DNA of 63,156 nt from a virus, in IMG/VR virus record IMGVR_UViG_3300032236_000575, positions 1 through 63,156 of that record. One strand, given 5' to 3'. Shown piece after piece: positions 1 to 63,156 of the stretch (positions are counted from its first letter, which is position 1; the number at the start of each line of letters is the position of its first letter). The position numbers were made by a program, and so were the translations under genes. The notes beneath the pieces are model-generated. The model made no database searches, was not told the DNA's origin, and worked only from the letters and a program-made list of their open reading frames with translations.

Positions 1-123
1 CGAGGACGGCCTGAGCCAACTTGATGTCGGCAGCCCTGTCGGGACTCTGCTTCGGATCAGCAGCCGCGATCTCTTTCAACAGCGTGTACGCGGCCTCGTC
101 GCCACGGCTGGCAGCCCACTCCA
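1..123. repeat. Left copy of 123-bp terminal redundancy
   Basis: These bases are identical to 63034-63156. The endolysin reading frame runs uninterrupted through the overlap, so the contig is circular and this copy is either an assembly overlap or a genuine short terminal repeat. An exact repeat lying inside a coding gene is more typical of a k-mer-sized assembler overlap than of a biological direct repeat. Confidence 0.97.
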
Positions 124-1384
124 CATACTGCGCGTGAGCGAACCCGTCATCGTGGATCGGCAACTCGTGCTGCTCCAGAACAGCACTTTCACCGATGTGC
201 CGGAAAGGTGACTCCGAACTGATCTTGTTGAACAGTGCCCCATGCACCTCGGCAAGGAGTCTGCTGTCCTCTGCACTCATCTCGTCTTGATTGCCTTCCT
301 CGGCCACCGGGGCAAGCGCGGCGGCTGGCGCAGCACCGACTCCCCACTGACCGTAATCACTTGTGTACGAATCGTTTTCATCGCATTGCACGCCACCGAC
401 AGTGACGAACCCGGCGTGCTGGAAAATGTTGATGCGAGGATCAACATTGCTGCCGGACCACGCTTCTGTCTGCCATGCCCATCGCGCTGTCTGATTACTC
501 AGTGCTCTCGACACCGGCCAGTAGCCGCCATAGATGCCGACACGATCGGGACCGAGAACAGAAGCGACACCGCGAAGATAGTCATCGATCTGCGCCTGCT
601 GCTCAGGAGTCGCATCCCAATCAGCACTGAAGTAGATCGGCCTATCAGCAGGACCGTTACACGAACGATGCTGAGCGTCAGCACTTTTCGCATCCTCGAC
701 ACCGGCCACGAACCCACCGAGCATGCGATCGGCAGTTGTCTCCCAGTTCGACACGATCGCCACACCAGCAGCATTCAACTGCGCTGCCTCGTCCGGCAAC
801 AACAACTTACCCGGCAAGCTCGCACCACCATCGGACAGATAGCGGCACACGAACTTGTACCCGGCGTTGATGATGTCGGCACCGTTGATGCGGCCACCGG
901 CATAGTCGATACCGCGAACATCGCTCCCGATCGGACCCGGCAGATACCACCACTGATTCCAGTAGGAGTTAGTCGGCTCAACCGCGCCGGACCCGCGAGT
1001 GCAAACACCGCAGTCACCGTTGTCCTCCATCAGCACACCATCAACCTCGATGTTTGTGTGACTGTATGGACCTCCGCCGCCGTGATGGATCGAAACTATC
1101 GCGACAGCGTCAGACGGAACATCCTGCGGCCCAGCGACATTCACGGTCCCGTAAGGGCCGACAGTGCCTGGACCGGCAATTGGATTCCATGATTCAGTGG
1201 AAACTGGATGACCCCAAGACATGCCATCACCTTTGGTGAGTGCCTCAAGGATCGATCCGACTAGACCCGAGCAGTCAGTGCCATCAGAGAGCGTGTCAGT
1301 CCATGCACCGCCGTAGACGTACTGCTGCCCGAGCCTAGCCTGGAAGATCGACTTCGCCAGTTCCACATTCTGGCGAGGTATCAA
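1..1384 (-). CDS. lysA: Endolysin (LysA), N-terminal 461 codons; continues at the other contig end
   Basis: This gene degrades host peptidoglycan. I read it from a TTG at 1384, just after the stop of the upstream gene and preceded by GGAG. The frame is open to base 1 and continues in phase to the stop at 62693, giving about 574 residues. Residues 5-115 look like an NlpC/P60 peptidase: YVYGGAW, then DCSGLVG with catalytic Cys38, and His109 in YSHTNIEVDG. Residues about 140-345 match the DUF1906/Rv2525c-like glycoside-hydrolase-like fold (DVRGIDYAGG, GYKFVCRYLS, PIYFSADWD, GIYGGYWP). A linker leads to the C-terminal part annotated at 62693-63156. The order peptidase, DUF1906, membrane segment is unusual. 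The catalytic assignments are by family resemblance only. Confidence 0.85.
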   Translation of the reverse strand, partial: MIPRQNVELAKSIFQARLGQQYVYGGAWTDTLSDGTDCSGLVGSILEALTKGDGMSWGHPVSTESWNPIAGPGTVGPYGTVNVAGPQDVPSDAVAIVSIHHGGGGPYSHTNIEVDGVLMEDNGDCGVCTRGSGAVEPTNSYWNQWWYLPGPIGSDVRGIDYAGGRINGADIINAGYKFVCRYLSDGGASLPGKLLLPDEAAQLNAAGVAIVSNWETTADRMLGGFVAGVEDAKSADAQHRSCNGPADRPIYFSADWDATPEQQAQIDDYLRGVASVLGPDRVGIYGGYWPVSRALSNQTARWAWQTEAWSGSNVDPRINIFQHAGFVTVGGVQCDENDSYTSDYGQWGVGAAPAAALAPVAEEGNQDEMSAEDSRLLAEVHGALFNKISSESPFRHIGESAVLEQHELPIHDDGFAHAQYVEWAASRGDEAAYTLLKEIAAADPKQSPDRAADIKLAQAVL

Positions 1385-1385
1385 T

Positions 1386-1859
1386 CTAGGCTCCCGTCGT
1401 CCCGTCAACCGGCACGGTCGGATCGACCTGCTGCGGAACAGGATTCACCACAGCGGGGATGACAGCCGGATCAACCGGCGCAGGAGCCGAAGGCTCAGTC
1501 ACAGGCGCAGCAGGAGCAGCGGGATCGACAGCAGGAGCCGGAACCTTCGCAGCAGCATCCAACTGCTGAACAAGGTTGTCGAGGCCACTGAAATCAAGGC
1601 TCACTCCCGAGGGCGACTGCAGGAGCCGCTCCTTGATGGTGCTCAGGTCCGAAAGAGCCTGCGCCACATCAGCGTTCAAATGTTCTTGGTCCGACAAAAT
1701 GATCCCCTTTAACTTTCTTGTTTCCCTTACCAGATCAGCCATCTGCGTACACAGAAGACCGAACCTAAACCTGTACTCACTTGTGATCGCCGCGAAATAG
1801 CTCGTCGTCATAAACAACGCGGCAGCAACAGACGCGACAACCCAACACGCATCGCTCAC
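1386..1859 (-). CDS. Membrane-anchored Ala/Pro-rich protein next to the endolysin
   Basis: A 157-aa protein from a GTG start. Residues 5-28 form one hydrophobic helix (SDACWVVASVAAALFMTTSY). A helical stretch follows at 35-75, then a low-complexity Ala/Pro/Val tail from about 108 to the end. The topology suggests an anchor with an extracytoplasmic Pro-rich stalk. It ends two bases before the endolysin start, so it is probably co-translated with the lysis genes. A spanin-like or LysZ-like role is conceivable, but no family signature is visible. Confidence 0.6.
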   Translation of the reverse strand: MSDACWVVASVAAALFMTTSYFAAITSEYRFRFGLLCTQMADLVRETRKLKGIILSDQEHLNADVAQALSDLSTIKERLLQSPSGVSLDFSGLDNLVQQLDAAAKVPAPAVDPAAPAAPVTEPSAPAPVDPAVIPAVVNPVPQQVDPTVPVDGTTGA

Positions 1860-1863
1860 ACAC

Positions 1864-1944
1864 TCACCTCAATGCGTAGAACTCGGCGCACAGAAAACCC
1901 CATGCAACCAAAATGATGAAAACCGTTGAAGCGAAAGCCTTCAC
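1864..1944 (-). CDS. Possible 26-aa single-helix membrane peptide
   Basis: A GTG-started frame two bases after the preceding stop encodes a 26-residue peptide that is almost entirely a hydrophobic helix (STVFIILVAWGFLCAEFY). It sits tightly between two genes, and similar tiny membrane peptides occur elsewhere in this genome. The ribosome binding site is weak, so this is a tentative call. Confidence 0.35.
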   Translation of the reverse strand: MKAFASTVFIILVAWGFLCAEFYALR

Positions 1945-1946
1945 GG

Positions 1947-2159
1947 TTAGGAACCGGACTCGACAAAGCCCTTGACGGTCTGCTCTGTCTGCTGCTTACG
2001 GGCAGACGCAAGAGCGTTAAAGAAACCACCGGACGATGCCGACGCTTTCTTGATCTTGCCCTGAGCGGTAACACCGGAATTGGTTTCCTGCCAAACGAAC
2101 TCATCGATGTCGTCGTCAAACAGGGTCATATCGTTGTAGATAACAGTGAGCTTCTTCAT
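1947..2159 (-). CDS. Hypothetical 70-aa protein
   Basis: A 70-residue protein from the ATG at 2159. Its start overlaps the stop of the upstream gene by four bases. It begins MKKLTVIYND, has an acidic stretch near residue 17 and a basic C-terminal half. No family is recognised. Its place between minor tail genes and the lysis genes suggests a late gene. Confidence 0.6.
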   Translation of the reverse strand: MKKLTVIYNDMTLFDDDIDEFVWQETNSGVTAQGKIKKASASSGGFFNALASARKQQTEQTVKGFVESGS

Positions 2160-2494
2160 TTCCAGTCTCCGTATCGAATCGGGTAGATGTCGATGCATCC
2201 CTTGTCGGTTAGTTGTATTGGATGAGGCAGTTGTCGCTGCCCAGTCATCATCGGCAGAGAGCCGGGTCCATGCAGATAAATCATGTGCGTAAACGTCACG
2301 CCGCCGGGAACCCAAACCACTGCCCTGCCAACAACTTCCGAACCCTCCACAAGCCAATCAATCTGGCCGCGTTCATAGTCGAGAGAGAAAACAGGCTCAC
2401 ACACGGCTTGCGGACCTGGGCCGGGATCCCCAGACGAGAACCCGACATAAACAGGCCACACTTCAGCCGACAAAACGATCTCGCCGCCGCTCAC
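2156..2494 (-). CDS. Hypothetical late protein, 112 aa
   Basis: A GTG start with GAAGGAG eight bases upstream. The protein is rich in Gly, Pro and Val with a beta-type pattern (VVWVPGGVTFTHMIYLHGPG) and looks like a small structural domain. It follows the tail-fibre-like gene and a copy of the palindromic site. No family is recognised. Confidence 0.6.
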   Translation of the reverse strand: MSGGEIVLSAEVWPVYVGFSSGDPGPGPQAVCEPVFSLDYERGQIDWLVEGSEVVGRAVVWVPGGVTFTHMIYLHGPGSLPMMTGQRQLPHPIQLTDKGCIDIYPIRYGDWK

Positions 2495-2523
2495 GGCAAC
2501 TCCTTCACAGTGGTGGGCAGCAA

Positions 2524-2540
2524 CGTTCCACGATGGAACG
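2524..2540. promoter_or_regulatory. Palindromic site 1 (CGTTCCA-CGA-TGGAACG)
   Basis: A perfect 7+7 palindrome with a 3-bp spacer in the short gap between two late genes. It is one of seven dispersed copies (2524, 20157, 34722, 40863, 44101, 49410, 53098), with a degenerate eighth at 52076. Several copies are extended outward as GCAnCG...CGnTGC. Confidence 0.6.
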
Positions 2541-2567
2541 ATGCTCGATGAAAGATGCTGCGTTGCT

Positions 2568-2924
2568 TTAGGTTTGCGTGTACGTCGGCGTGACCACGAT
2601 CTGGCCCTGACCCGACATCACAACGCTAGTAATCGATGCGTTATCGATCATGTTCGCCGCGCCGGTAGTCGCAGCGGAAGCAAGAATGATGTAGGTGATC
2701 GTCGCTGCCGGTGTGTTGATCGTGACGGCAGTGCCGGTGATCGCACCACCCGAAGCCGAACCCCACGTCGTCGCCACGCGAGCGTAAGCCGGTGAACCGC
2801 CGGTCACCTCGTTCGACGGCGTGGCAGTCGAGCCGGGGTTACCAGTCGCAAGACCGATGTAAGTGCCGAGCGTACCGTAATACGTCGCCATCGTGTTTTT
2901 AGTGGTAGTGACAGCAATCGCCAT
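2568..2924 (-). CDS. Small tail-fibre-like structural protein
   Basis: A 118-aa protein from ATG 2924, preceded by AAAGGGATTG. It is Thr/Ala/Gly-rich with alternating hydrophobics (TYIGLATGNPG, YARVATTWGSASGGAITGTA, ITYIILASAAT). This pattern is seen in the small phage tail-fibre-like proteins that often follow minor tail genes in actinobacteriophages. It follows the glycine-rich tail protein. The role is inferred from composition and position. Confidence 0.6.
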   Translation of the reverse strand: MAIAVTTTKNTMATYYGTLGTYIGLATGNPGSTATPSNEVTGGSPAYARVATTWGSASGGAITGTAVTINTPAATITYIILASAATTGAANMIDNASITSVVMSGQGQIVVTPTYTQT

Positions 2925-2951
2925 GTGCGGCAATCCCTTTCGTTGTTGTGT

Positions 2952-3863
2952 TTACTGATAGAAGACGAACCAAGCGATACCACCGGCACCGCTGCCGCCG
3001 GACCCGCCGAAGCCAAGTACGACACCGTCGCCGCCGCCGCCGCCGAAACCGCCGAAGCCGCCAGCACTTGTGCCAGCCGCGCCGCCACAGTTCGAACCTC
3101 CGCCGTGCCCCGCATAGCCAGCCCCGGCAAAAGAACGCCCGTTGTAGTAATAGGTTCCAGGGTTACCGCCGGTTTGCGACGATCCTTGATAAGCGGCTGC
3201 GCCGCCACCACTGGCACTCATTATGCCGCCGATGTAGGTGGATCCTCCGCCCGTAGCCGCTGCGCCACCGCTTACACCACCGGCTCCACCTCCGCCGACA
3301 ACGAACCCAAGAGCAGTGGTTGTCCACGAAATGTGAACTCCGCGTTGGAGTGTGCGTGCGGCCCATCCCCCTGGACCTCCGCCGCCGCCGTTGTTGCAAC
3401 CAGCACCGCCGAACTGCCCACCACCTCCGCCGCCAAGGAAGATCAAGTCGATGTAGTTACACCACCACGGAATGTATAACGTTCCCGATGACGTGCTGCT
3501 TGATCCGCTTGGCGCGACATAAGGGAAACCTGCTGCAGCAGTTAATGTTCCGTTGTTGGAAAGATAACCGTTGGAGTTGTAGCGCATGAGCGTTGTTGCC
3601 CCGAGCGTTCCCTGTCCGTTGTCCGCCGATGCTGCTGAGTAGGAAGAGAACGCGTTAATGCCAGCCGCTGTACCTTGGCCGCTCATCGATGGACTGGCAA
3701 GCCTTTGCATCACCGTCGAGCCTGCCACTGTTCCAGTTCCGGTCAGTGCTGCTGTTCTGTTGTATTGAAGTACGGTGTTTGCGTAGAGCGTGCCGGTTCC
3801 GTTGGCTTGGCTTGAGAAGCCTTGGTAGATGTTGTTGATATTGCCAGTTAGTTTGCCTGTCAA
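2952..3863 (-). CDS. Glycine-rich minor tail protein
   Basis: A 303-aa protein from a TTG start seven bases after the preceding stop. Residues 1-115 contain degenerate repeats of the type GTGTL-x-A and GQGTLGATTL. After an aromatic patch near 130 (YIPWWCNYIDLIFLGGGG), the rest is a glycine-rich domain typical of actinobacteriophage tail-tip proteins and ends GGIAWFVFYQ. Such domains probably form surface-exposed polyglycine-helix or beta-sandwich structures used in host contact. The receptor is unknown. Confidence 0.8.
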   Translation of the reverse strand: MTGKLTGNINNIYQGFSSQANGTGTLYANTVLQYNRTAALTGTGTVAGSTVMQRLASPSMSGQGTAAGINAFSSYSAASADNGQGTLGATTLMRYNSNGYLSNNGTLTAAAGFPYVAPSGSSSTSSGTLYIPWWCNYIDLIFLGGGGGGQFGGAGCNNGGGGGPGGWAARTLQRGVHISWTTTALGFVVGGGGAGGVSGGAAATGGGSTYIGGIMSASGGGAAAYQGSSQTGGNPGTYYYNGRSFAGAGYAGHGGGSNCGGAAGTSAGGFGGFGGGGGDGVVLGFGGSGGSGAGGIAWFVFYQ

Positions 3864-3869
3864 CGGGTT

Positions 3870-5042
3870 TCACGCAGCTTTTGCTTCTAGTGCGGCGATG
3901 CGCTCCTTTGCCGCGTCAAGTTCAGCTTTGAGATCTTTAATGGCAGCGGTGAGGTAAGGGACAACTCGCGAGTAGTCCACTGTCTGAGGAACAACATTGC
4001 CGTTGGTATCGACGGCATCCTTTTGCCCCATAACCACATGTGGTAGCACATCTTCGATCTCGTGGGCGATGAAGCCAGCATCGGGATCTCGTGCCGCCCT
4101 CTTCCAGTTAAAGGTTACGGGCCGGAGGGCGCACACGTCTTGTAGTCCGCCCGAGATGTCTGCAACGTTTTCCTTGAGTCGGTAGTCAGATGCGCTTTGG
4201 TATGTGACTGTGCTTCCGTTGGTGTAGACCTGGCCGACGTAGAGGTTGCTTGATCCGTAGTAGAAGCCGATCACTCCGCCGGTTGAGTTAACACGATGAT
4301 GCCAACTGGCAAACGATCCATTTGCACTGTCGTAGCAGTGAAAGGAACCGGCGTGATTGTTTCCGACTCCGTACACGTCCAGGGCACTGTACTGATTGAT
4401 GTACACCGTTGTGTTGCCGGATCCATCGATGAAATGCGCTGTGCCGGAACGAAAGTCCATCGTTCCTCTGCCAATCACGCCACTTGTGCCGCCTGACACC
4501 ACAATTCGGCCATCGTAATCAATCAGGGATGGGCCTGAGTTGAAGTCGATGTAGGGCGAGTTGTTGGTTCCGTTTCCAAGGTTGAGAGATCCGCCGTTGC
4601 CGTCACTCAGGGAAGCAATGCTTCCGTTGCTCCATGCGATGGCTGGGTCTGTCAGCGTCTTGCCGTTCAGCTTCGTATCGTTGTACGCCGCTCTCCAGTT
4701 AGCACCATCGCTCGCGAGGAACACTGATCCACCGGCAGGGATCGTCAAAGTTGCGCCATCAACAGTTTGAGATGACGTAGTCGCGATCGTCACCGAGTTG
4801 CTGGCAAGAATGTTCTTCAGCAAGTAGGACGAGGTGTTGCTTACTGCTGTGGGCAAGGTGATGGTTGACGTTGTGTTGATGAGGTAGACGTAGGTTGTGT
4901 TTGCGCCGGATGCCAGTGTGGTTGTGGTTGTGAGAGTTGTTGTGCCGCCGTATTTTACGGATGAGTTGACATCGGTGTTGGTGGCGTTCACGTCCGATGC
5001 GTTTAGCGTGTCGCCTGCTGCAAAGTTAGTTTTCAACGCCAC
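3870..5042 (-). CDS. Tail fibre with C-terminal intramolecular chaperone (peptidase S74)
   Basis: A 390-aa fibre. Residues 1-270 are a Thr/Ser/Asn-rich beta shaft. From about residue 282 the sequence ASDYRLKENVADI starts the S74 autoprocessing chaperone, with Ser before DYRLKEN as the expected cleavage site. FNWKRAARDPDAGFIAHEIEDVLP and a terminal coiled coil (DLKAELDAAKERIAALEAK) follow. In known S74 proteins this domain drives trimer folding and then cuts itself off. The mature fibre would therefore lack roughly the last 105 residues. Confidence 0.9.
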   Translation of the reverse strand: MALKTNFAAGDTLNASDVNATNTDVNSSVKYGGTTTLTTTTTLASGANTTYVYLINTTSTITLPTAVSNTSSYLLKNILASNSVTIATTSSQTVDGATLTIPAGGSVFLASDGANWRAAYNDTKLNGKTLTDPAIAWSNGSIASLSDGNGGSLNLGNGTNNSPYIDFNSGPSLIDYDGRIVVSGGTSGVIGRGTMDFRSGTAHFIDGSGNTTVYINQYSALDVYGVGNNHAGSFHCYDSANGSFASWHHRVNSTGGVIGFYYGSSNLYVGQVYTNGSTVTYQSASDYRLKENVADISGGLQDVCALRPVTFNWKRAARDPDAGFIAHEIEDVLPHVVMGQKDAVDTNGNVVPQTVDYSRVVPYLTAAIKDLKAELDAAKERIAALEAKAA

Positions 5043-5075
5043 AGTGATCTCCTAGTGAAATTGTGTTGTGCATGC

Positions 5076-8000
5076 TTATCGTTTGATCTCAACCGAAACC
5101 GCGCCGGGATACCCGTTCGACGCGGTGAGCGTGTTTGCCACTGCACCGTCCGATGTTGTCAGGTCTTTTGTGAGAAGCCGGTATCCCCAGTTTGCAACGC
5201 TGATGGCAGATACCCTTGCCGTGTAACCGGCAGGTGCTGCGTTGAAAGATGGTGCCGCGCCTGCCACTACATAGATGTCCATGAAGTGGAGAACCTGCGA
5301 AGCTCCCGATGTGTCAGACATGGTGATCGCTGGTGCCGTGCATGACGCAGCCTGTGCAGTCGGCTGTGTCGCTGCGCTTCCGCCAATCGGTGATGCGCCC
5401 TGACCCGAGAGCACGGCAACGATCATCTCGCCAGCATTCGTCCATGTCCCGCTGGTGTGGTTCGTCGCCGTCGCCACTGCGTAATACAGCTTCTGATAGC
5501 TGTTCGATTGAATTACTGACCATGTCGGCACTGTCCCTGCAGCGGATGGAACTGTCGGTGTGCTCACGCCAACCGCAAAGATGACGATGATGTCACCGAC
5601 ATTGTGCGAGGGGATGGTGACTGACGTTCCGAACGCACCGTTCGAACCCTTGTACTGCACTGCTTGTTTCGCCGTTGCCGACAGAGCACCAGAGCCAGAT
5701 ACTGCCCCGGCCACAGCCATGCTGGGAACAGTAGAAACCGAAAGCAAGCCGGAACCAGCGAAAGCAACTGCACTGCTGTAGATCTGAGACAGCGATGCTG
5801 TCAGTGCGCCAACACCAGTTTGGATGCCCTGCAGCAGAGGCACATTGATCGAACTCAAGGATCCCGAGCCGGAGAGTGACATTGCATTGCTGTAGATCTG
5901 AGACAGGGCAATCGAGATCGTTCCGATGCCGGACTGGGCATCATTCACGATTGGTGTGACCAAAGCCGACAGGGAACCAGAACCGGATGCCGCCCCTGCC
6001 ACAGCAGCACTAGGAACAGCGAAGGCCGAAAGCAGGCCAGAGCCGGACAGAGAAGAGTACGAAGATATTCCAGAACCCAACATAAGCGGCAAGACATAGG
6101 GGAACTGCGCCGCACTTGCAAATGCCGACAGAGCACCAGAGCCGGATGCTGAACCGGCCACCGCGACGATGGGTGAAGTGGAAGCCGAGAACAAACCAGA
6201 TCCGGCGAAACTGGTTGCCCTGCTGAAAAGCTGTGAAACAACGAAAGCCACTGTGCCAGTGCTTGATTGAGAGTCTTGCAGCAGCGGTGCGCCGGTTGCC
6301 CCGAGAACACCCAAGCCAGAAAGCGACACCACACTGTTGTAGATCTGAGACAGCACAGCAGCGAGAGCACCAACGCCGGACTGAACTTCGTTGATCAGAG
6401 GTGAACTAGTGGCCGACAGAACTCCAGATCCGCTGAGCGAAACGGTTTTCTGATAGATCTGCAGGAGAAGGAACGCGAGTGTGCCAACGCTTGTTTGTGC
6501 ATCGCCAAGTAAGGGCGAGTCGATCGCGTGCAGGCCGTCGAGAGAACTGTCCCAATCAGATGCGTCTAGCTCTCCAGAAGATGTGAGTCTTGCAGCGACA
6601 GAATAAAGTTGGTAGGCCAGGGACGCGAAGGTTCCCTCTCCAGCTTCTGTCGCTTGATTGGCGGAGAACTGGTAGTCGATGGCCTGCAGGCCGTCATTGA
6701 TCGCGGCATCGTAAGTTCCCTCGCCGCTGTAGAAAACGAAGTAGGGGTTTGTCGAGTAAGTCCACGCCGACAAGCCGCTGTAAAGATAACCGAATTGGCT
6801 TGTGTCCTGATTACTGAACGCACCGTTGTTGATGTACGCGACGATGTTGCGAGCTTTGTCATCGCTAGTAATCAGTCCTTGGCCCGACAGCGACACCGAG
6901 GTGCGAGCGATCTGCTTGATCGATCCACTGAAGTTGCCCTGGCATGTGAACTGCGGTGCGCGAGCAACTTCTAACGAATACCAACCATCAGCGAGTGGAA
7001 CAGGTCGCGGAGGTGGATCAACAGACCACTGCCCCGTCTTCGGTTGCTTAACGGGAAAAGGGGCGGCATCCCACGATCCTCCGCTCTGGCAGCTTTCTCC
7101 AACCTGCTGAAGATGTTGCAGCGCAATCTGATACGAGGTCAAACCGTGCATCGGGTCGCCCGGTGGCGGCTGCGTCGGATAGAGAACGTGACCTCCGCCG
7201 CCGTTGCTCAACACATGGCTCGAAATGTAGTTCAGCGTGTCGATGAAGCTCTTCACCGAACCGATGTTTGGTGTCAGCAGAGTAGTGGCAAGCCACTGAA
7301 GCACGTCGGTGCTCGTCGCATACTGAGTGATGAACGCAGCCGCGTTGACAATGTCTTGCCCACCGAGGCTGTCACCAACCCCGGCGATGATCTCGTCCTG
7401 GTTGACGAAGTCCCACATAATGTTTGGTGTGTTTTTCAGTCTGAGCGATTCGGGAAAGCAGCCGTGACCGCCGGTTGTCGATCCCGGTATGTCGATGCAG
7501 CCGGACCACAGAGAACCCGGCCATGTGTGATTCGTTTCCCTGCACGGGTTACCAAAGGTCACACATGTAAGCAGGTCCGCTTGCCTGGATTGCAATGAGC
7601 CATAACGGATCTCATCGATGATCGAAGACATCAAAGCAGCACCCTGCGAGTAGCCGCCCACAGCGAAGGGGCCAGGCTTGGAATTGATCAAATCAATAAC
7701 CACTTGCTTGCCTTGAGCGAGCGACGTGATCATCGGCAGTGCCGCTGCCGGGTAATCGACCTTGATTGCATCCCACAGTTTTGCGTCGAGCATGAAGGGG
7801 AATGGATCGTTTACTGGTGCGCCGTCGAAGGTGAATGTTCTGCCGTCGATGCCAGGGACGAGGATTGTTTGTCCACCTCCGATCTGGCCGTAGCCGGAAC
7901 CGAAGATGTCAAACAAGAACGCCGTTCCCGTCGCATAGTAGAAACGCGGCCTCGACTGTCCGCCATCGCGATTGGGGATGTCGCGAGTCGGAATGTCAGC

Positions 8001-8093
8001 GCGAGTCGAATACCGCGCAGGCTTGATCTGAGGAAGAGGCTCCGCACCGAAGACACCAGGGAAACGAAACGGAAGCAGTAGCTTGTCAAACAT
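5076..8093 (-). CDS. Minor tail protein with LysB/cutinase-like esterase domain and beta-repeat stalk
   Basis: A 1005-aa protein. Residues about 50-305 form an alpha/beta hydrolase of the LysB/cutinase type: ILVPGIDG, nucleophile Ser149 in GGYSQGA, VTFGNPCRE, candidate Asp233 in NQDEIIAG, and His302 in GGHVLYP. Residues 380-840 hold about ten degenerate 45-aa repeats built on SLSGSGxLSA and QSGVGALAA. A C-terminal beta domain (845-1005) follows. LysB enzymes cleave the mycolate-arabinogalactan ester, so this virion-borne copy could open the outer mycolate layer on adsorption. It is separate from the lysis-cassette LysB at 61.6 kb. Confidence 0.85.
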   Translation of the reverse strand: MFDKLLLPFRFPGVFGAEPLPQIKPARYSTRADIPTRDIPNRDGGQSRPRFYYATGTAFLFDIFGSGYGQIGGGQTILVPGIDGRTFTFDGAPVNDPFPFMLDAKLWDAIKVDYPAAALPMITSLAQGKQVVIDLINSKPGPFAVGGYSQGAALMSSIIDEIRYGSLQSRQADLLTCVTFGNPCRETNHTWPGSLWSGCIDIPGSTTGGHGCFPESLRLKNTPNIMWDFVNQDEIIAGVGDSLGGQDIVNAAAFITQYATSTDVLQWLATTLLTPNIGSVKSFIDTLNYISSHVLSNGGGGHVLYPTQPPPGDPMHGLTSYQIALQHLQQVGESCQSGGSWDAAPFPVKQPKTGQWSVDPPPRPVPLADGWYSLEVARAPQFTCQGNFSGSIKQIARTSVSLSGQGLITSDDKARNIVAYINNGAFSNQDTSQFGYLYSGLSAWTYSTNPYFVFYSGEGTYDAAINDGLQAIDYQFSANQATEAGEGTFASLAYQLYSVAARLTSSGELDASDWDSSLDGLHAIDSPLLGDAQTSVGTLAFLLLQIYQKTVSLSGSGVLSATSSPLINEVQSGVGALAAVLSQIYNSVVSLSGLGVLGATGAPLLQDSQSSTGTVAFVVSQLFSRATSFAGSGLFSASTSPIVAVAGSASGSGALSAFASAAQFPYVLPLMLGSGISSYSSLSGSGLLSAFAVPSAAVAGAASGSGSLSALVTPIVNDAQSGIGTISIALSQIYSNAMSLSGSGSLSSINVPLLQGIQTGVGALTASLSQIYSSAVAFAGSGLLSVSTVPSMAVAGAVSGSGALSATAKQAVQYKGSNGAFGTSVTIPSHNVGDIIVIFAVGVSTPTVPSAAGTVPTWSVIQSNSYQKLYYAVATATNHTSGTWTNAGEMIVAVLSGQGASPIGGSAATQPTAQAASCTAPAITMSDTSGASQVLHFMDIYVVAGAAPSFNAAPAGYTARVSAISVANWGYRLLTKDLTTSDGAVANTLTASNGYPGAVSVEIKR

Positions 8094-8099
8094 CAGCCG

Positions 8100-10874
8100 C
8101 TACTGATCTACGCCGGACCATTGATTGACAGCCGGTGGTAGTGATTGCTGAAAGTTGAACAGGTTAAAGATCGTTGGGTTGTCCCAGCCGTAACCGGCTG
8201 TCAGGCCCAATCCCCAACCGCGATAGGAATATCCGACAAGCGAACCGGCGGACGATTCAGTGATTTCAGCGACGGGTTGGCTGTTGATCACCACCGTGTG
8301 AGTCCTCGCATTGGAACCCTTCAGCCCGCACAAGTAATTGATCCGCGTTCCAGAACCTGGAATGGGATTTAATCGAGCGGAGTACAGCAGTGTCTCAACG
8401 CCGCCGACGCAGTAGAAGATCTGCAGGGCATCGTTGTTCAGAACGTGTGACGTGATTCGAACTCGGCAGTAGTTCTGGCCGTCATCGGAAACCCTTGCAA
8501 GCAAGTGAACTTCACCGGCCCAACCAAGGAGAGGATCCTGGCCCTGGCTTGACAGAACGATGCTGACGTTTTGGTAGTCAGTGCCCGAATGCGCGTTGTT
8601 TCCAACCCATCTCAATAGGGATGTCTCTGCTGCGTTGTTGGCCGACAGTGTCCAGACCAGATTGTTTCCGTCTGTTGATGGGTATCCTCCGCCGCCGTGA
8701 AGGTAGGCGACTCTGGATACGACAGGAAGCTGCGCCCACGATCCGATGTATGCACCTTGATTGGGCCGGTTGAAGTCATCGAATGCTTGCGCTCCGCCAG
8801 ACTGTCCGGCGAGGATCTGCTGTATCGCTCTCGTGTTACCCAAGATCGCATCGTTCTGAGTCAAGAACGCGTGCTCCAGGTCTGCTTGTTGAAAGTTGTT
8901 GCCCAGGAACGCATTACCGAGAGTGTTGACGATGTTGTCGATCGTGGTTCCGATCGCCGGGACGATCTGTTGTGGAATCGTCGCGAAGAACCCGGCGGGG
9001 TTGGTGAACAGATCGGCAGGGCTGCCCTGCGTTCCGTTCAGCGAATAGCGAAGAGATTGCAGATCATCGTGAACCGTCTTCGTGCCATCGATCGCGTTCT
9101 GCGCGTTGGACACAACGATCCCGAGAGCATCGAACAATGCCTTGAACGCAGTACCAACAACCGGAAGACCCTCAAGGGTTGACACTAAACCGTCAACCAG
9201 ATTGCTCAAGTTCTGCTGAAAGCCAGCAAGGGCGGACTCAAGCCCATTGACCAACGATTGTGGGATCTGACCAGTCTTTGAAAGAGAAAGATCGTCCCAC
9301 CACACGCTTCCACCGTTAGCAATGGATGTCACGGTCAACCGAAGGCGGACAGACTTAACCCCAGTTGGAACCTGGAACGTTCCGCTTAGTTGTCTCCACC
9401 CGCCGTCCGAGGCGGAAGAGGGATCGCTCGCGAGGTCCGGCGTGAGAACGATGTTCGTTCCGTACTCATCGGAGTAACAGGTCAGTCCGACGTGAAATGC
9501 GCCGCTGCCGGTGATCCTTACGCCTGACCACATCAGCCATCCGTGCATCGCCAACTGCTGATTTGGTGTGACGGCGATGAGGTCTGACATCAGATCACGT
9601 TGCGCCGCTTTAGGATCCAAGCGTGCCGCTCCGCCACCATTGCCGGTGTGATCGTGAGTCTGGTCCCAGTTCCAGTATCCGCCGCCGGACAGAGAGTCCG
9701 CAGTGTCGAAGCTTCCGTTGACTAACAAGTTTGGTTGAACGTCACCGATGTGGCTTGCCGGGATCAGTCCGAGAAGGCTTGATGAAAGCTGGCCGTAGAT
9801 GTTCTGCGCCGGTATCAGCGAACCACTCGTCAACAGCCTCTCTGCCCACAACCCAAGAGTCTGAAGGTTACCGCCGCCCTGGCCCGTAAGAGCAAGCACG
9901 AAGTCACCGACGATCGGTATCCCATCGACCCAATGCTGCAGAGCAGTAATGAAATCCGAGATCGTCGGATTCGTAGGCAAGTTCAGATTGAACACCGATC
10001 CAAGATCGCTGACAAAAGACGAAAACGATGTCAGATCAATGCCAGTCAAATTGTGGATCTCATTGGCGATCGAAGAGAACAGTCCACTGACCCACGATTC
10101 GATACCGGCCATGAAGTGCGCGATAGTGAACTGAGTCGGATCGGAACCGAGATTGATACCGAATGCCCCGGCAAGATCGTCAAGGAAACCACCGAAGTGA
10201 GTTACGTCGATGCCAGTCAGGTTCTTGATCTGAAGGGCAACCATCGTGAAGATGTTCTGAACCCAGTTGTTCACTGCCGCGAAAAGCCCTGCGATGGTTG
10301 AGTTTTGAGGCGACAACGTGATGCCAAAGACGGCAGCTACCGTGCGGAGGAAGGCCGGGAAGTTGGTGAAGTCGATCTCGGTGAGAAGGAACAGTTCATG
10401 GACGATGTTGCTGAACAGTCCGCCAACCCAAGTGGTGATCCCGGTGACGAGGCTCTCGATGGTGACTGGTCCCGTTGGCGGAGTGATACCGAACGCCCCG
10501 AGGATCGACGTGATCAGATCACCGAACTTGTTCAGGTCGATGCCGGTGAGATCCTTGATGATCTTGACGACATCCTGAAAAGCCTTACCGGCCCAATCCT
10601 CTAAACCAATAAGGAAACCGTCGATCGTCTTCAAACCGTCTTCAAGAACGAAACCGAAAGCGGCAGCGATCCTTTCGAGGAACTGAATCCACTCGCGCAA
10701 GTCGATGCCAGTGAGTTCTTTAAACGCTTCGATGAAAGCGTCGATCCATGAAAACAGCAGCCGGTCAATGAGATCCGCTTTCTGCTGCGCGAGATCTCCA
10801 GGGTTAAGGTTCGTCCTCTTTTCAAGAGGGTTGTAGTCGATCTTTAGTGGATGAGGATCAAATGCTCTTGGCAT
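8100..10874 (-). CDS. Large minor tail protein with TGIDL repeats and carbohydrate-binding-like domain
   Basis: A 924-aa protein. The first 330 residues contain five amphipathic repeats carrying the signature LTGIDLxxF with AFGI nearby. Residues 385-540 form a CBM-like jelly roll (LLVNGSFDTADSLSGGGYWN ... VWWDDLSLS). Residues 700-910 form a concanavalin/LamG-like domain that starts DDFNRPNQGAYIGSW. This architecture is common in minor tail proteins of phages infecting Corynebacteriales. It probably sits at the tail tip and contacts cell-surface glycans. Ligands are not predictable from sequence. Confidence 0.85.
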   Translation of the reverse strand: MPRAFDPHPLKIDYNPLEKRTNLNPGDLAQQKADLIDRLLFSWIDAFIEAFKELTGIDLREWIQFLERIAAAFGFVLEDGLKTIDGFLIGLEDWAGKAFQDVVKIIKDLTGIDLNKFGDLITSILGAFGITPPTGPVTIESLVTGITTWVGGLFSNIVHELFLLTEIDFTNFPAFLRTVAAVFGITLSPQNSTIAGLFAAVNNWVQNIFTMVALQIKNLTGIDVTHFGGFLDDLAGAFGINLGSDPTQFTIAHFMAGIESWVSGLFSSIANEIHNLTGIDLTSFSSFVSDLGSVFNLNLPTNPTISDFITALQHWVDGIPIVGDFVLALTGQGGGNLQTLGLWAERLLTSGSLIPAQNIYGQLSSSLLGLIPASHIGDVQPNLLVNGSFDTADSLSGGGYWNWDQTHDHTGNGGGAARLDPKAAQRDLMSDLIAVTPNQQLAMHGWLMWSGVRITGSGAFHVGLTCYSDEYGTNIVLTPDLASDPSSASDGGWRQLSGTFQVPTGVKSVRLRLTVTSIANGGSVWWDDLSLSKTGQIPQSLVNGLESALAGFQQNLSNLVDGLVSTLEGLPVVGTAFKALFDALGIVVSNAQNAIDGTKTVHDDLQSLRYSLNGTQGSPADLFTNPAGFFATIPQQIVPAIGTTIDNIVNTLGNAFLGNNFQQADLEHAFLTQNDAILGNTRAIQQILAGQSGGAQAFDDFNRPNQGAYIGSWAQLPVVSRVAYLHGGGGYPSTDGNNLVWTLSANNAAETSLLRWVGNNAHSGTDYQNVSIVLSSQGQDPLLGWAGEVHLLARVSDDGQNYCRVRITSHVLNNDALQIFYCVGGVETLLYSARLNPIPGSGTRINYLCGLKGSNARTHTVVINSQPVAEITESSAGSLVGYSYRGWGLGLTAGYGWDNPTIFNLFNFQQSLPPAVNQWSGVDQ

Positions 10875-10883
10875 GCGCTACCC

Positions 10884-11972
10884 CTACGAGTAAGTCGAGA
10901 CAGGCACCACCAGAACAACAAGCTGGGCGTTAGTCGGATCGAAGCTGTACTCACCGATCGCACCATCGTTGTACAGCGAGATGTAAATGTTTCCAGCCGT
11001 GCCCGTGTGATGCGCCGCCACAACAGCTTTCGCATTGTCAGGAGTGATCGCATCAGCCTTGTTGGTTGGCGTTGAGAAGTGCGGCATGATGTTCGCGTAG
11101 TTTGAAATGTTGCCGAAGCCACGAGCGACACGAGGACCGCTCACGGGATCACCGATGGTGACTTCGCAACCAATCGTCAAAGGATCAGTAGTGAGGTCAA
11201 CACCTTGTGCGCGAATGTGACCCCACACCAACGGTTTCCACGCGAACGGTTGAGGTGGAACGGAGAACATGCCGATGTTCTGACGTGTACCGATACCGAG
11301 GTATCCGTTGAAGTTCGCTTCAGGAACGGAGTAGGCGCGGATCGACAACACGTCAAACGATCGAGGAACCCACTTGTTCTGCGATGTAGACCAGCAGATC
11401 GCTTGGCCGTCTTGCGGCGCGGTGGTGTTGTTGTAGTCCGGCGCGGAGCGGATAGCAGCAGCAGTGCCACGAGGACCGCGAATGGACTCGGCATCAAACT
11501 TGATCAACACACCAGGGTTGAGGTCGGTGCCCGACTGCACAACCTCGACAGGGGAAGTCATGCTGTTGTCGGTGACGAGTTGCGTTGAGAAGTGAAGGCG
11601 CGGAACTGGGCCGGGAGGACCGACAGTGCCCATCTGCTTCTGATACCACGTTGTGCCGGACCACATGTAAACCGTGTTGCCGATCCAATAAGCCTTGCCG
11701 ATGTCGGCACTGGTGTTAGTCAGGTTCGTCGGCAGTTGATTCGGATCGGTAAAGTTCGCATCGTATTGCATGCGGACGATCGGTGACGGTTCACCGGGCA
11801 CACCCTGCGGCCCGACGAGCGCATCGAATGTGACGGTGCCGTCAGTGCCGGAAAGTTCGAAGCTTCCTTCGATCGCGGGAGGTGTCGAGCCGTCGCCAAC
11901 AACACCCCAAAAGTGCAGATTGGCGAGCATCGAACCCAGGTAAACCTCATCACCTGTATTCGGTTGTGTCAC
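10884..11972 (-). CDS. Minor tail protein with short collagen-like stretches
   Basis: A 362-aa protein. I place the start at GTG 11972, where it overlaps the upstream stop as GTGA and has AAAGGAG seven bases before it. Short Gly-Pro-x runs (VGPQGVPGEP near residue 60, VGPPGPVP near 120, RGPRGT near 170) alternate with globular segments. The SYSVPEANFNGYLGIG region onward is beta-rich. Such Gly-x-y spacers are common in phage fibres. It lies in the tail gene run. Confidence 0.75.
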   Translation of the reverse strand: MTQPNTGDEVYLGSMLANLHFWGVVGDGSTPPAIEGSFELSGTDGTVTFDALVGPQGVPGEPSPIVRMQYDANFTDPNQLPTNLTNTSADIGKAYWIGNTVYMWSGTTWYQKQMGTVGPPGPVPRLHFSTQLVTDNSMTSPVEVVQSGTDLNPGVLIKFDAESIRGPRGTAAAIRSAPDYNNTTAPQDGQAICWSTSQNKWVPRSFDVLSIRAYSVPEANFNGYLGIGTRQNIGMFSVPPQPFAWKPLVWGHIRAQGVDLTTDPLTIGCEVTIGDPVSGPRVARGFGNISNYANIMPHFSTPTNKADAITPDNAKAVVAAHHTGTAGNIYISLYNDGAIGEYSFDPTNAQLVVLVVPVSTYS

Positions 11973-12466
11973 TTCACATCTCCTTTGCGGCCACTCCACT
12001 CGTAGCCATCGTTAGGGTCCGGCGCGTCAGCGACATTCAACGTCGTAGACACATGCCACCCAGGATTGTCGGGAAGATCCGGCGTTTCCGGCGCACCCAA
12101 CCGCCGCAAAGCTTCTGCTCTCAAATGCGGTGGCAGGCTGTCAATTTCAGCGATCGTCATACTGTGCAAGTTCGCGAGAGGATCGTCAGGCTCATCGACA
12201 TCAACCCACTCAATCGCACCCTCTTGAACACCCTTCGCCACAATCGGACGGGGTTTGATCTGACGCTTCGATGGGTCAATGCGCCAACCACATCGCGCAA
12301 GATGGTAGGCGATCAGCGGAGAGAAGTAGATGAGGTCAACGATGCTGCCGTCTTTCGACACAGGGTAACGAAGATCCGACATCAAAGTCAGTGTGGCAGT
12401 GTCAAACTCGCGAGCCGATTCACCTTCTTCCTCGAAACGGCGGCGCATATCATCAACGATTCCCAA
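11969..12466 (-). CDS. Conserved phage protein of the minor tail operon (DUF2744-like position)
   Basis: A 165-aa protein from TTG 12466 preceded by GAAGGA. It is mixed alpha/beta: MRRRFEEEGESAREFDTATL at the N terminus, a hydrophobic YFSPLIAYHLARCGW, an acidic middle, and DSLPPHLRAEALRRLG. Actinobacteriophages often carry a DUF2744-type protein at this position, but I cannot confirm membership without a profile search. It overlaps the next tail gene by four bases. Confidence 0.6.
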   Translation of the reverse strand: MGIVDDMRRRFEEEGESAREFDTATLTLMSDLRYPVSKDGSIVDLIYFSPLIAYHLARCGWRIDPSKRQIKPRPIVAKGVQEGAIEWVDVDEPDDPLANLHSMTIAEIDSLPPHLRAEALRRLGAPETPDLPDNPGWHVSTTLNVADAPDPNDGYEWSGRKGDVK

Positions 12467-12494
12467 TGTGGGGCATCCTTCAGTGGTGGTGGGG

Positions 12495-14315
12495 TTAGAA
12501 CAAACTCGATGAACCGGCGAACATGCCGAACAGATTCCAGATCCCATTGATCGCCTTCAAGGCCGACAGCACAGGATCCTTCATGCTCTGATCAGTTCCA
12601 ATCGAGATCTCGTACTTCACGGGACTGTTGACATCCCATTGGTACTTCACGCCAGCGACTTGATCGGTGTAGATGACGTTCGCCATCTCAAACCCGACAC
12701 GATCGCCAAGTGTGTAATCGTAGTTGTAGATCCACGGTGCAGCGTTACGCACCGTCGTTTTGTAGCTGGTGTACGCACGCGTTTTCCATTGCGCCGCACG
12801 AAGACTCAGCACACCGCTGATCGTGTACGCAGTCCCTCCGCCGCTGCCGCCCTGTTCAAATTGCTCAAGGTATCCGAAGTCACCGGACGAGATCATGCGG
12901 CGAGGATCGGAGAACCTTTGGTATGCGAAGAACACGTCTGAAAGCTGATCGGTGTACAGGGCATCGAGGCCGGGAGTGCCGGGTACCTGGCCGCTGCCGC
13001 TGTTGCCTTGGAAGAAGTAGAACAAGCTCGACAGTTCCGACAATCCGTACTGCACACCGAAGCGTATAGCGTCATTCAGCCAACCTGGCGAATGTCCGCC
13101 CACAACAACGGTTTTCGCGGTCGCACCGTGAACTGCTCGTTCCGATTCACCGATACCGGAAAGGTCGCCGTCGCGGAAGATGACGTGTGGCTTTTCTGGT
13201 GCTGCTGCGAACCATCGTCTGATGAGTGGGTCTGTTTGGCCGTCGCCGTTGAGATCGTACTCGGGTATCAGCGTGTCAGTAATTAGGTCATCTGCCGTGG
13301 ACGAGATCAGCGAGAGCGGCCCGTCCGCCAGCGATCCAGTCCAACCGTGAACACCCGACTTATCCTCAACCGCAAGGATAATGCAATTACGCTTCGGCAT
13401 GAACATGTCATGCGTAACTTCACCGGCATACTTACCAAGAGCACCGGGCAACAACGTGCCGATGTCGGCAAGCTCAGGATGAGGCGACTCGGTGTCCTCC
13501 CCCGCGATGAACGTATAAGCACGAACGATGCAACCGGCATCCTCAAGAATGCCCTGCGTTGTGGTGTGCATGTCAGACCACCGAGAAGCAAACACCTCTG
13601 TCCGACTTTGATCCACAAAAGGATTAATCCACTGGAACTGAATAGGCCATGCCATCGGATTAATCATCGAGGCCGAGGTGCCCAACCATGCGCCGGGATT
13701 AAAGATGTTGTCCGGTATCGCAAGAACAGGTTCGAACTGCCGCGCCAAGTTCACAATGCCGGAAACAGTGATCGCGGTGCGACAGTTCGCAGGCAGCACC
13801 CACATCTTGGGGAGCTGCAGTTCAGCACCGAAGATCGGATTCGATTGCGCGATAACATGTTTCAAATGCTCGCGGTTATGAATGCACTGCAACTCAATCG
13901 TGTGCAAACCCTCGCTCGATCGCTTCGCATTAACCGTGACAACCTTGCCGCCCCAACGTGTACGCCACGATCGTTGCGTCGGAATCGGATCGATCGTGAT
14001 GTGCAGATCCTGCTCTGCACGCCGGTCATACATGATGAAGTCAGACAGCCAATTGTCCTTGCGGATGACCACGCTTGCGGATCCGCTGTCGGCCATCAGT
14101 TCCTCGCACGAAACGGAAACCTCGTTGCCGATCGTCCCGATGTACTTGTGGTTCTCATCCCACAAACGAATCAGTGGACGCTGGTGCGCGGAGTCGAGAA
14201 GGTTCTTGCGTTTAGCGTTGAGGTATCGGTATGCCGACACTGGGCTGGCCGCAACATCCGGCGAGCTTGCCCTGACGATGTCAGTGGGGTTGAAGCCCGA
14301 CGTTGATGCGCTCAC
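12495..14315 (-). CDS. Minor tail / baseplate hub protein, Siphovirus Gp37-like
   Basis: A 606-aa protein. It has the layout of the ReqiPepy6 Gp37-like family that follows Dit in actinobacteriophages: an N-terminal beta domain (RLWDENHKYIGTIGNEVSVS), SASVVIRKDNWLSDFIMYD, VVTVNAKRSSEGLHTIELQC, a long insertion, and a C-terminal VVVGGHSPGWLNDAI...TISGVLSLRAAQWKTRAY...YDYTLGDRVGFEM segment resembling gp27-type hub domains. It probably forms the tail-tip hub. Overlap with the upstream Dit-like gene by four bases supports coupling. Confidence 0.8.
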   Translation of the reverse strand: MSASTSGFNPTDIVRASSPDVAASPVSAYRYLNAKRKNLLDSAHQRPLIRLWDENHKYIGTIGNEVSVSCEELMADSGSASVVIRKDNWLSDFIMYDRRAEQDLHITIDPIPTQRSWRTRWGGKVVTVNAKRSSEGLHTIELQCIHNREHLKHVIAQSNPIFGAELQLPKMWVLPANCRTAITVSGIVNLARQFEPVLAIPDNIFNPGAWLGTSASMINPMAWPIQFQWINPFVDQSRTEVFASRWSDMHTTTQGILEDAGCIVRAYTFIAGEDTESPHPELADIGTLLPGALGKYAGEVTHDMFMPKRNCIILAVEDKSGVHGWTGSLADGPLSLISSTADDLITDTLIPEYDLNGDGQTDPLIRRWFAAAPEKPHVIFRDGDLSGIGESERAVHGATAKTVVVGGHSPGWLNDAIRFGVQYGLSELSSLFYFFQGNSGSGQVPGTPGLDALYTDQLSDVFFAYQRFSDPRRMISSGDFGYLEQFEQGGSGGGTAYTISGVLSLRAAQWKTRAYTSYKTTVRNAAPWIYNYDYTLGDRVGFEMANVIYTDQVAGVKYQWDVNSPVKYEISIGTDQSMKDPVLSALKAINGIWNLFGMFAGSSSLF

Positions 14316-15424
14316 CCGTAAGCCTTTTCGAAACGCTGGCCGACAAGCATCGCCACCGTGCCGGTCGGATCACTATGGAACACTTTGATATTCGCAAGCG
14401 AACGAGGGGGGATCGGAGTGGTGAACCGTCCATAGAACCGCTTGTTAATTGGTTGAGTCGAGTTGACCACGTCACCCAACAAAACCTGCAGCAGTTCACT
14501 GTTACGAAGGATGCGATACAGCAGAGGGTCAACGGGATCCGTTGAGCACGTTAAGGTTCGCGCCATCGGATCTGTATCGACAAGAACGGTGCCGTCCTGG
14601 TCTGTGGTCACCGGCAGAGGGATCATCGCGCCGCCGTTGCCGTCTTGTATCCATGCGCGGCCCGGTGAGGACACGAGGAACTTAGGCCACTCTGCGACAT
14701 CGCCGTGGTTCCATGCCTTCAGCACGCCGGACCCGATGTCATGGCCGGGAACCAATGTTCCGCCCTGGCCTGTCAAGATCTCCGAGAACGTATTCTCGGC
14801 AGCGGCAACAAGCTGCTCCACCGTGTACCAGTTCATCGACGTAGATGCACTGTTAACCCACTTGCTTGCCTTCGTCGCCTTCAGCCAATACGGCTGCAGC
14901 GCAACAACAACCATGTCCCACTGCATGAACCCATCATCAAACGCGACAGGATCAAGAACGAACGGAGTCTTCGGATCTTCAGACAAACGGACACGCAACC
15001 AACGCCACCCGTGGCTACGCGTGTAACAGCCAAGCCATGAGTCCTCTTTGAAGCTCCACGCACGCCACCATCGTTCCTCGATGCGACGGTAGCTCCACAG
15101 CGTGTCAGTCCCGGTGGTGTGGACGTTAACCTGCACACCGATGTTGATGGTGCGTTTCTTCACGTCTGTGCGCTCATACGTTGCGCCGATCTGATACGGC
15201 CCTTCAGACACAAGAGTGTTGAAGGGTAGGTGCATCAGACCAGTGACGTGCTGCGCGAGGGTCACACCCTCTTTTCCGGCGTAATTGCCGGTGAGGTTCC
15301 AGTAGCTGCCGTCAACCCCGATGAGGACGATCTTCGTTTCGGTGTTTTGCCATCTGCGTGGAAGACCGGCGAAAAGCGTTGTGGGAGGTTCTAATCCAGG
15401 CGGAAGACCAGTAGGCAATGTCAT
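14312..15424 (-). CDS. Distal tail (Dit)-like minor tail protein
   Basis: A 370-aa protein immediately after the tape measure. The N-terminal half (IVLIGVDGSYWNLTG, EGPYQIGATYERTDVKKRTI, then ERWWRAWSFKEDSWLG) resembles the Dit hexamer-ring fold. It continues with FLVSSPGRAWIQDGNGGAMI and ends VFHSDPTGTVAMLVGQRFEKAYG. Dit links the tail tube to the tip hub. The family call rests on position and these motifs. Confidence 0.8.
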   Translation of the reverse strand: MTLPTGLPPGLEPPTTLFAGLPRRWQNTETKIVLIGVDGSYWNLTGNYAGKEGVTLAQHVTGLMHLPFNTLVSEGPYQIGATYERTDVKKRTINIGVQVNVHTTGTDTLWSYRRIEERWWRAWSFKEDSWLGCYTRSHGWRWLRVRLSEDPKTPFVLDPVAFDDGFMQWDMVVVALQPYWLKATKASKWVNSASTSMNWYTVEQLVAAAENTFSEILTGQGGTLVPGHDIGSGVLKAWNHGDVAEWPKFLVSSPGRAWIQDGNGGAMIPLPVTTDQDGTVLVDTDPMARTLTCSTDPVDPLLYRILRNSELLQVLLGDVVNSTQPINKRFYGRFTTPIPPRSLANIKVFHSDPTGTVAMLVGQRFEKAYG

Positions 15425-18400
15425 GGACGCGCCACCGGCAATACCTGAGTCTGCGGCACAGCCCTAATCGCATTTGTCTGCGCCGTCTGAGCCTGCTGAG
15501 CCTGCTGCACAGGATCAGCACCCTGAATCACTGCACCGTTGTATTGAGGACCGATGTTGTACACAGAACCTCCGCCGGGTGGGGTTGCAAGATCAGCAGG
15601 ACCAGGAAGAGGACCAGACGGGGCACCGAAAGGACCAGGCATACCGAGACTGGCCGAACCAACAACAGCACTCGGATCCATTTGCTGCTGTTGCGCTTTC
15701 ATCCTTCCGCCTAACTGCTCAGGGATGATGCTCATCAAAGCGGAGCCGCCGCCCTTGCCCGACAGAACGTCGGCAGCACCAGCGAACAACGCTTTCGACA
15801 TCGGGTCAGGCATCATGCCCGAGATGAAGCCGAGGATCCCTGCGGCACCCTTCACGATCGGATTATCAAGAGGGTTTTCGAATCCCGGCGGGAGGAACTC
15901 TTCAGTCACTCCCTTTTGGAAGATTGATGACATCTGGCCGAGATCGGGAATTGCAAATGGGTTGCGGCCCTTGCCATTTCCAGCACCACCGACACCCCTG
16001 CCGTCCATCCCGTACTGAGACTTGTCCTGCCGGTACTGATCCTGATTCAACTTATCGTTCCAGGCATCGTTTGAGTTCTGCAAACGAATCCTATTGCCTT
16101 CCATCTGATACTGAAGATCACCGATCTGAGCCTGCTGATCATCAACAACTTGCTGCTGCGCCTTCAAGTTAGCCTGCGCGTCTTTATCATTCGGATGCTG
16201 ATTCACAATCGCTGCGAGCTTGTCACGAAGAGCCGCTTCTTGTTTCAGCTTTTCATTTAACTGATCAAGATGATGATTCATCTGATCGTATTCTCGGTTG
16301 ATGCCGCGCAACTCGTACTCGTGCTGATTGACTTCTGAAGGCTTCGGACCCCAACCCGTGTAATTGGGAGCAGCATAGGGATTGACTGCGCCCGTGTAAG
16401 GGTTGACCATCGCTGTCGGCAAGTTCGCAAGATCGGGGTTGTTTACCAGATCGGGATTGACCTTTGGCTTTTTGCCCGAACTGGTTTGTGGCATAAGGGG
16501 ATTCGGCATTGCACCAGCCGGGGTAACGGGCGGGGCAGGATTCGGATCGCCGTTCTCGTCATAAGTCGCGCCAGGGTTGCTTGGCAGAACAGGACCGGGC
16601 TGCAAGTCGGCAGGAGTCAACGGCCTGCTGTAATCAGACAGGGCGACTCCACCTGCAGACGTGTTAAGCACTCCCCCGCTGCCGGGATTAAGGCCACCAC
16701 TGCCAAACAATCCGCCACCAAGCTTGCCGTCGGGAGACACCGTGAAAGCGTTTGCTCCGCTTCCGATCATCATGTTTCCCTGGCCGTCGAAACTTATCGG
16801 CACACCCTGTAATGCAAGATGAACGTGACCGCCATTGGAAGGATCCGGCCCGTGCTGCGCCATAAGATCGGAGCCGAAGATATCGAATCCATTACCCATT
16901 TGGCCGTTTTTGATATTCCTTGCGGTGCTGCCAAGGGAATCATTGTGAATAAGTTCAAGGGTCGATGCAACGTTAGCGGGATTGCTTGTCCACCATTGCA
17001 CGAACTTTGCCATGTCGGCAGTAGGGCCGGATATGTCCACTGCGCGGTTCATGCTATGCCAAGCTTTATCAAGAGGATGGCCGACATCACCGGGTTCAAC
17101 ACCTTTACCCGTTGCGCCTTCGCGGTCGGCAGTGATGGAAAGCTTTGTCGCAGTGCTGGAATCAAACACGTTGACCATGTTTTTCATCCAGTCAACGATG
17201 TTGTAGTTCGATCCAGTACCAGGAACAACCGGAGCATTAATGTCAGTCCTACCGGGACCAAGCTCAACGCCCGAACCGGAAGCATACGAACCGGCACCAA
17301 GTCCCATGTTTCCAAAAGCAAACGATCCCGCACCCAAACCAATGGAGGCGGTCAGGTTGTCGAGGGCGGACTTATCGACATCAAGCTTCGCCGGAATGAC
17401 AAGACCATTGCCGTCGCCAATCTGTTTCGGCAAGCTCTCGATTTGATTCTTCGCCGGATCAGTATCTGCGCTAGTTTTGACTTTGTCTTCTTCAGCAGTT
17501 CTCTTGAAGTGTTCGAAAGCTGCTTCGGCACTTTGGAATACGCTTTTGCCGTCATCCCAAGGCGATGCTCCGGTTTTACTTGCATCGGGTGCGATTTGGA
17601 CCTGGCCGTTGCCGAGATCCTTGACAGTGAACCCTCTGTCCTGAAGTTGGCCTTTCTGCGTGTCATCGATGTTTGATGCCTCGATTGACATGCCGTCAGA
17701 AGCCACATGAGCTTTCGACCAGTTCTCTTCGAAGATGCCGGACAACTCGGCAAGGTACTTCATGTTGTCGAAGCCGCCGTCGAGCTTGCCCTTCAGCTTG
17801 TCTACGTTGTCTGCGCCTCTACCGATGCTGTCGCTGAAGTTACTGAAGCTGTTACCGGCATCAGTAAGTCCCTTCAACACGCTGTCGGGAAGGAAGTCAA
17901 AAATGCCTTCGCCCTTGCCGATGTCCTTGAGGATCTCACCGACTTTCCCTGCAGCAGACTGCAAAGCATGCATGACACCCTCAACCATGCCAAACGCTTT
18001 GTCTGCCACTGTCTCAAAGAAACCAACGATCTCTGGCTGATGAGCATGCAACCACGTTGCAAAGTCGGCCAACTTGTCATTGAGAGACTTGACCGCTCCA
18101 CCGGCCTGCCCAAAGAACGGCTCCATCACCGCTTGCGCGATCGAGCCGACGTTCTGACCAATCAGATGAAGTTGACCACCAAGGGTGTCGCCCATGCGCT
18201 CCGCCGCGCCCTGAGCGTGGTTCTGCATCGTTTCGAAATACATTTGAAACGTCACGTCGCCCTTGGATATCAACTCATCCACATCGGACTGACTGATACC
18301 CAGGTCTTCACGCAACCACTGGGAGAACGGAACATTGTTCTCCGCCAACTGAATCAGATCGCGAACAGTCGCCTTGTCACGAGTCGCGGCCTTCGTCATC

Positions 18401-19218
18401 ATGTTGCTGATCTGATCGAAGCCAGCACCACTCAAAGCGGCAACATCCTCGACAGTCTTGGTGTACTTCTGCATCGAAACACCAAGCTGCTCAGGGATTC
18501 CCGCAGCAGCAGCAGCGGCAGCAGGAGCAAGGATCTCAGTGAACGAATACGCAGTACCAGCCGTCGCATCCTGAATGCCCCTAAAGACATCCTTGATCCG
18601 ATCACCAGTCATGCCCAAAGACTCAAGCTTGACTTGCGTGTCCTCGATGACTGACAAGTTCTCAAAACCGGCTCTGATGAACTCACCGACGCTCGTTGCG
18701 ACACCGACGATACCGGCGAACTGAATGAACTGGTTCTTGAAGAACTCGCTGAACTTCGAACCGGCTTCCTTGCCGCCCTCTGCGAACGTCGTCGCCATCT
18801 CTTTAGCTTGCATGCGAGCCTGAAGTTGGTTGCGCTGCATAGCAGTTTGAAGATGCGTTTCAAGAGCCTTGCCCATGTCGGCGGCTTTAGCAGTGAAGTC
18901 CGCACGCATCTCAGACGTGAACTGACCCCACGCTCTGCTAGACCCGGCAGCGTGGCCGATGCGATCCTCGAAAGACTTCCACGAGGACTGCATCTTCTCC
19001 AGTTCAGCTTCGAACTGCGAGTACAAGCCGAGGCCACCGCTTCCGGTGCGCTTCAAGCCTTGCGACATTGCATCGCCAAGCTTCTGTCCGGCACGCTCGC
19101 CGGACTGCTGAGCCTTCGCTTCAAGTTCCTGAAGGTCTTTCGCGACAGCAGACATCGCGCCGCCGTACTTGACGGTCAGTTCGATGTAGCCAGTTGCGAG
19201 CTTTGTACCTTCAGCCAT
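15421..19218 (-). CDS. Tape measure protein with embedded peptidase-like domain
   Basis: At 1265 aa, its length should set the tail length. The N-terminal third is coiled-coil and helical (KDLQELEAKAQQSGERAGQK). Residues about 175-260 contain the TMP core (TQVKLESLGMTGDRIKDVF...AAAAAAGIPEQLG). Residues about 690-810 look like a peptidase M15-like zinc domain (WHSMNRAVDISGP, then GGHVHLALQG). Such inserts in actinobacteriophage tape measures cut peptidoglycan during DNA entry. The C-terminal third is Gly/Pro-rich with a long coiled coil (HHLDQLNEKLKQEAALRDKL). It is the longest gene of the tail block. Confidence 0.93.
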   Translation of the reverse strand: MAEGTKLATGYIELTVKYGGAMSAVAKDLQELEAKAQQSGERAGQKLGDAMSQGLKRTGSGGLGLYSQFEAELEKMQSSWKSFEDRIGHAAGSSRAWGQFTSEMRADFTAKAADMGKALETHLQTAMQRNQLQARMQAKEMATTFAEGGKEAGSKFSEFFKNQFIQFAGIVGVATSVGEFIRAGFENLSVIEDTQVKLESLGMTGDRIKDVFRGIQDATAGTAYSFTEILAPAAAAAAAGIPEQLGVSMQKYTKTVEDVAALSGAGFDQISNMMTKAATRDKATVRDLIQLAENNVPFSQWLREDLGISQSDVDELISKGDVTFQMYFETMQNHAQGAAERMGDTLGGQLHLIGQNVGSIAQAVMEPFFGQAGGAVKSLNDKLADFATWLHAHQPEIVGFFETVADKAFGMVEGVMHALQSAAGKVGEILKDIGKGEGIFDFLPDSVLKGLTDAGNSFSNFSDSIGRGADNVDKLKGKLDGGFDNMKYLAELSGIFEENWSKAHVASDGMSIEASNIDDTQKGQLQDRGFTVKDLGNGQVQIAPDASKTGASPWDDGKSVFQSAEAAFEHFKRTAEEDKVKTSADTDPAKNQIESLPKQIGDGNGLVIPAKLDVDKSALDNLTASIGLGAGSFAFGNMGLGAGSYASGSGVELGPGRTDINAPVVPGTGSNYNIVDWMKNMVNVFDSSTATKLSITADREGATGKGVEPGDVGHPLDKAWHSMNRAVDISGPTADMAKFVQWWTSNPANVASTLELIHNDSLGSTARNIKNGQMGNGFDIFGSDLMAQHGPDPSNGGHVHLALQGVPISFDGQGNMMIGSGANAFTVSPDGKLGGGLFGSGGLNPGSGGVLNTSAGGVALSDYSRPLTPADLQPGPVLPSNPGATYDENGDPNPAPPVTPAGAMPNPLMPQTSSGKKPKVNPDLVNNPDLANLPTAMVNPYTGAVNPYAAPNYTGWGPKPSEVNQHEYELRGINREYDQMNHHLDQLNEKLKQEAALRDKLAAIVNQHPNDKDAQANLKAQQQVVDDQQAQIGDLQYQMEGNRIRLQNSNDAWNDKLNQDQYRQDKSQYGMDGRGVGGAGNGKGRNPFAIPDLGQMSSIFQKGVTEEFLPPGFENPLDNPIVKGAAGILGFISGMMPDPMSKALFAGAADVLSGKGGGSALMSIIPEQLGGRMKAQQQQMDPSAVVGSASLGMPGPFGAPSGPLPGPADLATPPGGGSVYNIGPQYNGAVIQGADPVQQAQQAQTAQTNAIRAVPQTQVLPVARP

Positions 19219-19226
19219 CTAGGTTG

Positions 19227-19493
19227 TTACCCTTCGTCGTCGGCGTTTTGCCACAACCGATAAAGCTCGGTGATCTGCTTCTGAGGCATGACATCGAAAA
19301 TGTTTGCGCCAGCACCATTTCCATCGAGAGGCCACTTCTCGGGGGAGATCAATCCCCACTCCAGATAGGCCCAAACTTGGGCCTCGATGTTGCCGACGTT
19401 GTGACGCGAGATCCGCCCCGGCGCATCGCCGTAAGGCTTGAACTGCAACTCGACATCTTTACCGTCGATCTGAGTCTTAAACGTAAAAGACAT
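19227..19493 (-). CDS. Small tail assembly protein
   Basis: An 88-aa protein directly before the tape measure. It begins with a beta hairpin (MSFTFKTQIDGKDVELQFKP) and continues helically (NIEAQVWAYLEWGLI, PQKQITELYRLWQNAD). Its size and position match a tail assembly chaperone, although the larger chaperone-like gene lies upstream. The exact role is inferred from position. Confidence 0.65.
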   Translation of the reverse strand: MSFTFKTQIDGKDVELQFKPYGDAPGRISRHNVGNIEAQVWAYLEWGLISPEKWPLDGNGAGANIFDVMPQKQITELYRLWQNADDEG

Positions 19494-19514
19494 GATGGGT
19501 GTCTTCCTTCTGTA

Positions 19515-20156
19515 TTAATGGAATATGTTGTGCAACTTGCGATCCCGTGCAGGATCATTGCGCTCATCGAGGTTGAACACCTCACGCAGCTTGTCAATCG
19601 GAACAGGCTTAACCTTGCTGCCCTTCCTGGCAGGATTCGGCTGCACGCCGGGACGAGGAACACGATCCGGCGGGTTACCGCCCTCCGACGCTGACTTAGT
19701 CTTCGCCCACTGCAGCCAACCCAAGTAATCGACAGCCTCTGCAATGAGCATGTTCGTTTTGTTCCAACCGGCAGACTCAGGATTCGTCGCGGCATACAAC
19801 TTCGAATCAACGCCAATGTGAGAGATGAACACCCACAAGTCACGCCAGTTGAACTCAGGTGAAGGACAATGACGCAAACGAAGACCAATACCTAACAGGT
19901 CGGCTTCTAACGCATCGCTGTGCCTCTTGATCAAAGCGATCATCGACCGCACTTGATTCATCGTCACGGTTGAATCCTTCTCCCACCGTTTAATCAGTGA
20001 GCGGATCTTCCTCATCGGAGCTTCATCGAAAGGCTGCAGATCTATTGCAGCCCAACGCAATATCTGCCACACGTCGCCGGACTCGACAACATCAGCAGGG
20101 ATCTCCGCGAGTGTTTTCAGAGCAACCTTCTGCCCTGTCAATGTGTAGCTGAGCAT
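19515..20156 (-). CDS. Tail assembly chaperone (fused G/T type)
   Basis: A 213-aa protein. The first 110 residues form a helical G-like domain (TLAEIPADVVESGDVWQIL ... MNQVRSMIALIKRHSD). The second part has the T-like pattern of actinobacteriophage chaperones: WRDLWVFISHIG, DSKLYAATNPES, GWNKTNMLIAEAVDYLGWLQ, then a Pro/Arg-rich tail. Normally T is reached by programmed frameshifting, but here both parts lie in one frame. The ATG follows directly on a copy of the palindromic site, whose TGGAACG may also serve as the ribosome binding site. Confidence 0.75.
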   Translation of the reverse strand: MLSYTLTGQKVALKTLAEIPADVVESGDVWQILRWAAIDLQPFDEAPMRKIRSLIKRWEKDSTVTMNQVRSMIALIKRHSDALEADLLGIGLRLRHCPSPEFNWRDLWVFISHIGVDSKLYAATNPESAGWNKTNMLIAEAVDYLGWLQWAKTKSASEGGNPPDRVPRPGVQPNPARKGSKVKPVPIDKLREVFNLDERNDPARDRKLHNIFH

Positions 20157-20173
20157 CGTTCCACGGTGGAACG
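20157..20173. promoter_or_regulatory. Palindromic site 2 (CGTTCCA-CGG-TGGAACG)
   Basis: A perfect 7+7 palindrome that abuts the ATG of the tail chaperone on the minus strand and touches the hairpin at 20173-20224. Binding here, or RNA folding of this element, could set chaperone expression relative to the very abundant major tail protein. Confidence 0.6.
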
Positions 20174-20224
20174 GTGGTCCGGCCCAAGAACTGTCAACCA
20201 GCAGTCCTCAAAGGCCGGACCACC
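20173..20224 (-). terminator. Hairpin between major tail protein and tail chaperone
   Basis: A perfect 12-bp inverted repeat (GGTGGTCCGGCC with GGCCGGACCACC) encloses a 28-nt loop just after the major tail stop. It has no U-run, so it is better seen as an attenuator or RNA-stability hairpin that lowers downstream expression than as a full terminator. Confidence 0.65.
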
Positions 20225-20234
20225 TACACCCTAA

Positions 20235-20825
20235 TTACGAACCCGAAACCACACCGTCATCGGTGAAGGTGACAATGTTGTCATTGCCCCGCACCGTTTC
20301 GAATGCCTCAACCATGATCTTGTACTCGATGGTGTCGGTAGACGCGAGCTTGATGTCCGCGACGGTGATGATCTTGCCGTCCGCAATGTAGTTGCGGTAC
20401 TTTGCACCGGACTCGCTGTCATAGGAGTCGATGACCCATGACTGGTGCGGCAGCTTGATCGCGTTCTTGTTGACCTGGATCTGCGTACCGTGCTGGGTGG
20501 TCGCAGGAGTGACGGTCACGTTGCCTGCGCCGAAGACGGCCTTGAGCACGTTGGCGTTGACGGACTCCAGAAGAGTGAACTCGATCATCGAGTTGTACTC
20601 AGTCTGAAGCACTTTCACCACTTTGCCGCCGAAGCTGCGCTTGTAGTCGATCTTGCGATCGTTCTTCTCCACGAAGCCGTCGCGGCCTGCATAGCCCAGG
20701 TCCACCCAGGCAACGCCAAGGGTAGAAGTAGCAGAAGTCGGAGCAGTGGTGCCCAGAGGCGCGACAAAGACCACGCCAGAAGCGAGCGGCTGCCCGGTAT
20801 AAATGTTGGTGACATTGGATGCCAT
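20235..20825 (-). CDS. Major tail tube protein
   Basis: A 196-aa protein. Its beta-rich sequence (SGVVFVAPLGTTAPTS, WVDLGYAGRDGFVEKNDR, GGKVVKVLQTEYNSMIEFTL, YNYIADGKIITVADIK-like C-terminal half) matches siphovirus major tail subunits of actinobacteriophages in size, fold pattern and place. It is followed by a strong hairpin, as expected for a highly expressed gene. Confidence 0.9.
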   Translation of the reverse strand: MASNVTNIYTGQPLASGVVFVAPLGTTAPTSATSTLGVAWVDLGYAGRDGFVEKNDRKIDYKRSFGGKVVKVLQTEYNSMIEFTLLESVNANVLKAVFGAGNVTVTPATTQHGTQIQVNKNAIKLPHQSWVIDSYDSESGAKYRNYIADGKIITVADIKLASTDTIEYKIMVEAFETVRGNDNIVTFTDDGVVSGS

Positions 20826-20852
20826 TGATGAAACTCCTTGTGAAAGAGAAAC

Positions 20853-21287
20853 TTACGAGCCGATCTGTCGGCTACGAATCAGAATGTCCACGGTCATCTG
20901 TGCGCGTGGAGTGGCCGAGGGATCGGAAGGGTCAGGCCAATAGTAAGGCTCACCGACAACGGTTACATCCCTGAAACCTGAACCCGCCCTGTACATTCCA
21001 TCGATCATGTAGCCGCGAACCATTTCGGCTGTGCGGCACGCCTGCGCCTCTGTTGTGTCATAGCAGTCGATGATGAGGCGGCGCATGGCAAGAACCATGT
21101 TCATCGTGCTGCGTCCCGTTGGGGCACCGCGAACCGTCACCAACCTTGCCGGTCGGGGATTAGGAACCTGCGATGCCACAACGATATCCAATGGAAGTCG
21201 CTGCCGAAGGTAGCGAACACCCACCACGGTTCCGTACTCAAAGAACCCCGTGTCTGGGATGTCAAGTCCGGTAACCGAATCCTTCAT
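20853..21287 (-). CDS. Tail terminator-like protein
   Basis: A 144-aa protein just before the major tail gene. It has the alpha/beta pattern of tail-completion/terminator proteins: YLRQRLPLDIVVASQVPNPR, LVTVRGAPTGRSTMNMVLAMRRLIIDCY, then RAQMTVDILIRSRQIGS. It caps the tail tube and joins it to the head. The start overlaps the upstream connector gene by four bases. Assignment is mainly by order and pattern. Confidence 0.75.
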   Translation of the reverse strand: MKDSVTGLDIPDTGFFEYGTVVGVRYLRQRLPLDIVVASQVPNPRPARLVTVRGAPTGRSTMNMVLAMRRLIIDCYDTTEAQACRTAEMVRGYMIDGMYRAGSGFRDVTVVGEPYYWPDPSDPSATPRAQMTVDILIRSRQIGS

Positions 21288-21571
21288 CGGAGAGCGGCCT
21301 CCACTAAATAGAAGTTGGTAATCAACCTCGCGTAAGCGATGTTGTCCAGCTTCGCCGCCCTGGTTCTCGTAATGACTGTTGCGCGAAAAGCGTGCAGCCT
21401 CAACGGAACTCCTTCGCCAACGGTGTCAACGTCAGCGATATAACCCTGGTTGTCCAGCCCTGCATCAATGTTGCACTTTGCAGCAAGCTCCTGGCATGCG
21501 GGAAGAAGATGCTTATCGACAATCTCTTCCTCGACGCTATGCCACTCACGAGCATGGAACTGAATCCTCAT
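21284..21571 (-). CDS. Head-tail connector (HK97 gp10-like position)
   Basis: A 95-aa protein with an N-terminal helix (EWHSVEEEIVDKHLLPACQELAAKC) followed by beta strands (PLRLHAFRATVITRTRAAKLD). Its order between stopper and terminator matches the minor connector or tail-component gp10-like proteins. Four-base overlaps on both sides show translational coupling. Confidence 0.65.
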   Translation of the reverse strand: MRIQFHAREWHSVEEEIVDKHLLPACQELAAKCNIDAGLDNQGYIADVDTVGEGVPLRLHAFRATVITRTRAAKLDNIAYARLITNFYLVEAALR

Positions 21572-21909
21572 CCCTCAACCCTCTTCAAGATAAAGATGTT
21601 TCCCGGCTGCCAGCGATCGAAACCATGAATCTCAATGTCTCGCCCAGTGATCTCAAACAGCCCTTCCGGCAGGCGGATTCGGTCTTTGATACTCGGTGAG
21701 AAGTCAGGAGGGCACATCAAGAACCCCTCAAGGTGTTCTTCCTTGATGTGGCCGTCCTGCGTCACCATCGAGGTGATATCCCAACCCTGCACGGCAATCT
21801 GAACCGGGGAGGACCATGACTGCACAGCGTTGCCAAGCTCATCAATTCCAGTAGAGGAAAAAGCAAACCAGTCAACGAGATACGGTGCGGGGAAAGAACC
21901 TACGCCCAT
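21568..21909 (-). CDS. Head-tail stopper-like protein
   Basis: A 113-aa beta-rich protein (VDWFAFSSTGIDELGNAV, PVQIAVQGWDITS, FLMCPPDFSPSIKDRIRLP, GLFEITGRDIEIHGF). This resembles the SPP1 gp16-like stopper fold that closes the connector after packaging. Its place after the adaptor supports the call. Confidence 0.7.
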   Translation of the reverse strand: MGVGSFPAPYLVDWFAFSSTGIDELGNAVQSWSSPVQIAVQGWDITSMVTQDGHIKEEHLEGFLMCPPDFSPSIKDRIRLPEGLFEITGRDIEIHGFDRWQPGNIFILKRVEG

Positions 21910-22631
21910 GAACTATCCGAGAAGAAGCTGGAGTAGTAGTAGTCACGAGATGACATCTGCTGAACAATCATCGGAGGTGCAGGGTATCGATACGAGCGAG
22001 CAACCTCGACATCGTGATCAGTGAACCCTGTGTCGCCGGACGAAACCCAGTCAGCAGTCATCTGACGAAAGTGTCTGGACTGCAACTCTTTTGACTGCCT
22101 GACAGCGGACATCGGATCGACGGTAAGGTTCCTCGCGGCGATGTCGGCCACCGCAGCGGTGACATCCAACGGCACAGCAGTGCTCCACGAATAGTTGACC
22201 TCAGTGAGCCGTCCGCCCATCTGCCAGTAATACCAGTCATCCCATCGCAACCAGGCACCATCAACGTGCCACGCTGGCGCAGTGTCGGGGATGGTGAACA
22301 AGGTGCCGGGATCAACCGGCACCTCGCTACCAGTGATGACGGGAACTTCTAAACTCACTGCGCCCCAACTGAACTGAGGAAGACCCTCAATTGCGATTCC
22401 GAGAATGGTGCTCGGAGCTTCCAAGAGCCGGACTGCACCGGCTTGGATGCGGAACTGGTGAGTGTAAGTCCCTGGAGAGAAGATGCGTTGCGCCTCTAAC
22501 CGGAACCGGCGCGAAACCTTCGCAAGAGTCTGATCCATGCGGATCTTCATCGGCTGCGGAAGCTCGCTAACGTATTGCACGCCAAGCGAATTGGCGACAT
22601 CATTGCCAGTAGCCAGAGGCGGCAACGTCAT
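21900..22631 (-). CDS. Head-tail adaptor
   Basis: A 243-aa protein after the capsid gene. It begins with gp15-like helices (PPLATGNDVANSLGVQYVSE, QTLAKVSRRFRLEAQRIF) and then has a beta insertion (THQFRIQAGAVRLLEAPSTI). A later helix is VTAAVADIAARNLT. Such adaptors bind under the portal ring. It is longer than minimal adaptors, and the insertion is usual in actinobacteriophages. Confidence 0.75.
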   Translation of the reverse strand: MTLPPLATGNDVANSLGVQYVSELPQPMKIRMDQTLAKVSRRFRLEAQRIFSPGTYTHQFRIQAGAVRLLEAPSTILGIAIEGLPQFSWGAVSLEVPVITGSEVPVDPGTLFTIPDTAPAWHVDGAWLRWDDWYYWQMGGRLTEVNYSWSTAVPLDVTAAVADIAARNLTVDPMSAVRQSKELQSRHFRQMTADWVSSGDTGFTDHDVEVARSYRYPAPPMIVQQMSSRDYYYSSFFSDSSWA

Positions 22632-22650
22632 CTACTTCTCCTTGAGTGTT

Positions 22651-23484
22651 TTAGCTGCCGCTGACACCGTAGGTGACAACACCCACCGGCTTGACAACTT
22701 TGCCGCCGTACACATGCAGTGAACGGATGCGGTCAGCGAACTTGTCCTGGCTGCGGAGAGCCTCGACCTGATCGATCTGCGACACGAAAGCAGCAGCGCG
22801 AGAGTTGAACGCGATGAACTGCGGAACATCGTTGCTCGGCAGGTGATTCGAAACAACCACCTGGAAGTCGAGCAGCCGTCCGAGAGTCGCGTTACGCAGA
22901 CCCGGCGTGCCCTGCTCGCCCGTGTTCCAGAAGTTCGTCAACTTCGAATCGGCACCCAGGAGGAAGCCTTCGAACTCGGCGTTGACGGCGAGAACACGGT
23001 TGTCCGGCGGCACGTTGTTCTTGTTCAACTGCTTGCGAGCGTCCTTGATGAGATTGAACGCATCGTTGCCGGTGGTGATGCTCGAAACGGAAGTGGTAAG
23101 ACGACTTCCGTTCTGCGCCAGCAGGTTAGCGATGAAGCGGTCGGTGTCGGCCACCATCGCGTAAGCGGCGGCATCGGTGTACGGCTGCAGAGAACCAGCG
23201 GCCTGCGCCCGGTCGATGTCATCGACGTAGAAGTCGATTGACTTCTCCTGGTTGATCAGCAGATCGATGCCGGTGTCGGTGATAGCGTCGGCGGAGGTAA
23301 CTCGACCAGCGGCCTTGTAGTCCTTGACGGTCGGCGCAACCACACCAGTGATCTTCACCGTGTTGCCCTTGGTCGCAAGACCTTCGTACTCGCGGTTAAC
23401 GAGCGACGGGAACACGTTCTGAGCCAGCCACAGTTCCAGCATCGAAGCTGCCCAAAGCTGTGGGATAAAATTAGTGATAGCCAT
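22651..23484 (-). CDS. Major capsid protein
   Basis: A 277-aa protein following the scaffold gene. The N terminus (FIPQLWAASMLELWLAQNVF, then NREYEGLATKGNTVKITGV) is typical of the coat family common in phages of Mycobacteriales. It contains helical FYVDDIDRAQAAG and DRFIANLLAQNGS, then NAEFEGFLLGADSKLTNFW and DFQVVVSNHLP. It assembles the icosahedral shell. A separate scaffold gene lies directly upstream. Confidence 0.92.
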   Translation of the reverse strand: MAITNFIPQLWAASMLELWLAQNVFPSLVNREYEGLATKGNTVKITGVVAPTVKDYKAAGRVTSADAITDTGIDLLINQEKSIDFYVDDIDRAQAAGSLQPYTDAAAYAMVADTDRFIANLLAQNGSRLTTSVSSITTGNDAFNLIKDARKQLNKNNVPPDNRVLAVNAEFEGFLLGADSKLTNFWNTGEQGTPGLRNATLGRLLDFQVVVSNHLPSNDVPQFIAFNSRAAAFVSQIDQVEALRSQDKFADRIRSLHVYGGKVVKPVGVVTYGVSGS

Positions 23485-23502
23485 AGTTGGCGAATCTCCT
23501 TA

Positions 23503-24156
23503 CTACACTTGCTTTCCCATGAGAACGTCCAGGCGTCCTTCTTTGTACGCTTTGGTGATCTCATGGGGAGACATATTGTTTAGTTCGTCACGCGACTTGA
23601 TTTGTCCGGCACGTTCGTCGCCCGGTTTGCCGTCGCTGTTGACATTGGATGCTGGTGCCGCGAGCGGAACTCCAGCTTGCTTCACGAACTCCTTTGCCCA
23701 CGAAAGTGCCTGCGTTGCAGACTCTCTCATCGACTCTTCATCGGTGCCTGTGATCTGAGTCGGGGGAACACCTGTTTCTCGGGCGACACGTTCCCGAATG
23801 CGTTCCCTGCGCTCCGACTCGACTTCGGCGCGAAGCTTGTTGACCTCGGCCAACGGATCCGCTTCGCCTTCATCCTTACCGCCCAACTGATCGCGCAAGT
23901 CGCGGAACCGCTTTGCGTCCTCAAGATTCTGCTTCGCTGTGCGTTCCCAATCTCGGGTCTGTTTGCGGAAGTTACGCAGACGCTCAAGTTCATCGCGCTC
24001 TTCGGAAGTCAAACCGGCTTCAGTGTCGGCCTTCGCTTCTAATCGCGCTTCCTCCGTCGCTGCCGGTGTCGAATCAGATTGCGGCGCAGTCTGTTTGGCA
24101 CCCGGCATGTCTAGAGGTGTTGGCGGTGCAGTGTCGATGATTTCGTTTTCGGACAA
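23503..24156 (-). CDS. Capsid scaffolding protein
   Basis: A 217-aa, highly charged and helical protein that starts at a TTG with AAAGGAG eight bases upstream. The N terminus is disordered and acidic. Residues 50-120 are coiled coil (TSEERDELERLRNFRKQTR ... KLRAEVESERRERIRER). The C terminus (SPHEITKAYKEGRLDVLMGK) is the short capsid-binding helix seen in such scaffolds. It directs capsid assembly and leaves before maturation. Confidence 0.88.
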   Translation of the reverse strand: MSENEIIDTAPPTPLDMPGAKQTAPQSDSTPAATEEARLEAKADTEAGLTSEERDELERLRNFRKQTRDWERTAKQNLEDAKRFRDLRDQLGGKDEGEADPLAEVNKLRAEVESERRERIRERVARETGVPPTQITGTDEESMRESATQALSWAKEFVKQAGVPLAAPASNVNSDGKPGDERAGQIKSRDELNNMSPHEITKAYKEGRLDVLMGKQV

Positions 24157-24227
24157 TGGATTGCTCCTTTAGCATTTCGCTAGAACCCCATTTCGGGGCG
24201 AATCCTGCAGTGTTGCAGGAAGAAACC

Positions 24228-24494
24228 TTATTGCGCTTCAAACATTGAAGCGATCTGCTCGTCTTGGTCCCTCGCGTGGGTGCCGTCGAGCATTCGGGCG
24301 AACTCCACCCGGCAAGCAGCGATATCAACGGGACGCTTCTTCTTTTGCGCCCCAAGGTCATTCAGTGCCGCGATCGTCGGCCCGTCCAAGCCGGTGCATG
24401 TAGGAACCCAGCGACGGTTGCCCTTGACGATGTCATCGAGAAAACGATTGAACGTCCTCATCAATTCAGCACGAGTCGGTGGGCTGAGTTGCAC
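24228..24494 (-). CDS. Hypothetical 88-aa protein of the head operon
   Basis: A GTG start overlaps the preceding stop (TAGTG). The protein is helical and charged (TRAELMRTFNRFLDDIVKGN, DIAACRVEFARMLDG). No family is recognised. It may be a head-assembly accessory gene because it lies between the MuF protein and the scaffold. Confidence 0.6.
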   Translation of the reverse strand: MQLSPPTRAELMRTFNRFLDDIVKGNRRWVPTCTGLDGPTIAALNDLGAQKKKRPVDIAACRVEFARMLDGTHARDQDEQIASMFEAQ

Positions 24495-24643
24495 TACTTG
24501 CTTTTCTTCGCCGTCTTCGCAGCGGCCTTGAAGTCTGAGCTTGACGGCGCACCCTTCGTACCTGGCTTACGCATGCGCTCTCCTGATCCGTTCTTGATGC
24601 GCTCTTGCTTTGCGTGGATGTTTGCGTAGAGTCCGTTTGCCAT
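24494..24643 (-). CDS. Small basic head-operon protein (DUF7302-like)
   Basis: A 49-aa Lys/Arg-rich peptide from ATG 24643. It contains RMRKPGTKGAPSSSDFKAA near its centre, a pattern I recognise from small conserved actinobacteriophage proteins in head operons. The function is unknown. The basic charge suggests nucleic acid or capsid contact. Confidence 0.6.
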   Translation of the reverse strand: MANGLYANIHAKQERIKNGSGERMRKPGTKGAPSSSDFKAAAKTAKKSK

Positions 24644-24654
24644 TGTTAACCCCT

Positions 24655-24852
24655 TTACGGTTGCGCGTCCTCGATGTCGCCCTCGGTGTACTTCACGATG
24701 ATGTAGCCGTCGCCACCGGCCTGCGGAACATAAACGATGAATCCTGTTGGCGCGTCGAGCGTTTCGGCGTATGCCATTGCGCCCTGGAGTGAGTCGAAGC
24801 GGCTGTCTTTGATGCCTTCGAAGTGTGTTTGAAAGTAGTGGATTGTGTTCAC
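24655..24852 (-). CDS. Hypothetical 65-aa protein
   Basis: A small soluble protein (FQTHFEGIKDSRFDSLQGAM, TGFIVYVPQAGGDGYIIVKY) from ATG 24852, overlapping the MuF-protein stop by four bases. The pattern is beta-alpha-beta. No family is recognised. Confidence 0.6.
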   Translation of the reverse strand: MNTIHYFQTHFEGIKDSRFDSLQGAMAYAETLDAPTGFIVYVPQAGGDGYIIVKYTEGDIEDAQP

Positions 24853-27800
24853 TTCTCACCCGGCACAAGCTGGAAAGTTCCCCGACGCAAAGCGCGAGAC
24901 TTCTGCGGTATGTAGAACTCGGGATTACCAGCAGGTTCTGCTTTGATCTGGCTACGCGGAACATCAAGTGAGACAACAGAACCCGAATCACCGGCATATG
25001 CCCTGGCGCGGTTCAGGTCCGTAGTAAACCATCCTCCATTTCCGGGAAGCCAGCTCTGATCGGTGACGATCTTGTTGGCATTCTCGGCATTGGTGCCGTG
25101 GTAAACGGTCACAAGATTGCCTTTATCTGGAGCTTCCGCAGTGCCGACAGCAGTAGGCGCGAACTTCGCCTCAATCTTCGAAACCTCTGCAAGAGTCTCA
25201 GCCTTGATCGCGTCATAGCTCGAAAGATCGTTGATGTATGCGACAGAACCCAACGGGCCGACAACATGAACCCACGGGATCGCCTGAACTGAAGACGTAT
25301 CCATGCCCCGCTCTTTTGCAACTCGCTCAAGAACTTCCGCCATGCGCTTGTAGCCGACAGGATCGTTCACCTTGTTTACGGTACGCGCATAGGTACGCAT
25401 CTGCTCCGCAAAACCTTTGTCATCGGTGTGCAACATGATGCGAGCAACCCAACGATCCGTTGTGCCCCTCATGTAGTCACCGGCAGCGTTCGCGGCGAAG
25501 TCAGCAGGCTTCGGAGCGGTAGTCGCATTGGAACGAAGATCAGCCACGCCACCGAGAGGATTCTTCATCGCCCTCATGGCCTTATCGACGTGGAAGTCAT
25601 ACCCCGTGTCGCTGCCGGTCAACTCTTTGTACTTCTTCGCGTACTCCTTGCGAAGTGAGTAATCATACGAATTGAGAGGAACAAAGTAGGGCCGAGAGCC
25701 ACTGCCGTCCAACCACTTTCGAACACCGATGAGGTTACCGGCCCACTTGTTGTTCTCAGACCAGGCGGCAATAAACGATGCAGCGAGATCCCTCGTCAAA
25801 GGGATACCCCACTCCTTCTGAAACTGTTCGCCGTACTTCTCGACAAACGTGTCACACATCTTCGTTAAGTCGGGATACCACTTCGCGCCAAGCTCTTTTG
25901 CCCAAGGCTCAGAAGCGTCGAGAGCGGCTTTCCAGTTGTCCTCAAGAACCTTGTAGCCGTCTTTCTCAAGCTGCGCCCATGTCGCAGCGACATCGACTTT
26001 CTTGACGAGACTCTTCTCGCCAGTGTCCTCGTCCTTGATCTCCATCATCTGGAACGTGCCGTCAGCGTTCATCTGATAGATCGGTTTGACCTCAGTGCCC
26101 TCTTTGATGCGAGCCTCAACAGATCCGAAACCGCGAGCCTTCTCGCGAGCCTTGATCTCTTCTTCTTTTTCTTTGGCGATTCTCTTTTGTTCTTTTTCGG
26201 CAGCCCTAGCCTCGCGAGCGGCAGCCTTTGCCTGCTTCGCGGCCTCTTTGTCATCCGCTGCTTTCTGCTTCGCCTTAGCGGCATCGAGGCGCGACTGTTC
26301 CTGAGCGTCAACGGTTTTCGATGGCTGCACACCAGCGGACATCACCCAACCGGGCTTAGTCACCTTCGATGCGGCAGCTTTATCTTTTGAGGCATTGACC
26401 ACAAGCTCGTACAATGCCTTCTCTGCAGAGTTGGCGGTGGCCGGATCAGTCTCGACGTGAGCGAACGCTTCTGCGACGGCTTCTGTCGGGTTAAGGGCAC
26501 CGAAGTCATCGAAGCTGTATGCCGACAGCTTTGACTTCATCCAATCTTTGAAGCCGTCCGCTGTTGCGCTTCCTTCGGCTTCTTTCTCGTAAACAGTCTT
26601 CAGTGTGTCGAGGCACTTCTGGCTTGCTTGGTATCCGCCAGTTGCGTCCATGCCGTGCCCGAACTCGTGCGTGACAATCGTTGTCGCAGCATCACTTCCA
26701 TCTTTGGGAGGGTGATAGCCAACATCGATCGCGTGCTGATAGCTCTTCTCTAGTGTCTTGCCGTCCGCGAAACGATCTTTATCCAAACGGATCTCGGTTG
26801 CAGTCATGTCGCGATCCATCGCAAGACCCGCTTGCCACACATCGGTTTCCGCATAGCGGTTCGACGTGCTCAATCTCTTGGTTCCCGATACTTCTCTGAT
26901 GTTGGCTTGCGGATACTTGTCGAGAAGGTCATCGACTGCTCTTGCCGCCGACGTTGCCGGTCCAGTGTCAGCAATCCAATACGTTGGGAACTCGACATCA
27001 AGTTTCGGGTGCCGCGCCTCTAACTGCTTCGCAGTGCGGATGGGGTTGTCATAGTTCTGTATGTCGCCGGGTTGGGGCTTGAGCCACGAATCGTCAGGCG
27101 GCACATAGTTTTTCGGGTCGAACCCGACTCGCATCTCAACACCGGGAACGATCGTGTATTCGGGGATCTTCCGGTCTGCGCCGGACGCAGCGGCAGGCGG
27201 AACGTACTCTTGCAGTGATTCCTGACGAACAGTAAGAAGGGTGACGCTTCTGTCGTTTGGGCCGGGAGGACCGGCGACAAAATCTCCATTTACATCTATG
27301 CGTGCAAGCGGATCGATGTTAACGATCTTGAATGTGCCGAATCCGACACGCTCGTAATCACCGCCCTCAATCGAGGTGACCTTTGCGCCGGACTCAAGTT
27401 TTAAGACAACGGGCTTGCCGCCGCTTGGGTAGTCCTTCGAAACCCAACCGAAACTGCTTTGACCGATCGCATAGGACTTGGCATCTTCGGGAACAACGGC
27501 GAAAGATGAAGCAGGAATGGATAACTTGCCGCCAACCTTTAGCTCATCAATATCGGACTGAGTCATTCCGATTCCGCGATACAACTCCTGCTCAGTCGGC
27601 TTTGCATAGATTGCACGAGCAGCGATCTCTTTGCCGACAAGATGGAGTTCTTCGGGAAACGTAGAAGTATGAAGATCGGAAAGGCTTACAAACGCGGCTT
27701 TTTCTTTATCGGTTAAACCCGAATATCCATGAAGCTGAACATCTCTGACACCTTCGCGCATTGCTTGCTTGGTTTCATCGAAGTCGCCCGATGTCCATCG

Positions 27801-29315
27801 ATAGTTGATGTCTTGTCCAACTTCAACGAACTTCGATGGCTCTGCGACTTTTGGTCCGGTCCACTCAAGCGGCTCATCTACGGCTTTTGATGCGACTGAA
27901 CGTATTTCAGATACGCCGCCCTGGCTTCCGCCTTGATCTGTTCCTTCGATTTTCCTGCGGTACTGATCATTAAGATCGGACGCTTTGCCGAGCTTCGTGT
28001 ACTTGCCTTCTTCATCTATCGTCCCAACGTCGATCGTGTTGAAGTTGCTCAGATCGAAGACCGCAAGCTGCTTCGCTTTCTGCGCCTGCGCGATGGTCTT
28101 CTCGTCCGGCGTGCCAACCTTCGACACATCCATGTACATGTTGCCGTCTTCACTACTCAACCAGAGGCCCAGGTGATTACCCGGTTGTGAAAGCAACTCG
28201 TAGTGATCATCGATGTACTTGTCGATGTCTTCCGGCTTGAAGTCCTTCATCGGGATCGGGAACTCAGTGTCCTTACGCGGAGCAAAAGCAAAGCCCTCGT
28301 TAGGCTGCTCACCGGCAAGGTTGATCGTGATGCCTTCGTTCCTGACAGCGGTGTCGTACACGTTCTTGACGTAGGCCGAATTAACCTGCTGTGCAATCTC
28401 ATTCGGCCCAGTGAAGTCCTGGCTTCGCCATGTAAGCATCGGCCCGATCTCGCCGTGCTCGCGAACCTGAATCAGATCCCGATAATCCTGCGGAGAAGCA
28501 TCGTCCTCGTTGAGCTTGGCGATGTCTTCCTTCTGCAAGCCGTCCGGCGCAGGAGGATCAAACCCTTCATCGGCCTGAGCCTGCAACTCGTGCTGCTCAA
28601 GATCCTCGGGGTTATCAATGATCTCGATGTCGCACGAACAGTTGTCATGTATCGGCATCAGTTCGTTCGTCGCGTAGATATCCGACGAAGCGATCTCACA
28701 AAGCTCGCAAGGATTTGAGCTTGTCGGCACGCGCCGGTAAAACTGAACCTTGCTCTTCCGCATCGACGCTTGCGCTTGGCGGACCTTCGCCATTTGAATG
28801 TCAACGCCGACAAGCGAATTGAGCCGCCGTAAACCCTTCTGCACTGCCCTGGCCCTGGTGTCGCCATCAGCAACGGCCTTGGCAGCTACGCGATAAGGTC
28901 TGGCGTACTCTTCGGCCTTTGAGACACCGTCACGATCAAAGATTGAAGGGTCAAGCTTTACCGGCCTCTCGCCGGTCTGCTTTGCAACCTGACCCGAAAT
29001 GTAGTTCGCCACAACAGTTTGAGAAGCCTCAACAATGTTGCTCAGAACCTCGGTGGAACCGCTCTCGACAGCAGAGGCAATCGCCTCGTCCACACCGTCG
29101 TCAGCGTTTACTGTTGCGAGGTACACCGCTGCTGCGCGTGCGCGAGCCTGCCGGATCAGTTCGCGAGAGAACTGCAAAAGGTCAACGCGGTCGCGAACCT
29201 CGCTGCGCTTTTCAAAGAAGCCTTTTTCCTCGATGTCCTCAAGTACGCCGCGCTTTTTGAATGACAGATCGATAGCAGGTGGATCGAAACCTTCAGAGTC
29301 GAAGGGTGATGTCAC
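24849..29315 (-). CDS. Giant MuF polyvalent protein with ADP-ribosyltransferase-like and metalloprotease domains
   Basis: A 1488-aa protein. Residues 20-245 are a MuF-like head morphogenesis domain ending in Cys/His pairs (NPCELCEIASS, ELMPIHDNCSCDI). Residues 530-690 resemble a toxin ADP-ribosyltransferase: ELYRGIGM near 578, SIPASSFAVV near 603. Residues 780-960 form a zinc metalloprotease with THEFGHGMDATGG near 883. A highly charged Ala/Lys/Glu coiled coil lies at about 1000-1065. Residues 1075-1380 are a helical domain of DUF7178 type. The C terminus from 1400 is a second ART-like domain (VYHGTNAENANKIV, GGWFTTDLNRARAYAGD). MuF fusions are thought to be packaged and injected as effectors. 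Substrates are unknown. Confidence 0.88.
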   Translation of the reverse strand: MTSPFDSEGFDPPAIDLSFKKRGVLEDIEEKGFFEKRSEVRDRVDLLQFSRELIRQARARAAAVYLATVNADDGVDEAIASAVESGSTEVLSNIVEASQTVVANYISGQVAKQTGERPVKLDPSIFDRDGVSKAEEYARPYRVAAKAVADGDTRARAVQKGLRRLNSLVGVDIQMAKVRQAQASMRKSKVQFYRRVPTSSNPCELCEIASSDIYATNELMPIHDNCSCDIEIIDNPEDLEQHELQAQADEGFDPPAPDGLQKEDIAKLNEDDASPQDYRDLIQVREHGEIGPMLTWRSQDFTGPNEIAQQVNSAYVKNVYDTAVRNEGITINLAGEQPNEGFAFAPRKDTEFPIPMKDFKPEDIDKYIDDHYELLSQPGNHLGLWLSSEDGNMYMDVSKVGTPDEKTIAQAQKAKQLAVFDLSNFNTIDVGTIDEEGKYTKLGKASDLNDQYRRKIEGTDQGGSQGGVSEIRSVASKAVDEPLEWTGPKVAEPSKFVEVGQDINYRWTSGDFDETKQAMREGVRDVQLHGYSGLTDKEKAAFVSLSDLHTSTFPEELHLVGKEIAARAIYAKPTEQELYRGIGMTQSDIDELKVGGKLSIPASSFAVVPEDAKSYAIGQSSFGWVSKDYPSGGKPVVLKLESGAKVTSIEGGDYERVGFGTFKIVNIDPLARIDVNGDFVAGPPGPNDRSVTLLTVRQESLQEYVPPAAASGADRKIPEYTIVPGVEMRVGFDPKNYVPPDDSWLKPQPGDIQNYDNPIRTAKQLEARHPKLDVEFPTYWIADTGPATSAARAVDDLLDKYPQANIREVSGTKRLSTSNRYAETDVWQAGLAMDRDMTATEIRLDKDRFADGKTLEKSYQHAIDVGYHPPKDGSDAATTIVTHEFGHGMDATGGYQASQKCLDTLKTVYEKEAEGSATADGFKDWMKSKLSAYSFDDFGALNPTEAVAEAFAHVETDPATANSAEKALYELVVNASKDKAAASKVTKPGWVMSAGVQPSKTVDAQEQSRLDAAKAKQKAADDKEAAKQAKAAAREARAAEKEQKRIAKEKEEEIKAREKARGFGSVEARIKEGTEVKPIYQMNADGTFQMMEIKDEDTGEKSLVKKVDVAATWAQLEKDGYKVLEDNWKAALDASEPWAKELGAKWYPDLTKMCDTFVEKYGEQFQKEWGIPLTRDLAASFIAAWSENNKWAGNLIGVRKWLDGSGSRPYFVPLNSYDYSLRKEYAKKYKELTGSDTGYDFHVDKAMRAMKNPLGGVADLRSNATTAPKPADFAANAAGDYMRGTTDRWVARIMLHTDDKGFAEQMRTYARTVNKVNDPVGYKRMAEVLERVAKERGMDTSSVQAIPWVHVVGPLGSVAYINDLSSYDAIKAETLAEVSKIEAKFAPTAVGTAEAPDKGNLVTVYHGTNAENANKIVTDQSWLPGNGGWFTTDLNRARAYAGDSGSVVSLDVPRSQIKAEPAGNPEFYIPQKSRALRRGTFQLVPGEK

Positions 29316-30889
29316 CTACCGCCACCGGGCTGAGTACCGCCCATAGAAGTGATCGCCTTGGGCGCATTCTGCGAACCACCTAGCTGCTTGGGTTGAGGCT
29401 GCTGGCCGGGAATCGAACCCTGTTGCGCCCCAGGTGAATCGGATCCGACAACGATGCGCTCCTGAACCGTGTTGGGTATCGGTGCCATCGATGCCGCGAG
29501 CAGAGCCTCGTGCGCTCGATCCAGTTCGTCTTGAGCGATCTGATCCGGCGAGTAGCCGAGAATGTTGCGCTGAATCGATCTCCACGATTCACCAGAGTTG
29601 TGCGCCGCCAACGCAGCCTGGTACTTCTCAGCAGTAGTAATGCGGTCAACCGGCTCAAAAGAAACCTCAAGAGCCTCATCATCTTCAATCGTCTTGCCGT
29701 CGAGGCGCACGGCCAACTCCATGCACTGCTCGATGCCCCTCTTCGCTTCCTCAAGACGATCCGAGCAACGGAAGTAATGACCATTGCCAGTCTCGCGAGC
29801 ACCCTCGGCAGACGTGTTCGTGTTGTCCGGCATAAGCATTGGAAGAGGCGTGCGAGTAACGGCAGACAACTGACGGATGTCTTCTTTGTTGGCATTCAAG
29901 ATGCCTTGCAGATCGATCGGTGTGGACTCCCAAAGGTCAAGTCCCTCAGGCAGATTCCACAGCACGCCGGGAGCCGGTGCGAACACCTTCGTGTAATCGA
30001 TCATGTTTCCGTCAGCGTCACGTTCCGGCAGCATGCCACCCGTGATGGCACGCTGCCGGAAAGCCTGCACGGCGGAGATGCACAACCGTTCAAGGATTCC
30101 TGCGTTGATGCGGTTGATGAGGTCGATGTGTGTTTCGAAGTCGCCGTGTCCGCCGGGGTTGTTGTAGACGATGACCGGAATGGGTTGCGTTACACCAAGT
30201 TCAGACGTTCCACCGGGCTGGCCTTCTTGCGTCCACGCGCCTTCTGCGAGGTTGACAAGCCACTTGGACGGGATGATCTTTTGTTCGATCTTTGTGTAGG
30301 TTGGCCGGACGAACTGCTGCCATCCTTGCTTTGTCCACACGATTGCGTAGTCGCGAGCTTCCTCGGCGTTACGCCAAACACGCATGGCCGCATTGGGTTT
30401 CCAATGCTGAAGAGGATCGGTGACAACGATCATGGTTTCCGGTGAGTCAGCAGTGACAACAACACCGTCATCTCCGCGCCACACAGTCAGGTATGACTGC
30501 CCGAAAGTTAAGCCCTGGCGCATCCATGACTTAAACACTGACTGCATGCGGTTCTCGCGCCAGATCTTTTGCGCCGACTTGGCCGGGTCTGATTCGTTGT
30601 CTCCGCCGACAGTGATGCCGTTGGGTACCATGCGATCGACAACGCTGTCAATGATCAGTTGACCCCAGTTGGTGCGTGCGCGGCGTTGGAACATTCTCCA
30701 CGCTTCCGCTGTCTCCCTTGACATTTCGGGCAGCGGGGCATCCCCATCGACGTATGAGCGCAGGGTGAGGACACTCATGCGCCGGGTGTCCATCCTTCTC
30801 GCAAGAACACGCAACCATTCGAATGGCGTTTGCGGAGGGATAGCCACCCCAAGGCTGTCAGTACGCAGAGGGGGAATCGGTGATGTCAT
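29312..30889 (-). CDS. Portal protein
   Basis: A 525-aa SPP1 gp6-like portal. Visible features are the N-terminal clip helix (MSRETAEAWRMFQRRARTNW), GQSYLTVWRGDDGVVVTADS, the WSLPEGLDLWES-type loop region near 335, and the long C-terminal helix with LDRAHEALLAASM. It forms the DNA-translocating ring. It overlaps the MuF gene by four bases, the usual portal-MuF arrangement. Confidence 0.93.
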   Translation of the reverse strand: MTSPIPPLRTDSLGVAIPPQTPFEWLRVLARRMDTRRMSVLTLRSYVDGDAPLPEMSRETAEAWRMFQRRARTNWGQLIIDSVVDRMVPNGITVGGDNESDPAKSAQKIWRENRMQSVFKSWMRQGLTFGQSYLTVWRGDDGVVVTADSPETMIVVTDPLQHWKPNAAMRVWRNAEEARDYAIVWTKQGWQQFVRPTYTKIEQKIIPSKWLVNLAEGAWTQEGQPGGTSELGVTQPIPVIVYNNPGGHGDFETHIDLINRINAGILERLCISAVQAFRQRAITGGMLPERDADGNMIDYTKVFAPAPGVLWNLPEGLDLWESTPIDLQGILNANKEDIRQLSAVTRTPLPMLMPDNTNTSAEGARETGNGHYFRCSDRLEEAKRGIEQCMELAVRLDGKTIEDDEALEVSFEPVDRITTAEKYQAALAAHNSGESWRSIQRNILGYSPDQIAQDELDRAHEALLAASMAPIPNTVQERIVVGSDSPGAQQGSIPGQQPQPKQLGGSQNAPKAITSMGGTQPGGGR

Positions 30890-31006
30890 CTACTTGACGT
30901 TGATCGCATTCTGCGGCGGGATCACGAGATCCTGCCCCTTCTTGCATGCCGTCAGGCCGCCGACGAGGGCGATCGAAACGGCAAGCACCGCAACAGTTTT
31001 CTTCAT
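30890..31006 (-). CDS. 38-aa lipoprotein between terminase and portal
   Basis: The ATG at 31006 has GAGAGG eight bases upstream. MKKTVAVLAVSIALVGG is a classic lipoprotein signal, followed by a lipobox GLTAC (Cys about residue 20) and an 18-residue mature tail (CKKGQDLVIPPQNAINVK). A mature lipidated peptide on the outer face of the membrane is predicted. Phage lipoproteins often block superinfection or mask receptors, but this one lies inside the head operon, where a late or dosage-linked role is also possible. Confidence 0.8.
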   Translation of the reverse strand: MKKTVAVLAVSIALVGGLTACKKGQDLVIPPQNAINVK

Positions 31007-31018
31007 TGGAAGTACCTC

Positions 31019-32656
31019 TCAGTAAAGGCGGCGAGGTGCGCCCACTTTGCCTTTCGGGCGTGCGCCCTCGGCAAGGGCATCAAGCCTTGCTTGCCATGAC
31101 AGGTTCGCCGCCATGCATGCGTCGAACTTGTTGAGTAGTTGGCCGTCCTGCTTTTGCAAGATCCACAACGGTTGGCCTTCATCGTCTGTGATCTTTAAGT
31201 CTTTTCGACCGGCGTGGCCGATATGGCGCACAAGTTCCTCGCGCTGAGGACCGACAAACGAAATCTGATGTCCCTCAATGGCTTCCGCAAATGCGCGAAC
31301 CATGTAGGCCGCTGGCCTCTGCCGGTTCGTCCACCACTCCACCACTTGGTCAGGCCACCGTCCGGCCCAACTCGCAACGGCTTCAACCCAGTAGGGAGGA
31401 TCGCAGTACGCTCTCCACACTTCGTAGTCACGCATCAGTTGGGCGAACATCTCATCGACTTCGAAAGCGTCGATTTCCCACTCTTGTGCGTCCTCGGGAC
31501 GCTCCCATAGAGCGACGAGTTGCTGCTTGCCGGTGTCGATCTCGGTGATGACGAGTGCTGTTGCGTCTTTTCTTCTCGCGCCGTCGAACCCGATGGTGAC
31601 GAATGAGCCTTTTTCGATGATGTCATCTCGTACAAGGCTTTTGACGGTGTTCATGTTGTATGCGCCGGACCCTGATTTGCGCCAGCGGTTGAGGTAGACG
31701 CGTTCCCAGTACATGCGGTCGATGCCGATGCGATCGTAATCCCTTGCGATACGGTCGAATTGGCCTAAACCCCATTCACCGATGGGTCCGGTCGCGTCAG
31801 CGATGGCTTCTATTCGCTTTTCGAGTGTGTCGAGATCCCGGTGCTCGTCACCGGCCCATCGGGCGAAGAAGAAGAACGCTTTGTTGTCGAGTTTCCCTTC
31901 AGCGATGGCCTCGGCTTCTGCTCGCACGTCCTCTTCGATGCTGCCCTGACCAAGGTTTCCGGCAGTCGAGGTGTACAAGGCCCACGGCGATTCCATCTGC
32001 CTCTTCGGCAGGTTCTGCAACATCGTTTCGTGAGCATGCTTCTCGCGAGGAAGTACCAGTCGGTGAGGCTCATCGAAGTGCTGGAACGTAGTTCGCGCAC
32101 CATCGCGAGTGTTTGGCGCATTTGAAACAGGAACTGCCATACCATCATTCGTTCCCGATCGACTTAAACGGACAATGCGCTCTTTCGAGCAGTCGAAGAG
32201 TGCCGCATCGGGTGAGTGCTGAATGATGTAAGTGAGAACACCGAAAGCAAGTTCCATAACCTGCTCTTCTGCTGCCGCCATCATCGGGATGTACGGTGCC
32301 GGAACCGGCCTGCCGACAGGCTGTCCGTTTTCGTCCCAGCCGTCGAAGCGCACAGGTGCCTCGGGATGCAATTCGCAGAACGTAACCCAAGCCGCGAACT
32401 CGGTCTTAGCCAACCCTTTTCGCAACTCGACAGCGCAACGCTCATACACTCGGTTCCCCTCAAGGGGATGCCCCTTTGGGTACACCTCGTACATGCGGTA
32501 GATGAACATCCGCTTCTCGTCATCGAGGCGTGCCGGTTGCTCTTGCAAGCTGCCGGGTCCGAAAACGCATCGGTCTTCGATGAAGGCGCACACTTGAGGG
32601 CCGAGAGTGGGATTGAGCGACTTCGCGTCAGGTCGCGGAACAATCAATGTCGCCAT
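31019..32656 (-). CDS. terL: Terminase large subunit
   Basis: A 545-aa protein. The ATPase half carries a Walker A-like LRKGLAKTE near 79, a Walker B-type FQHFDEPHRL near 195, and a coupling motif TSTAGN. The C-terminal nuclease half has VTIGFDGARRKDATALV and a later DACMAANLS segment. It packages DNA into the prohead together with TerS. Divergence from the canonical Walker A is normal for actinobacteriophage terminases. Confidence 0.93.
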   Translation of the reverse strand: MATLIVPRPDAKSLNPTLGPQVCAFIEDRCVFGPGSLQEQPARLDDEKRMFIYRMYEVYPKGHPLEGNRVYERCAVELRKGLAKTEFAAWVTFCELHPEAPVRFDGWDENGQPVGRPVPAPYIPMMAAAEEQVMELAFGVLTYIIQHSPDAALFDCSKERIVRLSRSGTNDGMAVPVSNAPNTRDGARTTFQHFDEPHRLVLPREKHAHETMLQNLPKRQMESPWALYTSTAGNLGQGSIEEDVRAEAEAIAEGKLDNKAFFFFARWAGDEHRDLDTLEKRIEAIADATGPIGEWGLGQFDRIARDYDRIGIDRMYWERVYLNRWRKSGSGAYNMNTVKSLVRDDIIEKGSFVTIGFDGARRKDATALVITEIDTGKQQLVALWERPEDAQEWEIDAFEVDEMFAQLMRDYEVWRAYCDPPYWVEAVASWAGRWPDQVVEWWTNRQRPAAYMVRAFAEAIEGHQISFVGPQREELVRHIGHAGRKDLKITDDEGQPLWILQKQDGQLLNKFDACMAANLSWQARLDALAEGARPKGKVGAPRRLY

Positions 32657-32672
32657 TGGTGGTGTTTAGCGA

Positions 32673-33149
32673 CTATACGACGTACAGGCGCGGATCGGTT
32701 TGCGGCTCAACGGGATTCGTCGCTGCCGGTTGGCCGGAACGCCGCCGACGTTCGCCCTCGTCTTTCGCCTTTTCGGTGTTTTCGATCGTCCATTCCAGAC
32801 GGCGACGATCGAGCGGAGTCAGGCCGTAGTCCTTCTGAGCCAGCCGCACTTCGGCGTGCGACTTGTCAGATGGTTTGTGCCAGAACGCGTCCACGAGGTG
32901 CGCGAGCCGGTACAGGCCATGAATGTCGGACGGGTGATATTCCTGCGCCATCGGTGAAGGCCACAGATCTTCCCACCATGCCACCGTTAACGGGTGCCAG
33001 GGGATGACCTCGCCTTCTTCATCGAGGCGATCTGGTAGCGGCGGGATCTCGACATCGCCTTCTGGTTCAGTGAGAGTCGCACGCGTGCTTGTCTTGTTCG
33101 TTCGCGCTCTAACACTTGCGTGTTTCGGCGCAGGCCCACGTCCAGCCAT
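32673..33149 (-). CDS. terS: Terminase small subunit
   Basis: A 158-aa protein directly before terL. It opens with the basic MAGRGPAPKHASVRARTNK seen in actinobacteriophage small terminases. It continues with PWHPLTVAWWEDLWPSPMAQ, a helical YRLAHLVDAFWHK, and TPLDRRRLEWTIENTEKAKD. It recognises the packaging site on viral DNA. Confidence 0.85.
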   Translation of the reverse strand: MAGRGPAPKHASVRARTNKTSTRATLTEPEGDVEIPPLPDRLDEEGEVIPWHPLTVAWWEDLWPSPMAQEYHPSDIHGLYRLAHLVDAFWHKPSDKSHAEVRLAQKDYGLTPLDRRRLEWTIENTEKAKDEGERRRRSGQPAATNPVEPQTDPRLYVV

Positions 33150-33207
33150 GCCAAACTCCGTTTCGGAAGATCAATCGGCAAAGCCATTGCGGCTCAACCG
33201 AATACGT

Positions 33208-33495
33208 TTAGCGGACCACCTTGCCGTAGCCGCTTCGGTCGGAACCCTTGTCGCCCTCGGACTTCGTGGAGAACTGAGATGCGCCCATCGACATGCCGTA
33301 TCCGCTGCGATCGGAACCCGGCTGCCCGTGCTCAAACAGATCGTCGGCCTGGTCGGCATCCTCGGCCATGTAGCCGCTGTCGTCGCCGCCGACGCAGATG
33401 CCGCCCTGACCCTGCGAGGTCGCACCGACGTACCTGTCCTTGCCGCTGGAGTACATCGAGGTGTCTTCGGTGTTGTCTCCGACAACATTGCTCAT
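33208..33495 (-). CDS. Hypothetical Gly/Ser/Asp-rich protein, 95 aa
   Basis: A low-complexity acidic protein with an internal repeat (GSDRSGYG twice, near residues 60 and 85) and no predicted hydrophobic core. It lies between the paralogous pair and terS. It may be disordered. No family is recognised. Confidence 0.55.
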   Translation of the reverse strand: MSNVVGDNTEDTSMYSSGKDRYVGATSQGQGGICVGGDDSGYMAEDADQADDLFEHGQPGSDRSGYGMSMGASQFSTKSEGDKGSDRSGYGKVVR

Positions 33496-33511
33496 GGTTT
33501 ATCCCTTTCGA

Positions 33512-34015
33512 TTAGGCCCACACGAAACCGCTGCCTGGGCCGCAGTACGGAAGACGCTGAAGTGACGGCGACGTGATCGACACCGTCGATGAAGTGGCGG
33601 GTGCTGCAAAGCCAAACGGCTTCAAAGTTCTTGGCTTACCGGCGTAGACAACGTCGGTGAACTCGACATCCCACACGAGGCCGGTGGTGATGCCGCTCGC
33701 GGTCAACGCGGTGGCAACCGGCGCAGTGTTGGCGAGAAGCTGAATCCCCTCGGTGTCACTGCGGTTAATGGTCACCAGCTTGCCGTTGGTGATTCTTGCT
33801 CTAATCTCAGCTAGCTCAATGCCGGTGTCGAAAGTGCCTGTGCTGGTGGTCAATTGGGGGATGTAGAGGGTGTAGTTGGGTGGCACTCGCGGGTAGAAGT
33901 TCACGAATGCGGTGAAGGTGTTCACGTCCGGCGTGCCGGATGTCTGCGCCGGATCCGGTGCCTCGATGTCTTCCCAATATCCGGTTGCTGTGAAATAGAC
34001 GAGAGTGTTTGTCAT
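33512..34015 (-). CDS. Beta-rich putative virion protein, paralogue A
   Basis: A 167-aa protein that is clearly paralogous to the upstream neighbour. Shared features in order are LVYFTATGxW near the N terminus, a NFYPRVP block, RARITNGKL, GLVWDVEFTDVVYAGKP and PFGFAAP. The fold looks all-beta. It comes first in the late operon before the terminase, an unusual place for a structural protein. Head decoration, fibre or adsorption roles are possible. Confidence 0.65.
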   Translation of the reverse strand: MTNTLVYFTATGYWEDIEAPDPAQTSGTPDVNTFTAFVNFYPRVPPNYTLYIPQLTTSTGTFDTGIELAEIRARITNGKLVTINRSDTEGIQLLANTAPVATALTASGITTGLVWDVEFTDVVYAGKPRTLKPFGFAAPATSSTVSITSPSLQRLPYCGPGSGFVWA

Positions 34016-34483
34016 TTAGCGGCCTTTGTAGGAAAGACGGGACAGTTGCGGCGAACTGATATCGACAGTGGCTGCAGTGCTTGGCGCGGCAAAACCGAAG
34101 GGCGGCAACGCACTTGGCTGATTGGCATAGGTGACGTTGATGAACTCGACATCCCATTTAAGGCCACCGCTGAAGCCGATCGCGGCTAACGCCGCCGACA
34201 CTGCCGAAGTCGATGCGAGCAGAGGCACGCCTGTCGCTGATGTGAAGAACATGTGAGACATCGGGACTAGGTGTCCTCCGCTGATGCGTGCTCTCACTGT
34301 GCTGAGTCGCACTGCGGTGTTGAAGAGGCCCATCGCTGTCTTCAGTTGCAGGACATTGAAAGTCGATGACACTCTTGGGTAGAACAGGACCGTTGCTTCG
34401 TAGCGGCTGTCCCATGTGCCGGTGGCGGTGAAGTAAACGAGTGGGTTGCCTGCCGAGCCGGTGCCGCCGGTTGAGCCAGTCAC
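34016..34483 (-). CDS. Beta-rich putative virion protein, paralogue B
   Basis: A 155-aa protein ending at the base next to paralogue A. It shares LVYFTATGTW, LFYPRVS, RARISGGHLVP, GLKWDVEFINVTYANQP and PFGFAAP, so the pair arose by tandem duplication. The N terminus has a Gly/Ser/Thr linker. The duplicates have diverged strongly outside these blocks, suggesting distinct partners or ligands. Confidence 0.65.
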   Translation of the reverse strand: MTGSTGGTGSAGNPLVYFTATGTWDSRYEATVLFYPRVSSTFNVLQLKTAMGLFNTAVRLSTVRARISGGHLVPMSHMFFTSATGVPLLASTSAVSAALAAIGFSGGLKWDVEFINVTYANQPSALPPFGFAAPSTAATVDISSPQLSRLSYKGR

Positions 34484-34656
34484 CTAGCTTTCGGCTTCGG
34501 GTTGAACTTGCTGGTGATGTCATCGATGATGCGCTGCGCCACTCCCCCGGCCTGCGCGGAGATGTGGTCAGTGATGGACGGCATCTGCTTGACCACTTCC
34601 TCGGCAACCCTGGCAGCGATGACGAGTGCGATCCTGTCGAGCAGCTTGCTGAACAT
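34480..34656 (-). CDS. Small helical protein, 58 aa, first gene of the late operon
   Basis: ATG 34656 has GGGAGA six bases upstream. The peptide is one long amphipathic helix (MFSKLLDRIALVIAARVAEE ... ISAQAGGVAQRIIDDI) with a basic tail. It overlaps the next gene by four bases. It could be membrane-associated or part of assembly. No family is recognised. Confidence 0.6.
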   Translation of the reverse strand: MFSKLLDRIALVIAARVAEEVVKQMPSITDHISAQAGGVAQRIIDDITSKFNPKPKAR

Positions 34657-34721
34657 GTTGTCTCCCTTGATGATTGGCCGATGGCCTGAATGTTGCTGGG
34701 CTGCAATGCCGTTGGCTTCAA

Positions 34722-34738
34722 CGTTCCATCGTGGAACG
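34722..34738. promoter_or_regulatory. Palindromic site 3 (CGTTCCA-TCG-TGGAACG)
   Basis: A perfect 7+7 palindrome 66 bp upstream of the first late gene, with the outward CGGTGC extension shared by other copies. It is well placed to repress or insulate late transcription. Confidence 0.6.
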
Positions 34739-35242
34739 GTGCCACCGCGAGCGGCCAAAATGCTTCTACCTGCGCGAATGGGGTGCGGCCAAATTGGGAG
34801 ACTCGTAGCCATCAGACTTCGCTGCCCTGGCCGTTTGCAGCGTTCGGGGCGGGAGGGCACCCCATACTCCCCCTCGGTATGCGGGGAAATGCTTGCGACA
34901 TGAACGATCCGGCGATCTACTCTGCGATGTGTATTGCCGTTTGTAGCAAGGCTTTTAGGGTGGTATTGCAAAGGGTTGCAACGCTTTTCGCGATTGCTTG
35001 CGAGGATGGTGACCATCCCGATCGGGCTTGTGAGATGGGCAAGCGGACCCGTTGTTTCGACAATGCGAAACCCAACGTCACGTTGTCTCTTGTTACTGGC
35101 TTGCCCATCCCGAAAGATGATGATGAGCATCGAGGGAGCCTACGCTCTACCTGTACTCAATCTTGTTGCGGCACAACGCTTTTCGGATGGGCATCTATGA
35201 AGGGTTGCGTGGTGATCGAGGTGATCGAGGTGATCGTTATTG

Positions 35243-35259
35243 CTAACGCTCAGCGTTAG
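35243..35259. promoter_or_regulatory. 17-bp perfect palindrome in the late-operon gap
   Basis: CTAACGCT-C-AGCGTTAG has 8-bp arms around one base, inside the gap. It may bind a dimeric regulator or the packaging machinery. I see no second copy. Confidence 0.45.
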
Positions 35260-35326
35260 TACTCGACGGCGCATCAACCAATCCTGTTGCAGCACAACAC
35301 TATTCATATGCCATGCTGTGGGATGG

Positions 35327-35746
35327 TCAGCACCTATCGTTGCGGACACTACCTATCTGGCGTTCAACTCTTACGCCGTGGCCTTTGGCGGCATGTCCTT
35401 CGGCACTACTCTTGCGTGCGTGGCACGCTCGACATGCGGCCTGACAGTTGCCCAATCCATACCCAATCTGATTGTCAACTCTATCTAGGTCCGTAGCAAT
35501 TCCTAGGCAGATATTGGGGATGGCTATTTCGCAGCGTCCGCCTGCTCTGCTGAATACCTTCTGGCGCAGGGTCTTTCGAGTCTTGTTGTTTGTTCTGTCC
35601 CACGAGCTTCCGGTGTTTGACCATGCTCGATAGTGGTTTGGGCAGTAGCGTGCTTCGCTGTCATGGATCAGCGCGGAGCATCCCTGTTGATTGCAGATCT
35701 TCGGTGCTCTCGGCACTTTCGCCCTCTTTGTTTTGGACAGACTCAT
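35327..35746 (-). CDS. HNH endonuclease
   Basis: A 139-aa enzyme. An N-terminal Zn finger (CNQQGCSALIHDSEARYC ... H) is followed by an HNH core (RCEIAIPNICLG, TDLDRVDNQIGYG, LGNCQAACRACHARKS). Phage HNH proteins next to terminase genes nick or cut DNA during packaging, and this one borders the putative packaging gap. The start overlaps the upstream gene by 86 bases, so a later start is possible. Confidence 0.85.
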   Translation of the reverse strand: MSLSKTKRAKVPRAPKICNQQGCSALIHDSEARYCPNHYRAWSNTGSSWDRTNNKTRKTLRQKVFSRAGGRCEIAIPNICLGIATDLDRVDNQIGYGLGNCQAACRACHARKSSAEGHAAKGHGVRVERQIGSVRNDRC

Positions 35747-36002
35747 CCAAGGACAAAGCTATCACATGTGAATGTGGATCTTCGGTAGTCGAATGTTGTT
35801 GCTGGTCAACAAGTTTCGAAACCCACTTGTCCCTGACCATCACATAGGACACCGGAGAGAAGTAAGGGTCGCTGTGCGCCAAAGGATCGATGATGATCTT
35901 GGCCTGTATCCAACCGTTGTGGATTGACACCACTTCTCCACGGCACTCGATGCCGTCCCACATGACGATCACATCGTCGCCTGGACTTACATGCGAACCC
36001 AT
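35661..36002 (-). CDS. Hypothetical SH3-like small protein
   Basis: A 113-aa protein from ATG 36002. The N-terminal half is a small beta barrel (DDVIVMWDGIECRGEVVSIH, GWIQAKIII, VSYVMVRDKWV). The C-terminal half is acidic and probably disordered, and is encoded over the HNH start. The function is unknown. Confidence 0.55.
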   Translation of the reverse strand: MGSHVSPGDDVIVMWDGIECRGEVVSIHNGWIQAKIIIDPLAHSDPYFSPVSYVMVRDKWVSKLVDQQQHSTTEDPHSHVIALSLDESVQNKEGESAESTEDLQSTGMLRADP

Positions 36003-36631
36003 CTTGCCGTCCACACCTTTCTTTGTCCGTAGTCCCACGCCACCCGGCCCTTCTCGCGGATCTCGCCGTCAGGATGTTTGACGATGGTCGGTACATCCAT
36101 GTGGTCAACGATCGAGGGATGCGAGTACCAGCATTCAACAGAGTTGCTCTGAGAAAAGTATCGTATCGCGTCATCGATCGGCAGCGAGCTATCACGAGTG
36201 ACGAAGTCGAGCATGTTGTGAATCATGTTGCCGCGCATGCAGATTGCGACACCGTGAAGGACCGCTTCGCTGACGATCCATGATGCGTCTTCTGCCCTTG
36301 CTTTGCCGACTGCTTGTGCGACTCGTTCTTGCCAGTGTGGTGGTCTTTTCTGGCCGAGATACAGCGATGCCAGCGATGCCTCGTATGGCAGCGAATCAAA
36401 CGCGGCCTGAGCCTGCTCACGAAAACCATCCTGAACAACAGCGTCATCCTCAAGAACGATCGCCCACTCATTCGGTTCAGTGATCTTCGCCAGCCTCGAC
36501 CACACTCGATGATGATTGACCTGTGGACCGTAGTGCCCTTTGTCCACAGAGCAGCACTCCGCGTGAACCTTACGGATCAGCTTGTCCGCTAGCCTCACCC
36601 TCGAAATGTGCGCCACTACACCTATCTTCAC
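35987..36631 (-). CDS. Glycosyltransferase family 25-like enzyme
   Basis: A 214-aa protein. I prefer GTG 36631, which has GGAG six bases upstream. It shows the GT25-type signatures IGVVAHISRV, HHRVWSRLAKI and WAIVLEDDAVVQDGF, then ASLYLGQK and VSEAVLHGVAICM. The DD in VLEDDA would bind metal and the nucleotide sugar. It lies beside a second, larger glycosyltransferase, pointing to a shared task such as virion or DNA modification. Confidence 0.78.
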   Translation of the reverse strand: MKIGVVAHISRVRLADKLIRKVHAECCSVDKGHYGPQVNHHRVWSRLAKITEPNEWAIVLEDDAVVQDGFREQAQAAFDSLPYEASLASLYLGQKRPPHWQERVAQAVGKARAEDASWIVSEAVLHGVAICMRGNMIHNMLDFVTRDSSLPIDDAIRYFSQSNSVECWYSHPSIVDHMDVPTIVKHPDGEIREKGRVAWDYGQRKVWTARWVRM

Positions 36632-36743
36632 GTTCACTCCACTCAAGTATCAGTTTGTTGTTGCCGACAGCGATTACCATGTACACGTTGTGTTCTTCGA
36701 TGACATCGATGGCCGCAAGGACAAGCTTTTCTTCGATTCTCAT
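36570..36743 (-). CDS. Hypothetical 57-aa protein
   Basis: The ATG at 36743 overlaps the preceding stop as ATGA. The protein (EEKLVLAAIDVIEEHNVYMV, LILEWSEREDRCSGA) is small and acidic and overlaps the next gene by about 60 bases. No family is recognised. It is kept because of the tight coupling. Confidence 0.45.
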   Translation of the reverse strand: MRIEEKLVLAAIDVIEEHNVYMVIAVGNNKLILEWSEREDRCSGAHFEGEASGQADP

Positions 36744-36919
36744 GTCAATCTCGTTGTTGGTTCTGACCTCGACGCTGCCCAATGCGTAAGGCAATCGAGA
36801 GTGCAAACATGCGCGATGACGCTGTCGCGATCCGACACCGTGATGAACCCGCACGGCAGATCAGAATCAACCCTCTGCCACGAATCGCATCCCTCTCTGT
36901 CGCAGTGATGCGCGATCAT
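36740..36919 (-). CDS. Small Cys/His Zn-binding protein, 59 aa
   Basis: ATG 36919 overlaps the glycosyltransferase stop as ATGA. Ligand pairs HHCDREGCDSW and HVCTLDCLTHW suggest a single treble-clef or ribbon zinc site. Such mini zinc proteins are frequent in actinobacteriophages. The function is unknown. Confidence 0.6.
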   Translation of the reverse strand: MIAHHCDREGCDSWQRVDSDLPCGFITVSDRDSVIAHVCTLDCLTHWAASRSEPTTRLT

Positions 36920-38325
36920 TTGTGCGCCCACCAAGCATGCTCATCGGCCTTGACATTGAACTTGAACAACGTTGCGACTTGCGGACCCGTTAGATGCCAC
37001 GGGAAATGTTCGTAGACAACATAATTGAAGAACGCCATCTCGTGCATCGAATCGGCTTGTGGATACATCTGCCACATGTCGATCATCATCTTGCACAGCT
37101 TCTGCAGTGTTGCCCTGTCTCCGCCGACAACACCGGGGTTGAGAAGCATCGAATGCTTGTTGTCTTCGATCCATTGCGCTATCGCTGAACCGTGCTGCCG
37201 GATCCACGGGATACCAACGGGTTTCGGTTCCCATCCGCAGTACAGCGTCCCTGGCCTCATCGAGGTGAACGGGTTGTTGAGCATGCGAACGTCGGTGGCA
37301 TCGACAAGCCACGCGTAGCCGACTTCGGGATGGTCGCGCAGCCACATACTGTAACTGATCCAACGCTGTTTGTACGCCGGTTCATTGGTGGCATCGACCC
37401 ATTGAGCATGATCATGTGCAAGACAGTCAGTGATGATGACAAACCTTGCGTCACCGAGCGATGCTTCAAGAGGTTCGATCGCTTTGAGGTCCGCTCTCCA
37501 CTTCTGACCTCGTTGAGGATCATCGACACCGTTGAAGTACGAGGTGAGGACAACGTTGTACGGTGTGCGGTATTCGATGTAATCGGTTGTGTTCCAGTAC
37601 TTTTCGCGCAGGCCGATGTTGCGCTGCAGCATGAGGTCACGATCTTTTGATGTGAAGCTTCTTTTGACCGATTGATGTTCGTCTGATGCGTAGAACAATC
37701 CTGCGCTGTCGCAGTCTTGGTGGACGAAGGTGGTGAAGCCTGCGTTCCAGATCCGGCGTGACCATTCGGCGTGTTCCTCCATGCCTTTGCCGAAGTCAAG
37801 TCTCATGCCGCCGACACGCTCGATCACTTGCCGTTCCGCGTACAGCATGCAACCCATTGACCATCCGTATGCGGTGATCTTTGAGTCGAGGTACAGCACA
37901 TCCATTTTGGGCACTGATCCGCCGTCGGAGAAGTGTGTCCAGCAGTACTGCAGGTGCGGTTCTTCTGATTCGATATAGGGCTTCCACCATTGGTTGCCTT
38001 TGATTGGCCTGGTGTCGTCATCGAGCAGGAAGAGGTGATCAACACCAGCGTCCATCAATAGCTCGATGCAGCGGTTCTTGGCTGCCGGAATGCCCTGTGC
38101 GACTTCGTTTCTCACCACCGTGATCGGGTGGTGCGTGGTGAAAGGCTCGTCGCTGCCGTCATCGACCACAAAGACTGGGGCGGACGATGGGATGGTTTCG
38201 AGGACGGCCTCGACGGTTTCAAGGCATTCCTGCTTCCTGTTGTGAGTGGTGATCGCTACACCGAACTTGTGTTTCGCGCTGTTCTTGGGAACGTAGGGGA
38301 TGCCGTCGATCGTGACTTCCATCAT
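36916..38325 (-). CDS. Two-domain glycosyltransferase (GT2-like)
   Basis: A 469-aa protein. Residues 20-245 are a GT-A fold with GVAITTHNRKQECLETVEAV, PVFVVDDGSDEP, IPAAKNRCIELL and the metal site FLLDDDTRP. MEEHAEWSRRIWNAG follows. Residues 255-469 look like a second transferase-type domain (VVLTSYFNGVDDPQRGQKW, FVIITDC, YAWLVDATDVRML). It may attach sugars to virion proteins, as described for some mycobacteriophages. Sugar and acceptor are not predictable. Confidence 0.82.
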   Translation of the reverse strand: MMEVTIDGIPYVPKNSAKHKFGVAITTHNRKQECLETVEAVLETIPSSAPVFVVDDGSDEPFTTHHPITVVRNEVAQGIPAAKNRCIELLMDAGVDHLFLLDDDTRPIKGNQWWKPYIESEEPHLQYCWTHFSDGGSVPKMDVLYLDSKITAYGWSMGCMLYAERQVIERVGGMRLDFGKGMEEHAEWSRRIWNAGFTTFVHQDCDSAGLFYASDEHQSVKRSFTSKDRDLMLQRNIGLREKYWNTTDYIEYRTPYNVVLTSYFNGVDDPQRGQKWRADLKAIEPLEASLGDARFVIITDCLAHDHAQWVDATNEPAYKQRWISYSMWLRDHPEVGYAWLVDATDVRMLNNPFTSMRPGTLYCGWEPKPVGIPWIRQHGSAIAQWIEDNKHSMLLNPGVVGGDRATLQKLCKMMIDMWQMYPQADSMHEMAFFNYVVYEHFPWHLTGPQVATLFKFNVKADEHAWWAHK

Positions 38326-38702
38326 GGCTTTCTCCTGTTTCGTCTTTTAGCTTCGTACTCAATGCAGTCACCGACGTTGAAGCGAAGCTTGCCTTCGATC
38401 GTTTTGGATCTGATGTGGTTGCGTTTCGCCCACATGTAGATCGATCCGACAGGCACTCCGATCAGTTCAGACATCTCCGGTGCTGTGTGCCAATCGTGAA
38501 CGCGCAGAGGCTGATTCGATGGGAACACCCACAGTTGTTGCAGCTTGCGCCATGAGTCATCGAGGTCGCACAGTGCATCGAGTGGACTGAGGAACTTGCC
38601 GGACAGGATGCCGTGGATCAGTTCTCGGTATGAGATGGCGACACGTTTGGCTCTGTCTTCTCGCGAGTCACCGGGCCAGGGCCATTCAGTACTTCCAGAC
38701 AA
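38322..38702 (-). CDS. HTH (MerR/excisionase-like) DNA-binding protein
   Basis: A 126-aa protein from a TTG start. The C-terminal 55 residues hold a winged HTH (APEMSELIGVPVGSIYMWAK, then KTIEGKLRFNVGDCIEYEAK). The N-terminal half is helical. It could regulate late or glycosyltransferase genes, or help package DNA. It overlaps both neighbours. Confidence 0.65.
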   Translation of the reverse strand: MSGSTEWPWPGDSREDRAKRVAISYRELIHGILSGKFLSPLDALCDLDDSWRKLQQLWVFPSNQPLRVHDWHTAPEMSELIGVPVGSIYMWAKRNHIRSKTIEGKLRFNVGDCIEYEAKRRNRRKP

Positions 38703-39030
38703 TGCTGAGTCCTGTTCGTTCCGCGACTCTGGCCGCGATCATGCGATGCCACTTCGCTGGCATGCCATCGACAAGATCAACGCAATCATCCTGCGGGGCA
38801 ACAACATACGGCAAACCGCCATCGATCTTCGTCAACTGAATGGTCAGAGCACTCACGAACCTGTGTGCATGCTCAACCCATTGCCCGATCGCGTGCTCCG
38901 CAGCAACGGGGATCTTGCTGCCCTCTTCCCAACGCTTCACGGTGCGCTCAGTGACATCGAACTGCGATGCAACCCATTTGCGGTCGAGGCCGAGGTACTC
39001 GCGCCAGCACACGAACTCTGCCGGTGTCAT
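38686..39030 (-). CDS. Xre-type HTH protein (DUF1870/YdiL-like)
   Basis: A 114-aa protein from ATG 39030, in an ATGA overlap with the upstream stop. The N terminus MTPAEFVCWREYLGLDRKWV, then DVTERTVKRWEEG, is an Xre-like HTH of the YdiL/DUF1870 kind. The remaining helices may dimerise. It is one of three candidates for the missing immunity repressor or an early-late switch. Confidence 0.65.
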   Translation of the reverse strand: MTPAEFVCWREYLGLDRKWVASQFDVTERTVKRWEEGSKIPVAAEHAIGQWVEHAHRFVSALTIQLTKIDGGLPYVVAPQDDCVDLVDGMPAKWHRMIAARVAERTGLSIVWKY

Positions 39031-39227
39031 CGGATGACCGATGGGCCGCGCCAACGATTATCGTGCTTGTTACGCCACTTGACGTACTGCTTGGCTTCCT
39101 TCTTGCTGTAGAACACTGCGACGATGCGTGCTCTGCCCTCGTCAAAGATCTCGTATGCTTTCTGATCTTCGACTTGCAGCTTCCACTCATCGAAAAACCC
39201 CATCGTGTCTTCCTGTTTGTCGCTCAC
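39027..39227 (-). CDS. Hypothetical 66-aa protein
   Basis: GTG 39227 overlaps the upstream stop as GTGA and has AAGGAGAT seven bases upstream. The alpha/beta protein (IVAVFYSKKEAKQYVKWRN) has a basic C terminus. No family is recognised. Confidence 0.55.
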   Translation of the reverse strand: MSDKQEDTMGFFDEWKLQVEDQKAYEIFDEGRARIVAVFYSKKEAKQYVKWRNKHDNRWRGPSVIR

Positions 39228-40135
39228 GCAAGGATCTCCTTCAAAACCATTGTCACAGCCCATGATTCGATGACCGACAGTTCGTCGCGGTCGAGGTCAG
39301 CGATCTTCTTGACCTTTGCGAGTTTCTCTTCCGCTTGTGTGAGCTTCCATTGAGACTCGGCATAAAGCCACTGCAGCACTGCGTGTTCCTTTCGTCCGAT
39401 GTCTTCCACGAGAAGAGAACTGAGCCAGTGGTATTCAGACTCTGACCATTTTCCGTTACAGGAGGTGCATGTCACGTCCGTGCTGCCGTTGTCGATGCCC
39501 AGTGTTCTTCTGCCGCATCCGATCACGGGGCACGGCATCGCAAGTCGCGTCCGCTTTTCAGTCATTCCCAAAGCGGCATCGATGCGTTGGTGAACGATGA
39601 CCGCCGCGACTGCTGCCTCGACACCGTCGATCTCTTTCTTCGTGGCGGTTGAGCCGGATGAGTCCCACGTCTTGGCCTCGATCGGGTCTGCTGCGATGAG
39701 CTTGTCAATGTTGTTGGGCAGCAGCGTCTTTGCTTGCTCGATGCAGGGCCAGTTGACCACGGGAAAGCCTTTGGCTTTTTGTCTTTTCTGCGGCCTCACT
39801 CCGAGCTTTGCGGCCACCAGGGCGACAGATGTTTCGCAGTTGTGTGCGAGCATGTCTTGCAGTTCGATGACGGTGGCGTTGAGGGGCATCGGTGGTGTCG
39901 GCGTGCCGGACACCTTCGTCCCTTCTGCTTTCTCGACTTTGTCTCCGATCGCGGCCTGCAAGGCGCGGTAATCGTCTGACGCTCTGCGGTAGGCCGACGC
40001 TACTGCTGTGCAGCATCGGTCGCAGAACCCTCGCGGTTTTTCGATGGTGGCCGGTTCGAACTTTCCTGTTGTCTGATTGCGAATCTTGTTGCGGCACAGC
40101 TTTTTCATCGAGCATTTGTGCTGCTCATCGCTCAC
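39224..40135 (-). CDS. Zn-finger protein of unknown function, 303 aa
   Basis: GTG 40135 overlaps the upstream stop as GTGA. Cys pairs lie at the N terminus (HKCSMKKLCRNK, RGFCDRCC) and a zinc ribbon in the second half (CPVIGCGRRTLG ... VTCTSCNGKW). Between them are long helices (IDGVEAAVAAVIVHQRIDAA). This resembles a conserved actinobacteriophage protein with nucleic-acid-binding potential. No enzymatic motif is seen. Confidence 0.6.
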   Translation of the reverse strand: MSDEQHKCSMKKLCRNKIRNQTTGKFEPATIEKPRGFCDRCCTAVASAYRRASDDYRALQAAIGDKVEKAEGTKVSGTPTPPMPLNATVIELQDMLAHNCETSVALVAAKLGVRPQKRQKAKGFPVVNWPCIEQAKTLLPNNIDKLIAADPIEAKTWDSSGSTATKKEIDGVEAAVAAVIVHQRIDAALGMTEKRTRLAMPCPVIGCGRRTLGIDNGSTDVTCTSCNGKWSESEYHWLSSLLVEDIGRKEHAVLQWLYAESQWKLTQAEEKLAKVKKIADLDRDELSVIESWAVTMVLKEILA

Positions 40136-40371
40136 TGTGTTCGCCTTTCGATTTCGCGGTTGATGTAGAACACGGCTTTTCGGAGATCCTCGATGGCCTT
40201 GCCTTTGAGGTCGGCACGCCAGATGTATTTGATGGCGTTGCCGAGGTTGAAGTTGAAATGCTCTGTGACGGCGATGCATTCGATGCCGGATGGGTGCGAT
40301 GTGTAGTGGTTGGGATGTTTGACGGGATCTGATGGTTTGGATGGTCCGTCGATGGAGTCATCGAATGTCAC
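40132..40371 (-). CDS. DUF3310 protein
   Basis: A 79-aa protein with the DUF3310 pattern: HPNHYTSHPSGIECI, HFNFNLGNAIKYIWRAD and DLRKAVFYINREIE. The family is widespread in phages and is sometimes called SaV-like or nucleotide-kinase-like, but the activity is uncertain. It starts at a GTG in a GTGA overlap. Confidence 0.85.
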   Translation of the reverse strand: MTFDDSIDGPSKPSDPVKHPNHYTSHPSGIECIAVTEHFNFNLGNAIKYIWRADLKGKAIEDLRKAVFYINREIERRTQ

Positions 40372-40754
40372 GCGTGTTCTCCGAGGATTCGTTGTGCTGG
40401 TGGGTTGTTGAGGTATTCGACTGCGCGTAGCAGGGCGGCTTGGTCATAGCGTCCGATGACGATGGTGTTGCACGTTGTGCAGAGCAGTCCTCGCACTTTG
40501 CCGGTTGCGTGATCGTGGTCTACTGCAAGCCTTTTCGAGATCCCTTTAGCTTTGTGGCAGATGACGCAGAGTCCTCCTTGACCGGCGTAGAGAAGCTCGT
40601 ACTGGTTTGCTGTGATGCCGTAGGTTTTCTCGACGTGTTTAGCGTGCGCTAAAGCCTTGCGCTGTTTGACGATTGTGCGCCAGCATGTGGCGCATCGTGG
40701 TCCTGGCTTGTCGAGCTTGCGTGTGGTGGATCCGCAGTCTTTGCATGTTTTCAC
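40368..40754 (-). CDS. Recombination endonuclease VII-like HNH nuclease
   Basis: A 128-aa protein from GTG 40754. A Zn-ribbon N terminus (KTCKDCGS ... RCATC) precedes the EndoVII core YGITANQYELLYAGQGGLC, then VDHDHATGKVRGLLC and TCNTIVIGRYD. T4 EndoVII resolves branched DNA before packaging. This enzyme may do the same for replication intermediates. Confidence 0.88.
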   Translation of the reverse strand: MKTCKDCGSTTRKLDKPGPRCATCWRTIVKQRKALAHAKHVEKTYGITANQYELLYAGQGGLCVICHKAKGISKRLAVDHDHATGKVRGLLCTTCNTIVIGRYDQAALLRAVEYLNNPPAQRILGEHA

Positions 40755-41026
40755 GATCCGCGCCGCATGATTCTGTCGATGATGTCGAACGCTTTCCAGA
40801 TGCCGCCGTACTCGATGTCCCATTCACCGATGTCGAGGTCTGCTGTGTGTTGCTCTTCGGTTCGTTCCATTGTGGAACGGTGCTCGTGATGGGTTGAGCC
40901 TTCGCAGATGTCTGTGGGCAGGCCGTGCCAATCGTGGCCGCATCCTCGACATCGTGGGAATGCTCTGTTGCGGTATCGGCCTGAGAGGTCGATGTCGTCA
41001 GAATGGTGGTCGCTCGTGTTGCTCAT
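40751..41026 (-). CDS. Small Zn-binding protein, 91 aa
   Basis: CRGCGHDWHGLPTDICEGS suggests a zinc site. The C-terminal helix (GGIWKAFDIIDRIMRRG) is basic. Palindromic site 4 lies inside this gene and encodes part of the STMERTE segment. The start overlaps the upstream gene by 29 bases. The function is unknown. Confidence 0.55.
   Translation of the reverse strand: MSNTSDHHSDDIDLSGRYRNRAFPRCRGCGHDWHGLPTDICEGSTHHEHRSTMERTEEQHTADLDIGEWDIEYGGIWKAFDIIDRIMRRGS
40863..40879. promoter_or_regulatory. Palindromic site 4 (CGTTCCA-TTG-TGGAACG)
   Basis: A perfect palindrome, but inside a small coding gene rather than between genes. The outward GGTGCTCG flank matches other copies, so it is probably the same element. 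Confidence 0.55.
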
Positions 41027-41390
41027 TGTTGAATGGCTCTCTGTTGTCGATTAGCGATGTGCCCCAGGTCTTTTCGACTGCTTCTCCTTGCCATTGGACT
41101 TCGCAGTGGTGGCTTGAGTAGATGTGGCCGTACATCGGGTAACCGGCTTGAATGTGTGCTGCCCTGCGCCTGAATGGCATTGATCGTCCGAATCCGACTT
41201 CGTAGGTGTGCAGGTTGCACAGCAGGGCCACCGCTTCGCCTTTGAGGGTGAGTGGGTGTGGGTCGAGGCGGGTTGGTTCGCCTTTGATGTAGCAGAACCA
41301 CACGTCTTCGTTGCACAACCGGCACGCTGATTTTGTGGGTTTGGTTGTCTCTTGATGGATGGGTGGGTTTTGCGTTTTCGTTTTACTCAT
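40998..41390 (-). CDS. Hypothetical Cys-containing protein, 130 aa
   Basis: From ATG 41390, inside the upstream stop region. CRLCNEDVWFCYIKGEPTRL with a later CNLH could form a zinc site. The rest (YPMYGHIYSSHHCEVQWQGE) is beta-like. No family is recognised. Confidence 0.55.
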   Translation of the reverse strand: MSKTKTQNPPIHQETTKPTKSACRLCNEDVWFCYIKGEPTRLDPHPLTLKGEAVALLCNLHTYEVGFGRSMPFRRRAAHIQAGYPMYGHIYSSHHCEVQWQGEAVEKTWGTSLIDNREPFNNEQHERPPF

Positions 41391-41553
41391 CGAGCAGTTT
41401 TTCGAGTGATTCCGCGATGCGGACCAACGCGTAGCCGCACTCATCGAGTGCGAGTGAGATCTCTTTGATGTCTTTGCTCATCGAGGTGATTTGTGTTTCG
41501 GTTTTGATGATCGATGAGGTGATGTCGGTTGTTTGGAAGTGGTCGAATGACAT
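41383..41553 (-). CDS. Small helical protein, 56 aa, beside the iterons
   Basis: ATG 41553 has AGAAGGA seven bases upstream. The protein is one long helix with a heptad-like pattern (IKTETQITSMSKDIKEISLA, ALVRIAESLEKLL). It is the gene just downstream of the iteron-like array. It may be a dimeric accessory to replication, though this is only inferred. Confidence 0.55.
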   Translation of the reverse strand: MSFDHFQTTDITSSIIKTETQITSMSKDIKEISLALDECGYALVRIAESLEKLLDE

Positions 41554-41624
41554 GGGTGAATCCTTCTGTCTAGCAATGTGTTTGGTGGACGCTCAGCTAC
41601 TCAGGGTTTGTTAAGGTTGGTTCT

Positions 41625-41830
41625 TGGTGTGCCACTGGTGTGCCTGGAGAGCTTGGTTTGGCACACCAGGGACATCCGGCGCATCGGAGGGTCGATTTTG
41701 ATCGCTGGTGTGCCACTGGTGTGCCATTGGTGTGCCAACTGGTGTGCCAACCCTTTTTGCAGGTCAAGCTCTGTTGTGCCTGGTGTGCCAAACCGTGTAT
41801 TGGGAGAGTGTGTTTTTCACTGGTGTGCCA
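41625..41830. repeat. Iteron-like array of TGGTGTGCCA; candidate replication origin
   Basis: Direct copies of TGGTGTGCCA (or one mismatch) start at 41625, 41636, 41706, 41717, 41728, 41740, 41781 and 41821. There is one inverted copy at 41659 and a degenerate one at 41772. Neighbouring copies are spaced 11-12 bp apart, about one DNA turn, so a protein would bind one face. The array lies in a 340-bp non-coding gap just downstream of the Prim-Pol/ATPase gene. This is the classic arrangement of initiator-bound iterons. Frames read through it give only repeated WHT and PVAH peptides and are not genes. Confidence 0.7.
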
Positions 41831-41893
41831 ACCCCTGAGAGGAACCTTTACTGCCCATGAGCGGTGGCTGAGTGGCACAGCAGCGTTGGCCGG

Positions 41894-44017
41894 TCAAGCT
41901 ATCCCCCAGTCAGGTTGCGTAGCAATCTTTTTCACGGCGGCTTGCATGACCTCGTCCGGCAGCTTCCAGAACGCTTTAGCGGGGTACTCGCGAAGCTCCT
42001 GAATGATCTTGAGCTTCTTCGCTGCTCGATACAGTGTGCGCCGCGAGATGTCCGCGTCGGTCTTCGCGTCTTTGACTGCGTCGGTCACGCGCACCCACGG
42101 GCCGTTCATCGCCAGATAGTCTTCAAGCCACTGCGCTGCAGCGTCCTGCTTGCCGCCCATCGTGATGTCCGAATCCTGGTCCGCCAGCATCGCATCCGCC
42201 GCCGTCAGATCAGACAAGCCAGTGATGTTGAAAGCAGCGACTGTCGCTTCCTCACCGCTGTCTGTCGGCACTGTCGCTTCGTTGATCTCGTAAGTCACCG
42301 ACAGGTCTTCTCTGCCGGTTGAGTTCTTGACTTGAGACATGATGCGGACACCTTGCTTGTCCTTGACGAATCCGAACACTGCTCGTGCGATCTCACCGAA
42401 TGCGCTGCTGCCGTTGATGGCTGCGACGAGGTCGGTGTTGCCGGACTTGTTGAGGTGGACAACGCCGATGACGATGCCGTCGATGGCTTCTGCGATGCGT
42501 GCCCACGGTTCAAGGTATGACCGTGTCTCGTTGTTGCGGTTGATGTCCGCCGTCTGCGAGATCGTGGACATGATCGGATCCACGATGACCACTCGGACTG
42601 ATTTCTCTCTGAACTCTTTCGCGAGGTCGATCTCGTATCGAGTGGAGATCAATCTTGTCGGGTTGTCTTGATCGTCAAAGACATTGGGCAGCATGATGCG
42701 GTCGCAGTCTGCGCCAACTGCGTCGAATGATGGCTTGATGACGTAGCGGTGTGATTCTTCTGTGGCGATGTAGGCGACGTTGACGGGCTTGCCGAAGAGG
42801 CATCCTGGTATGCGTCCTGTTGAGTAGCCTGCTGCGAACCATCGTGCAGCGGTTGACTTTCCGGCTCCTGGCCGTCCTCCGAAGAGCACCATTGTTCCCA
42901 GTTGGATTCGGCCTGCCCCGGCGTAGTCCCATGCCCATGTCGGCGCAGCGGACGAGATAGCCGATGCGGGGATGAGACTCACGCGGCCCGTACTGCCCTC
43001 TGTGTGCCCTTCTGAGCCGTTTTCCGCTGTTCTGGGTGTCTGTGCATGGTCAGGCACTAGTGAGAGGATCTGCGCTGTCGGGTTGGACTTCTCCAAGCCC
43101 TTGCTGACCTTCTCGCGAATGTGGTTGGGCTGCTTGGTTTTCGCTTGCCCTACTGCCCAGGAGAGGATGCCTTGAAACTCGGCTTGCGCTGCCTGCTCTG
43201 AGAGCTTGCGGCCAGCATCGCCAGTCTCGATCATCGACTGCACGAACTGCTCTCGCAGGATGTCCACGGCATCGCGTGCAGGGAAGTATCCGGCCATCGC
43301 CTCTTCCAAAGCTGCGGTCAGGATCGACACCATCGCATCGTGGCGAGAGTCGAGCCTTTCCACTTCTGCTGTGAACTTGCGTGTCCATGTCGAGAGAAGG
43401 CGCGTGTTCTCAACTCCTGTCGCCCCTGCGACGAACTCGTACACTTCGGCATCGGTGGCTGCGCTTTCGGGTTGCTCTGTGTCGGTGAGCTTTTCAGCGA
43501 TGTCGTCTGGCAGTTCCGGTACTTCGCCTGTGACGATCCATCGGTACTCTCCGCCATCGGGATGCACTGTTGGTTGCACGATGATCACGCCACCGGCACC
43601 GCGCACGTCGAGGCCCATTCCGGCCAGCCCACCTTTGCCGTTGCCGATCCTGCGGCCTTCCGGCATGCGGAACAGGTAGTGCCCACGTCCTCCGCTGTTG
43701 GGACGTGTCTGCTGATACGGTGCCCCTGATTGAATCATGGTGTGCCACAGCCACTCTGGAACGAGGTTTGTTTTGTCCACGTCGAGTGCGATGAGGCCGG
43801 ATCGCCCAAGGTCGAACGCGATGCCGTCGCCGCTCCCGGCGAACCACGCGACTAGCTGCTCAGGGTCACGGGTGGACTTGTCTTGCCATCTGTCACCGAC
43901 TCTGCTGCCGGGATGTTTGGTTCCCGGCTTGACGGGCAGGACGTAGATCCCTGCGTTGGCGTAGATCGCCGCTGCTGTGAGGTTGTCGCAGTCATCACCG
44001 ATCTTGGGGATGATCAA
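41894..44017 (-). CDS. Primase-polymerase with RepA-like ATPase (replication initiator/helicase)
   Basis: A 707-aa protein from a TTG start. Residues 10-190 form a Prim-Pol (AEP) domain: GIYVLPVKPGTKHPG, GIAFDLGRSGLIALDVD with the catalytic acid, SGGRGHYLFRMP, GLDVRGAGGVIIVQPT. Residues 360-590 are a RepA/AAA-type ATPase with VLFGGRPGAGKSTAARW (Walker A) and VRVVIVDPIMST (Walker B), then GVVHLNKSG. The C terminus is winged-helix (RTLYRAAKKLKIIQELRE). It would prime and unwind at the adjacent iterons. No separate DNA polymerase is seen. Confidence 0.9.
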   Translation of the reverse strand: MIIPKIGDDCDNLTAAAIYANAGIYVLPVKPGTKHPGSRVGDRWQDKSTRDPEQLVAWFAGSGDGIAFDLGRSGLIALDVDKTNLVPEWLWHTMIQSGAPYQQTRPNSGGRGHYLFRMPEGRRIGNGKGGLAGMGLDVRGAGGVIIVQPTVHPDGGEYRWIVTGEVPELPDDIAEKLTDTEQPESAATDAEVYEFVAGATGVENTRLLSTWTRKFTAEVERLDSRHDAMVSILTAALEEAMAGYFPARDAVDILREQFVQSMIETGDAGRKLSEQAAQAEFQGILSWAVGQAKTKQPNHIREKVSKGLEKSNPTAQILSLVPDHAQTPRTAENGSEGHTEGSTGRVSLIPASAISSAAPTWAWDYAGAGRIQLGTMVLFGGRPGAGKSTAARWFAAGYSTGRIPGCLFGKPVNVAYIATEESHRYVIKPSFDAVGADCDRIMLPNVFDDQDNPTRLISTRYEIDLAKEFREKSVRVVIVDPIMSTISQTADINRNNETRSYLEPWARIAEAIDGIVIGVVHLNKSGNTDLVAAINGSSAFGEIARAVFGFVKDKQGVRIMSQVKNSTGREDLSVTYEINEATVPTDSGEEATVAAFNITGLSDLTAADAMLADQDSDITMGGKQDAAAQWLEDYLAMNGPWVRVTDAVKDAKTDADISRRTLYRAAKKLKIIQELREYPAKAFWKLPDEVMQAAVKKIATQPDWGIA

Positions 44018-44053
44018 AGTTGGTGTCCAATCTGGTAGATGCTTTGCAAGAAA

Positions 44054-44096
44054 TGAAAAGTGCCGCCCTGCACCATGTTTCGGCGCAGGGCGGCAC
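44054..44096 (-). terminator. Rho-independent terminator after the SSB-like gene
   Basis: A perfect 12-bp GC-rich stem (GTGCCGCCCTGC with GCAGGGCGGCAC) has a 13-nt loop. On the minus strand it is followed by CTTTTCATTTC. It lies between the SSB-like stop and the Prim-Pol start, beside palindromic site 5. Confidence 0.85.
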
Positions 44097-44100
44097 CCAC

Positions 44101-44117
44101 CGTTCCTTTATGGAACG
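44101..44117. promoter_or_regulatory. Palindromic site 5 (CGTTCCT-TTA-TGGAACG)
   Basis: One arm mismatch. It sits between the SSB-like stop and the terminator stem, so transcription reaching the terminator must cross it first. Bound protein could act as a roadblock. Confidence 0.55.
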
Positions 44118-44126
44118 ATGCCGTCG

Positions 44127-44660
44127 CTAGCTCTTGGCAGCGAGGTTCGCGAGAGCGGCACGCGCCTCCGGTGAGAGGTCACTCGGCATGGCCTGCTGAG
44201 TTCCGTTGCCGCCGTTGAAGAAACCGGCTGACGCATTTGGCTTCTGGTAGTCGGCAGAGAACGCTTTCGGCGGGTTGAGTGCCGGGTTGGTGCGCTCTCC
44301 GTATCCGGTGAACGTCAGGGTGAGCTTGCCGCCCACCTCGATCGCGCTGGCGTTGGCACGCGTGAGAGCGTCTTTGACGGCCAGACGCTGACCGTAGGTG
44401 GAGATCCACACGCTTCTCTGACCGCTGTCTTCGGGGTTGGCCGGGTCACGCAGATCGGTCTGCACCGTCACCACCAACACCTTCTTCGGGTTGCCGTCCT
44501 TCCATGTCACCACATCTCCGGTGAACGGGTCGGTTGCATCGCGCACAACCGGCTCAGTGGTCACCGTGCCGGTGATCGTGGTTCCCACCTCGCGGAAGGG
44601 GAAGTACGGTGCGCCCGTACCGCCGGACCCGAAGAAGAACTCACTCGATTCGTTGGACAT
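44127..44660 (-). CDS. SSB-like ssDNA-binding protein
   Basis: A 177-aa protein. I prefer ATG 44660, which has AAAGGTGAG upstream. It shows an OB-fold-like pattern (VGTTITGTVTTEPVVRDATD, KKVLVVTVQTDLRD, SVWISTYGQRLAVKDALTRA, GGKLTLTFTGYGER) and a Gly/Asn/Ala-rich tail. Actinobacteriophages often carry such OB-fold proteins near the primase. It is followed by a terminator. The family call is moderate. Confidence 0.7.
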   Translation of the reverse strand: MSNESSEFFFGSGGTGAPYFPFREVGTTITGTVTTEPVVRDATDPFTGDVVTWKDGNPKKVLVVTVQTDLRDPANPEDSGQRSVWISTYGQRLAVKDALTRANASAIEVGGKLTLTFTGYGERTNPALNPPKAFSADYQKPNASAGFFNGGNGTQQAMPSDLSPEARAALANLAAKS

Positions 44661-44744
44661 ACTGCTGCTCACCTTTCAGTGAATGTTGTTGGCGCACATC
44701 GGGATTGATGTCACGCCTGTTTTTCCTTTGAGGCCGTTCGCCTC

Positions 44745-45038
44745 TTAGGTCTGTGTTCCGCCGGACGCGTTGGCGTACTGGCGCAGAACGGACATGTTCT
44801 CGGGGCAATAGCTGCTGACAGCGTCCACAATGAACGTCGCAGCCTGCTTCGCGGTGAAGCCGTTCTTGAGAAGGATGCTCACGTCGCGATCGACTTGCTG
44901 CACGGTGGGATTCGCGTCGAGTCCTTCGCACAGGGCTGTCGCTGCTTGATCGTAGATGTCGGCGTGTGCCGGTGCAGCGAAAAGCGTTGCCGCCGTGACA
45001 GTTACGGCAGCGATGATGGCTTTTAATCCGATTCTCAC
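44745..45038 (-). CDS. Secreted DUF732-like protein
   Basis: A 97-aa protein from GTG 45038, in a GTGA overlap with the stop of the tiny gene before it. The signal peptide is RIGLKAIIAAVTVTAATLFA with predicted cleavage at AHA|DIYD. The mature part has paired cysteines (ALCEGLDAN, then SSYCPENM) as in mycobacterial DUF732 secreted proteins. Such proteins are usually chromosomal, so it was probably acquired from a mycobacterial host and may act in lysogens. Confidence 0.78.
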   Translation of the reverse strand: MRIGLKAIIAAVTVTAATLFAAPAHADIYDQAATALCEGLDANPTVQQVDRDVSILLKNGFTAKQAATFIVDAVSSYCPENMSVLRQYANASGGTQT

Positions 45039-45115
45039 TGTCGCCACCAAACAGTGTGAATCAGCATTCCCGCAATCGCGCCGAACGCGACTATCGACCA
45101 GAACAAGTTGGTCAT
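45035..45115 (-). CDS. 26-aa single-helix membrane peptide
   Basis: ATG 45115 overlaps the upstream stop as ATGA, and its own stop overlaps the next GTG. The peptide is nearly all hydrophobic (NLFWSIVAFGAIAGMLIHTV). The overlaps on both sides strongly suggest that it is translated. The role is unknown. Confidence 0.6.
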   Translation of the reverse strand: MTNLFWSIVAFGAIAGMLIHTVWWRQ

Positions 45116-45219
45116 TCTTCTTCTTCCTCCCGTTCGTATTCGTCCTCATCGATGAGGTCTGATTCAGTCAGTTCCACGATCTGGTTTTCGGCGTGACTCC
45201 ACCGAATCCATAAGCTCAT
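45112..45219 (-). CDS. 35-aa acidic peptide
   Basis: ATG 45219 overlaps the nuclease stop. The peptide runs from WIRWSHAENQIVEL to a Glu-rich C terminus. It is linked by ATGA overlaps on both ends. The function is unknown. Confidence 0.5.
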   Translation of the reverse strand: MSLWIRWSHAENQIVELTESDLIDEDEYEREEEEE

Positions 45220-46025
45220 TTCTTCTTCTTTCTGTCTCGATGTGCCGGGTCGAAACCTTCTCCGTTGCATGCAGCCGGATTGCTATGTCCTTCAGCGTCT
45301 TTCGCATACCAAGGGCAGAAAGCGCAGTCAGTGTTCACCCTCGGAATGAGATTGAGGTTGGCGATGTTGTGTTCGATCTGCAGTTCGTCGGCAAGCAGGA
45401 TCATGGAGTCGAATCGTGAGATGGCTTGTGCCGCTATGGTTTCTGAGTAGTCCTCGATCCACAGGTGGCTTCCGGCGAGCGTGCCAGCGCGGGGCAGGAA
45501 CCAGATCCCGACGTGATCGACTTGCTTGCCTTCGTTGGCGTATCCCTTGCCGTACAGGTGCGCTTGTGTGCGGTATGTGCCGGATGGTCCGTTCTTGCGG
45601 TACTTCGTCATCGCCGTGGTGCCGGGGAACTTGAAGTCGATGACTGTGTTCGTCTGTGTGTCGAACAGGTCGCATGTTCCGGCCAGTCCGATAGCGATCT
45701 CCACTCGATGCTCGCTGATCCACCGCTCCGGTTCACCGGCCTCAACTCTGCGCGAATTATCAAGTGCCAGTGCGTCTTCCAAAGCTCGATGCGATGCCAC
45801 TCCAATGTAGGACGGCAGTGGATCGAACTGTGGGTTGACCGGCTCAAGATCGAGCAGTGCGCTGATGAGATGCCGTGGACACGGGTGTCCAATCTGCGAC
45901 GGCCCAAGCGTGACCTGCTGATGCCGTGGATGAGATGAATGATGTTGACGCAGCACTGCTTTGAGGTCTTCGATGAGTAGGTCACCGACGCTGAAGTCGA
46001 GGAATGTTTCTTGCGTGTCAGTCAT
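45216..46025 (-). CDS. RecB/Cas4-like exonuclease
   Basis: A 269-aa PD-(D/E)XK nuclease. It shows LGPSQIGHPCPRHLIS, GLAGTCDLFD, the core VIDFKFPG, QAHLYGKGY, and a C-terminal cysteine set (CAFCPWYAKDAEG ... AACNGEGFD). Together with the early Cys this could bind a 4Fe-4S cluster, as in Cas4/AddB. It probably works in recombination or replication with the Prim-Pol and SSB-like proteins. No adjacent annealing protein is recognised. Confidence 0.85.
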   Translation of the reverse strand: MTDTQETFLDFSVGDLLIEDLKAVLRQHHSSHPRHQQVTLGPSQIGHPCPRHLISALLDLEPVNPQFDPLPSYIGVASHRALEDALALDNSRRVEAGEPERWISEHRVEIAIGLAGTCDLFDTQTNTVIDFKFPGTTAMTKYRKNGPSGTYRTQAHLYGKGYANEGKQVDHVGIWFLPRAGTLAGSHLWIEDYSETIAAQAISRFDSMILLADELQIEHNIANLNLIPRVNTDCAFCPWYAKDAEGHSNPAACNGEGFDPAHRDRKKKK

Positions 46026-46221
46026 CGGTGTCTTTCTTTTGGTAGGAAGTGCATCCGCACGGGATGACGAGTGCGCCTGTCGGGTGTTCGTTGCTGATGT
46101 TTTCGCCCGGTGTTGGTGTCACCATTCGACAGCAGCAGGATTCTCCGCTTGTGTGGTGCCATTGAGGGTGGCCGCATGTGTTACAGGCCGAGATAGTCGA
46201 ACCAGTCTTCTGTGTAGTCAT
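46018..46221 (-). CDS. Cys/His-rich small protein, 67 aa
   Basis: From ATG 46221. ACNTCGHPQWHHTSGESCCC plus a terminal PCGCTSY suggests one or two zinc sites. It overlaps the nuclease start and the previous gene. The function is unknown. Confidence 0.6.
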   Translation of the reverse strand: MTTQKTGSTISACNTCGHPQWHHTSGESCCCRMVTPTPGENISNEHPTGALVIPCGCTSYQKKDTDD

Positions 46222-46414
46222 GCCCTGCCTTACTGATGTTGAAGCGTTGAGTGAAAGCCACTGCATCGCAATGCGATTCGAATGATTTGGTGTACGCCCA
46301 TGTGCCTTGCAGGTACAGGTCGGTGACCCATTTGCACGGCCCGTACTCGTCAACTGCTGTGAACGGTCGCTCTTTCCAGATGTGCCATCGCACGCGTCTA
46401 TCCGGCGTAGTCAT
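46181..46414 (-). CDS. Hypothetical 77-aa protein
   Basis: ATG 46414 lies inside the previous gene's end. The soluble protein (VRWHIWKERPFTAVDEYGPC, YTEDWFDYLGL) is aromatic-rich. No family is recognised. Confidence 0.5.
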   Translation of the reverse strand: MTTPDRRVRWHIWKERPFTAVDEYGPCKWVTDLYLQGTWAYTKSFESHCDAVAFTQRFNISKAGHDYTEDWFDYLGL

Positions 46415-46547
46415 TGCACTCGCAGTAGAACTCGCCGTCGAAGTGAAAGCACTGAGCCTCTTTCGCCCACTGATCCTGTTTCCATCCTTCGGAAACGAGG
46501 GGCAGAAAATGATCACCTTCTGCGTGCCTGCAGATCTGGCATGTCAT
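46398..46547 (-). CDS. Mini Zn-ribbon protein, 49 aa
   Basis: ATG 46547 overlaps the upstream stop as ATGA. TCQICRHAEGDHF and YCECNDYAG give a CxxC...CxC set for one zinc. It is one of several such mini proteins in this cluster. Confidence 0.55.
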   Translation of the reverse strand: MTCQICRHAEGDHFLPLVSEGWKQDQWAKEAQCFHFDGEFYCECNDYAG

Positions 46548-46831
46548 TGCTTGTCGCAATCGCAATCGCATTCGTCCTCGTAGCACAAGCCTTCGTATGC
46601 GTTGAGCAGAAGACGTTCCCAGTCGGCTAGAGGTTCGTCTAGCGGTTCGCCGTCTTGCTCGACTTTTTCCCACAAGCCTCGACGGCCAACTCGGTAGCAG
46701 TCACCATTGTCCTTGTACCACAGCGTGCCGATCGGAAGTTGGCGTGGCAGTGCATCTTTCGGTTGCGGGTCGAGCACCTCGATGATCTCGTTGAGGATGC
46801 CTGCGGCCAGCTTGCGAAGCTCTCGGATCAT
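46544..46831 (-). CDS. Hypothetical 95-aa protein with Cys-rich acidic tail
   Basis: An N-terminal helix (RELRKLAAGILNEIIEVL), then a small beta domain (GTLWYKDNGDCYRVGRRGLW), and an acidic Cys tail (CYEDECDCDCDKQ) that might bind metal. The function is unknown. Confidence 0.55.
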   Translation of the reverse strand: MIRELRKLAAGILNEIIEVLDPQPKDALPRQLPIGTLWYKDNGDCYRVGRRGLWEKVEQDGEPLDEPLADWERLLLNAYEGLCYEDECDCDCDKQ

Positions 46832-46935
46832 CGGATCGATCCGATGAACGCGTACATCACGGCCTCGATGACAACGTAGATTCCGACGATGAAAGCCGAC
46901 ACGATGAGTGCGGCTGTTAACTTCTCACGTTTCAT
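46828..46935 (-). CDS. 35-aa single-helix membrane peptide
   Basis: From ATG 46935, with ATGA overlaps on both sides. A basic N terminus (MKREKL) precedes one hydrophobic helix (TAALIVSAFIVGIYVVIEAV). It is similar in design to the other tiny membrane peptides of the block. Confidence 0.6.
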   Translation of the reverse strand: MKREKLTAALIVSAFIVGIYVVIEAVMYAFIGSIR

Positions 46936-47159
46936 TTCTTGCCTTTCTTCTTGTCTTGCGCTGCTCGCCACTCGGATACGCGAGTGGCAGCGGTGTTCCA
47001 CGATGAGATCTCGCCGTCGAGGTACTGGCCGAGAAGGGCGAGCTTGTAGCGCACCTCGATGACGATCTCGGAGTATCGAGGATCACCGACAACGAGCGGT
47101 TCCAAACTGATGTGTATGTCGCGCAACGCTTTTCGAATCTCGTCAAGACTCGTCGTCAT
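46932..47159 (-). CDS. Hypothetical helical protein, 75 aa
   Basis: I prefer ATG 47159, which has TGAGGA upstream. The protein is helical (SLDEIRKALRDIHISLEPLV, EIVIEVRYKLALLGQYLDGE) with a lysine tail. No family is recognised. Confidence 0.5.
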   Translation of the reverse strand: MTTSLDEIRKALRDIHISLEPLVVGDPRYSEIVIEVRYKLALLGQYLDGEISSWNTAATRVSEWRAAQDKKKGKK

Positions 47160-47361
47160 CGTTGTCCTCATCGTCAAACGGAGACATCACGCCGTCCGGT
47201 GGGATCTCCCTGCCGTAGTGCTCAGCGCACGTCGAGTACCTGCCGACATGCCGTCCTTTTATCGACACATCGCTGTATGCGATGGCGTGGGTTAGGGGCA
47301 GGCCGTCGAGGATGCAGTAAGTACACCAATGTTCTGGTGTGCATGCCGGTTCGCAGTTCAC
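47143..47361 (-). CDS. Cys-rich small protein with acidic tail, 72 aa
   Basis: Starts at a GTG in a GTGA overlap. CEPACTPEHWCTYCILDG looks like a zinc finger. A later C-x2-H pair (STCAEHYG) may complete it. The tail is Asp-rich. The function is unknown. Confidence 0.55.
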   Translation of the reverse strand: MNCEPACTPEHWCTYCILDGLPLTHAIAYSDVSIKGRHVGRYSTCAEHYGREIPPDGVMSPFDDEDNDDDES

Positions 47362-47681
47362 GATGACATCTCCGAGATGCGTTGCCGTGCAAGCCGATAC
47401 ACGCCAGCGACGAACACCGAAAGCAGATCGCTGCTGATCCCGCCGTTGTTTTTGATGGCATCATCGAGTCCGATGGTAAACGCCGTGAATCCTTGAGCGT
47501 CATCGAACTGCCGATGTGTCGGCCTTGCGTTGATGTCTCTTATCAGCCGGTCAACGAGCTTGTCCAGTTCGTCGCGTGCTCGCGAATAGGCTTGATCCAT
47601 GTGTGCAACCCACGTCGCCCAACGCTCTGGGCTTTCTTGGGCGACTCTCTCCCACTGAGGTGGGAAGTCACTATTTGACAC
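47358..47681 (-). CDS. Hypothetical protein, 107 aa
   Basis: GTG 47681 has GGAGTGG about eight bases upstream. The protein is helical (RVAQESPERWATWVAHMDQA, ARDELDKLVDRLIRDINARP) with a hydrophobic SSDLLSVFVAGVYRLARQRI. No family is recognised. Confidence 0.5.
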   Translation of the reverse strand: MSNSDFPPQWERVAQESPERWATWVAHMDQAYSRARDELDKLVDRLIRDINARPTHRQFDDAQGFTAFTIGLDDAIKNNGGISSDLLSVFVAGVYRLARQRISEMSS

Positions 47682-47925
47682 CGGCTTGCCACTCCGTTGG
47701 ATACCGTCGCCTCGTGCCGCCGCCCTCGCGCTTCTCGATGCGGCAGAACTGACCCAAAGCGTTGTCCCATCGCACAATTGGAACCGTGCGATTCAGGACA
47801 GCGTCATGCGATTTAGGTTTGCGGAGCCATCGAGGTGAGCCGATTCGCACACGCTGAAGCAGTGCCGTCCTGATGCGGAGAACGTCGATCGTTTTCTCCA
47901 TGTCTTCGTATGCGTGCTTGCTCAT
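47671..47925 (-). CDS. Hypothetical basic protein, 84 aa
   Basis: From ATG 47925, overlapping the stop of the acidic-protein gene. Sequence such as IRTALLQRVRIGSPRWLRKP and GTRRRYPTEWQAG is basic and may bind nucleic acid. No family is recognised. Confidence 0.5.
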   Translation of the reverse strand: MSKHAYEDMEKTIDVLRIRTALLQRVRIGSPRWLRKPKSHDAVLNRTVPIVRWDNALGQFCRIEKREGGGTRRRYPTEWQAGVK

Positions 47926-48227
47926 AGTTTGGCCTTGTTGGTCATGGGAGGGTCGATGATCTTCTCGGGTCCGAGCACGATCGGAACGAAGGGATCGTCG
48001 TCTTCGTACTCTTCTTCGTACTCTTCTTCGTCTTCGTACTCTTCGTCTTCGTCATCGAACTCGTCGTCGTCATCGAACTCTTCTTCGTCGTCGTCATCGA
48101 ACTCGTATGACGGGAAAGGCTCTTCGTGAACCCATCCGGCGATGACGAGGTTGTCGCTGTACCAGATCTCGATGTAGGGCGGTTCGTTGTCCCGATACTT
48201 GATCGTGACTCGTGGTGTTTTGTTCAT
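47922..48227 (-). CDS. Extremely acidic protein, possible DNA mimic
   Basis: A 101-aa protein from ATG 48227. Residues 1-42 form a normal beta-type domain (RVTIKYRDNEPPYIEIWYSD, NLVIAGWVHEEP). Residues 43-78 are almost purely Asp/Glu with spaced Phe/Tyr. A short hydrophobic PFVPIVLGP follows. Acidic phage proteins often mimic DNA to block nucleases or nucleoid proteins. The repeated GAC/GAG codons could also expand by slippage, so length may vary between relatives. Confidence 0.6.
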   Translation of the reverse strand: MNKTPRVTIKYRDNEPPYIEIWYSDNLVIAGWVHEEPFPSYEFDDDDEEEFDDDDEFDDEDEEYEDEEEYEEEYEDDDPFVPIVLGPEKIIDPPMTNKAKL

Positions 48228-48616
48228 TCGGCTTTCTTTCTCTTGTATCTCTCGCGGTCGGAGTGCGACTTGCAGTGACGGCAGATCTCGTACTGCTTGC
48301 CGTTTGGGTAGTCCTTGGTCATCACGTTGTCTGGTGACATCTCGTGTAATCCGTTGTTGCACAATCGAAACGGCGGCTGGTTTGTCCAGTCTGGTATCGC
48401 CGCGAGCGGTTCTACTTGTTGCTTGAAGATGTAGTAGCTCGTTGTCTGCTCGTTGATGCGGAGCAGCATGGCGATCTCTGGAACTGTTCTGCCGTCGCGG
48501 AAGTGCATGATCTGAGTGGCGCGGATGATGTCGGCCCTGTTGGCACCAGGCACTGGAAAGCGTGCGACGAGGGCATCGACTACTAGCTCGTCATAGTGCC
48601 GGTTTGGGTCGAACAA
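48224..48616 (-). CDS. HTH and Zn-finger protein, 130 aa
   Basis: Begins at a TTG. The middle contains an HTH-like TVPEIAMLLRINEQTTSYYI. The C-terminal CNNGLHEMSPDNV ... YEICRHCKSHSDRERYK is a zinc-finger module that often accompanies phage HNH-like proteins. It is probably a DNA-binding regulator. It overlaps whiB by 33 bases. Confidence 0.6.
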   Translation of the reverse strand: MFDPNRHYDELVVDALVARFPVPGANRADIIRATQIMHFRDGRTVPEIAMLLRINEQTTSYYIFKQQVEPLAAIPDWTNQPPFRLCNNGLHEMSPDNVMTKDYPNGKQYEICRHCKSHSDRERYKRKKAE

Positions 48617-48945
48617 ACCTGCAACCCTCGCTCTGTTGCGTAGCGGTGCGCTCGCCTACACGAGTAGCACGGCTGTTTTCTCTCGCGAACGTGTCTCTGA
48701 TAGCCCACCTCTGTGCCGTGAGGAAAGACATCTTGAGGATCTACCAAGCTGTCGAGTTTGGTTCCGGCCCAAACGCCATGCGTTGCACCGACTCTCGTCG
48801 CGTACTCACCGCATTGCTGCATCACAGGGCAGCGTGAGCAGATCAGTCGCGCTTCAGCGCACTGCTCCGACTGCAACGTTTGAGGGAACCACAACTCGGG
48901 ATCCGCCTGAGCGCAGAGTGCCTCGTCCATCCATTCGTCTGCCAT
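48583..48945 (-). CDS. whiB: WhiB-family transcription factor
   Basis: A 120-aa protein from ATG 48945. It carries the four iron-sulfur cysteines (ALCAQADPELWFPQ, LICSRCPVMQQCGEYA) and the G[VI]WAG-type turn (THGVWAGTKL). A C-terminal extension adds KQPCYSCRRAHRYATERG, giving two extra cysteines and a basic patch. Phage TM4 carries a WhiB that blocks septation and superinfection, so this gene may reprogram the host in a similar way. It confirms an actinobacterial host. Confidence 0.92.
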   Translation of the reverse strand: MADEWMDEALCAQADPELWFPQTLQSEQCAEARLICSRCPVMQQCGEYATRVGATHGVWAGTKLDSLVDPQDVFPHGTEVGYQRHVRERKQPCYSCRRAHRYATERGLQVCSTQTGTMTS

Positions 48946-49040
48946 CAGAACCACACCATCGTTGTCATCACTGCAAAGCTGATGGACAGCAGTGCGATGC
49001 GTGCGGCGATTTCTATTGCGTGCCAATCGGTTTCGTTCAT
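48945..49040 (-). CDS. 31-aa single-helix membrane peptide
   Basis: From ATG 49040, ending in a TGATG overlap with whiB. One hydrophobic helix follows an acidic start (WHAIEIAARIALLSISFAVM). It is co-translated with whiB by position. The function is unknown. Confidence 0.55.
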   Translation of the reverse strand: MNETDWHAIEIAARIALLSISFAVMTTMVWF

Positions 49041-49237
49041 GCTGGTGGCTGTGCGGCCTTTCTGAATTGTTTGATCGCCTGGAGCCTCGCGTGCCTGTTG
49101 GACGGCGAGTGACTGCACGTCACGGTCTTGCCGGTGAGTCTGTGCTTGAAGGCGGCGTGGCCTCGGCCATTGATGCCGACGTATTCGAATCCGAGATCTT
49201 TTGCGATGCTTGCCAGTTCGCGGACGTTGCGGTTCAT
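49037..49237 (-). CDS. HicA-like toxin/RNase fold protein
   Basis: A 66-aa protein from ATG 49237. It resembles the HicA dsRBD-like fold: ELASIAKDLGFEYVGINGRG, the conserved GHAAFKH with the putative catalytic His, and TCSHSPSNRHARLQAIKQFR. HicA cleaves mRNA on translating ribosomes and is normally paired with HicB. No HicB is adjacent, so it may be a solo regulator or a degenerate toxin. Confidence 0.65.
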   Translation of the reverse strand: MNRNVRELASIAKDLGFEYVGINGRGHAAFKHRLTGKTVTCSHSPSNRHARLQAIKQFRKAAQPPA

Positions 49238-49380
49238 CAGTGGTTGATGACCATCAGTGCGATGTTGGCGAGTGTGAATGCGGCGAAGATCGATATGACG
49301 ATCGCGCCTACATGAGAATGCAGTGCGGACATGCATGAGACACCGGCTAGTGCGCCGGTTGCGTGCGTCGATGTGGACAT
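49237..49380 (-). CDS. 47-aa membrane peptide
   Basis: ATG 49380 has GAAGGGAGA upstream, and the stop overlaps the next ATG as TGATG. The peptide contains a C-terminal hydrophobic helix (VGAIVISIFAAFTLANIALM). It is the first gene after the tmRNA-like RNA and palindromic site 6. Confidence 0.65.
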   Translation of the reverse strand: MSTSTHATGALAGVSCMSALHSHVGAIVISIFAAFTLANIALMVINH

Positions 49381-49409
49381 CGACTTTCTCCCTTCTCTGG
49401 TTGGTACAC

Positions 49410-49425
49410 CGTTCCAAATGGAACG
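49410..49425. promoter_or_regulatory. Palindromic site 6 (CGTTCCA-AA-TGGAACG)
   Basis: A perfect palindrome with a 2-bp spacer, 30 bp upstream of the first gene of the tiny-gene cluster and 70 bp downstream of the tmRNA-like RNA. GATGC flanks it as at other copies. Confidence 0.6.
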
Positions 49426-49494
49426 ATGCAAAAAACACGCTCTGACCTGCGTAAACGTCGCCGGCGAGAGGTGTTGTCCTACAACGAAATTGAG

Positions 49495-49574
49495 TGGAGC
49501 AGACGAGAATCGAACTCGCGTCCGGCCAGGTCCGCATGCGGATTTCATCTAGCCGTCGAAACCATCCCTGCCCC
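49495..49574 (-). ncRNA. tmRNA-like small RNA (tRNA-like domain only, about 80 nt)
   Basis: Read on the minus strand, the 5' end GGGGCAG pairs with CTGCTCC at the 3' end (7 bp) including G3-U70, the alanine-identity pair of tRNA-Ala and tmRNA. The tmRNA signature TGGTTTCGAC follows instead of a D-stem. A P2-like stem GGCTAG/CTGGCC is capped by TCCG-CATG-CGGA. The T-arm is GCGAG-TTCGATT-CTCGT. The discriminator is A and CCA is not encoded. It therefore has the tRNA-like domain of tmRNA but no tag-coding region or pseudoknots (normal length about 360 nt). No canonical D or anticodon arm can be drawn, so an ordinary tRNA is unlikely. A decayed tmRNA remnant is the main alternative. Confidence 0.7.
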
Positions 49575-49588
49575 TTGCCAATAAGCAA

Positions 49589-49646
49589 GGCTCGCCCCGC
49601 CGCTCAACCTGCGGATTGGAGGACGCAGGGAACAGCGGGGCGAGCC
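49589..49646 (-). terminator. Strong nested hairpin upstream of the tmRNA-like RNA
   Basis: Perfect 12-bp arms (GGCTCGCCCCGC with GCGGGGCGAGCC) enclose an inner 6-bp stem (CCTGCG/CGCAGG). A further small hairpin (CCTTGC-caataa-GCAAGG) at 49573-49590 borders the RNA 5' end. Together they could end the upstream transcript or guide processing of the small RNA. Confidence 0.7.
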
Positions 49647-49738
49647 AGCTTGTCTCTATTCAGTTGTAGGCCAACGGTTTACACGTTGTGCCCCGACTCA
49701 GCAGGTGGGAGGTGGGCCTGCATGAGCCTGTCTAGCTT

Positions 49739-50404
49739 CTACTTGATTGCACCGATGACCTTGAACACCGAAAGCACGTCAGACCATGCGCTTTTGATGT
49801 CCTTGATCGACTCTTTGATGTCACCGGGGTTGATGTCGGCATCGAAGTTGTCACCATCGAATGCCTGCTCCAGAGCATCGGCTGCGGCACGAACGGACTT
49901 GTATGCCTTCTCCAGTGCCTTGCGCTGATCGTGGTACTCGGTTGCGTCTTCGGCCTCGATGTAAGGCTCTTCCTTGTCCTTCTTCTTGAACGTGCGCCCG
50001 TCAGTCGAAACGGTGTCACCCTTCTCGACATCGACAAGATCGCGGTTGACAGTGCCGACACCGACACCGAGCACTGATGCGATCGATCGTTGCGAGATCC
50101 CCTTGCCGGACATCATCGCGGCCATCAGCTTTCGCTCTGCTGTGTCTGACGGCGCGATCTGCACTGCATCGGAGAAGTAGTCGCTGATGCTGTTGTATCC
50201 GAGAGCGAGATGGATCTCGCCCTCGGCAGCTTGAGCCATCAGATCGAACAACGTTGACACACCGTTGCTGATGCTGTCGCTGGCCGATCGGATCTTCTTG
50301 TCGAGCGACTTGGCTTGCGTCTTGTTCAGTTGCGTGACGATCTCTGCTTCTACGATCGTTGTTTCCACGATCGCGATCTCGTTGCTTTCTACTGCTGCGG
50401 TCAT
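49739..50404 (-). CDS. HTH DNA-binding protein, 221 aa
   Basis: Helical throughout. An HTH near residues 105-125 (GISQRSIASVLGVGVGTVNR) is preceded by a YNSISDYFSDAVQIAPSDTA region as in phage ParB/KorB-like HTH proteins. The C-terminal half is a coiled, charged domain (QRKALEKAYKSVRAAADALE). It may be an immunity or lysogeny regulator, since it sits beside the excisionase-like gene and no classic repressor is seen. Confidence 0.65.
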   Translation of the reverse strand: MTAAVESNEIAIVETTIVEAEIVTQLNKTQAKSLDKKIRSASDSISNGVSTLFDLMAQAAEGEIHLALGYNSISDYFSDAVQIAPSDTAERKLMAAMMSGKGISQRSIASVLGVGVGTVNRDLVDVEKGDTVSTDGRTFKKKDKEEPYIEAEDATEYHDQRKALEKAYKSVRAAADALEQAFDGDNFDADINPGDIKESIKDIKSAWSDVLSVFKVIGAIK

Positions 50405-50476
50405 AGGTTGCGCTTTCGGTTGATGTTGTGTGTGACCGTATTCAGTTGTTTTCCTGTCCCGATCGTATGGGCCGGG

Positions 50477-50818
50477 TTAGGTCTGTGTGTGCAGGCCGCG
50501 CATGATGTTGCGGACTGCTTGCTCCCCTGTCGGGTCTGCATAGGTGATGACTGTGTGCAGATCTCGCAGTGCCCTGGCCGCGATGGCGCGGTCTGCGCTG
50601 CTGTTGATCTCGTTGTGTAAGTGATGCCAGAACATCAGCCAGCTTCCTGCGCTGAAGTGTTGGGTGAACTTGACCACGATGCGGTTGTGCCGGTTGGCAC
50701 CCCACGGCAGTTCGTAGTGAGCGACGAACTCGCGCACGAATGCCAGTAGCTCTTTGGTCTGTGGAGGGGAAGTGGATACCCCTGCTGCTGCGGTCGCGAA
50801 GGCGGTCAGGTCGGCCAT
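50477..50818 (-). CDS. Hypothetical 113-aa protein
   Basis: From ATG 50818. The protein is helical with aromatic patches (ELLAFVREFVAHYELPWG, WLMFWHHLHNEINSSAD, AARALRDLHTVITYADP). It is conserved in spirit with small actinobacteriophage proteins, but no family is recognised. It overlaps the excisionase-like gene by 13 bases. Confidence 0.5.
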   Translation of the reverse strand: MADLTAFATAAAGVSTSPPQTKELLAFVREFVAHYELPWGANRHNRIVVKFTQHFSAGSWLMFWHHLHNEINSSADRAIAARALRDLHTVITYADPTGEQAVRNIMRGLHTQT

Positions 50819-51042
50819 CGGCTGCCATCTGTGGGAGTGATCCCGAATTGTGTTCTGGCATCGAAGATGTCGATGGCGCGTGCGATGTCGATGTCGGTGA
50901 AACGCCATCTGCCTTGGATCTTCCGCGCCGGTATGACACCGTCGCGTGCTTGGGCTTTAAGCCATCGAGCCGAGCGTGCTCCGAGCATGACGGTAGCTTC
51001 GTCTGCATCGTGCGTGTGGGGATGGCTTGGGCATACCAACAA
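50806..51042 (-). CDS. xis: Excisionase-like winged HTH protein
   Basis: About 78 aa. The start is uncertain and I use TTG 51042. It has the compact wHTH of recombination directionality factors and MerR-like proteins: ATVMLGARSARWLKAQARDG, then VIPARKIQGRWRFTDIDIAR. It lies just downstream of the integrase gene, the usual place for xis. It would bend attP-side DNA and favour excision. Confidence 0.7.
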   Translation of the reverse strand: MLVCPSHPHTHDADEATVMLGARSARWLKAQARDGVIPARKIQGRWRFTDIDIARAIDIFDARTQFGITPTDGSRWPT

Positions 51043-51185
51043 CTCCCGGCACCTACCTAACGGGGTAAATGCCCTGGGGAAAACGAAAGATCTGCCAGCT
51101 ATAGCTGCAGGCCAGCAAGCGGAAAAGGGTGACGATGTCACCGGGTATGACTGCTTCTGAATGCCGTTGCGCTAGAGCGTGATTG

Positions 51186-51223
51186 GCGAATCTCCCCTCG
51201 TCACCAGGAACAACTGATCTCCA
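51186..51223. repeat. Duplicated regulatory-type repeat, copy A
   Basis: Two blocks, ATCTCCCCTCG and GAACAACTGATCTCCA, occur here in the same order and similar spacing as at 52789-52834. The pair brackets the integrase gene. It may be a shared operator or an att-related site. Confidence 0.5.
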
Positions 51224-51348
51224 GTGACCCAGGTTACACAAGGCTGAACATCGCGCAACCGGCAGCACCGCACTTACAGGAAACTCACAGGCATGCAGAT
51301 GACTACCACACTATGCCGACAAAAAGATCAGGTGCGAGGAAACCTCCG

Positions 51349-52431
51349 CTACCCGAACATCCTCTCAATCGCACTCACTGCCGGATCATCACCCTCGGGA
51401 CCGAGATGGCCGTACACACCGAACGTTGTCCGAATGTCGGTGTGCCCCAACCGTTTCTGAATCACCAAAGGTGGAACACCGGCAGCGATAAGCCACGAAG
51501 CGTGAGTGTGCCGAAGATCGTGGATACGGGGTTGACGGTGCGCCGGTAGGCCCGTGCGCTTCATCGCCGGATACCACACGTTCGTGCGGAACGTGCCAAT
51601 CCTAATCTGATCACCGCGAGTGTTCGTGAACACGAAAGGCTCAGTAAGACAGAGCATTTCGAGTAAGTCTTTGCGGATCTTGATCGTGCGTATCGACTGC
51701 GGTGTCTTCGTCGGGCCGCTGCGGTAGCCGCTCTGACCTCGCCGGAAGCTCTTGTTAATCCTGACCGTGCAGTTGTCGATGTTCACGTCAGCCGGTGTCA
51801 ACGCCACCGCTTCGCCGAAGCGCACGCCAGTCTCGGCCAAGAACGTCACCAACGTCTTGTAGTGATCCGGTATCGCATCGAGAACCTTGCCGAACTCATC
51901 ACGCGAAAGAAACACCGGCTCCGCCGTTTTCGACGTGCGTGCGATCTTCACACTCTTGGCCGGATTCGCGTTCATGTCACCGCGATCGACAGCGACGTTC
52001 AGAGCAGCCGACAGAAGACCGTGCCGGTTGGCGATCGTCTTGCTCGACACCGTGCCCTCTTGAGCTAGCACCCACCGTTCCACATCGGAACGTTGCAACT
52101 CCCGCGCCGGGATCTTTCCGATGCTTGGCCGGATGTCCTTACGCAGGATCGTGCGGTACTCATCGCGAGTGTCTTCATTGATGCCCGTGCGGTCCTCGAT
52201 GTACCGCTCGACCATGTCAGCCACTGTGGCGTTATTGCCCCTTCTACGCTCCGCTGACTGACGAATAGCGTCCAGGGCACCACGAGCACCCAACGTCTTG
52301 ATCAGATCCGAAAATCGTTCCGCCATATCCATAGTCGGGAACGTGGTCGATGACTCGCGCCCCTCGATGCGATAGCGAACATTGAATGTTGTTGTGCCGT
52401 CTTTGCTGCGGTGGACCCGTATGGATGCCAT
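51349..52431 (-). CDS. int: Tyrosine integrase
   Basis: A 360-aa protein. It has an N-terminal arm-binding domain (ASIRVHRSKDGTTTFNVRYR), a core-binding domain (RNNATVADMVERYIEDR), and a catalytic domain with Arg in ETGVRFGEAVAL, HxxR in HDLRHTHASW, RLGHTDIRTTFG, and the Tyr nucleophile in VYGHL. It would recombine attP at 52.51 kb with host tmRNA DNA. It is complete, so the phage is probably temperate. Confidence 0.95.
   Translation of the reverse strand: MASIRVHRSKDGTTTFNVRYRIEGRESSTTFPTMDMAERFSDLIKTLGARGALDAIRQSAERRRGNNATVADMVERYIEDRTGINEDTRDEYRTILRKDIRPSIGKIPARELQRSDVERWVLAQEGTVSSKTIANRHGLLSAALNVAVDRGDMNANPAKSVKIARTSKTAEPVFLSRDEFGKVLDAIPDHYKTLVTFLAETGVRFGEAVALTPADVNIDNCTVRINKSFRRGQSGYRSGPTKTPQSIRTIKIRKDLLEMLCLTEPFVFTNTRGDQIRIGTFRTNVWYPAMKRTGLPAHRQPRIHDLRHTHASWLIAAGVPPLVIQKRLGHTDIRTTFGVYGHLGPEGDDPAVSAIERMFG
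52076..52092. promoter_or_regulatory. Degenerate palindromic site inside int
   Basis: CGTTCCA-CAT-CGGAACG has one arm mismatch and lies in coding sequence. It could be a real regulatory copy or chance. Confidence 0.3.
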
Positions 52432-52507
52432 GTGTACCTCTGTGTGGATAGCGGTGTGGAAACGATGTTTCTTGTCGCTTTTATCCCCTGCGAACTGCAG
52501 TTTTTAG

Positions 52508-52529
52508 TGGAGCTGCCGGGAATCGAACC
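52508..52529. other. attP: attP core matching the 3' end of host tmRNA (ssrA)
   Basis: On the minus strand this reads GG then TTCGATTCCCGGCAGCTCCA, the T-arm and acceptor 3' strand of mycobacterial tmRNA as I recall it. It lies 77 bp upstream of the integrase start in a gene-free stretch. Integration would restore the 3' end of ssrA. Some mycobacteriophages (for example cluster K) are known to use tmRNA as attB. Confidence 0.82.
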
Positions 52530-52637
52530 TCGCACCTAACAGCGATGTTTTTGCAGGTAGAAGCCACACTACACCCCTCGCAACACCACTGCGATATCCA
52601 CATGTGTGCCGATGCGAGCAGGGACGATGCACATCGA

Positions 52638-52653
52638 TGTGGATATATCCACA
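52638..52653. promoter_or_regulatory. 16-bp palindrome TGTGGATATATCCACA near attP
   Basis: A perfect palindrome. Its half TGTGGATA recurs at 52443-52450 and (inverted) at 52595-52602, so three copies flank the attP core. They may be integrase arm-type sites or a repressor operator. Confidence 0.5.
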
Positions 52654-52748
52654 CGCGATCCCTGGCACCTACGAGTTTGCTTGCGCCCCTTCATCATTGG
52701 AAGTCGCAGCAATGTTCCTGGGAAAGCAAAGCAATTTGTGTTGGTGGT

Positions 52749-52775
52749 TTGACATCTCGCAAACGCGGGTAGTAT
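52749..52775 (+). promoter_or_regulatory. Sigma-70-like promoter facing right
   Basis: TTGACA (52749-52754) and TAGTAT (52770-52775) are separated by 15 bp. It points to the only convincing plus-strand gene. The repeat copy B at 52789-52834 lies just downstream and could control it. Confidence 0.45.
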
Positions 52776-52788
52776 CAGCATTGCCCAG

Positions 52789-52834
52789 GCGATCTCCCCT
52801 CGTGGGCCAGTGTGAACAACTGATCTCCAATCAT
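52789..52834. repeat. Duplicated regulatory-type repeat, copy B, with a start-box motif
   Basis: Holds the same two blocks as 51186-51223 and, in addition, the box CTCCAATCAT (ATGATTGGAG on the minus strand) found before most genes at 53.5-59.3 kb. No convincing minus-strand gene follows it, so here the box may act as DNA rather than as a leader. Confidence 0.5.
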
Positions 52835-52871
52835 GGTGTTAGCAAGATCGCCTGGGCCTACACTTCATCGG

Positions 52872-53051
52872 ATGAGCGACATCTGCCCTCGCTGCGGCGA
52901 GATCATCGACGGCTATCCGGCCCTCTCGCGAGTAGACAACAAGACCAACATCTGCAGCCCGTGCGGCATGCGAGAAGCGTTGTGGGACTTCGCGCATCGA
53001 GACACCAATGACCCCATGCCGCCGGTTGACCGGCCAATCGAAACTACATAG
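52872..53051 (+). CDS. Zn-ribbon phage protein; lone plus-strand gene
   Basis: A 59-aa protein. CPRCGEIIDGYPALSRVDNK and ICSPCGMREALWDFA make a CxxC...CxxC zinc site typical of a widespread small phage protein. It is encoded opposite to all other genes and has its own promoter-like sequence. In lysogens it may be expressed from this region. The function is unknown. Confidence 0.8.
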   Translation: MSDICPRCGEIIDGYPALSRVDNKTNICSPCGMREALWDFAHRDTNDPMPPVDRPIETT

Positions 53052-53079
53052 AAAACCTATGTATTAGGTTAAAAGAAAA

Positions 53080-53130
53080 GGGAGGTCCGGCGAGCAGCGT
53101 TCCATCTGGAACGAACCCACCGAACCTCCC
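53080..53130. terminator. Bidirectional terminator-like hairpin between convergent genes
   Basis: GGGAGGT pairs with ACCTCCC, with more pairing inside, between the stops of the plus gene (53051) and a minus gene (53140). The loop contains palindromic site 7, which forms its own small stem. Confidence 0.65.
53098..53113. promoter_or_regulatory. Palindromic site 7 (CGTTCCA-TC-TGGAACG)
   Basis: A perfect palindrome with a 2-bp spacer inside the convergent terminator hairpin. It is the third copy that coincides with or abuts a transcription-ending structure. Confidence 0.6.
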
Positions 53131-53139
53131 CTATTCGAA

Positions 53140-53493
53140 TTAGCTTGGCGCGTAGAACTTTCCGATCATCGCCTCGATCATCGGATCGATCGACTTCGCC
53201 TCACCCTCGCTGTCCGCTCCTCCAGTGACGATCACCGTTCCAGAGAGCGTGTCTCGTCCGGCTGCCTCGGGCTGCAAGAAGTACCACAGAGCGGTGGCGT
53301 TCCTGTTGACCGGCAGACCCTCGATCTTGCCCTCTTCGTTGCACCACATGGTGACGTTGCTTGCCGGGTAGATGGCCTCAAGCCATCCTCCGACAGTGGT
53401 CTTCATTTTCTGGTACTCGGGCCGTTCCCACTCGGTGATCTCGATGTCTCCATCGACGGGGATGACAGCGACTTTGATTGTCTTGCTTGCCAT
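53140..53493 (-). CDS. DUF3846 protein
   Basis: A 117-aa protein matching the DUF3846 pattern: KVAVIPVDGDIEITEWE, VGGWLEAIYPASNVTMWCNE, EGKIEGLPVNRNATALW and LSGTVIVTGG. The family is common on phages and plasmids but its function is unknown. It is preceded by a composite start element. Confidence 0.85.
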   Translation of the reverse strand: MASKTIKVAVIPVDGDIEITEWERPEYQKMKTTVGGWLEAIYPASNVTMWCNEEGKIEGLPVNRNATALWYFLQPEAAGRDTLSGTVIVTGGADSEGEAKSIDPMIEAMIGKFYAPS

Positions 53494-53500
53494 TTCGATT

Positions 53501-53585
53501 CTCCAATCATTGGTGTTTGCGCGGAACTGAATGTTCCAGTCGGCACACCGGGCGGTGAAACCCGATGTGCCGGTGCAGCATTCAG
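53501..53585 (-). promoter_or_regulatory. Composite start element 1 (variant stem)
   Basis: The box ATGATTGGAG lies upstream of the start. Before it is a variant structure: outer stem CTGAATG/CATTCAG and inner stem CGGCACA/TGTGCCG. The outer stem touches the upstream stop codon. Confidence 0.7.
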
Positions 53586-53998
53586 TGCTGTACTACGTCG
53601 GCGTTGCGATACCGCCGCCCAACTGCAAGCAGAAACGCAACCTCCCTCGCATCAGCGACAGAATCACTGTATGCAATTACGCGGAAGTCATCGCGGCAAT
53701 CTTCGATCTGAACGGTGCCGTTGGCACCAGTAGCGAGCATGAAGCCCTCACCCTGGTCGAAGATGTAACAGTCACGGCAGATCCGCTCATCATTCTTGTA
53801 GAAGTAAAGCGGAGCATGATCGCCGCACTCACCGCAACCGTTGTCACAGTTCCTGCCGTCCAAAGCAAACGGATGCGTTGTATGGCAGTCAGGGCACCAG
53901 TACGGCTCTGCATCCGCACGCTGCTCTGCGTACATCTGCTCTGCCGACATGATCGGCTCTCCAGCCTCGTTGAGGTACTCGTTGACACCAAGCATCAT
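53582..53998 (-). CDS. Zn-ribbon protein, 138 aa
   Basis: The ATG at 53998 overlaps the stop of the small gene before it. Cysteine pairs (YWCPDCHTTHPFALDG, NCDNGCGECGDHAPL, ERICRDCYIF) give two zinc sites. The C-terminal FRVIAYSDSVADAREVAFLL is alpha/beta. The function is unknown. Confidence 0.65.
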   Translation of the reverse strand: MMLGVNEYLNEAGEPIMSAEQMYAEQRADAEPYWCPDCHTTHPFALDGRNCDNGCGECGDHAPLYFYKNDERICRDCYIFDQGEGFMLATGANGTVQIEDCRDDFRVIAYSDSVADAREVAFLLAVGRRYRNADVVQH

Positions 53999-54087
53999 CG
54001 AACACCTCCCCTGAGCATCAGAGCCAAGATGAACAGTGACCATACCGGCGTGAGAGCCAGCGAGGCCATGATCTCGTTCTTCTTCAT
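53995..54087 (-). CDS. 30-aa single-helix membrane peptide
   Basis: From ATG 54087, four bases after an ATGATTGGAGATCA box. KKNEIMASLALTPVWSLFIL is followed by a short basic tail. Its stop overlaps the next ATG. The box placement makes translation likely. Confidence 0.6.
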   Translation of the reverse strand: MKKNEIMASLALTPVWSLFILALMLRGGVR

Positions 54088-54093
54088 TGTGAT

Positions 54094-54177
54094 CTCCAAT
54101 CATGTTGTGTTACAGCGAGTCTGAGTGACTCAGCCAGCGCACAGGCCCGAAAGACTGTGCGCCGGAGCGTGACTCAG
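54094..54177 (-). promoter_or_regulatory. Composite start element 2
   Basis: Box ATGATTGGAG at 54094-54103. Inner stem GCGCACAG/CTGTGCGC with loop tCTTTCGGGc-type sequence. Outer stem CTGAGT/ACTCAG overlaps the upstream stop region. Confidence 0.75.
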
Positions 54178-54536
54178 TACTCCAGGTGCGAACCGTAGCT
54201 GCTGAAGTAGCGTTGCTCTGCAGCGACTTCGGCCTCGTACATGGCCTTCTGTTCTTCGTGCCAGTCGAGCTTCGCCAGCGTTTCCGCATCGACCTGGCTG
54301 CGATCGACTTCGTCAACTACGTTGCGCCCGTGGCACTCTTCGCAGGTCTTGTCATACATGCCTGAGCGGTAGTCCTCTGCGAAGTCGGGATCTTCATCGA
54401 AGTAGCGGTTGGGTACGCCGTTACTGAAGATGTCTTGAGTGCCGCCGCCGTTGCATGTTGGGCAGACGATCCTCACGCTGGGCAGGCGCAGTTCTTCCTG
54501 TCCGCCGTCTTCGGTGTCGATGGTTATCTCGATCAT
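54174..54536 (-). CDS. DnaJ-type Zn-finger protein, 120 aa
   Basis: CPTCNGGGTQDIF and CEECHGRNVVD form the paired CxxCxG motifs of DnaJ-like zinc fingers. No J domain is present. The C-terminal half is acidic and helical. It overlaps the upstream gene as ATGA, so this gene needs no start element of its own. Confidence 0.7.
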   Translation of the reverse strand: MIEITIDTEDGGQEELRLPSVRIVCPTCNGGGTQDIFSNGVPNRYFDEDPDFAEDYRSGMYDKTCEECHGRNVVDEVDRSQVDAETLAKLDWHEEQKAMYEAEVAAEQRYFSSYGSHLEY

Positions 54537-54838
54537 TTTGATTCTCCCTTGCTCTCAAGAACATTCGCCAAAGCGTCAACGAAACCGTTCTCCCATTCCT
54601 GGGCGACTTGCCGTGCATGCAGAACTGATTCAACCTCGCGGTACAGCATTGCTCGATCTTTGTTGATCGGGCATGCCGGTTGACGAGGATTCATCGCATA
54701 CACCTTGACGATTCGGTCTGGCTCGATGAGGTGTTCCTCGCCGGTCATGTCGAGCGTGATGTATGTAGCTCCGATGCCCTCTGCACGCTGTGCGCGTTTC
54801 GAGCCGTCTGGAAACATTGTGTCCCAGTCGAGTGTCAT
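54533..54838 (-). CDS. Hypothetical 101-aa protein
   Basis: From ATG 54838, directly after a composite element. GATYITLDMTGEEHLIEPDR is beta-type and MLYREVESVLHARQVAQEWE is helical. No family is recognised. Confidence 0.55.
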   Translation of the reverse strand: MTLDWDTMFPDGSKRAQRAEGIGATYITLDMTGEEHLIEPDRIVKVYAMNPRQPACPINKDRAMLYREVESVLHARQVAQEWENGFVDALANVLESKGESK

Positions 54839-54843
54839 GTGAT

Positions 54844-54925
54844 CTCCAATCATTGTTGTGTTGAGACTGAGTAGCCTCACCCGCATGCATCGGCCCGAAA
54901 GACGATGCAGCGGAGCGGAACTCAG
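54844..54925 (-). promoter_or_regulatory. Composite start element 3
   Basis: Box ATGATTGGAG at 54844-54853. Inner stem GCATC(g)/(c)GATGC replaces the usual CACAG/CTGTG. The outer stem is CTGAG/CTCAG. The inner-stem change is compensated on both sides. Confidence 0.72.
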
Positions 54926-54928
54926 GCT

Positions 54929-55312
54929 TTAGCTCGCGATGAGCTTGGCCGTATGCGACAGCTTTGTAGCCGCCCACGTCCACTTGTGATGATCTGCAAG
55001 ACCGAGATCCCGCAGCACGCTCAAGCGGCTGCTCGCTGCGCTCTGAGAAATGTTGAGCAGCGTTGCAATGCCACGCGAGGTGATGCCATCGGGAAAAGCC
55101 TTGAGGACTTCAAGGGCTTCCAGATAGATCGTTCGCACGGGGATCATGCGCTGATCGTCGTCGCCGCCGGAAACAAGCTCCAGGGCGAACGGCTTCGACT
55201 CGGGAGCATCGTCCTTCTTGGTTCCCAGGTCGATCATCGAGCAGAGAGCGGAAAGCTCTTCAACGGTGTCAGTGCTTACTTCGATCCCGTTGATGTTGAT
55301 CTTGTATGACAT
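54929..55312 (-). CDS. Winged-helix protein, 127 aa
   Basis: The C-terminal half is a wHTH (GITSRGIATLLNISQSAASS, RLSVLRDLGLADHHKWTWAA). The N-terminal half carries ININGIEVSTDTVEELSALC. It is probably a transcription regulator of this early block. It is preceded by a composite element. Confidence 0.65.
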   Translation of the reverse strand: MSYKININGIEVSTDTVEELSALCSMIDLGTKKDDAPESKPFALELVSGGDDDQRMIPVRTIYLEALEVLKAFPDGITSRGIATLLNISQSAASSRLSVLRDLGLADHHKWTWAATKLSHTAKLIAS

Positions 55313-55319
55313 CTGATTA

Positions 55320-55401
55320 CTCCAATCATGGTTGATGTGAGTCTGAGTGACTCAGCCAAACCACAGGCACCGAAGTGACTGTGGCCTGGAGCGTGACTCA
55401 G
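55320..55401 (-). promoter_or_regulatory. Composite start element 4
   Basis: Box ATGATTGGAG at 55320-55329. Inner stem CCACAG/CTGTGG and outer CTGAGT/ACTCAG. The upstream stop codon lies in the element. Confidence 0.73.
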
Positions 55402-55655
55402 ACAGAATTGCTAGACCACTTGATGACCGCGAACTGCGCGATCACGGCGAGATCCTTTTCGAACTCGATGCTGTCATCGATGTCGAAGGAGAGATCCGCG
55501 ACTTGATGTTCATTTTCCGAGAGGGCGAAGGTGGTGCCCTTGGAGTGAGCCTGCGGCCAGCCGCGATTGACCAACGCAGCCTCGATGAGGTCGCGGTAGT
55601 CGATCGCGTCGGCTATGGGAGGAACCTGTGCCTCGACGTAGACACTTGTTGTCAT
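55398..55655 (-). CDS. Hypothetical 85-aa protein
   Basis: From ATG 55655 after a composite element. SVYVEAQVPPIADAIDYRDL and DLSFDIDDSIEFEKDLAVIA are alpha/beta. No family is recognised. Confidence 0.55.
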   Translation of the reverse strand: MTTSVYVEAQVPPIADAIDYRDLIEAALVNRGWPQAHSKGTTFALSENEHQVADLSFDIDDSIEFEKDLAVIAQFAVIKWSSNSV

Positions 55656-55663
55656 GTTTCGAT

Positions 55664-55745
55664 CTCCAATCATTGTTGTGATGTGAGGTGAGTACCTCAC
55701 CCAACGCACAGACCCGAAAGCCTGTGCGCTGGAGCGGAACTCACA
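55664..55745 (-). promoter_or_regulatory. Composite start element 5
   Basis: Box ATGATTGGAG at 55664-55673. Inner stem CGCACAG/CTGTGCG with CTTTCGGGT loop. The outer stem is changed to GTGAGT/ACTCAC, a compensated pair swap relative to other copies. Confidence 0.75.
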
Positions 55746-55752
55746 TCCCTAC

Positions 55753-56394
55753 TCAGGACTCGTTGACATCAGTGATCTCGTAGTCATCCCAGTAGTAGGT
55801 GTCGATGTTCTCAGTGACATAACTCGACGTATCGTTTTCCACGATGTCGCGAGCGGCATCCTTAGACGATGCCTCGACTTCGAACTCCACGTCATAGGTG
55901 ACTCGCACGGTGACGTTGTAGGTCCGCTTCAGACCGTCCAGGCCAAGGCCCGTCAACGCATCGTGCAATTCATCCCACTCGGCGGACTCATCATCGAGGT
56001 ACTGTTCCGCGTATTCGCGCAGAGTGCTCTGCACGTTGTTGCGGAAGGTCCGCAGATCATTCTCTGCCTTCTTCGCTACCTGCGAATTGGCCTGAGACAG
56101 AATGCATTTGTCTCCGAACTTCTCCAGCAGATCGATGACAACCTCGTTGTTGGTGACATCGGCTGAGCCGTCGAAGTTCTTCGACACGCGCCACTGCGAT
56201 TCGTCATCGACCGGAACGTAGTTGATTGACTTCGTTGTCTGGTTGTAGACGATGCCGGACCTTGTCTCACCGTCACCGACGTGGACGATCTTGCCGGTCC
56301 AGTAGCCGGTCACATCTTCGCCTCGTACCAACCGGGCACCAACGGGAAGACCGTCGATGACCTGAGCGAAGGTGGTGGTGGTGGTGATACTCAT
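55753..56394 (-). CDS. Hypothetical protein, 213 aa
   Basis: From ATG 56394. The N-terminal part is beta-rich (GLPVGARLVRGEDVTGYWTG). The middle is coiled (NSQVAKKAENDLRTFRNNVQ). A C-terminal VTVRVTYDVEFEVEASSKDA domain has a ferredoxin-like pattern. No family is recognised. Confidence 0.6.
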   Translation of the reverse strand: MSITTTTTFAQVIDGLPVGARLVRGEDVTGYWTGKIVHVGDGETRSGIVYNQTTKSINYVPVDDESQWRVSKNFDGSADVTNNEVVIDLLEKFGDKCILSQANSQVAKKAENDLRTFRNNVQSTLREYAEQYLDDESAEWDELHDALTGLGLDGLKRTYNVTVRVTYDVEFEVEASSKDAARDIVENDTSSYVTENIDTYYWDDYEITDVNES

Positions 56395-56400
56395 TTGATT

Positions 56401-56490
56401 CTCCAATCATGGTGTTTCGGGCTGTCGATTGAGCAACCCACTCAGCGCACAGACCCGAAAGCCTGTGCGCTGAAGTGCTGTTCAATTCAG
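56401..56490 (-). promoter_or_regulatory. Composite start element 6
   Basis: Box ATGATTGGAG at 56401-56410. Inner stem TCAGCGCACAG/CTGTGCGCTGA (11 bp). The outer stem uses ATTGA/TCAAT instead of CTGAGT/ACTCAG, again compensated. Confidence 0.77.
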
Positions 56491-56939
56491 TGTGAATCGA
56501 TCTGCAAAAGGTGAACGCCGATGTCATCGTTTTCGAGAACTTCGATCGCCATCTGTTCCGGCGTGTACTCGTTCTCGTAGCCGTCGCGAAAGCCTGCGTC
56601 GGCCAGATCGCTGACACCGATGCCGTACTTACGCATCAGAACAGCGTTCACTTCTTCCATCCATTCTTCAAACGAAGTGTCGGACGCTCCGATGTAGCGC
56701 AGGTACAGAACCCCTTCGCGCACTGCGGCGCGATACTCTCCGCTGTGCAGTGGATTGGTGCCGCCCTTGCCTACGTTGATGGCAGACGCGTACTGATACG
56801 CGGTGCTTTTCGTCAGCTTCGCCGGATAGCGTGCCCAAGTCATCGGTTTCGCTTTCAGCTTTTCGGCAAGTTGCGATGACTGATTAACCCTTCCGCGCTT
56901 CTTCGATGCGGGAAGTTCGTCAACGAAAGTGAGCTTCAC
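56487..56939 (-). CDS. Hypothetical protein, 150 aa
   Basis: I prefer GTG 56939, right after the box. The basic N-terminal part (RYPAKLTKSTAYQYASAINV) and a compact C-terminal YLRYIGASDTSFEEWMEEVN suggest a nucleic-acid-linked protein. No family is recognised. Confidence 0.55.
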   Translation of the reverse strand: MKLTFVDELPASKKRGRVNQSSQLAEKLKAKPMTWARYPAKLTKSTAYQYASAINVGKGGTNPLHSGEYRAAVREGVLYLRYIGASDTSFEEWMEEVNAVLMRKYGIGVSDLADAGFRDGYENEYTPEQMAIEVLENDDIGVHLLQIDSH

Positions 56940-56946
56940 TTTTGAT

Positions 56947-57029
56947 CTCCAATCATGTTGTGTGTTTGAGCCTGAGTGACTCACCCAACGCACAGACCGT
57001 TAAAGCCTGTGCGCTGGAGCGTGACTCAG
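56947..57029 (-). promoter_or_regulatory. Composite start element 7
   Basis: Box ATGATTGGAG at 56947-56956. Inner stem CGCACAG/CTGTGCG and outer CTGAGT/ACTCAG. Confidence 0.75.
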
Positions 57030-57031
57030 AA

Positions 57032-57613
57032 TCACTTGTACTGCGTAACCTGCAGTCGATCGCCGTACTGAACCACGGCGATAAGCTCGCCGCTTTCATC
57101 AAGAAACTTCGACTTGAAGTCGGTGCCCTCGTTGCCGGTGTCATCGACCTGGAACACGATCACTTCACCAACCCTGGCAGCGTTTAACGCTCCCTGAATG
57201 ATGTCGCCCTCGTGAATGTCGAACGCCGGAACTGAACCCGTCGTCGGCCACAGGAACTCGTAGTGCTTACCAAGCGACTCCACGTCATACACGTCAGTGT
57301 TGATATGGAACCACTTGATGACTTCCTGCTTGCGGCCATGAAGCTCAATCTCTTGGATCTCGGCAGTGAACACTGCGTTGATCGCATCAGCGAGATCGAT
57401 CTTGTTCCTGACGGCCCACTCGGCATCGGGGAAGTAGTTGAGTACATCCCACGTCAGTTCGCTGTACTCGCTGTCGCTCTCGCGAGACTTGCGTCGGCCT
57501 GCGTCATCGACATCGATGTAGGCATCCGTTTCCCTGATGTGCGCCACGTCTTTGTGGAACGTGTGGCTCGTCAGGTACGAGATGGCATCGGTGCCAGTAA
57601 CGGTCTTGCTCAT
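57032..57613 (-). CDS. Hypothetical protein, 193 aa
   Basis: From ATG 57613 after a composite element. It contains YIDVDDAGRRKSRESDSEYS, YFPDAEWAVRNKIDLADAIN, and a beta-rich C terminus with GEVIVFQVDDTGNEGTDFKS. No family is recognised. Confidence 0.6.
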   Translation of the reverse strand: MSKTVTGTDAISYLTSHTFHKDVAHIRETDAYIDVDDAGRRKSRESDSEYSELTWDVLNYFPDAEWAVRNKIDLADAINAVFTAEIQEIELHGRKQEVIKWFHINTDVYDVESLGKHYEFLWPTTGSVPAFDIHEGDIIQGALNAARVGEVIVFQVDDTGNEGTDFKSKFLDESGELIAVVQYGDRLQVTQYK

Positions 57614-57619
57614 GTTGAT

Positions 57620-57702
57620 CTCCAATCAATGTGTGTTGCGGAACTGAATGTTCCATAGGCGGCAGGGACTGTTGCGCCCCTGCCGCCGCGTGCAGCATTC
57701 AG
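57620..57702 (-). promoter_or_regulatory. Composite start element 8 (variant stem)
   Basis: Box TTGATTGGAG (one mismatch) at 57620-57629. A strong inner stem GGCGGCAGGG/CCCTGCCGCC and outer CTGAATG/CATTCAG, the same outer variant as element 1. Confidence 0.72.
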
Positions 57703-57900
57703 CTATGCGGGTTGGAAGTTGAAGTACACCCTCGGTGAGTGTGTGAACTTCAGCGAGCCGGTGACACCGTCAGACTTGCGTTTGACGGCGACGAACGGAG
57801 CCATAAAACCTTGCACCACAAAGTCGCGTTGCAATGTTTCGGTGTCCCACGTTTCGCCTTCGGGCACGCTTCCATCGCTGTAATCGTGAACGTGAATCAT
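57703..57900 (-). CDS. Hypothetical 65-aa protein
   Basis: From ATG 57900 after a composite element. A beta-rich peptide (RDFVVQGFMAPFVAVKRKSD, RVYFNFQPA). No family is recognised. Confidence 0.5.
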   Translation of the reverse strand: MIHVHDYSDGSVPEGETWDTETLQRDFVVQGFMAPFVAVKRKSDGVTGSLKFTHSPRVYFNFQPA

Positions 57901-57908
57901 TGAATGAT

Positions 57909-57996
57909 CTCCAATCATTGGTGTTGTTTGAGTCTGAGTGACTCACCCGCATGCACAGGCATCGATGTGATGACTGTGCAGCGGAGCGCGACTCAG
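57909..57996 (-). promoter_or_regulatory. Composite start element 9
   Basis: Box ATGATTGGAG at 57909-57918. Inner stem TGCACAG/CTGTGCA and outer CTGAGT/ACTCAG. It ends on the upstream stop codon. Confidence 0.74.
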
Positions 57997-58298
57997 GCTT
58001 GTCCGTAGATCGCCGCTACGATCTCGTCGCTGCTCTTCCCCGCGAGCAACATGTCGCGGATCTGAGCTTCTCTCTCCTCGGCCCTGGCATGCACGGCAGC
58101 GTTGTGCGCCGCCGTCTGCTGGGCACGCTGGCACACCGGGTAGTGCGGCCCGATTGCTTTGCCGTTTGCGCGGCCCTTAGTGCCAACCTGAGCGACGTAC
58201 CACTTGCCGTCCTTGCGTTGTTCCCAACGCACCTCGCGATCACCGCAGTCGCGGCACTCGTATCGGTTGCGGTCAAGCTTCTTCAGCTTCGACTCCAT
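57993..58298 (-). CDS. Zn-binding protein, 101 aa
   Basis: From ATG 58298. A zinc ribbon-like N terminus (RYECRDCGDREVRWEQ, then PVCQRAQQ) and a helical C terminus with AEEREAQIRDMLLAGKSSDE, an HTH-like segment. It may bind DNA. Confidence 0.6.
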   Translation of the reverse strand: MESKLKKLDRNRYECRDCGDREVRWEQRKDGKWYVAQVGTKGRANGKAIGPHYPVCQRAQQTAAHNAAVHARAEEREAQIRDMLLAGKSSDEIVAAIYGQA

Positions 58299-58305
58299 GA
58301 TGAAT

Positions 58306-58382
58306 CTCCAATCTGAGTTGTATCGATTGAGCAACTCACCCAACACACAGGCATCGCTGTCTGTGTGCTGGAGCGAAGCTCA
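58306..58382 (-). promoter_or_regulatory. Composite start element 10
   Basis: The box has lost its 5' bases (CAGATTGGAG) at 58306-58315. Inner stem ACACACAG/CTGTGTGCT-type and outer TGAGC/GCTCA, compensated against other copies. Confidence 0.7.
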
Positions 58383-59234
58383 CTCGTCTTCGGCTTGCTT
58401 CCTGCTTGGCCGTCCGGCCTTCAGGATCTTGTTCACAGCGGCGAACACTTGCCGGATGTGCTTGTCTTGAACCTTGTCCTCATCGCCTGTCTGAGACAGC
58501 CAGTTCTGGATGTAGGCCCGTGACTCGGCAGCGTTCCAGTCGAGCAACTCGACTTCGTTCGCGATCAAGTACGCGACGGCCTCTGCCTGAAACTCGTGTA
58601 TCCCACGATGTGTCTGATACTCCGAAAGATTCTCTTTCGTTGTATGACCGAGAACGATGTGCGCGATCTCGTGGAACACCGTCTTCCAGGGATGCACAGC
58701 GACAGGGTTGATCGCGAACTTGCGATCGATGCTGTAACCCTGCGTGTTGCCATCGAGATGCTTGAAAGCAACCTTCGTGATGTCCAGTTGCTTCAGAGCA
58801 AGATCGAGATCCCAGTTGGGGATCTCAGGCCACTCGATCTCATCGCCGTCAGTCTGCGAGTAACCAAACACGGTTGCACGCGGCTTGAAGCCGATGAGGA
58901 TGCGTTGCTTCTTGCCTTGCTCATCGAGCAGAGGCTTACCGTTCTCATCCTTCTTGTCGATGATGAGAGGGTGAAGCACCGTCTTGGCTTTCTCGCCCTT
59001 ACGCACCTGCCGATCGAACTTCGTCTTCCAGAAGCCGTAGGGACCGATAGGTTCGTTCACACCTTGCAGCATGAGCCAGATCATGTTGGTGAACGAATAC
59101 TCGTAGAAGCGGCTGTAGGTGTCGCTCATCTTGCCGGGAGCTTTGAGTGCTTCCTCGATGAGCTTCCGCATATCAACCTCGGGAACGCTTGCGCGTGCCG
59201 TCTGCGTCTTGCGTGTCTTCGTGGCTGTAGCCAT
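58380..59234 (-). CDS. ArdC-like antirestriction protein
   Basis: A 284-aa protein. I prefer ATG 59234, which follows the box. The N-terminal ArdC-type region (SFTNMIWLMLQGVNEPIGPY, GFWKTKFDRQVRKGEKAKTV) is followed by a zinc metallopeptidase HEIAHIVLGH with a downstream Glu in EFQAEAVAYLIANE. ArdC proteins bind incoming ssDNA and protect it from restriction. Here it is the first gene of the accessory operon and should be made early. Confidence 0.87.
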   Translation of the reverse strand: MATATKTRKTQTARASVPEVDMRKLIEEALKAPGKMSDTYSRFYEYSFTNMIWLMLQGVNEPIGPYGFWKTKFDRQVRKGEKAKTVLHPLIIDKKDENGKPLLDEQGKKQRILIGFKPRATVFGYSQTDGDEIEWPEIPNWDLDLALKQLDITKVAFKHLDGNTQGYSIDRKFAINPVAVHPWKTVFHEIAHIVLGHTTKENLSEYQTHRGIHEFQAEAVAYLIANEVELLDWNAAESRAYIQNWLSQTGDEDKVQDKHIRQVFAAVNKILKAGRPSRKQAEDE

Positions 59235-59362
59235 GTTGATGATCTCCAATCATTTGTGCCGTGAGCAATGCGGCTCTGATGCTCCGAAGCACCTTGCAAC
59301 ACGAATGCTGCAAGGCGATCGGTTCGCCAGAGAAACTGACAAACGAATGATTGGATTGGAGT
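59235..59362 (-). promoter_or_regulatory. Structured leader of the ardC-like gene with start box
   Basis: The box ATGATTGGAG at 59244-59253 is paired here with an inverted partner (AATGATTGG at about 59346-59354), giving a 9-bp long-range stem. It encloses a CCTTGCA/TGCAAGG hairpin. Unlike the other copies, the box itself would be sequestered. Confidence 0.55.
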
Positions 59363-59883
59363 TAAAGGATTCTGATTCAACCGCTACCTACACTGACCGG
59401 CCACAGTTATGACGATGTGTCCATCGTGTGCGCGAAGCACTCATGTGGTCTTACGGACGCGACTCGATTGCGTGAGTCGCACTTACTCTCGGGCGGGAAA
59501 CTCGCGAACCCTTGTATTGCACAGCACGGCCCATCGGATGCCTGGGTCTTATGTGTTGTCAGCAGTTGCTAAGCGATGGCTTCTGGGCCGGTCTTGTGAA
59601 CCGGGTGCTCCCGCGCCGGACGCACGCGATGCTGTTGTCCGCTCGACCGGCCTCCCCCTGCCGGGGGAATGGACCCGCTTTCGCTTCGGGCCGGTGGGTT
59701 GAGCTTCGCTCAATCCTAGCACCCGGCACCTACAGCAACCAAGCAAAAAGATGGGAGCCTCCCAAAAGAGACTCCCAAATAGGCCATACGCTGGGCTTTT
59801 AGCCCTCCGCAAAAGGTGCCGGTAACCCTAAAGGCTAACGGCTCATATCCACATTTTCCACACTTTCGATCATGGACTAAAAC
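59363..59883. other. 520-bp stretch without a convincing gene
   Basis: Several open frames exist on both strands, including a plus-strand frame with MTMCPSCAR, but none has a good ribosome site or family pattern. A small hairpin TGGGAG/CTCCCA lies near 59754-59778. The promoter of the accessory operon should lie here, but I cannot pin it down. Confidence 0.4.
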
Positions 59884-59936
59884 GAAATGCGTTGCGCTGC
59901 AATGGCTTTCATAACCACTGCGGCGCAACGCATTTC
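59884..59936 (-). terminator. Strong terminator after the exonuclease-like gene
   Basis: A perfect 14-bp stem (GAAATGCGTTGCGC with GCGCAACGCATTTC) starts one base after the exonuclease-like stop. On the minus strand it is followed by GTTTTAG. This closes the late/lysis transcript. Confidence 0.88.
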
Positions 59937-59937
59937 A

Positions 59938-60702
59938 CTACAGAGCAGCAGATGTCGCTGCTTGAGATGACTTCACTTCTCTGCCCCACTTGCCGCAATC
60001 CTGGCACTGGAACCGGCGATACGTCCTCGTCGCGGACACCTGAACACCGCGCCACTGAATCGCCAAAGAGCTACAGTTCGAACAACAGATAAAAGCTGAA
60101 TCCTGTTGGAACGCAGCAAGATTCAAACCCTGAACCCAAGGAAGCATCTTGAAAAAGACGCGTTCCGTGAGATCCACGTCAGCCATGTTGTACTCCTGCA
60201 TGAGCCGCCGAGCATCTGAAAGTTCTTGTCCTGCAGCGTATCTCAGCTTGCGCCACAGATCGCCGCCGCCGGTTTCAAGTTTCACTCCGCAGCCCAATTG
60301 TTGAGCTACATAGTTCAGCCGGTTCGACATGTACTTGAAGTTCCTCTTGGCCGTGAGCATGAGATCGATGTCCTTATGGGGCGACGGTGGCCTCATCTCA
60401 AGCTCCGCCATCGCGGTCCTCAAGTGAGGACAGTCGAAGCCCTTGCTGTTCCAGCCGACGATGTAGTCGGCCTCATCGAACACCTTGTGCGCTTTCTCGA
60501 TCATCGCCTGGTGTCCACCTCGATCCCACTCCGCGTGGAAGTAGGTCTTGTCCTCACCAAGCCACTTGTATGCAAAGCAGATCGTGCGAGGCTTCTCAAC
60601 GATCTGATTGGGCTGCAGCCACGAGTGCTGCTTCAGTTCCCAGATGCCATCGACTACGCCGGATTGGCGTTCGATGTCGAGCACGCAGATTCGTGCCGTC
60701 AT
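59938..60702 (-). CDS. RNase H-like 3'-5' exonuclease with C-terminal Zn finger
   Basis: A 254-aa protein. DnaQ/PolB-type exonuclease motifs are ICVLDIERQ (Exo I), DYIVGWNSKGFDCPHLRTAM (Exo II) and YNMADVDLTERVF (Exo III). The C terminus has a zinc ribbon (FICCSNCSSLA, then FQCQDCGKWG). It may proofread, degrade or process DNA. No polymerase domain is fused. Confidence 0.82.
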   Translation of the reverse strand: MTARICVLDIERQSGVVDGIWELKQHSWLQPNQIVEKPRTICFAYKWLGEDKTYFHAEWDRGGHQAMIEKAHKVFDEADYIVGWNSKGFDCPHLRTAMAELEMRPPSPHKDIDLMLTAKRNFKYMSNRLNYVAQQLGCGVKLETGGGDLWRKLRYAAGQELSDARRLMQEYNMADVDLTERVFFKMLPWVQGLNLAAFQQDSAFICCSNCSSLAIQWRGVQVSATRTYRRFQCQDCGKWGREVKSSQAATSAAL

Positions 60703-60722
60703 GCGGACCCTTTCCGTAGGGG

Positions 60723-61181
60723 TCAGTGCAACTTGTTCAGTGTTCTTGCGATCTTCTCTGTCTTCACAAGTGCGCGACAGTCCATGTATACCAACGTGCC
60801 GGTGAAGATCGCGGCAGCGATAACGATCGCCGCCGGATAGATGTGATAGTCACCAGTGCTCAATCTGAAGATCGTGTACGTCGTCAACGCGGTGAACTGT
60901 CCGAGGTCTGCTGCGAGTCGAAGCCAGAAGCCTCGATAGCGCACTGCTCCGCATCGATGCCGGATGAGATGCGATGCCAGTAGTGCAACCGGCGGACTGA
61001 TCAGTGACAGGCCGAGCCACACCCATTCCACCGTTCCGCCCGGTGTGTCCGTTGTTTCCGGCGGGATGTTCTCAAAGTCGCCCAGGCACAGCAGTACGAG
61101 TGCGGCAATCCATGTGGAGATGTACAGCAGAGGTTGCCATGCAAGATCAATCGTCTGCCGGTGCTCGCGAAGTCTGAGCAT
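60723..61181 (-). CDS. Four-helix membrane protein of the lysis module
   Basis: A 152-aa protein with four hydrophobic segments (YISTWIAALVLLCLG, WLGLSLISPPVALLASHLI, QFTALTTYTIFRLS, YPAAIVIAAAIFTGTLVYMD). It has AGGAGG upstream in the previous gene. Such proteins often lie after LysB in mycobacteriophages and may modulate holin timing. Confidence 0.7.
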   Translation of the reverse strand: MLRLREHRQTIDLAWQPLLYISTWIAALVLLCLGDFENIPPETTDTPGGTVEWVWLGLSLISPPVALLASHLIRHRCGAVRYRGFWLRLAADLGQFTALTTYTIFRLSTGDYHIYPAAIVIAAAIFTGTLVYMDCRALVKTEKIARTLNKLH

Positions 61182-61474
61182 TAATCTGTCCTCCTTGATA
61201 TGCGGCGCAGTTCGTCGCCGTCCATGCGTCCGGCTAGGAAGTCATCGACAGCGTCGGTGATGTCTTCAAGCTCGCCACGAAGCTTGCGGTTTTCCTCATC
61301 GAGGTTTCGGTTCAATCGTGAAACTCTTTCTGCAGCCTCAACCAAAAGATCAGCGGCCATCGCCCTGGCAGCACCACGCGAAGACCGTGCTGAAATCACG
61401 GCTGCGACAACAGCACCAAGACCGGACCCCACACCGGCATAAGCAAGAGCTTGTACTGTTTCGCTAGCTTTCAT
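61181..61474 (-). CDS. Holin-like protein with one membrane helix and coiled coil
   Basis: A 97-aa protein from ATG 61474. An N-terminal helix (ALAYAGVGSGLGAVVAAVIS) is followed by a long coiled coil (EAAERVSRLNRNLDEENRKL). This layout fits the second holin-type protein frequently found beside LysB. The stop overlaps the next start. Confidence 0.65.
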   Translation of the reverse strand: MKASETVQALAYAGVGSGLGAVVAAVISARSSRGAARAMAADLLVEAAERVSRLNRNLDEENRKLRGELEDITDAVDDFLAGRMDGDELRRISRRTD

Positions 61475-61505
61475 TCACACTGCACTTTCCGATAGAAGAT
61501 TGAAG

Positions 61506-61548
61506 GGGCGGAACCGCAAGCGGCCCACCAACGCTCGCGGTCCCGCCC
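61506..61548 (-). terminator. Terminator-like hairpin after lysB
   Basis: A long GC-rich stem (GGGCGG..CCGC with GCGG..CCGCCC, two small mismatches) 22 bp after the lysB stop. On the minus strand it is followed by a short T-rich CCTTCAATCTTC. Confidence 0.65.
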
Positions 61549-61569
61549 TTAAACCAAATGAAAGCCCGT

Positions 61570-62352
61570 TCAGGCCACAGGAGTCATCTCGCCCAAGCGC
61601 GACAGATACTCAATCGCAGGTCCGATGTCATAGTTGATGTGCTGCAGAGTCGGCGGTCCCGATGCGTAAAACTTCAAAGCATCGAACACGGCGAACACCA
61701 TTGCCGGAATCTCTTTCAATGGACTCTTCACCACTTCAAGAATCTCACTCGTCAAACTGCCTGTGCCGAACCACTTTTCGAACACCACGTTGTAGATCGC
61801 TGTGATGTCGTCACCGGCATCCGAGAGCGGAGTGTCGGTGTACATGTCGCCGGGATGAGCGAAGTCAAGCTGACGCGGATCAGTGTTCACGAACCTGTAC
61901 GGTGCGATGCCCCGCCCGGTCGGCATCGGCCAACCAAACATTGCATTCCCGTTAGCGACATTAGCCTCGCGGCAAGGGTTGCCGAAGGTTACGGTGCACT
62001 TCCACGAAGGCATGTAAGCCTCAAGATCGCCACCCGGCAACATCATCTGATAGATGTGATACCAGACGATCGCTGACTGAGAGTAGTAAACACCGCACCA
62101 CTCTTCACTCGGATTGCGAAGCTTGATCAACCGGACATGCTCTGCCACACCGGCATTCACCGACTTGTCCATCGGGTACGGCGCGGCGGGGTAGGCCACA
62201 GGCTGATGGAACCAGTGCCTATCCCCTACCGCCCTGCCGATGTCTGCCGGTGGGCCGGACCAGCAGTCCGCTCCCGTCCCTGGCATCGTGTAGATGGTGC
62301 GAACAAGGTTGCGCCTGCCATCGAGCGCAGCCTTGACATCCCACCAACTCAC
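61570..62352 (-). CDS. lysB: LysB-like mycolylarabinogalactan esterase
   Basis: A 260-aa alpha/beta hydrolase from a GTG start. The nucleophile lies in CGVYYSQSAIVW (here YYSQS rather than GYSQG). Other LysB features are WSGPPADIGRAVGDRHWFHQ, VTFGNPCREANV, and HPGDMYTDTPLSDAGDDITAI with the acid. It releases the mycolate outer layer at the end of infection. The nucleophile elbow is atypical, so activity should not be taken for granted. Confidence 0.85.
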   Translation of the reverse strand: MSWWDVKAALDGRRNLVRTIYTMPGTGADCWSGPPADIGRAVGDRHWFHQPVAYPAAPYPMDKSVNAGVAEHVRLIKLRNPSEEWCGVYYSQSAIVWYHIYQMMLPGGDLEAYMPSWKCTVTFGNPCREANVANGNAMFGWPMPTGRGIAPYRFVNTDPRQLDFAHPGDMYTDTPLSDAGDDITAIYNVVFEKWFGTGSLTSEILEVVKSPLKEIPAMVFAVFDALKFYASGPPTLQHINYDIGPAIEYLSRLGEMTPVA

Positions 62353-62706
62353 CTACTGCCCCGGCTGAGTTTCGTTGATGCCCAACGCTTTCCGCACCTC
62401 GTCAGCAGGCTTACCCTCAACGAGAACGGCGAACAAACCTGACAGCATGTGCAACACGGTTTGGCCGTGATACTTCTTCGTCAGGATCTCCGCGAGCACG
62501 GTCAGTTGATCCAACCGGCTTGGACTCCACCACACCTCACCGGGCTGATGATTCGGATCAGCACCGGCATGGCGGTTCACCCAAGGATGACCGAGATCCC
62601 AGTCCTGGTACATCGTCACGCCGGACCACGGCAGAGGCGGATAGTTGGGCTGGTTAGGATCTCGACCGTCAAGCTGGCCGCGCACCTCGTCGTCAGGAGT
62701 TGCCAT
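62353..62706 (-). CDS. Small lysis-module protein, 117 aa
   Basis: Starts inside the endolysin end and stops one base before lysB. It has PPLPWSGVTMYQDWDLGHPW and a helical C-terminal half (QTVLHMLSGLFAVLVEGKPA). Close packing suggests a LysB accessory or a split-off N-terminal part of it. No family is recognised. Confidence 0.55.
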   Translation of the reverse strand: MATPDDEVRGQLDGRDPNQPNYPPLPWSGVTMYQDWDLGHPWVNRHAGADPNHQPGEVWWSPSRLDQLTVLAEILTKKYHGQTVLHMLSGLFAVLVEGKPADEVRKALGINETQPGQ

Positions 62707-63156
62707 TAAGTGTGTCCTCTACAGTTGCAATGATCGGCTCGTTCTTAGTAACGAAAACCGCTGCGCCAGTGAGGAAAGCGATCACAGCACCAATCGCATT
62801 GTCCCAACCGGCAGGAAGGTGACCACCGAGCATCGACTGCGAAGTCGCCAAGAATGTCGCAAGTCCGCCGCACAGCGCGACGATCGACTTCGCGTACTCG
62901 ACTGGCCTCATGTGCAGAGGGCTGCGAAGACGAGTACCCGAAACAGGCTGCACCGCAACACCTCCCGGCACCGCAGAAGCCGACACCGCAGCCAACGTCA
63001 CCGGCTTCGTGTTGTAGACGGCGTTCACCCTGTCGAGGACGGCCTGAGCCAACTTGATGTCGGCAGCCCTGTCGGGACTCTGCTTCGGATCAGCAGCCGC
63101 GATCTCTTTCAACAGCGTGTACGCGGCCTCGTCGCCACGGCTGGCAGCCCACTCCA
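62693..63156 (-). CDS. lysA: Endolysin (LysA), C-terminal part with holin-like membrane domain
   Basis: This is the continuation of the gene at 1-1384. Bases 63034-63156 duplicate the other end. It carries LLKEIAAADPKQSPDRAADI, an Ala/Val-rich linker, and two hydrophobic helices (KSIVALCGGLATFLATSQS and NAIGAVIAFLTGAAVFVT). A short polar tail ends DTLNGNS. A membrane domain at the end of an endolysin resembles a fused holin and might couple export or anchoring to lysis. A separately translated holin from an internal start is the alternative. Confidence 0.8.
   Translation of the reverse strand, partial: EWAASRGDEAAYTLLKEIAAADPKQSPDRAADIKLAQAVLDRVNAVYNTKPVTLAAVSASAVPGGVAVQPVSGTRLRSPLHMRPVEYAKSIVALCGGLATFLATSQSMLGGHLPAGWDNAIGAVIAFLTGAAVFVTKNEPIIATVEDTLNGNS
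63034..63156. repeat. Right copy of 123-bp terminal redundancy
   Basis: Identical to bases 1-123. Removing one copy gives a circular genome of about 63,033 bp. Confidence 0.97.

Follow-up and report, generated by a model that had tools for sequence, protein, structure and literature searches.

The closest described relative of the RNA reported here, a tag-less tmRNA-like RNA termed mini-tmRNA below, is the 'TLD only' tmRNA of mycobacteriophage DS6A (tmRNA Website tmID 11587), which PMC4131195 and PMC11915505 present as an actinobacterial phage RNA with little beyond the tRNA-like domain (TLD) and no tag reading frame. Both papers, citing Mao et al. 2009, report that a DS6A-type TLD inhibits tmRNA in E. 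coli. Full-length phage tmRNAs, such as those of mycobacteriophage Yucca and its relatives and of Streptomyces phage Wakanda, share their D-loop, T-arm and tRNA-array setting with the mini-tmRNA but keep a tag frame and pseudoknots and measure 280 nt or more, whereas the mini-tmRNA has neither. The tmRNAs of Melnitz and the crAss-like cr50_1 are permuted, unlike the mini-tmRNA, and the cr50_1 RNA was rejected as a mini-tmRNA for that reason. Tag-less TLDs are also kept in jakobid mitochondria and Mallomonadaceae plastids, the plastid forms being about 65 bp long (PMC11915505). Organellar tmRNAs without a message domain have been proposed to free the ribosome untagged, the mitochondrial forms helping the organelle rather than opposing a host (PMC11915505). 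Finally, the TLD fragments used for structures with SmpB and EF-Tu (PDB 4ABR and earlier; PMC3968760) bind SmpB and the ribosome without the pseudoknot ring; these fragments are engineered and do not have the conserved arm of the phage RNA.

A 2025 tmRNA database lists 79 phage tmRNAs, and its 'standard, no CDS' category contains only 9 entries from all sources. One TLD-only RNA of a phage, that of DS6A, is already published, and by form (a phage RNA consisting of a TLD and little more) the mini-tmRNA belongs to the same type. DS6A is one reported case against a widespread family, and the two are likened by description, not by sequence. The scale of the family, its covariation, its invariant charging identity, its conserved arm and its carriage in isolates appear to be new, being not described in the searchable literature, outside which most subscription papers lie.

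The mini-tmRNA of the window

The window is the whole stretch of DNA analysed, a viral record of 63,156 bases without end repeats. Judging from its integrase, WhiB gene, SPP1-type portal and tape measure, the source is a temperate siphovirus with an actinobacterial host; its terminase is 63% identical to those of mycobacteriophages such as TDanisky. The RNA (Table 1) runs from G1 at 49574 to the discriminator A at 49495, exactly as an earlier note, made from the sequence alone, had placed it. The cmscan match to RF00023 (59.4 bits, E=1e-20, 49574-49492) exceeds the gathering score of 47 bits and extends over the full model, 1-374, with 302 of the 374 positions deleted.

Table 1. Features of the mini-tmRNA locus and of the integrase region in the window
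Feature	Positions	Strand	Score or basis
Tag-less mini-tmRNA (tRNA-like domain only), 80 nt	49495-49574	-	RF00023 59.4 bits; family model R1 64.7 bits, E 3e-14
Acceptor stem 5' strand GGGGCAG; G3 pairs with U70	49568-49574	-	Sequence; G-U here in 73/73 units
tmRNA D-loop signature GGUUUCGAC; last C pairs with G of GGAC	49555-49563	-	Sequence, Rfam alignment
P2 5' strand GGCUAG	49549-49554	-	Pairs with 49524-49529; helix covaries in family
Conserved capping arm AUGAAAUCCGCAUGCGGAC, family motif AAAR-CCGC-AN-GCGGA	49530-49548	-	Alignment of family units
P2 3' strand CUGGCC	49524-49529	-	Sequence; family covariation
T-arm GCGAG-UUCGAUU-CUCGU	49503-49519	-	Sequence, Rfam alignment
Acceptor stem 3' strand CUGCUCC and discriminator A73; no encoded CCA	49495-49502	-	Sequence
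Weak terminator-like hairpin with T-run, about 40 nt downstream of the mini-tmRNA	49428-49453	-	1 found vs 0.5 expected
Integrase	51349-52431	-	
tmRNA 3'-end sequence GGUUCGAUUCCCGGCAGCUCCACUA, upstream of the integrase	52505-52577	-	12.8 bits, below threshold

The defining parts of the tRNA-like domain of the tmRNA class are all present, namely an acceptor with G3-U70, a stemless D-loop, a normal T-arm and A73, and the adjoining P2 (H2) helix is present as well. The acceptor, D-loop signature, T-arm and discriminator, all described in the earlier note, are seen in the sequence, the D-loop signature and T-arm also in the Rfam alignment. A linker, GGAU, joins the acceptor to the D-loop, P2 comprises 7 pairs (GGCUAG/CUGGCC and C20-G52), GGAC precedes the T-arm, and A73 is followed directly by ACUC and not by CCA. 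The same note had P2 closed by a loop of its own; the stem stands, but the cap is more than a loop, since a second short helix, the inner hairpin CCGCAUGCGG, and a conserved motif occupy its 19 nt. This cap is too short to leave room for a tag with a stop, and the tag reading frame with its resume codon and stop is absent, as are pseudoknots PK1-PK4 in the RF00023 alignment. Both losses had been noticed earlier; the conservation of the inner arm, AAAR-CCGC...GCGGA, adds that what is left between the P2 strands is not filler.

The locus is not an ordinary tRNA: the D stem and anticodon arm are absent and RF00005 gives no match there. Aragorn, proposed earlier as a further check, calls neither a tRNA nor a tmRNA at the mini-tmRNA. 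The folding energy of the single sequence is ordinary (z -0.97) and uninformative, so that the case for a real RNA is made by comparison, from at least 120 viral contigs and from covariation. No good sigma-70 promoter was found near the window copy. Between the upstream gene and the mini-tmRNA lies a perfect 12-bp inverted repeat, GGCTCGCCCCGC/GCGGGGCGAGCC, at 49589-49600 and 49635-49646; a strong hairpin directly 5' of the mini-tmRNA also occurs at loci L008, L011, L035 and L046. For the neighbouring 221-aa protein, relatives were searched for and none was confirmed.

Relatives, covariation and genomic settings

Searching with blastn, the window mini-tmRNA gave no match among phage records; 80-nt units diverge too fast for this method, so that patterns and a covariance model were needed. 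A pattern with 22 fixed bases, GGUUUCGAC-N20-50-GGACNNGNGUUCGANUC, run against predicted viral contigs, returned at least 120 stretches with the same compact unit, where about 0.1 match was expected by chance as estimated from base counts. Family units are 75-81 nt long. The covariation set comprised 73 distinct units, 47 clusters being taken as the non-redundant units, with positions assigned by their distance from fixed anchors, not by fitting a structure, and with 1000 shuffles as control. Compensatory change is seen among the 73 units at acceptor pairs 4-6, at all P2 pairs and at T-stem pairs 49, 50 and 52, and in the 47 non-redundant units every varying pair of P2, acceptor and T-stem beats all 1000 shuffles, pair 52 of the T-stem only narrowly (47 paired versus a shuffle maximum of 42). 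The covariance model R1 was built from 16 equal-length units, a limit set because MAFFT misaligns the variable linkers; its alignment scores 0.662 for covariation against 0.154 when shuffled. With 72 units, including the window copy, the score is 0.700, whereas shuffling lowers it to 0.147 and slid controls never exceed 0.113, and cells changed on both sides number 467 versus 131. Homologues with compensatory changes, which the earlier note had called for, therefore exist in numbers, and the mini-tmRNA is a real and probably common viral RNA family.

Against this variation some positions do not change. All 73 units share G1-C72, G2-C71, G3-U70, G7-C66 and A73 without exception, none of them being required by the search pattern, while acceptor pairs 4-6, which adjoin G3-U70, vary freely. 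A G-U pair is one step from G-C or A-U with pairing kept. That G3-U70 and A73 are constant while pairs 4-6 change points to alanylation, and selection on charging in turn makes more than SmpB titration likely. Alanine charging of tmRNA requires G3-U70 and A73, and SmpB requires the D-loop/T-loop contact (PMC3968760). The cap is likewise conserved across diverse P2 contexts, as AAAR then CC, mostly CCGC-AN-GCGGA, and the BRock mini-tmRNA carries the arm GAAAGCCGCACGCGGAAC within an otherwise different RNA. The family arm motif UAAAGCCGCA (49530-49548 in the window) resembles the PK1 3' strand of E. coli ssrA, GUAAAAAGCCGCA (L187). The arm is perhaps a vestige of pseudoknot 1, which is offered as a lead only.

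Outside IMG/VR, among isolates, the mini-tmRNA is found in Streptomyces phages LuckySocke, BRock, pSt2308 and Shaeky and in Stenotrophomonas virus Jojan60, with scores of 75-99 bits; GiJojo and Alone3 were also matched by blastn. The five isolate copies lie in or beside tRNA arrays, a setting comparable to that of the full-length tmRNA of Wakanda, and none is listed as an RNA gene in its record, which exposes a gap in annotation at the five loci checked. A scan of 84,980 genomes gave 28 matches, most of them weak and about 8 of them true minis; the pattern used there fixed U70, and these 8 were left out of the G3-U70 statistic. R1 matched 2 of 399 genomes of one order, one of the two being already known. 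The genome-contig copies inspected have phage-like settings, for example between tRNA-Phe and a terminase gene in Parafrankia (L150), and the rumen Bacillota copies (L125, L131) lie within long tRNA arrays. With so few genome matches, and these in phage-like settings, the class appears to be essentially viral.

Settings differ from phage to phage and include tRNA arrays, replication modules and positions upstream of a capsid gene. In L006, L018, L072, L096 and their relatives the mini-tmRNA stands between a head-module gene and the probable major capsid gene, some 130-380 nt before the capsid-like gene. A -10-like box is at the right place in 12 of 47 units, versus 6.6% expected. No protein neighbour is shared across groups, so that the RNA probably works with host parts. 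No SmpB gene is present in any of 26 carrier phage records, and host SmpB would thus have to serve; none of the carriers tested has a full-length tmRNA.

Possible roles in ribosome rescue

With a little better than even confidence, the mini-tmRNA is read as an alanine-charged decoy that would occupy host SmpB, EF-Tu and stalled ribosomes and so divert trans-translation from tagging. Once transcribed, the RNA would be matured and given its CCA by host enzymes, and host AlaRS would charge it with alanine via G3-U70. Host SmpB and EF-Tu would then deliver it, instead of host tmRNA, to stalled ribosomes with an empty A site, where it would take the nascent chain yet supply neither a tag frame nor a stop codon. 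Trans-translation would be blocked or diverted, and the phage may benefit in that unfinished proteins would escape the degradation tag while infection proceeds. The outcome could be arrest or release without a tag; net inhibition or diversion of tagging is favoured because of the inhibition of tmRNA that has been reported for a DS6A-type RNA in E. coli. In a crystal structure TLD-SmpB-EF-Tu suffices to occupy a stalled ribosome (PMC3968760), and competition with host tmRNA is plausible, the DS6A-type TLD being the published precedent. Extended to the whole family, with its own capping arm and its spread over phages of several bacterial groups, the proposal is that these RNAs enter stalled ribosomes as tmRNA does and turn the host away from 'tag and destroy' towards arrest or release without a tag, so that the virus would control ribosome rescue by means of an RNA; the case for this is evenly balanced. 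A family so widespread and strictly conserved would offer a testable general viral strategy and a naturally selected minimal TLD.

The precedent also bears on two neighbouring readings. According to the summary of Mao et al. 2009 in PMC4131195, a similar molecule inhibits tmRNA whether it can be charged or not, perhaps by titrating SmpB, which speaks for a pure sponge that binds SmpB off the ribosome, with charging and ribosome entry irrelevant. Inhibition independent of charging would not by itself explain a strict G3-U70, however, and a sponge has no need of a pair that stays G-U in every unit though its neighbours vary; this argues against a purely off-ribosome sponge, which is considered improbable. 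The strict alanine identity is what peptide transfer would need, and for this reason some weight, short of likely, is given to a tag-less rescue RNA that would accept the nascent chain and free the ribosome untagged with other host factors. The organellar tag-less tmRNAs are retained together with SmpB (PMC11915505), and placement in tRNA arrays, as for the full-length tmRNA of Wakanda, fits a rescue role too. On the other hand, there is no known agent for the release step without a stop codon, and in E. coli the DS6A-type RNA is described by the citing papers as inhibitory. It counts against the decoy reading that an alanine-charged TLD could act in rescue instead of inhibiting.

Two further explanations leave trans-translation aside. 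Many of the copies are intergenic within a single operon, some immediately ahead of the major capsid gene, others ahead of an SD-ATG, and hairpins are often directly upstream, as might be expected if the tRNA-like fold marked RNase P/Z cuts in phage operon transcripts or protected RNA ends. Any tRNA would serve as such a landmark, and the tmRNA-specific D-loop, GGAC, G3-U70 and A73 would be unneeded, which leaves this explanation quite unlikely. The other, that the RNA is left over from a host ssrA copy acquired where an ssrA-integrating phage attaches, takes up the suggestion of the earlier note that this phage appears to integrate into ssrA. For that suggestion speaks a tmRNA 3'-end sequence that adjoins the integrase and probably represents the attP core for integration into ssrA; the exact core was not found in the 399 genomes of the order searched. 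The tie to the mini-tmRNA is probably incidental: the attP-like copy differs from it in sequence and lies 3 kb away, and many carriers keep the mini-tmRNA in tRNA arrays or structural modules. The combination of ssrA 3'-end identity and a place next to the integrase was not found at the mini-tmRNA, which does not serve this phage as its ssrA attachment site. Both the covariation and the conserved arm attest to selection on the RNA, the unit belongs to a tRNA array in several carriers, the integrase of Shaeky is of the serine type, and a series of partly deleted tmRNAs is absent among the contigs scanned. A relic of integration, already disfavoured by the separate attP-like copy and by selection on stems and arm, is thus scarcely credible, and the decoy remains the preferred reading.

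Length classes and neighbouring forms

The spacer from GGUUUCGAC to GGAC is 25-32 nt in nearly all matches. Scans with spacers of 5-24, 36-66 and 67-97 nt returned 3, 6 and 7 loci, respectively, several of which either fall outside the TLD class or prove to be ordinary minis picked up through a false upstream match; they include no graded set of contigs with tmRNAs in partial deletion. Decaying tmRNA genes would spread in length, whereas the observed arm length is discrete.

Other forms were met beside this class. Still shorter mini-tmRNAs, 66-67 nt in length and lacking the conserved inner arm, are present at L183:1914-1980, L184:5575-5641 and L185:1661-1726. Compact tmRNA-like RNAs of 135-137 nt occur at L177:1623-1759 (+), L178:11477-11613 (-), L180:10689-10823 (-) and L181:5174-5308 (+) and have ACAGCAAAUACGGYAGG in common. 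Frames starting at GCA in these four would read ANTAGLTE* or ANTVGMFK*, and the RNAs are possibly minimal tmRNAs with tags that do not have the usual LAA end. In L171, L172, L173 and L174, GGTTTCGAC precedes a tmRNA 3' half and the TLD is abnormal; in L171, L172 and L174, GGTTTCGAC falls within a TTGACA...TATAAT-like stretch.

Follow-up and report, generated by a model that had tools for sequence, protein, structure and literature searches.

Covarying hairpins and a conserved start-proximal box between the genes of an actinobacteriophage operon as possible RNA-processing modules

The window analysed here is a whole 63,156-nucleotide stretch (positions 1 to 63,156 of the IMG/VR record IMGVR_UViG_3300032236_000575), and the record is an actinobacteriophage. 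Its minus strand carries ten full elements together with a variant (59244) and an orphan box (52825), and in the operon at 53.1–59.3 kb an element stands at 11 of the 13 genes; the two genes that have none both overlap the preceding gene through ATGA. A two-tier hairpin is joined by a CA-rich linker of 12 to 20 nt to a ribosome-binding box, and the element occupies the whole gap of 81 to 97 nt between the upstream stop codon and the start codon, always in the same orientation. The stop codon lies inside the 5′ arm of the hairpin in five of the ten copies and begins 3 to 11 nt ahead of that arm in the other five. All of the elements listed in the original prediction were found on the minus strand where it had placed them, and its remark that the element is missing where genes overlap through ATGA is true of both such genes; its claim that nearly every gene is preceded by one applies to this operon but not to the genome as a whole. 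The features are as follows.

53526..53587, minus strand: hairpin of element 53501; outer stem CTGAATG/CATTCAG, inner stem CGGCACATCGGG/CCCGGTGTGCCG
53497..53510, minus strand: box of element 53501, ATGATTGGAGAATC; start codon 53493; 117 aa, DUF3846
54120..54179, minus strand: hairpin of element 54094; upstream stop TGA within CTGAGT
54090..54103, minus strand: box of element 54094, ATGATTGGAGATCA; start 54087; 30 aa
54866..54927, minus strand: hairpin of element 54844; CC/GG mid-helix subtype
54840..54853, minus strand: box of element 54844; start 54838; 101 aa
55342..55403, minus strand: hairpin of element 55320; CAC-UUCG-GUG loop; stop TGA in stem
55315..55329, minus strand: box of element 55320, ATGATTGGAGTAATC; start 55312; 127 aa, weak winged-HTH match
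55687..55746, minus strand: hairpin of element 55664; GTGAGT/ACTCAC; 52-nt core identical to that in another viral contig, L346
55660..55673, minus strand: box of element 55664; start 55655; 85 aa
56427..56488, minus strand: hairpin of element 56401; ATTGA/TCAAT
56397..56410, minus strand: box of element 56401, ATGATTGGAGAATC; start 56394; 213 aa
56971..57031, minus strand: hairpin of element 56947
56943..56956, minus strand: box of element 56947; start GTG 56939; 150 aa
57643..57704, minus strand: hairpin of element 57620; CTGAATG/CATTCAG subtype
57616..57629, minus strand: box of element 57620, TTGATTGGAGATCA; start 57613; 193 aa
57933..57998, minus strand: hairpin of element 57909; stop TGA in stem
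57905..57918, minus strand: box of element 57909; start 57900; 65 aa
58327..58385, minus strand: hairpin of element 58306; TGAGC/GCTCA; GCGA loop
58302..58315, minus strand: box of element 58306, CAGATTGGAGATTC; start 58298; 101 aa
59273..59333, minus strand: variant hairpin of element 59244; sequence unrelated, two-tier layout kept; UUCG loop
59240..59253, minus strand: box of element 59244; start 59234; 284 aa, ArdC N-terminal domain PF08401
52821..52834, minus strand: orphan box without the standard hairpin, within GCCCAGGCGATCT/AGATCGCCTGGGC
53071..53132, minus strand: terminator-like stem with a T-rich tail, at the operon end
49492..49574, minus strand: tRNA-like domain of a tmRNA, without the tag-coding part (RF00023, 59.4 bits, gathering score 47)

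The orphan box and the terminator-like stem were read from the sequence, and the latter is absent from the list of the automatic terminator scan. The tmRNA-like domain, which is possibly a related module, lies in a gap upstream of a start codon preceded by a Shine-Dalgarno sequence.

The box is nearly invariant. ATGATTGGAG occurs exactly at nine of the 11 listed sites, with TTGATTGGAG at 57620 and CAGATTGGAG at 58306, and an exact copy missing from the earlier list was found at 52825. A search with TGATTGGAGATCA, allowing up to two mismatches, gave 12 matches against 1.68 expected and a maximum of five in 100 shuffles. For scanning sequence collections, a 14-base box pattern proved too unspecific. 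In all 11 elements, GGAG lies 5 to 9 nt from the start codon. One might suppose that the box, or the internal loop of the hairpin, is recognised by a phage- or host-encoded RNA-binding regulator. With GGAG placed in a loop, the box may be written as a mini-hairpin, TGAT[TGGAG]ATCA, like operators of the CsrA or coat-protein type. The near invariance of the box fits this idea, as does a G.A-type mismatch that recurs where the two tiers of the hairpin meet; furthermore, variants at the 3′ end of the box keep pairing in most copies (GATT/AATC, TGATT/AATCA, TTGAT/ATCAA). Nevertheless, this mini-hairpin is weak (pair probability 0 to 0.67) and is absent at 58306 and in L346, and a search of the record for CsrA found none. 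A general mini-hairpin of this kind in the SAS boxes of cluster K, with the Shine-Dalgarno in its loop, was also rejected, given that across seven cluster K phages most departures from the symmetric GGG/CCC ends lack a compensating change (one CGG...CCG is compensated). We regard a regulator target as improbable.

The original prediction that the upstream stems keep pairing while their bases change, and hence form RNA structure, is borne out by covariation. In an alignment of eight copies, 96.3% of the cells are paired and both sides have changed in nine of 20 pairs; with 11 copies, including the L346 homologue, whose outer stem is compensated, the figures are 95.9% and 13 of 20, and none of 500 shuffles matched this, while slid structures were only 21 to 57% paired. 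A covariance model built from the eight copies (R1) recovers both full copies that were left out of it, 53501 at E 1.9e-10 and 57620 at E 7e-7, and gives a weak match to the variant at 59244 (E 0.013), with no convincing match beyond the operon. Each hairpin has 23 to 25 predicted pairs, or about two turns of RNA duplex, and each folds far better than its dinucleotide shuffles (z −3.3 to −7.5; for instance, fold −36.6 and z −7.1 at 53501, and −33.5 and −5.1 at 59244). The loop is UUCG in six of 11 copies, with differing closing stems, and GCGA in one. Curated Rfam models did not match the elements at E values up to 5, and the terminator scan listed none of the 11 hairpins, each of which is followed by the CA-rich linker and not by a U run.

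Could the dyad symmetry merely resemble an RNA hairpin and mark instead a site in DNA, such as an operator, a promoter or a place of recombination and cassette exchange? The two viruses share an identical 52-nt core, while identity between their best-matching proteins reaches only about 60%, and the ESAS repeats of cluster K have been interpreted as operators or as promoters (PMC3203893, PMC11373665). However, the sense RNA folds better than the antisense in 12 of 12 cases, through G-U pairs and loops, and the single orientation between stop and start also argues against such a site, as does the preservation of the layout at 59244 and 53501 despite very different sequences. No sigma-70-like promoter site was found on the coding strand between 52.4 and 60.1 kb. 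A DNA-level role is thus very improbable, and of the suggested recombination hot spots, only the near-identical core common to L346 gives any sign.

A second hairpin, mutually exclusive with the main one, also tracks the sequence, and for this reason the element may be bistable. In the two-tier stem, the 3′ strand has a choice of two partners, the stop-bearing 5′ arm or, in the alternative helix, the linker (as in GAGTC[ACTCA]GACTC). Every copy contains this alternative helix, in many sequence versions, and with the copies' own linkers the pairing sum is 168 against 144.1 (sd 7.4) with swapped linkers (P 0.0002; P 0.0005 for eight distinct classes). Moreover, the inner stem begins 8 to 9 nt past the stop codon in five of ten copies. 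A translational switch, as had been suggested, is consequently a possible role; it would respond to translation, a ribosome that stops upstream altering the fold around the ribosome-binding site that follows. We rank it above a regulator target while still considering it rather unlikely. Taken one at a time, the copies give weak signals (P 0.03 to 0.5), the main stem is partly self-complementary in its own right, and destroying the hairpin in the computation changes Shine-Dalgarno accessibility little (0.48 vs 0.38) and start-codon accessibility not at all. A simple role of the hairpin in exposing the Shine-Dalgarno was rejected on the same figures.

Comparison with relatives points elsewhere. 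A covariance-model search of 44 TerL-related records and 80 DnaQ-type loci yielded no relatives, blastn against phages and plasmids gave no match, and L347 (the single genome_contigs match) and L348 look like chance. L346, however, carries one tRNA-like RNA and one hairpin of the window type, each ahead of CAATTGGAAGGGA. In G006 (TerL 65% identical, an ArdC-like protein 58.6%), two type II hammerheads, at 51.5 bits (gathering score 37) and 33.3 bits, lie immediately before that genome's own box, AACAAGGAGATTCGAA. G051, which encodes homologues of two operon proteins, has three type II hammerheads with a complete core, two of them with U15.1-A16.1, a variant whose self-cleavage is reportedly less efficient (PMC3088659). 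Pseudoknots of 4 to 5 pairs between loop I and the tail were computed for four of these five hammerheads and can be read by eye in the fifth. On its coding strand, G051 also has a tmRNA-like structure and nine further tRNA-like structures, compared with none in five controls. That the same slot, ahead of the relatives' own standard box, is filled by hammerheads and tRNA-like RNAs points to RNA processing.

We consider it about an even chance, arguing by analogy, that the elements are interchangeable intercistronic RNA-processing modules coupled to a standard ribosome-binding box. The modules would belong to one long transcript; each starts at the upstream stop codon or just past it, and its sense RNA folds into the two-tier hairpin, with about 24 pairs, followed by the linker and the box. 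The hairpin would be a candidate site for cutting or for protecting an end, and the polycistronic RNA would be split into single-gene messages, each with a clean 5′ leader. Most simply, the cutter would be the host RNase III, although its specificity is not readable from sequence. Less securely, a ribosome stopping at the embedded stop codon might release the outer tier, allowing the alternative hairpin to form. Because there is no hammerhead core (CUGANGA ... GAA ... NUH, with three stems) in the window and no tRNA-like fold in its hairpins, cutting at these hairpins is proposed from positional analogy. A stable hairpin could instead do no more than insulate or stabilise the RNA, and the conservation of the box far exceeds what processing needs. 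More tentatively, and with slightly less than even probability, a lineage of actinobacteriophages may punctuate its operons with such modules and a phage-specific box, yielding single-gene messages, the module types being bistable hairpins, type II hammerheads, anticodon-less tRNA-like RNAs and a tmRNA-derived tRNA-like domain. If this were true, some phages, like organelles, would set gene-by-gene expression by RNA punctuation. SAS and ESAS have lacked a mechanism since they became known in 2011; here, a covarying hairpin makes RNA structure testable with compensatory mutants, and its positional equivalence to the relatives' hammerheads and tRNA-like RNAs gives a concrete prediction, namely RNA ends between genes.

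The suggested resemblance to SAS and ESAS stands for the box and fails for the hairpin. SAS, described in cluster K mycobacteriophages and cluster EF Microbacterium phages (PMC3203893, PMC7302621), is likewise a short, many-copy box around the Shine-Dalgarno, and both lie a few nucleotides before the start, are conserved beyond need and serve non-structural genes only. The sequences differ, SAS being GGGATAGGAGCCC or GGGAAAGGACCCC, and the window box, with consensus ATGATTGGAGATCA, does not match the cluster K consensus GGGATAGGAGCCC. Cluster K ESAS is also an inverted repeat directly upstream of the start box, but it consists of 17-bp repeats with promoter-like hexamers. According to the first report, these repeats do not support RNA pairing (PMC3203893), and a later one took them to contain SigA-like promoters (PMC11373665); we saw TTGACA-type motifs in cluster K copies. 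The window hairpins, by contrast, are longer, covary as RNA and lack SigA-like hexamers. Clustered prophage hammerheads, which flank single genes and were proposed to cut transcripts into single-gene mRNAs, are also RNA modules between phage operon genes, near ard-type anti-restriction genes (PMC3088659). The hammerheads of G006 and G051 occupy the slot of the window elements, which themselves have no hammerhead core. In mitochondrial transcripts, tRNAs punctuate the genes, which matches the tRNA-like RNAs between genes in G051 and L346; the window elements differ in not being tRNA-like, and RNase P/Z would be putative cutters. Between the early genes of phage T7, RNase III sites are long intercistronic hairpins with an internal loop, and although T7 has no conserved start box, this layout is like that of the window hairpins, which also provide the two or so turns of duplex between genes looked for in an RNase III site.

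The window is an IMG/VR virus record of 63,156 bases whose large terminase is 63% identical to those of cluster F mycobacteriophages. The genes of the region lie on the minus strand, and the element-bearing small-gene operon spans 59.3 to 53.1 kb, with a stem that reads as terminator-like from the sequence at its end (about 53.1 kb). The element is present at 11 of the 13 operon genes; the other two both start in an ATGA overlap with the preceding gene, as originally noted for overlapping genes. From 5′ to 3′, the sense RNA comprises the upstream stop codon, an outer stem, a mismatched joint, an inner stem, a loop, a linker, the box, and the start codon, with 81 to 97 nt from stop to start. 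In 5 of 10 copies the first stem contains the stop codon, which in the rest begins 3 to 11 nt before that stem. The outer stem has 5 to 7 pairs (CTGAGT/ACTCAG, GTGAGT/ACTCAC, ATTGA/TCAAT, CTGAATG/CATTCAG, TGAGC/GCTCA), the joint is usually a 1x1 mismatch, two pairs, a G.A-type mismatch, and one pair, and the inner stem has 10 to 12 pairs, with a UUCG loop in 6 of 11 copies. A CA-rich linker of 12 to 20 nt follows the hairpin, GGAG lies 5 to 9 nt upstream of the start codon, and the box occurs 12 times in the window against 1.68 expected. Other features of the window are listed below.

51349-52431: tyrosine integrase gene
52505-52577, minus strand: likely attP core just upstream of the integrase gene, resembling a tmRNA 3′ end (12.8 bits, below the cut-off)
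52821-52880, minus strand: orphan box within a hairpin loop, the stem being GCCCAGGCGATCT/AGATCGCCTGGGC; only a tiny reading frame beginning with TTG comes after it
59347-59361, plus strand: box-like ATGATTGGATTGGAG in a non-coding stretch upstream of the operon, on the opposite strand
49492-49574, minus strand: 83-nt RNA in the gap ahead of an SD-preceded start; its match is to the tRNA-like domain of tmRNA alone (RF00023, 59.4 bits, above the gathering score), and it keeps the G-U third acceptor pair but lacks the tag-coding part; a similar RNA with a CCA end lies at 201-283, minus strand, of G051, another viral record

The proposal that the hairpin covaries was borne out when covariation counts were checked against slid-structure controls, although shuffle counts are not independent probabilities, because the copies are paralogues of one genome. 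A covariance model of eight copies recovers both other full copies and, only weakly, the variant. In the distinct phage L346, a homologue shares an identical 52-nt core with the window, and the outer stem enclosing it is compensated. Since folding favours the sense over the antisense strand in 12 of 12 cases, by 1.5 to 16 kcal/mol, the hairpin appears to be an RNA rather than a DNA feature. The family is rare among the sequences searched.

The 3′ strand between the tiers can also pair with the linker, the outer 3′ strand then becoming a loop (TGAGTC/GACTCA, GTGAGGT/ACCTCAC, TGAGGCT/AGTCTCA, TGGGTTG/CAGCCCG, TGGAA/TTCCG, GAGTT/AACTC, GAGCA/TGCTC). When linkers are exchanged between copies, the pairing sum falls from 168 to 144.1 (sd 7.4, P 0.0002; P 0.0005 among eight distinct classes), with the alternative helix weak in single copies by this test. 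We regard this as a lead, not proof, that the element is bistable.

In relatives, other RNAs occupy the same slot. G006 (IMGVR 3300036793_000052), whose ArdC-like protein shares 58.6% identity with the product of the first operon gene, has its own start-associated box, AACAAGGAGATTCGAA, in 5 to 6 copies at 3.8-6.3 kb. In G051 (IMGVR 3300019776_000296), where two of the operon proteins have homologues (25.8% and 32.6% identity), boxes such as AACACAAAGGGAGAGAACATG precede about a dozen starts and are themselves preceded by hammerheads, tRNA-like structures, or two-tier hairpins, as predicted by computation and reading.

G006 4014-4074: type II hammerhead (computation and reading) directly before a AACAAGGAGATTCGAA box
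G006 5366-5427: type II hammerhead (computation and reading) directly before a AACAAGGAGATTCGAA box
G051 62684, 61823, and 61440, minus strand: three type II hammerheads (computation and reading)
G051 60075: two-tier hairpin upstream of a box

On the minus strand of G051, at 52-64 kb, tRNA-likes and hammerheads fill successive intercistronic gaps, mostly before a standard box. Nine tRNA-like structures are predicted in G051 besides one tmRNA-like (none in five Markov controls), the nine all lacking a normal anticodon arm; ARAGORN called no tRNA at these sites, and the Rfam tRNA model reached its cut-off at one (29.2 vs 29). A relaxed hammerhead scan of the window and ten other sequences found only the five in G006 and G051, with zero matches in Markov controls, and a stricter scan covering 4.09 Mb, in which many of the loci overlap or are redundant, found only four of these. 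In L346, which encodes WhiB-like and DnaB-like proteins and a DnaQ-type protein 59% identical to that of the window, one gene is preceded by a tRNA-like RNA and another by a window-type hairpin, each of these RNAs being followed by CAATTGGAAGGGA.

Because position and orientation are equal and the downstream layout is shared, the window hairpins, hammerheads, and tRNA-like RNAs may be equal in function. Hammerheads cut themselves, tRNA-like RNAs are natural substrates of RNases P and Z, and the window hairpins, at about 24 pairs each, would be suitable RNase III substrates; the box would then supply a uniform ribosome-binding site to each message. Earlier work proposed that clustered prophage hammerheads give rise to single-gene mRNAs, and it demonstrated less efficient cleavage by one carrying U15.1-A16.1 (PMC3088659).

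The suggested resemblance to the Start-Associated Sequences (SAS) and extended SAS (ESAS) of cluster K mycobacteriophages holds for the box, which is of the SAS kind and works as SAS does, but with a new sequence. It fails for the hairpin, which we rejected as an ESAS: the ESAS authors argued against RNA hairpins (PMC3203893), and the Adephagia ESAS were later interpreted as promoters (PMC11373665). SAS is almost invariant in seven cluster K phages, its symmetric ends mostly without covariation. Gut phages carry self-cleaving theta ribozymes close to their tRNA genes (PMC10879173), which shows that phages elsewhere pair ribozymes with tRNA processing.
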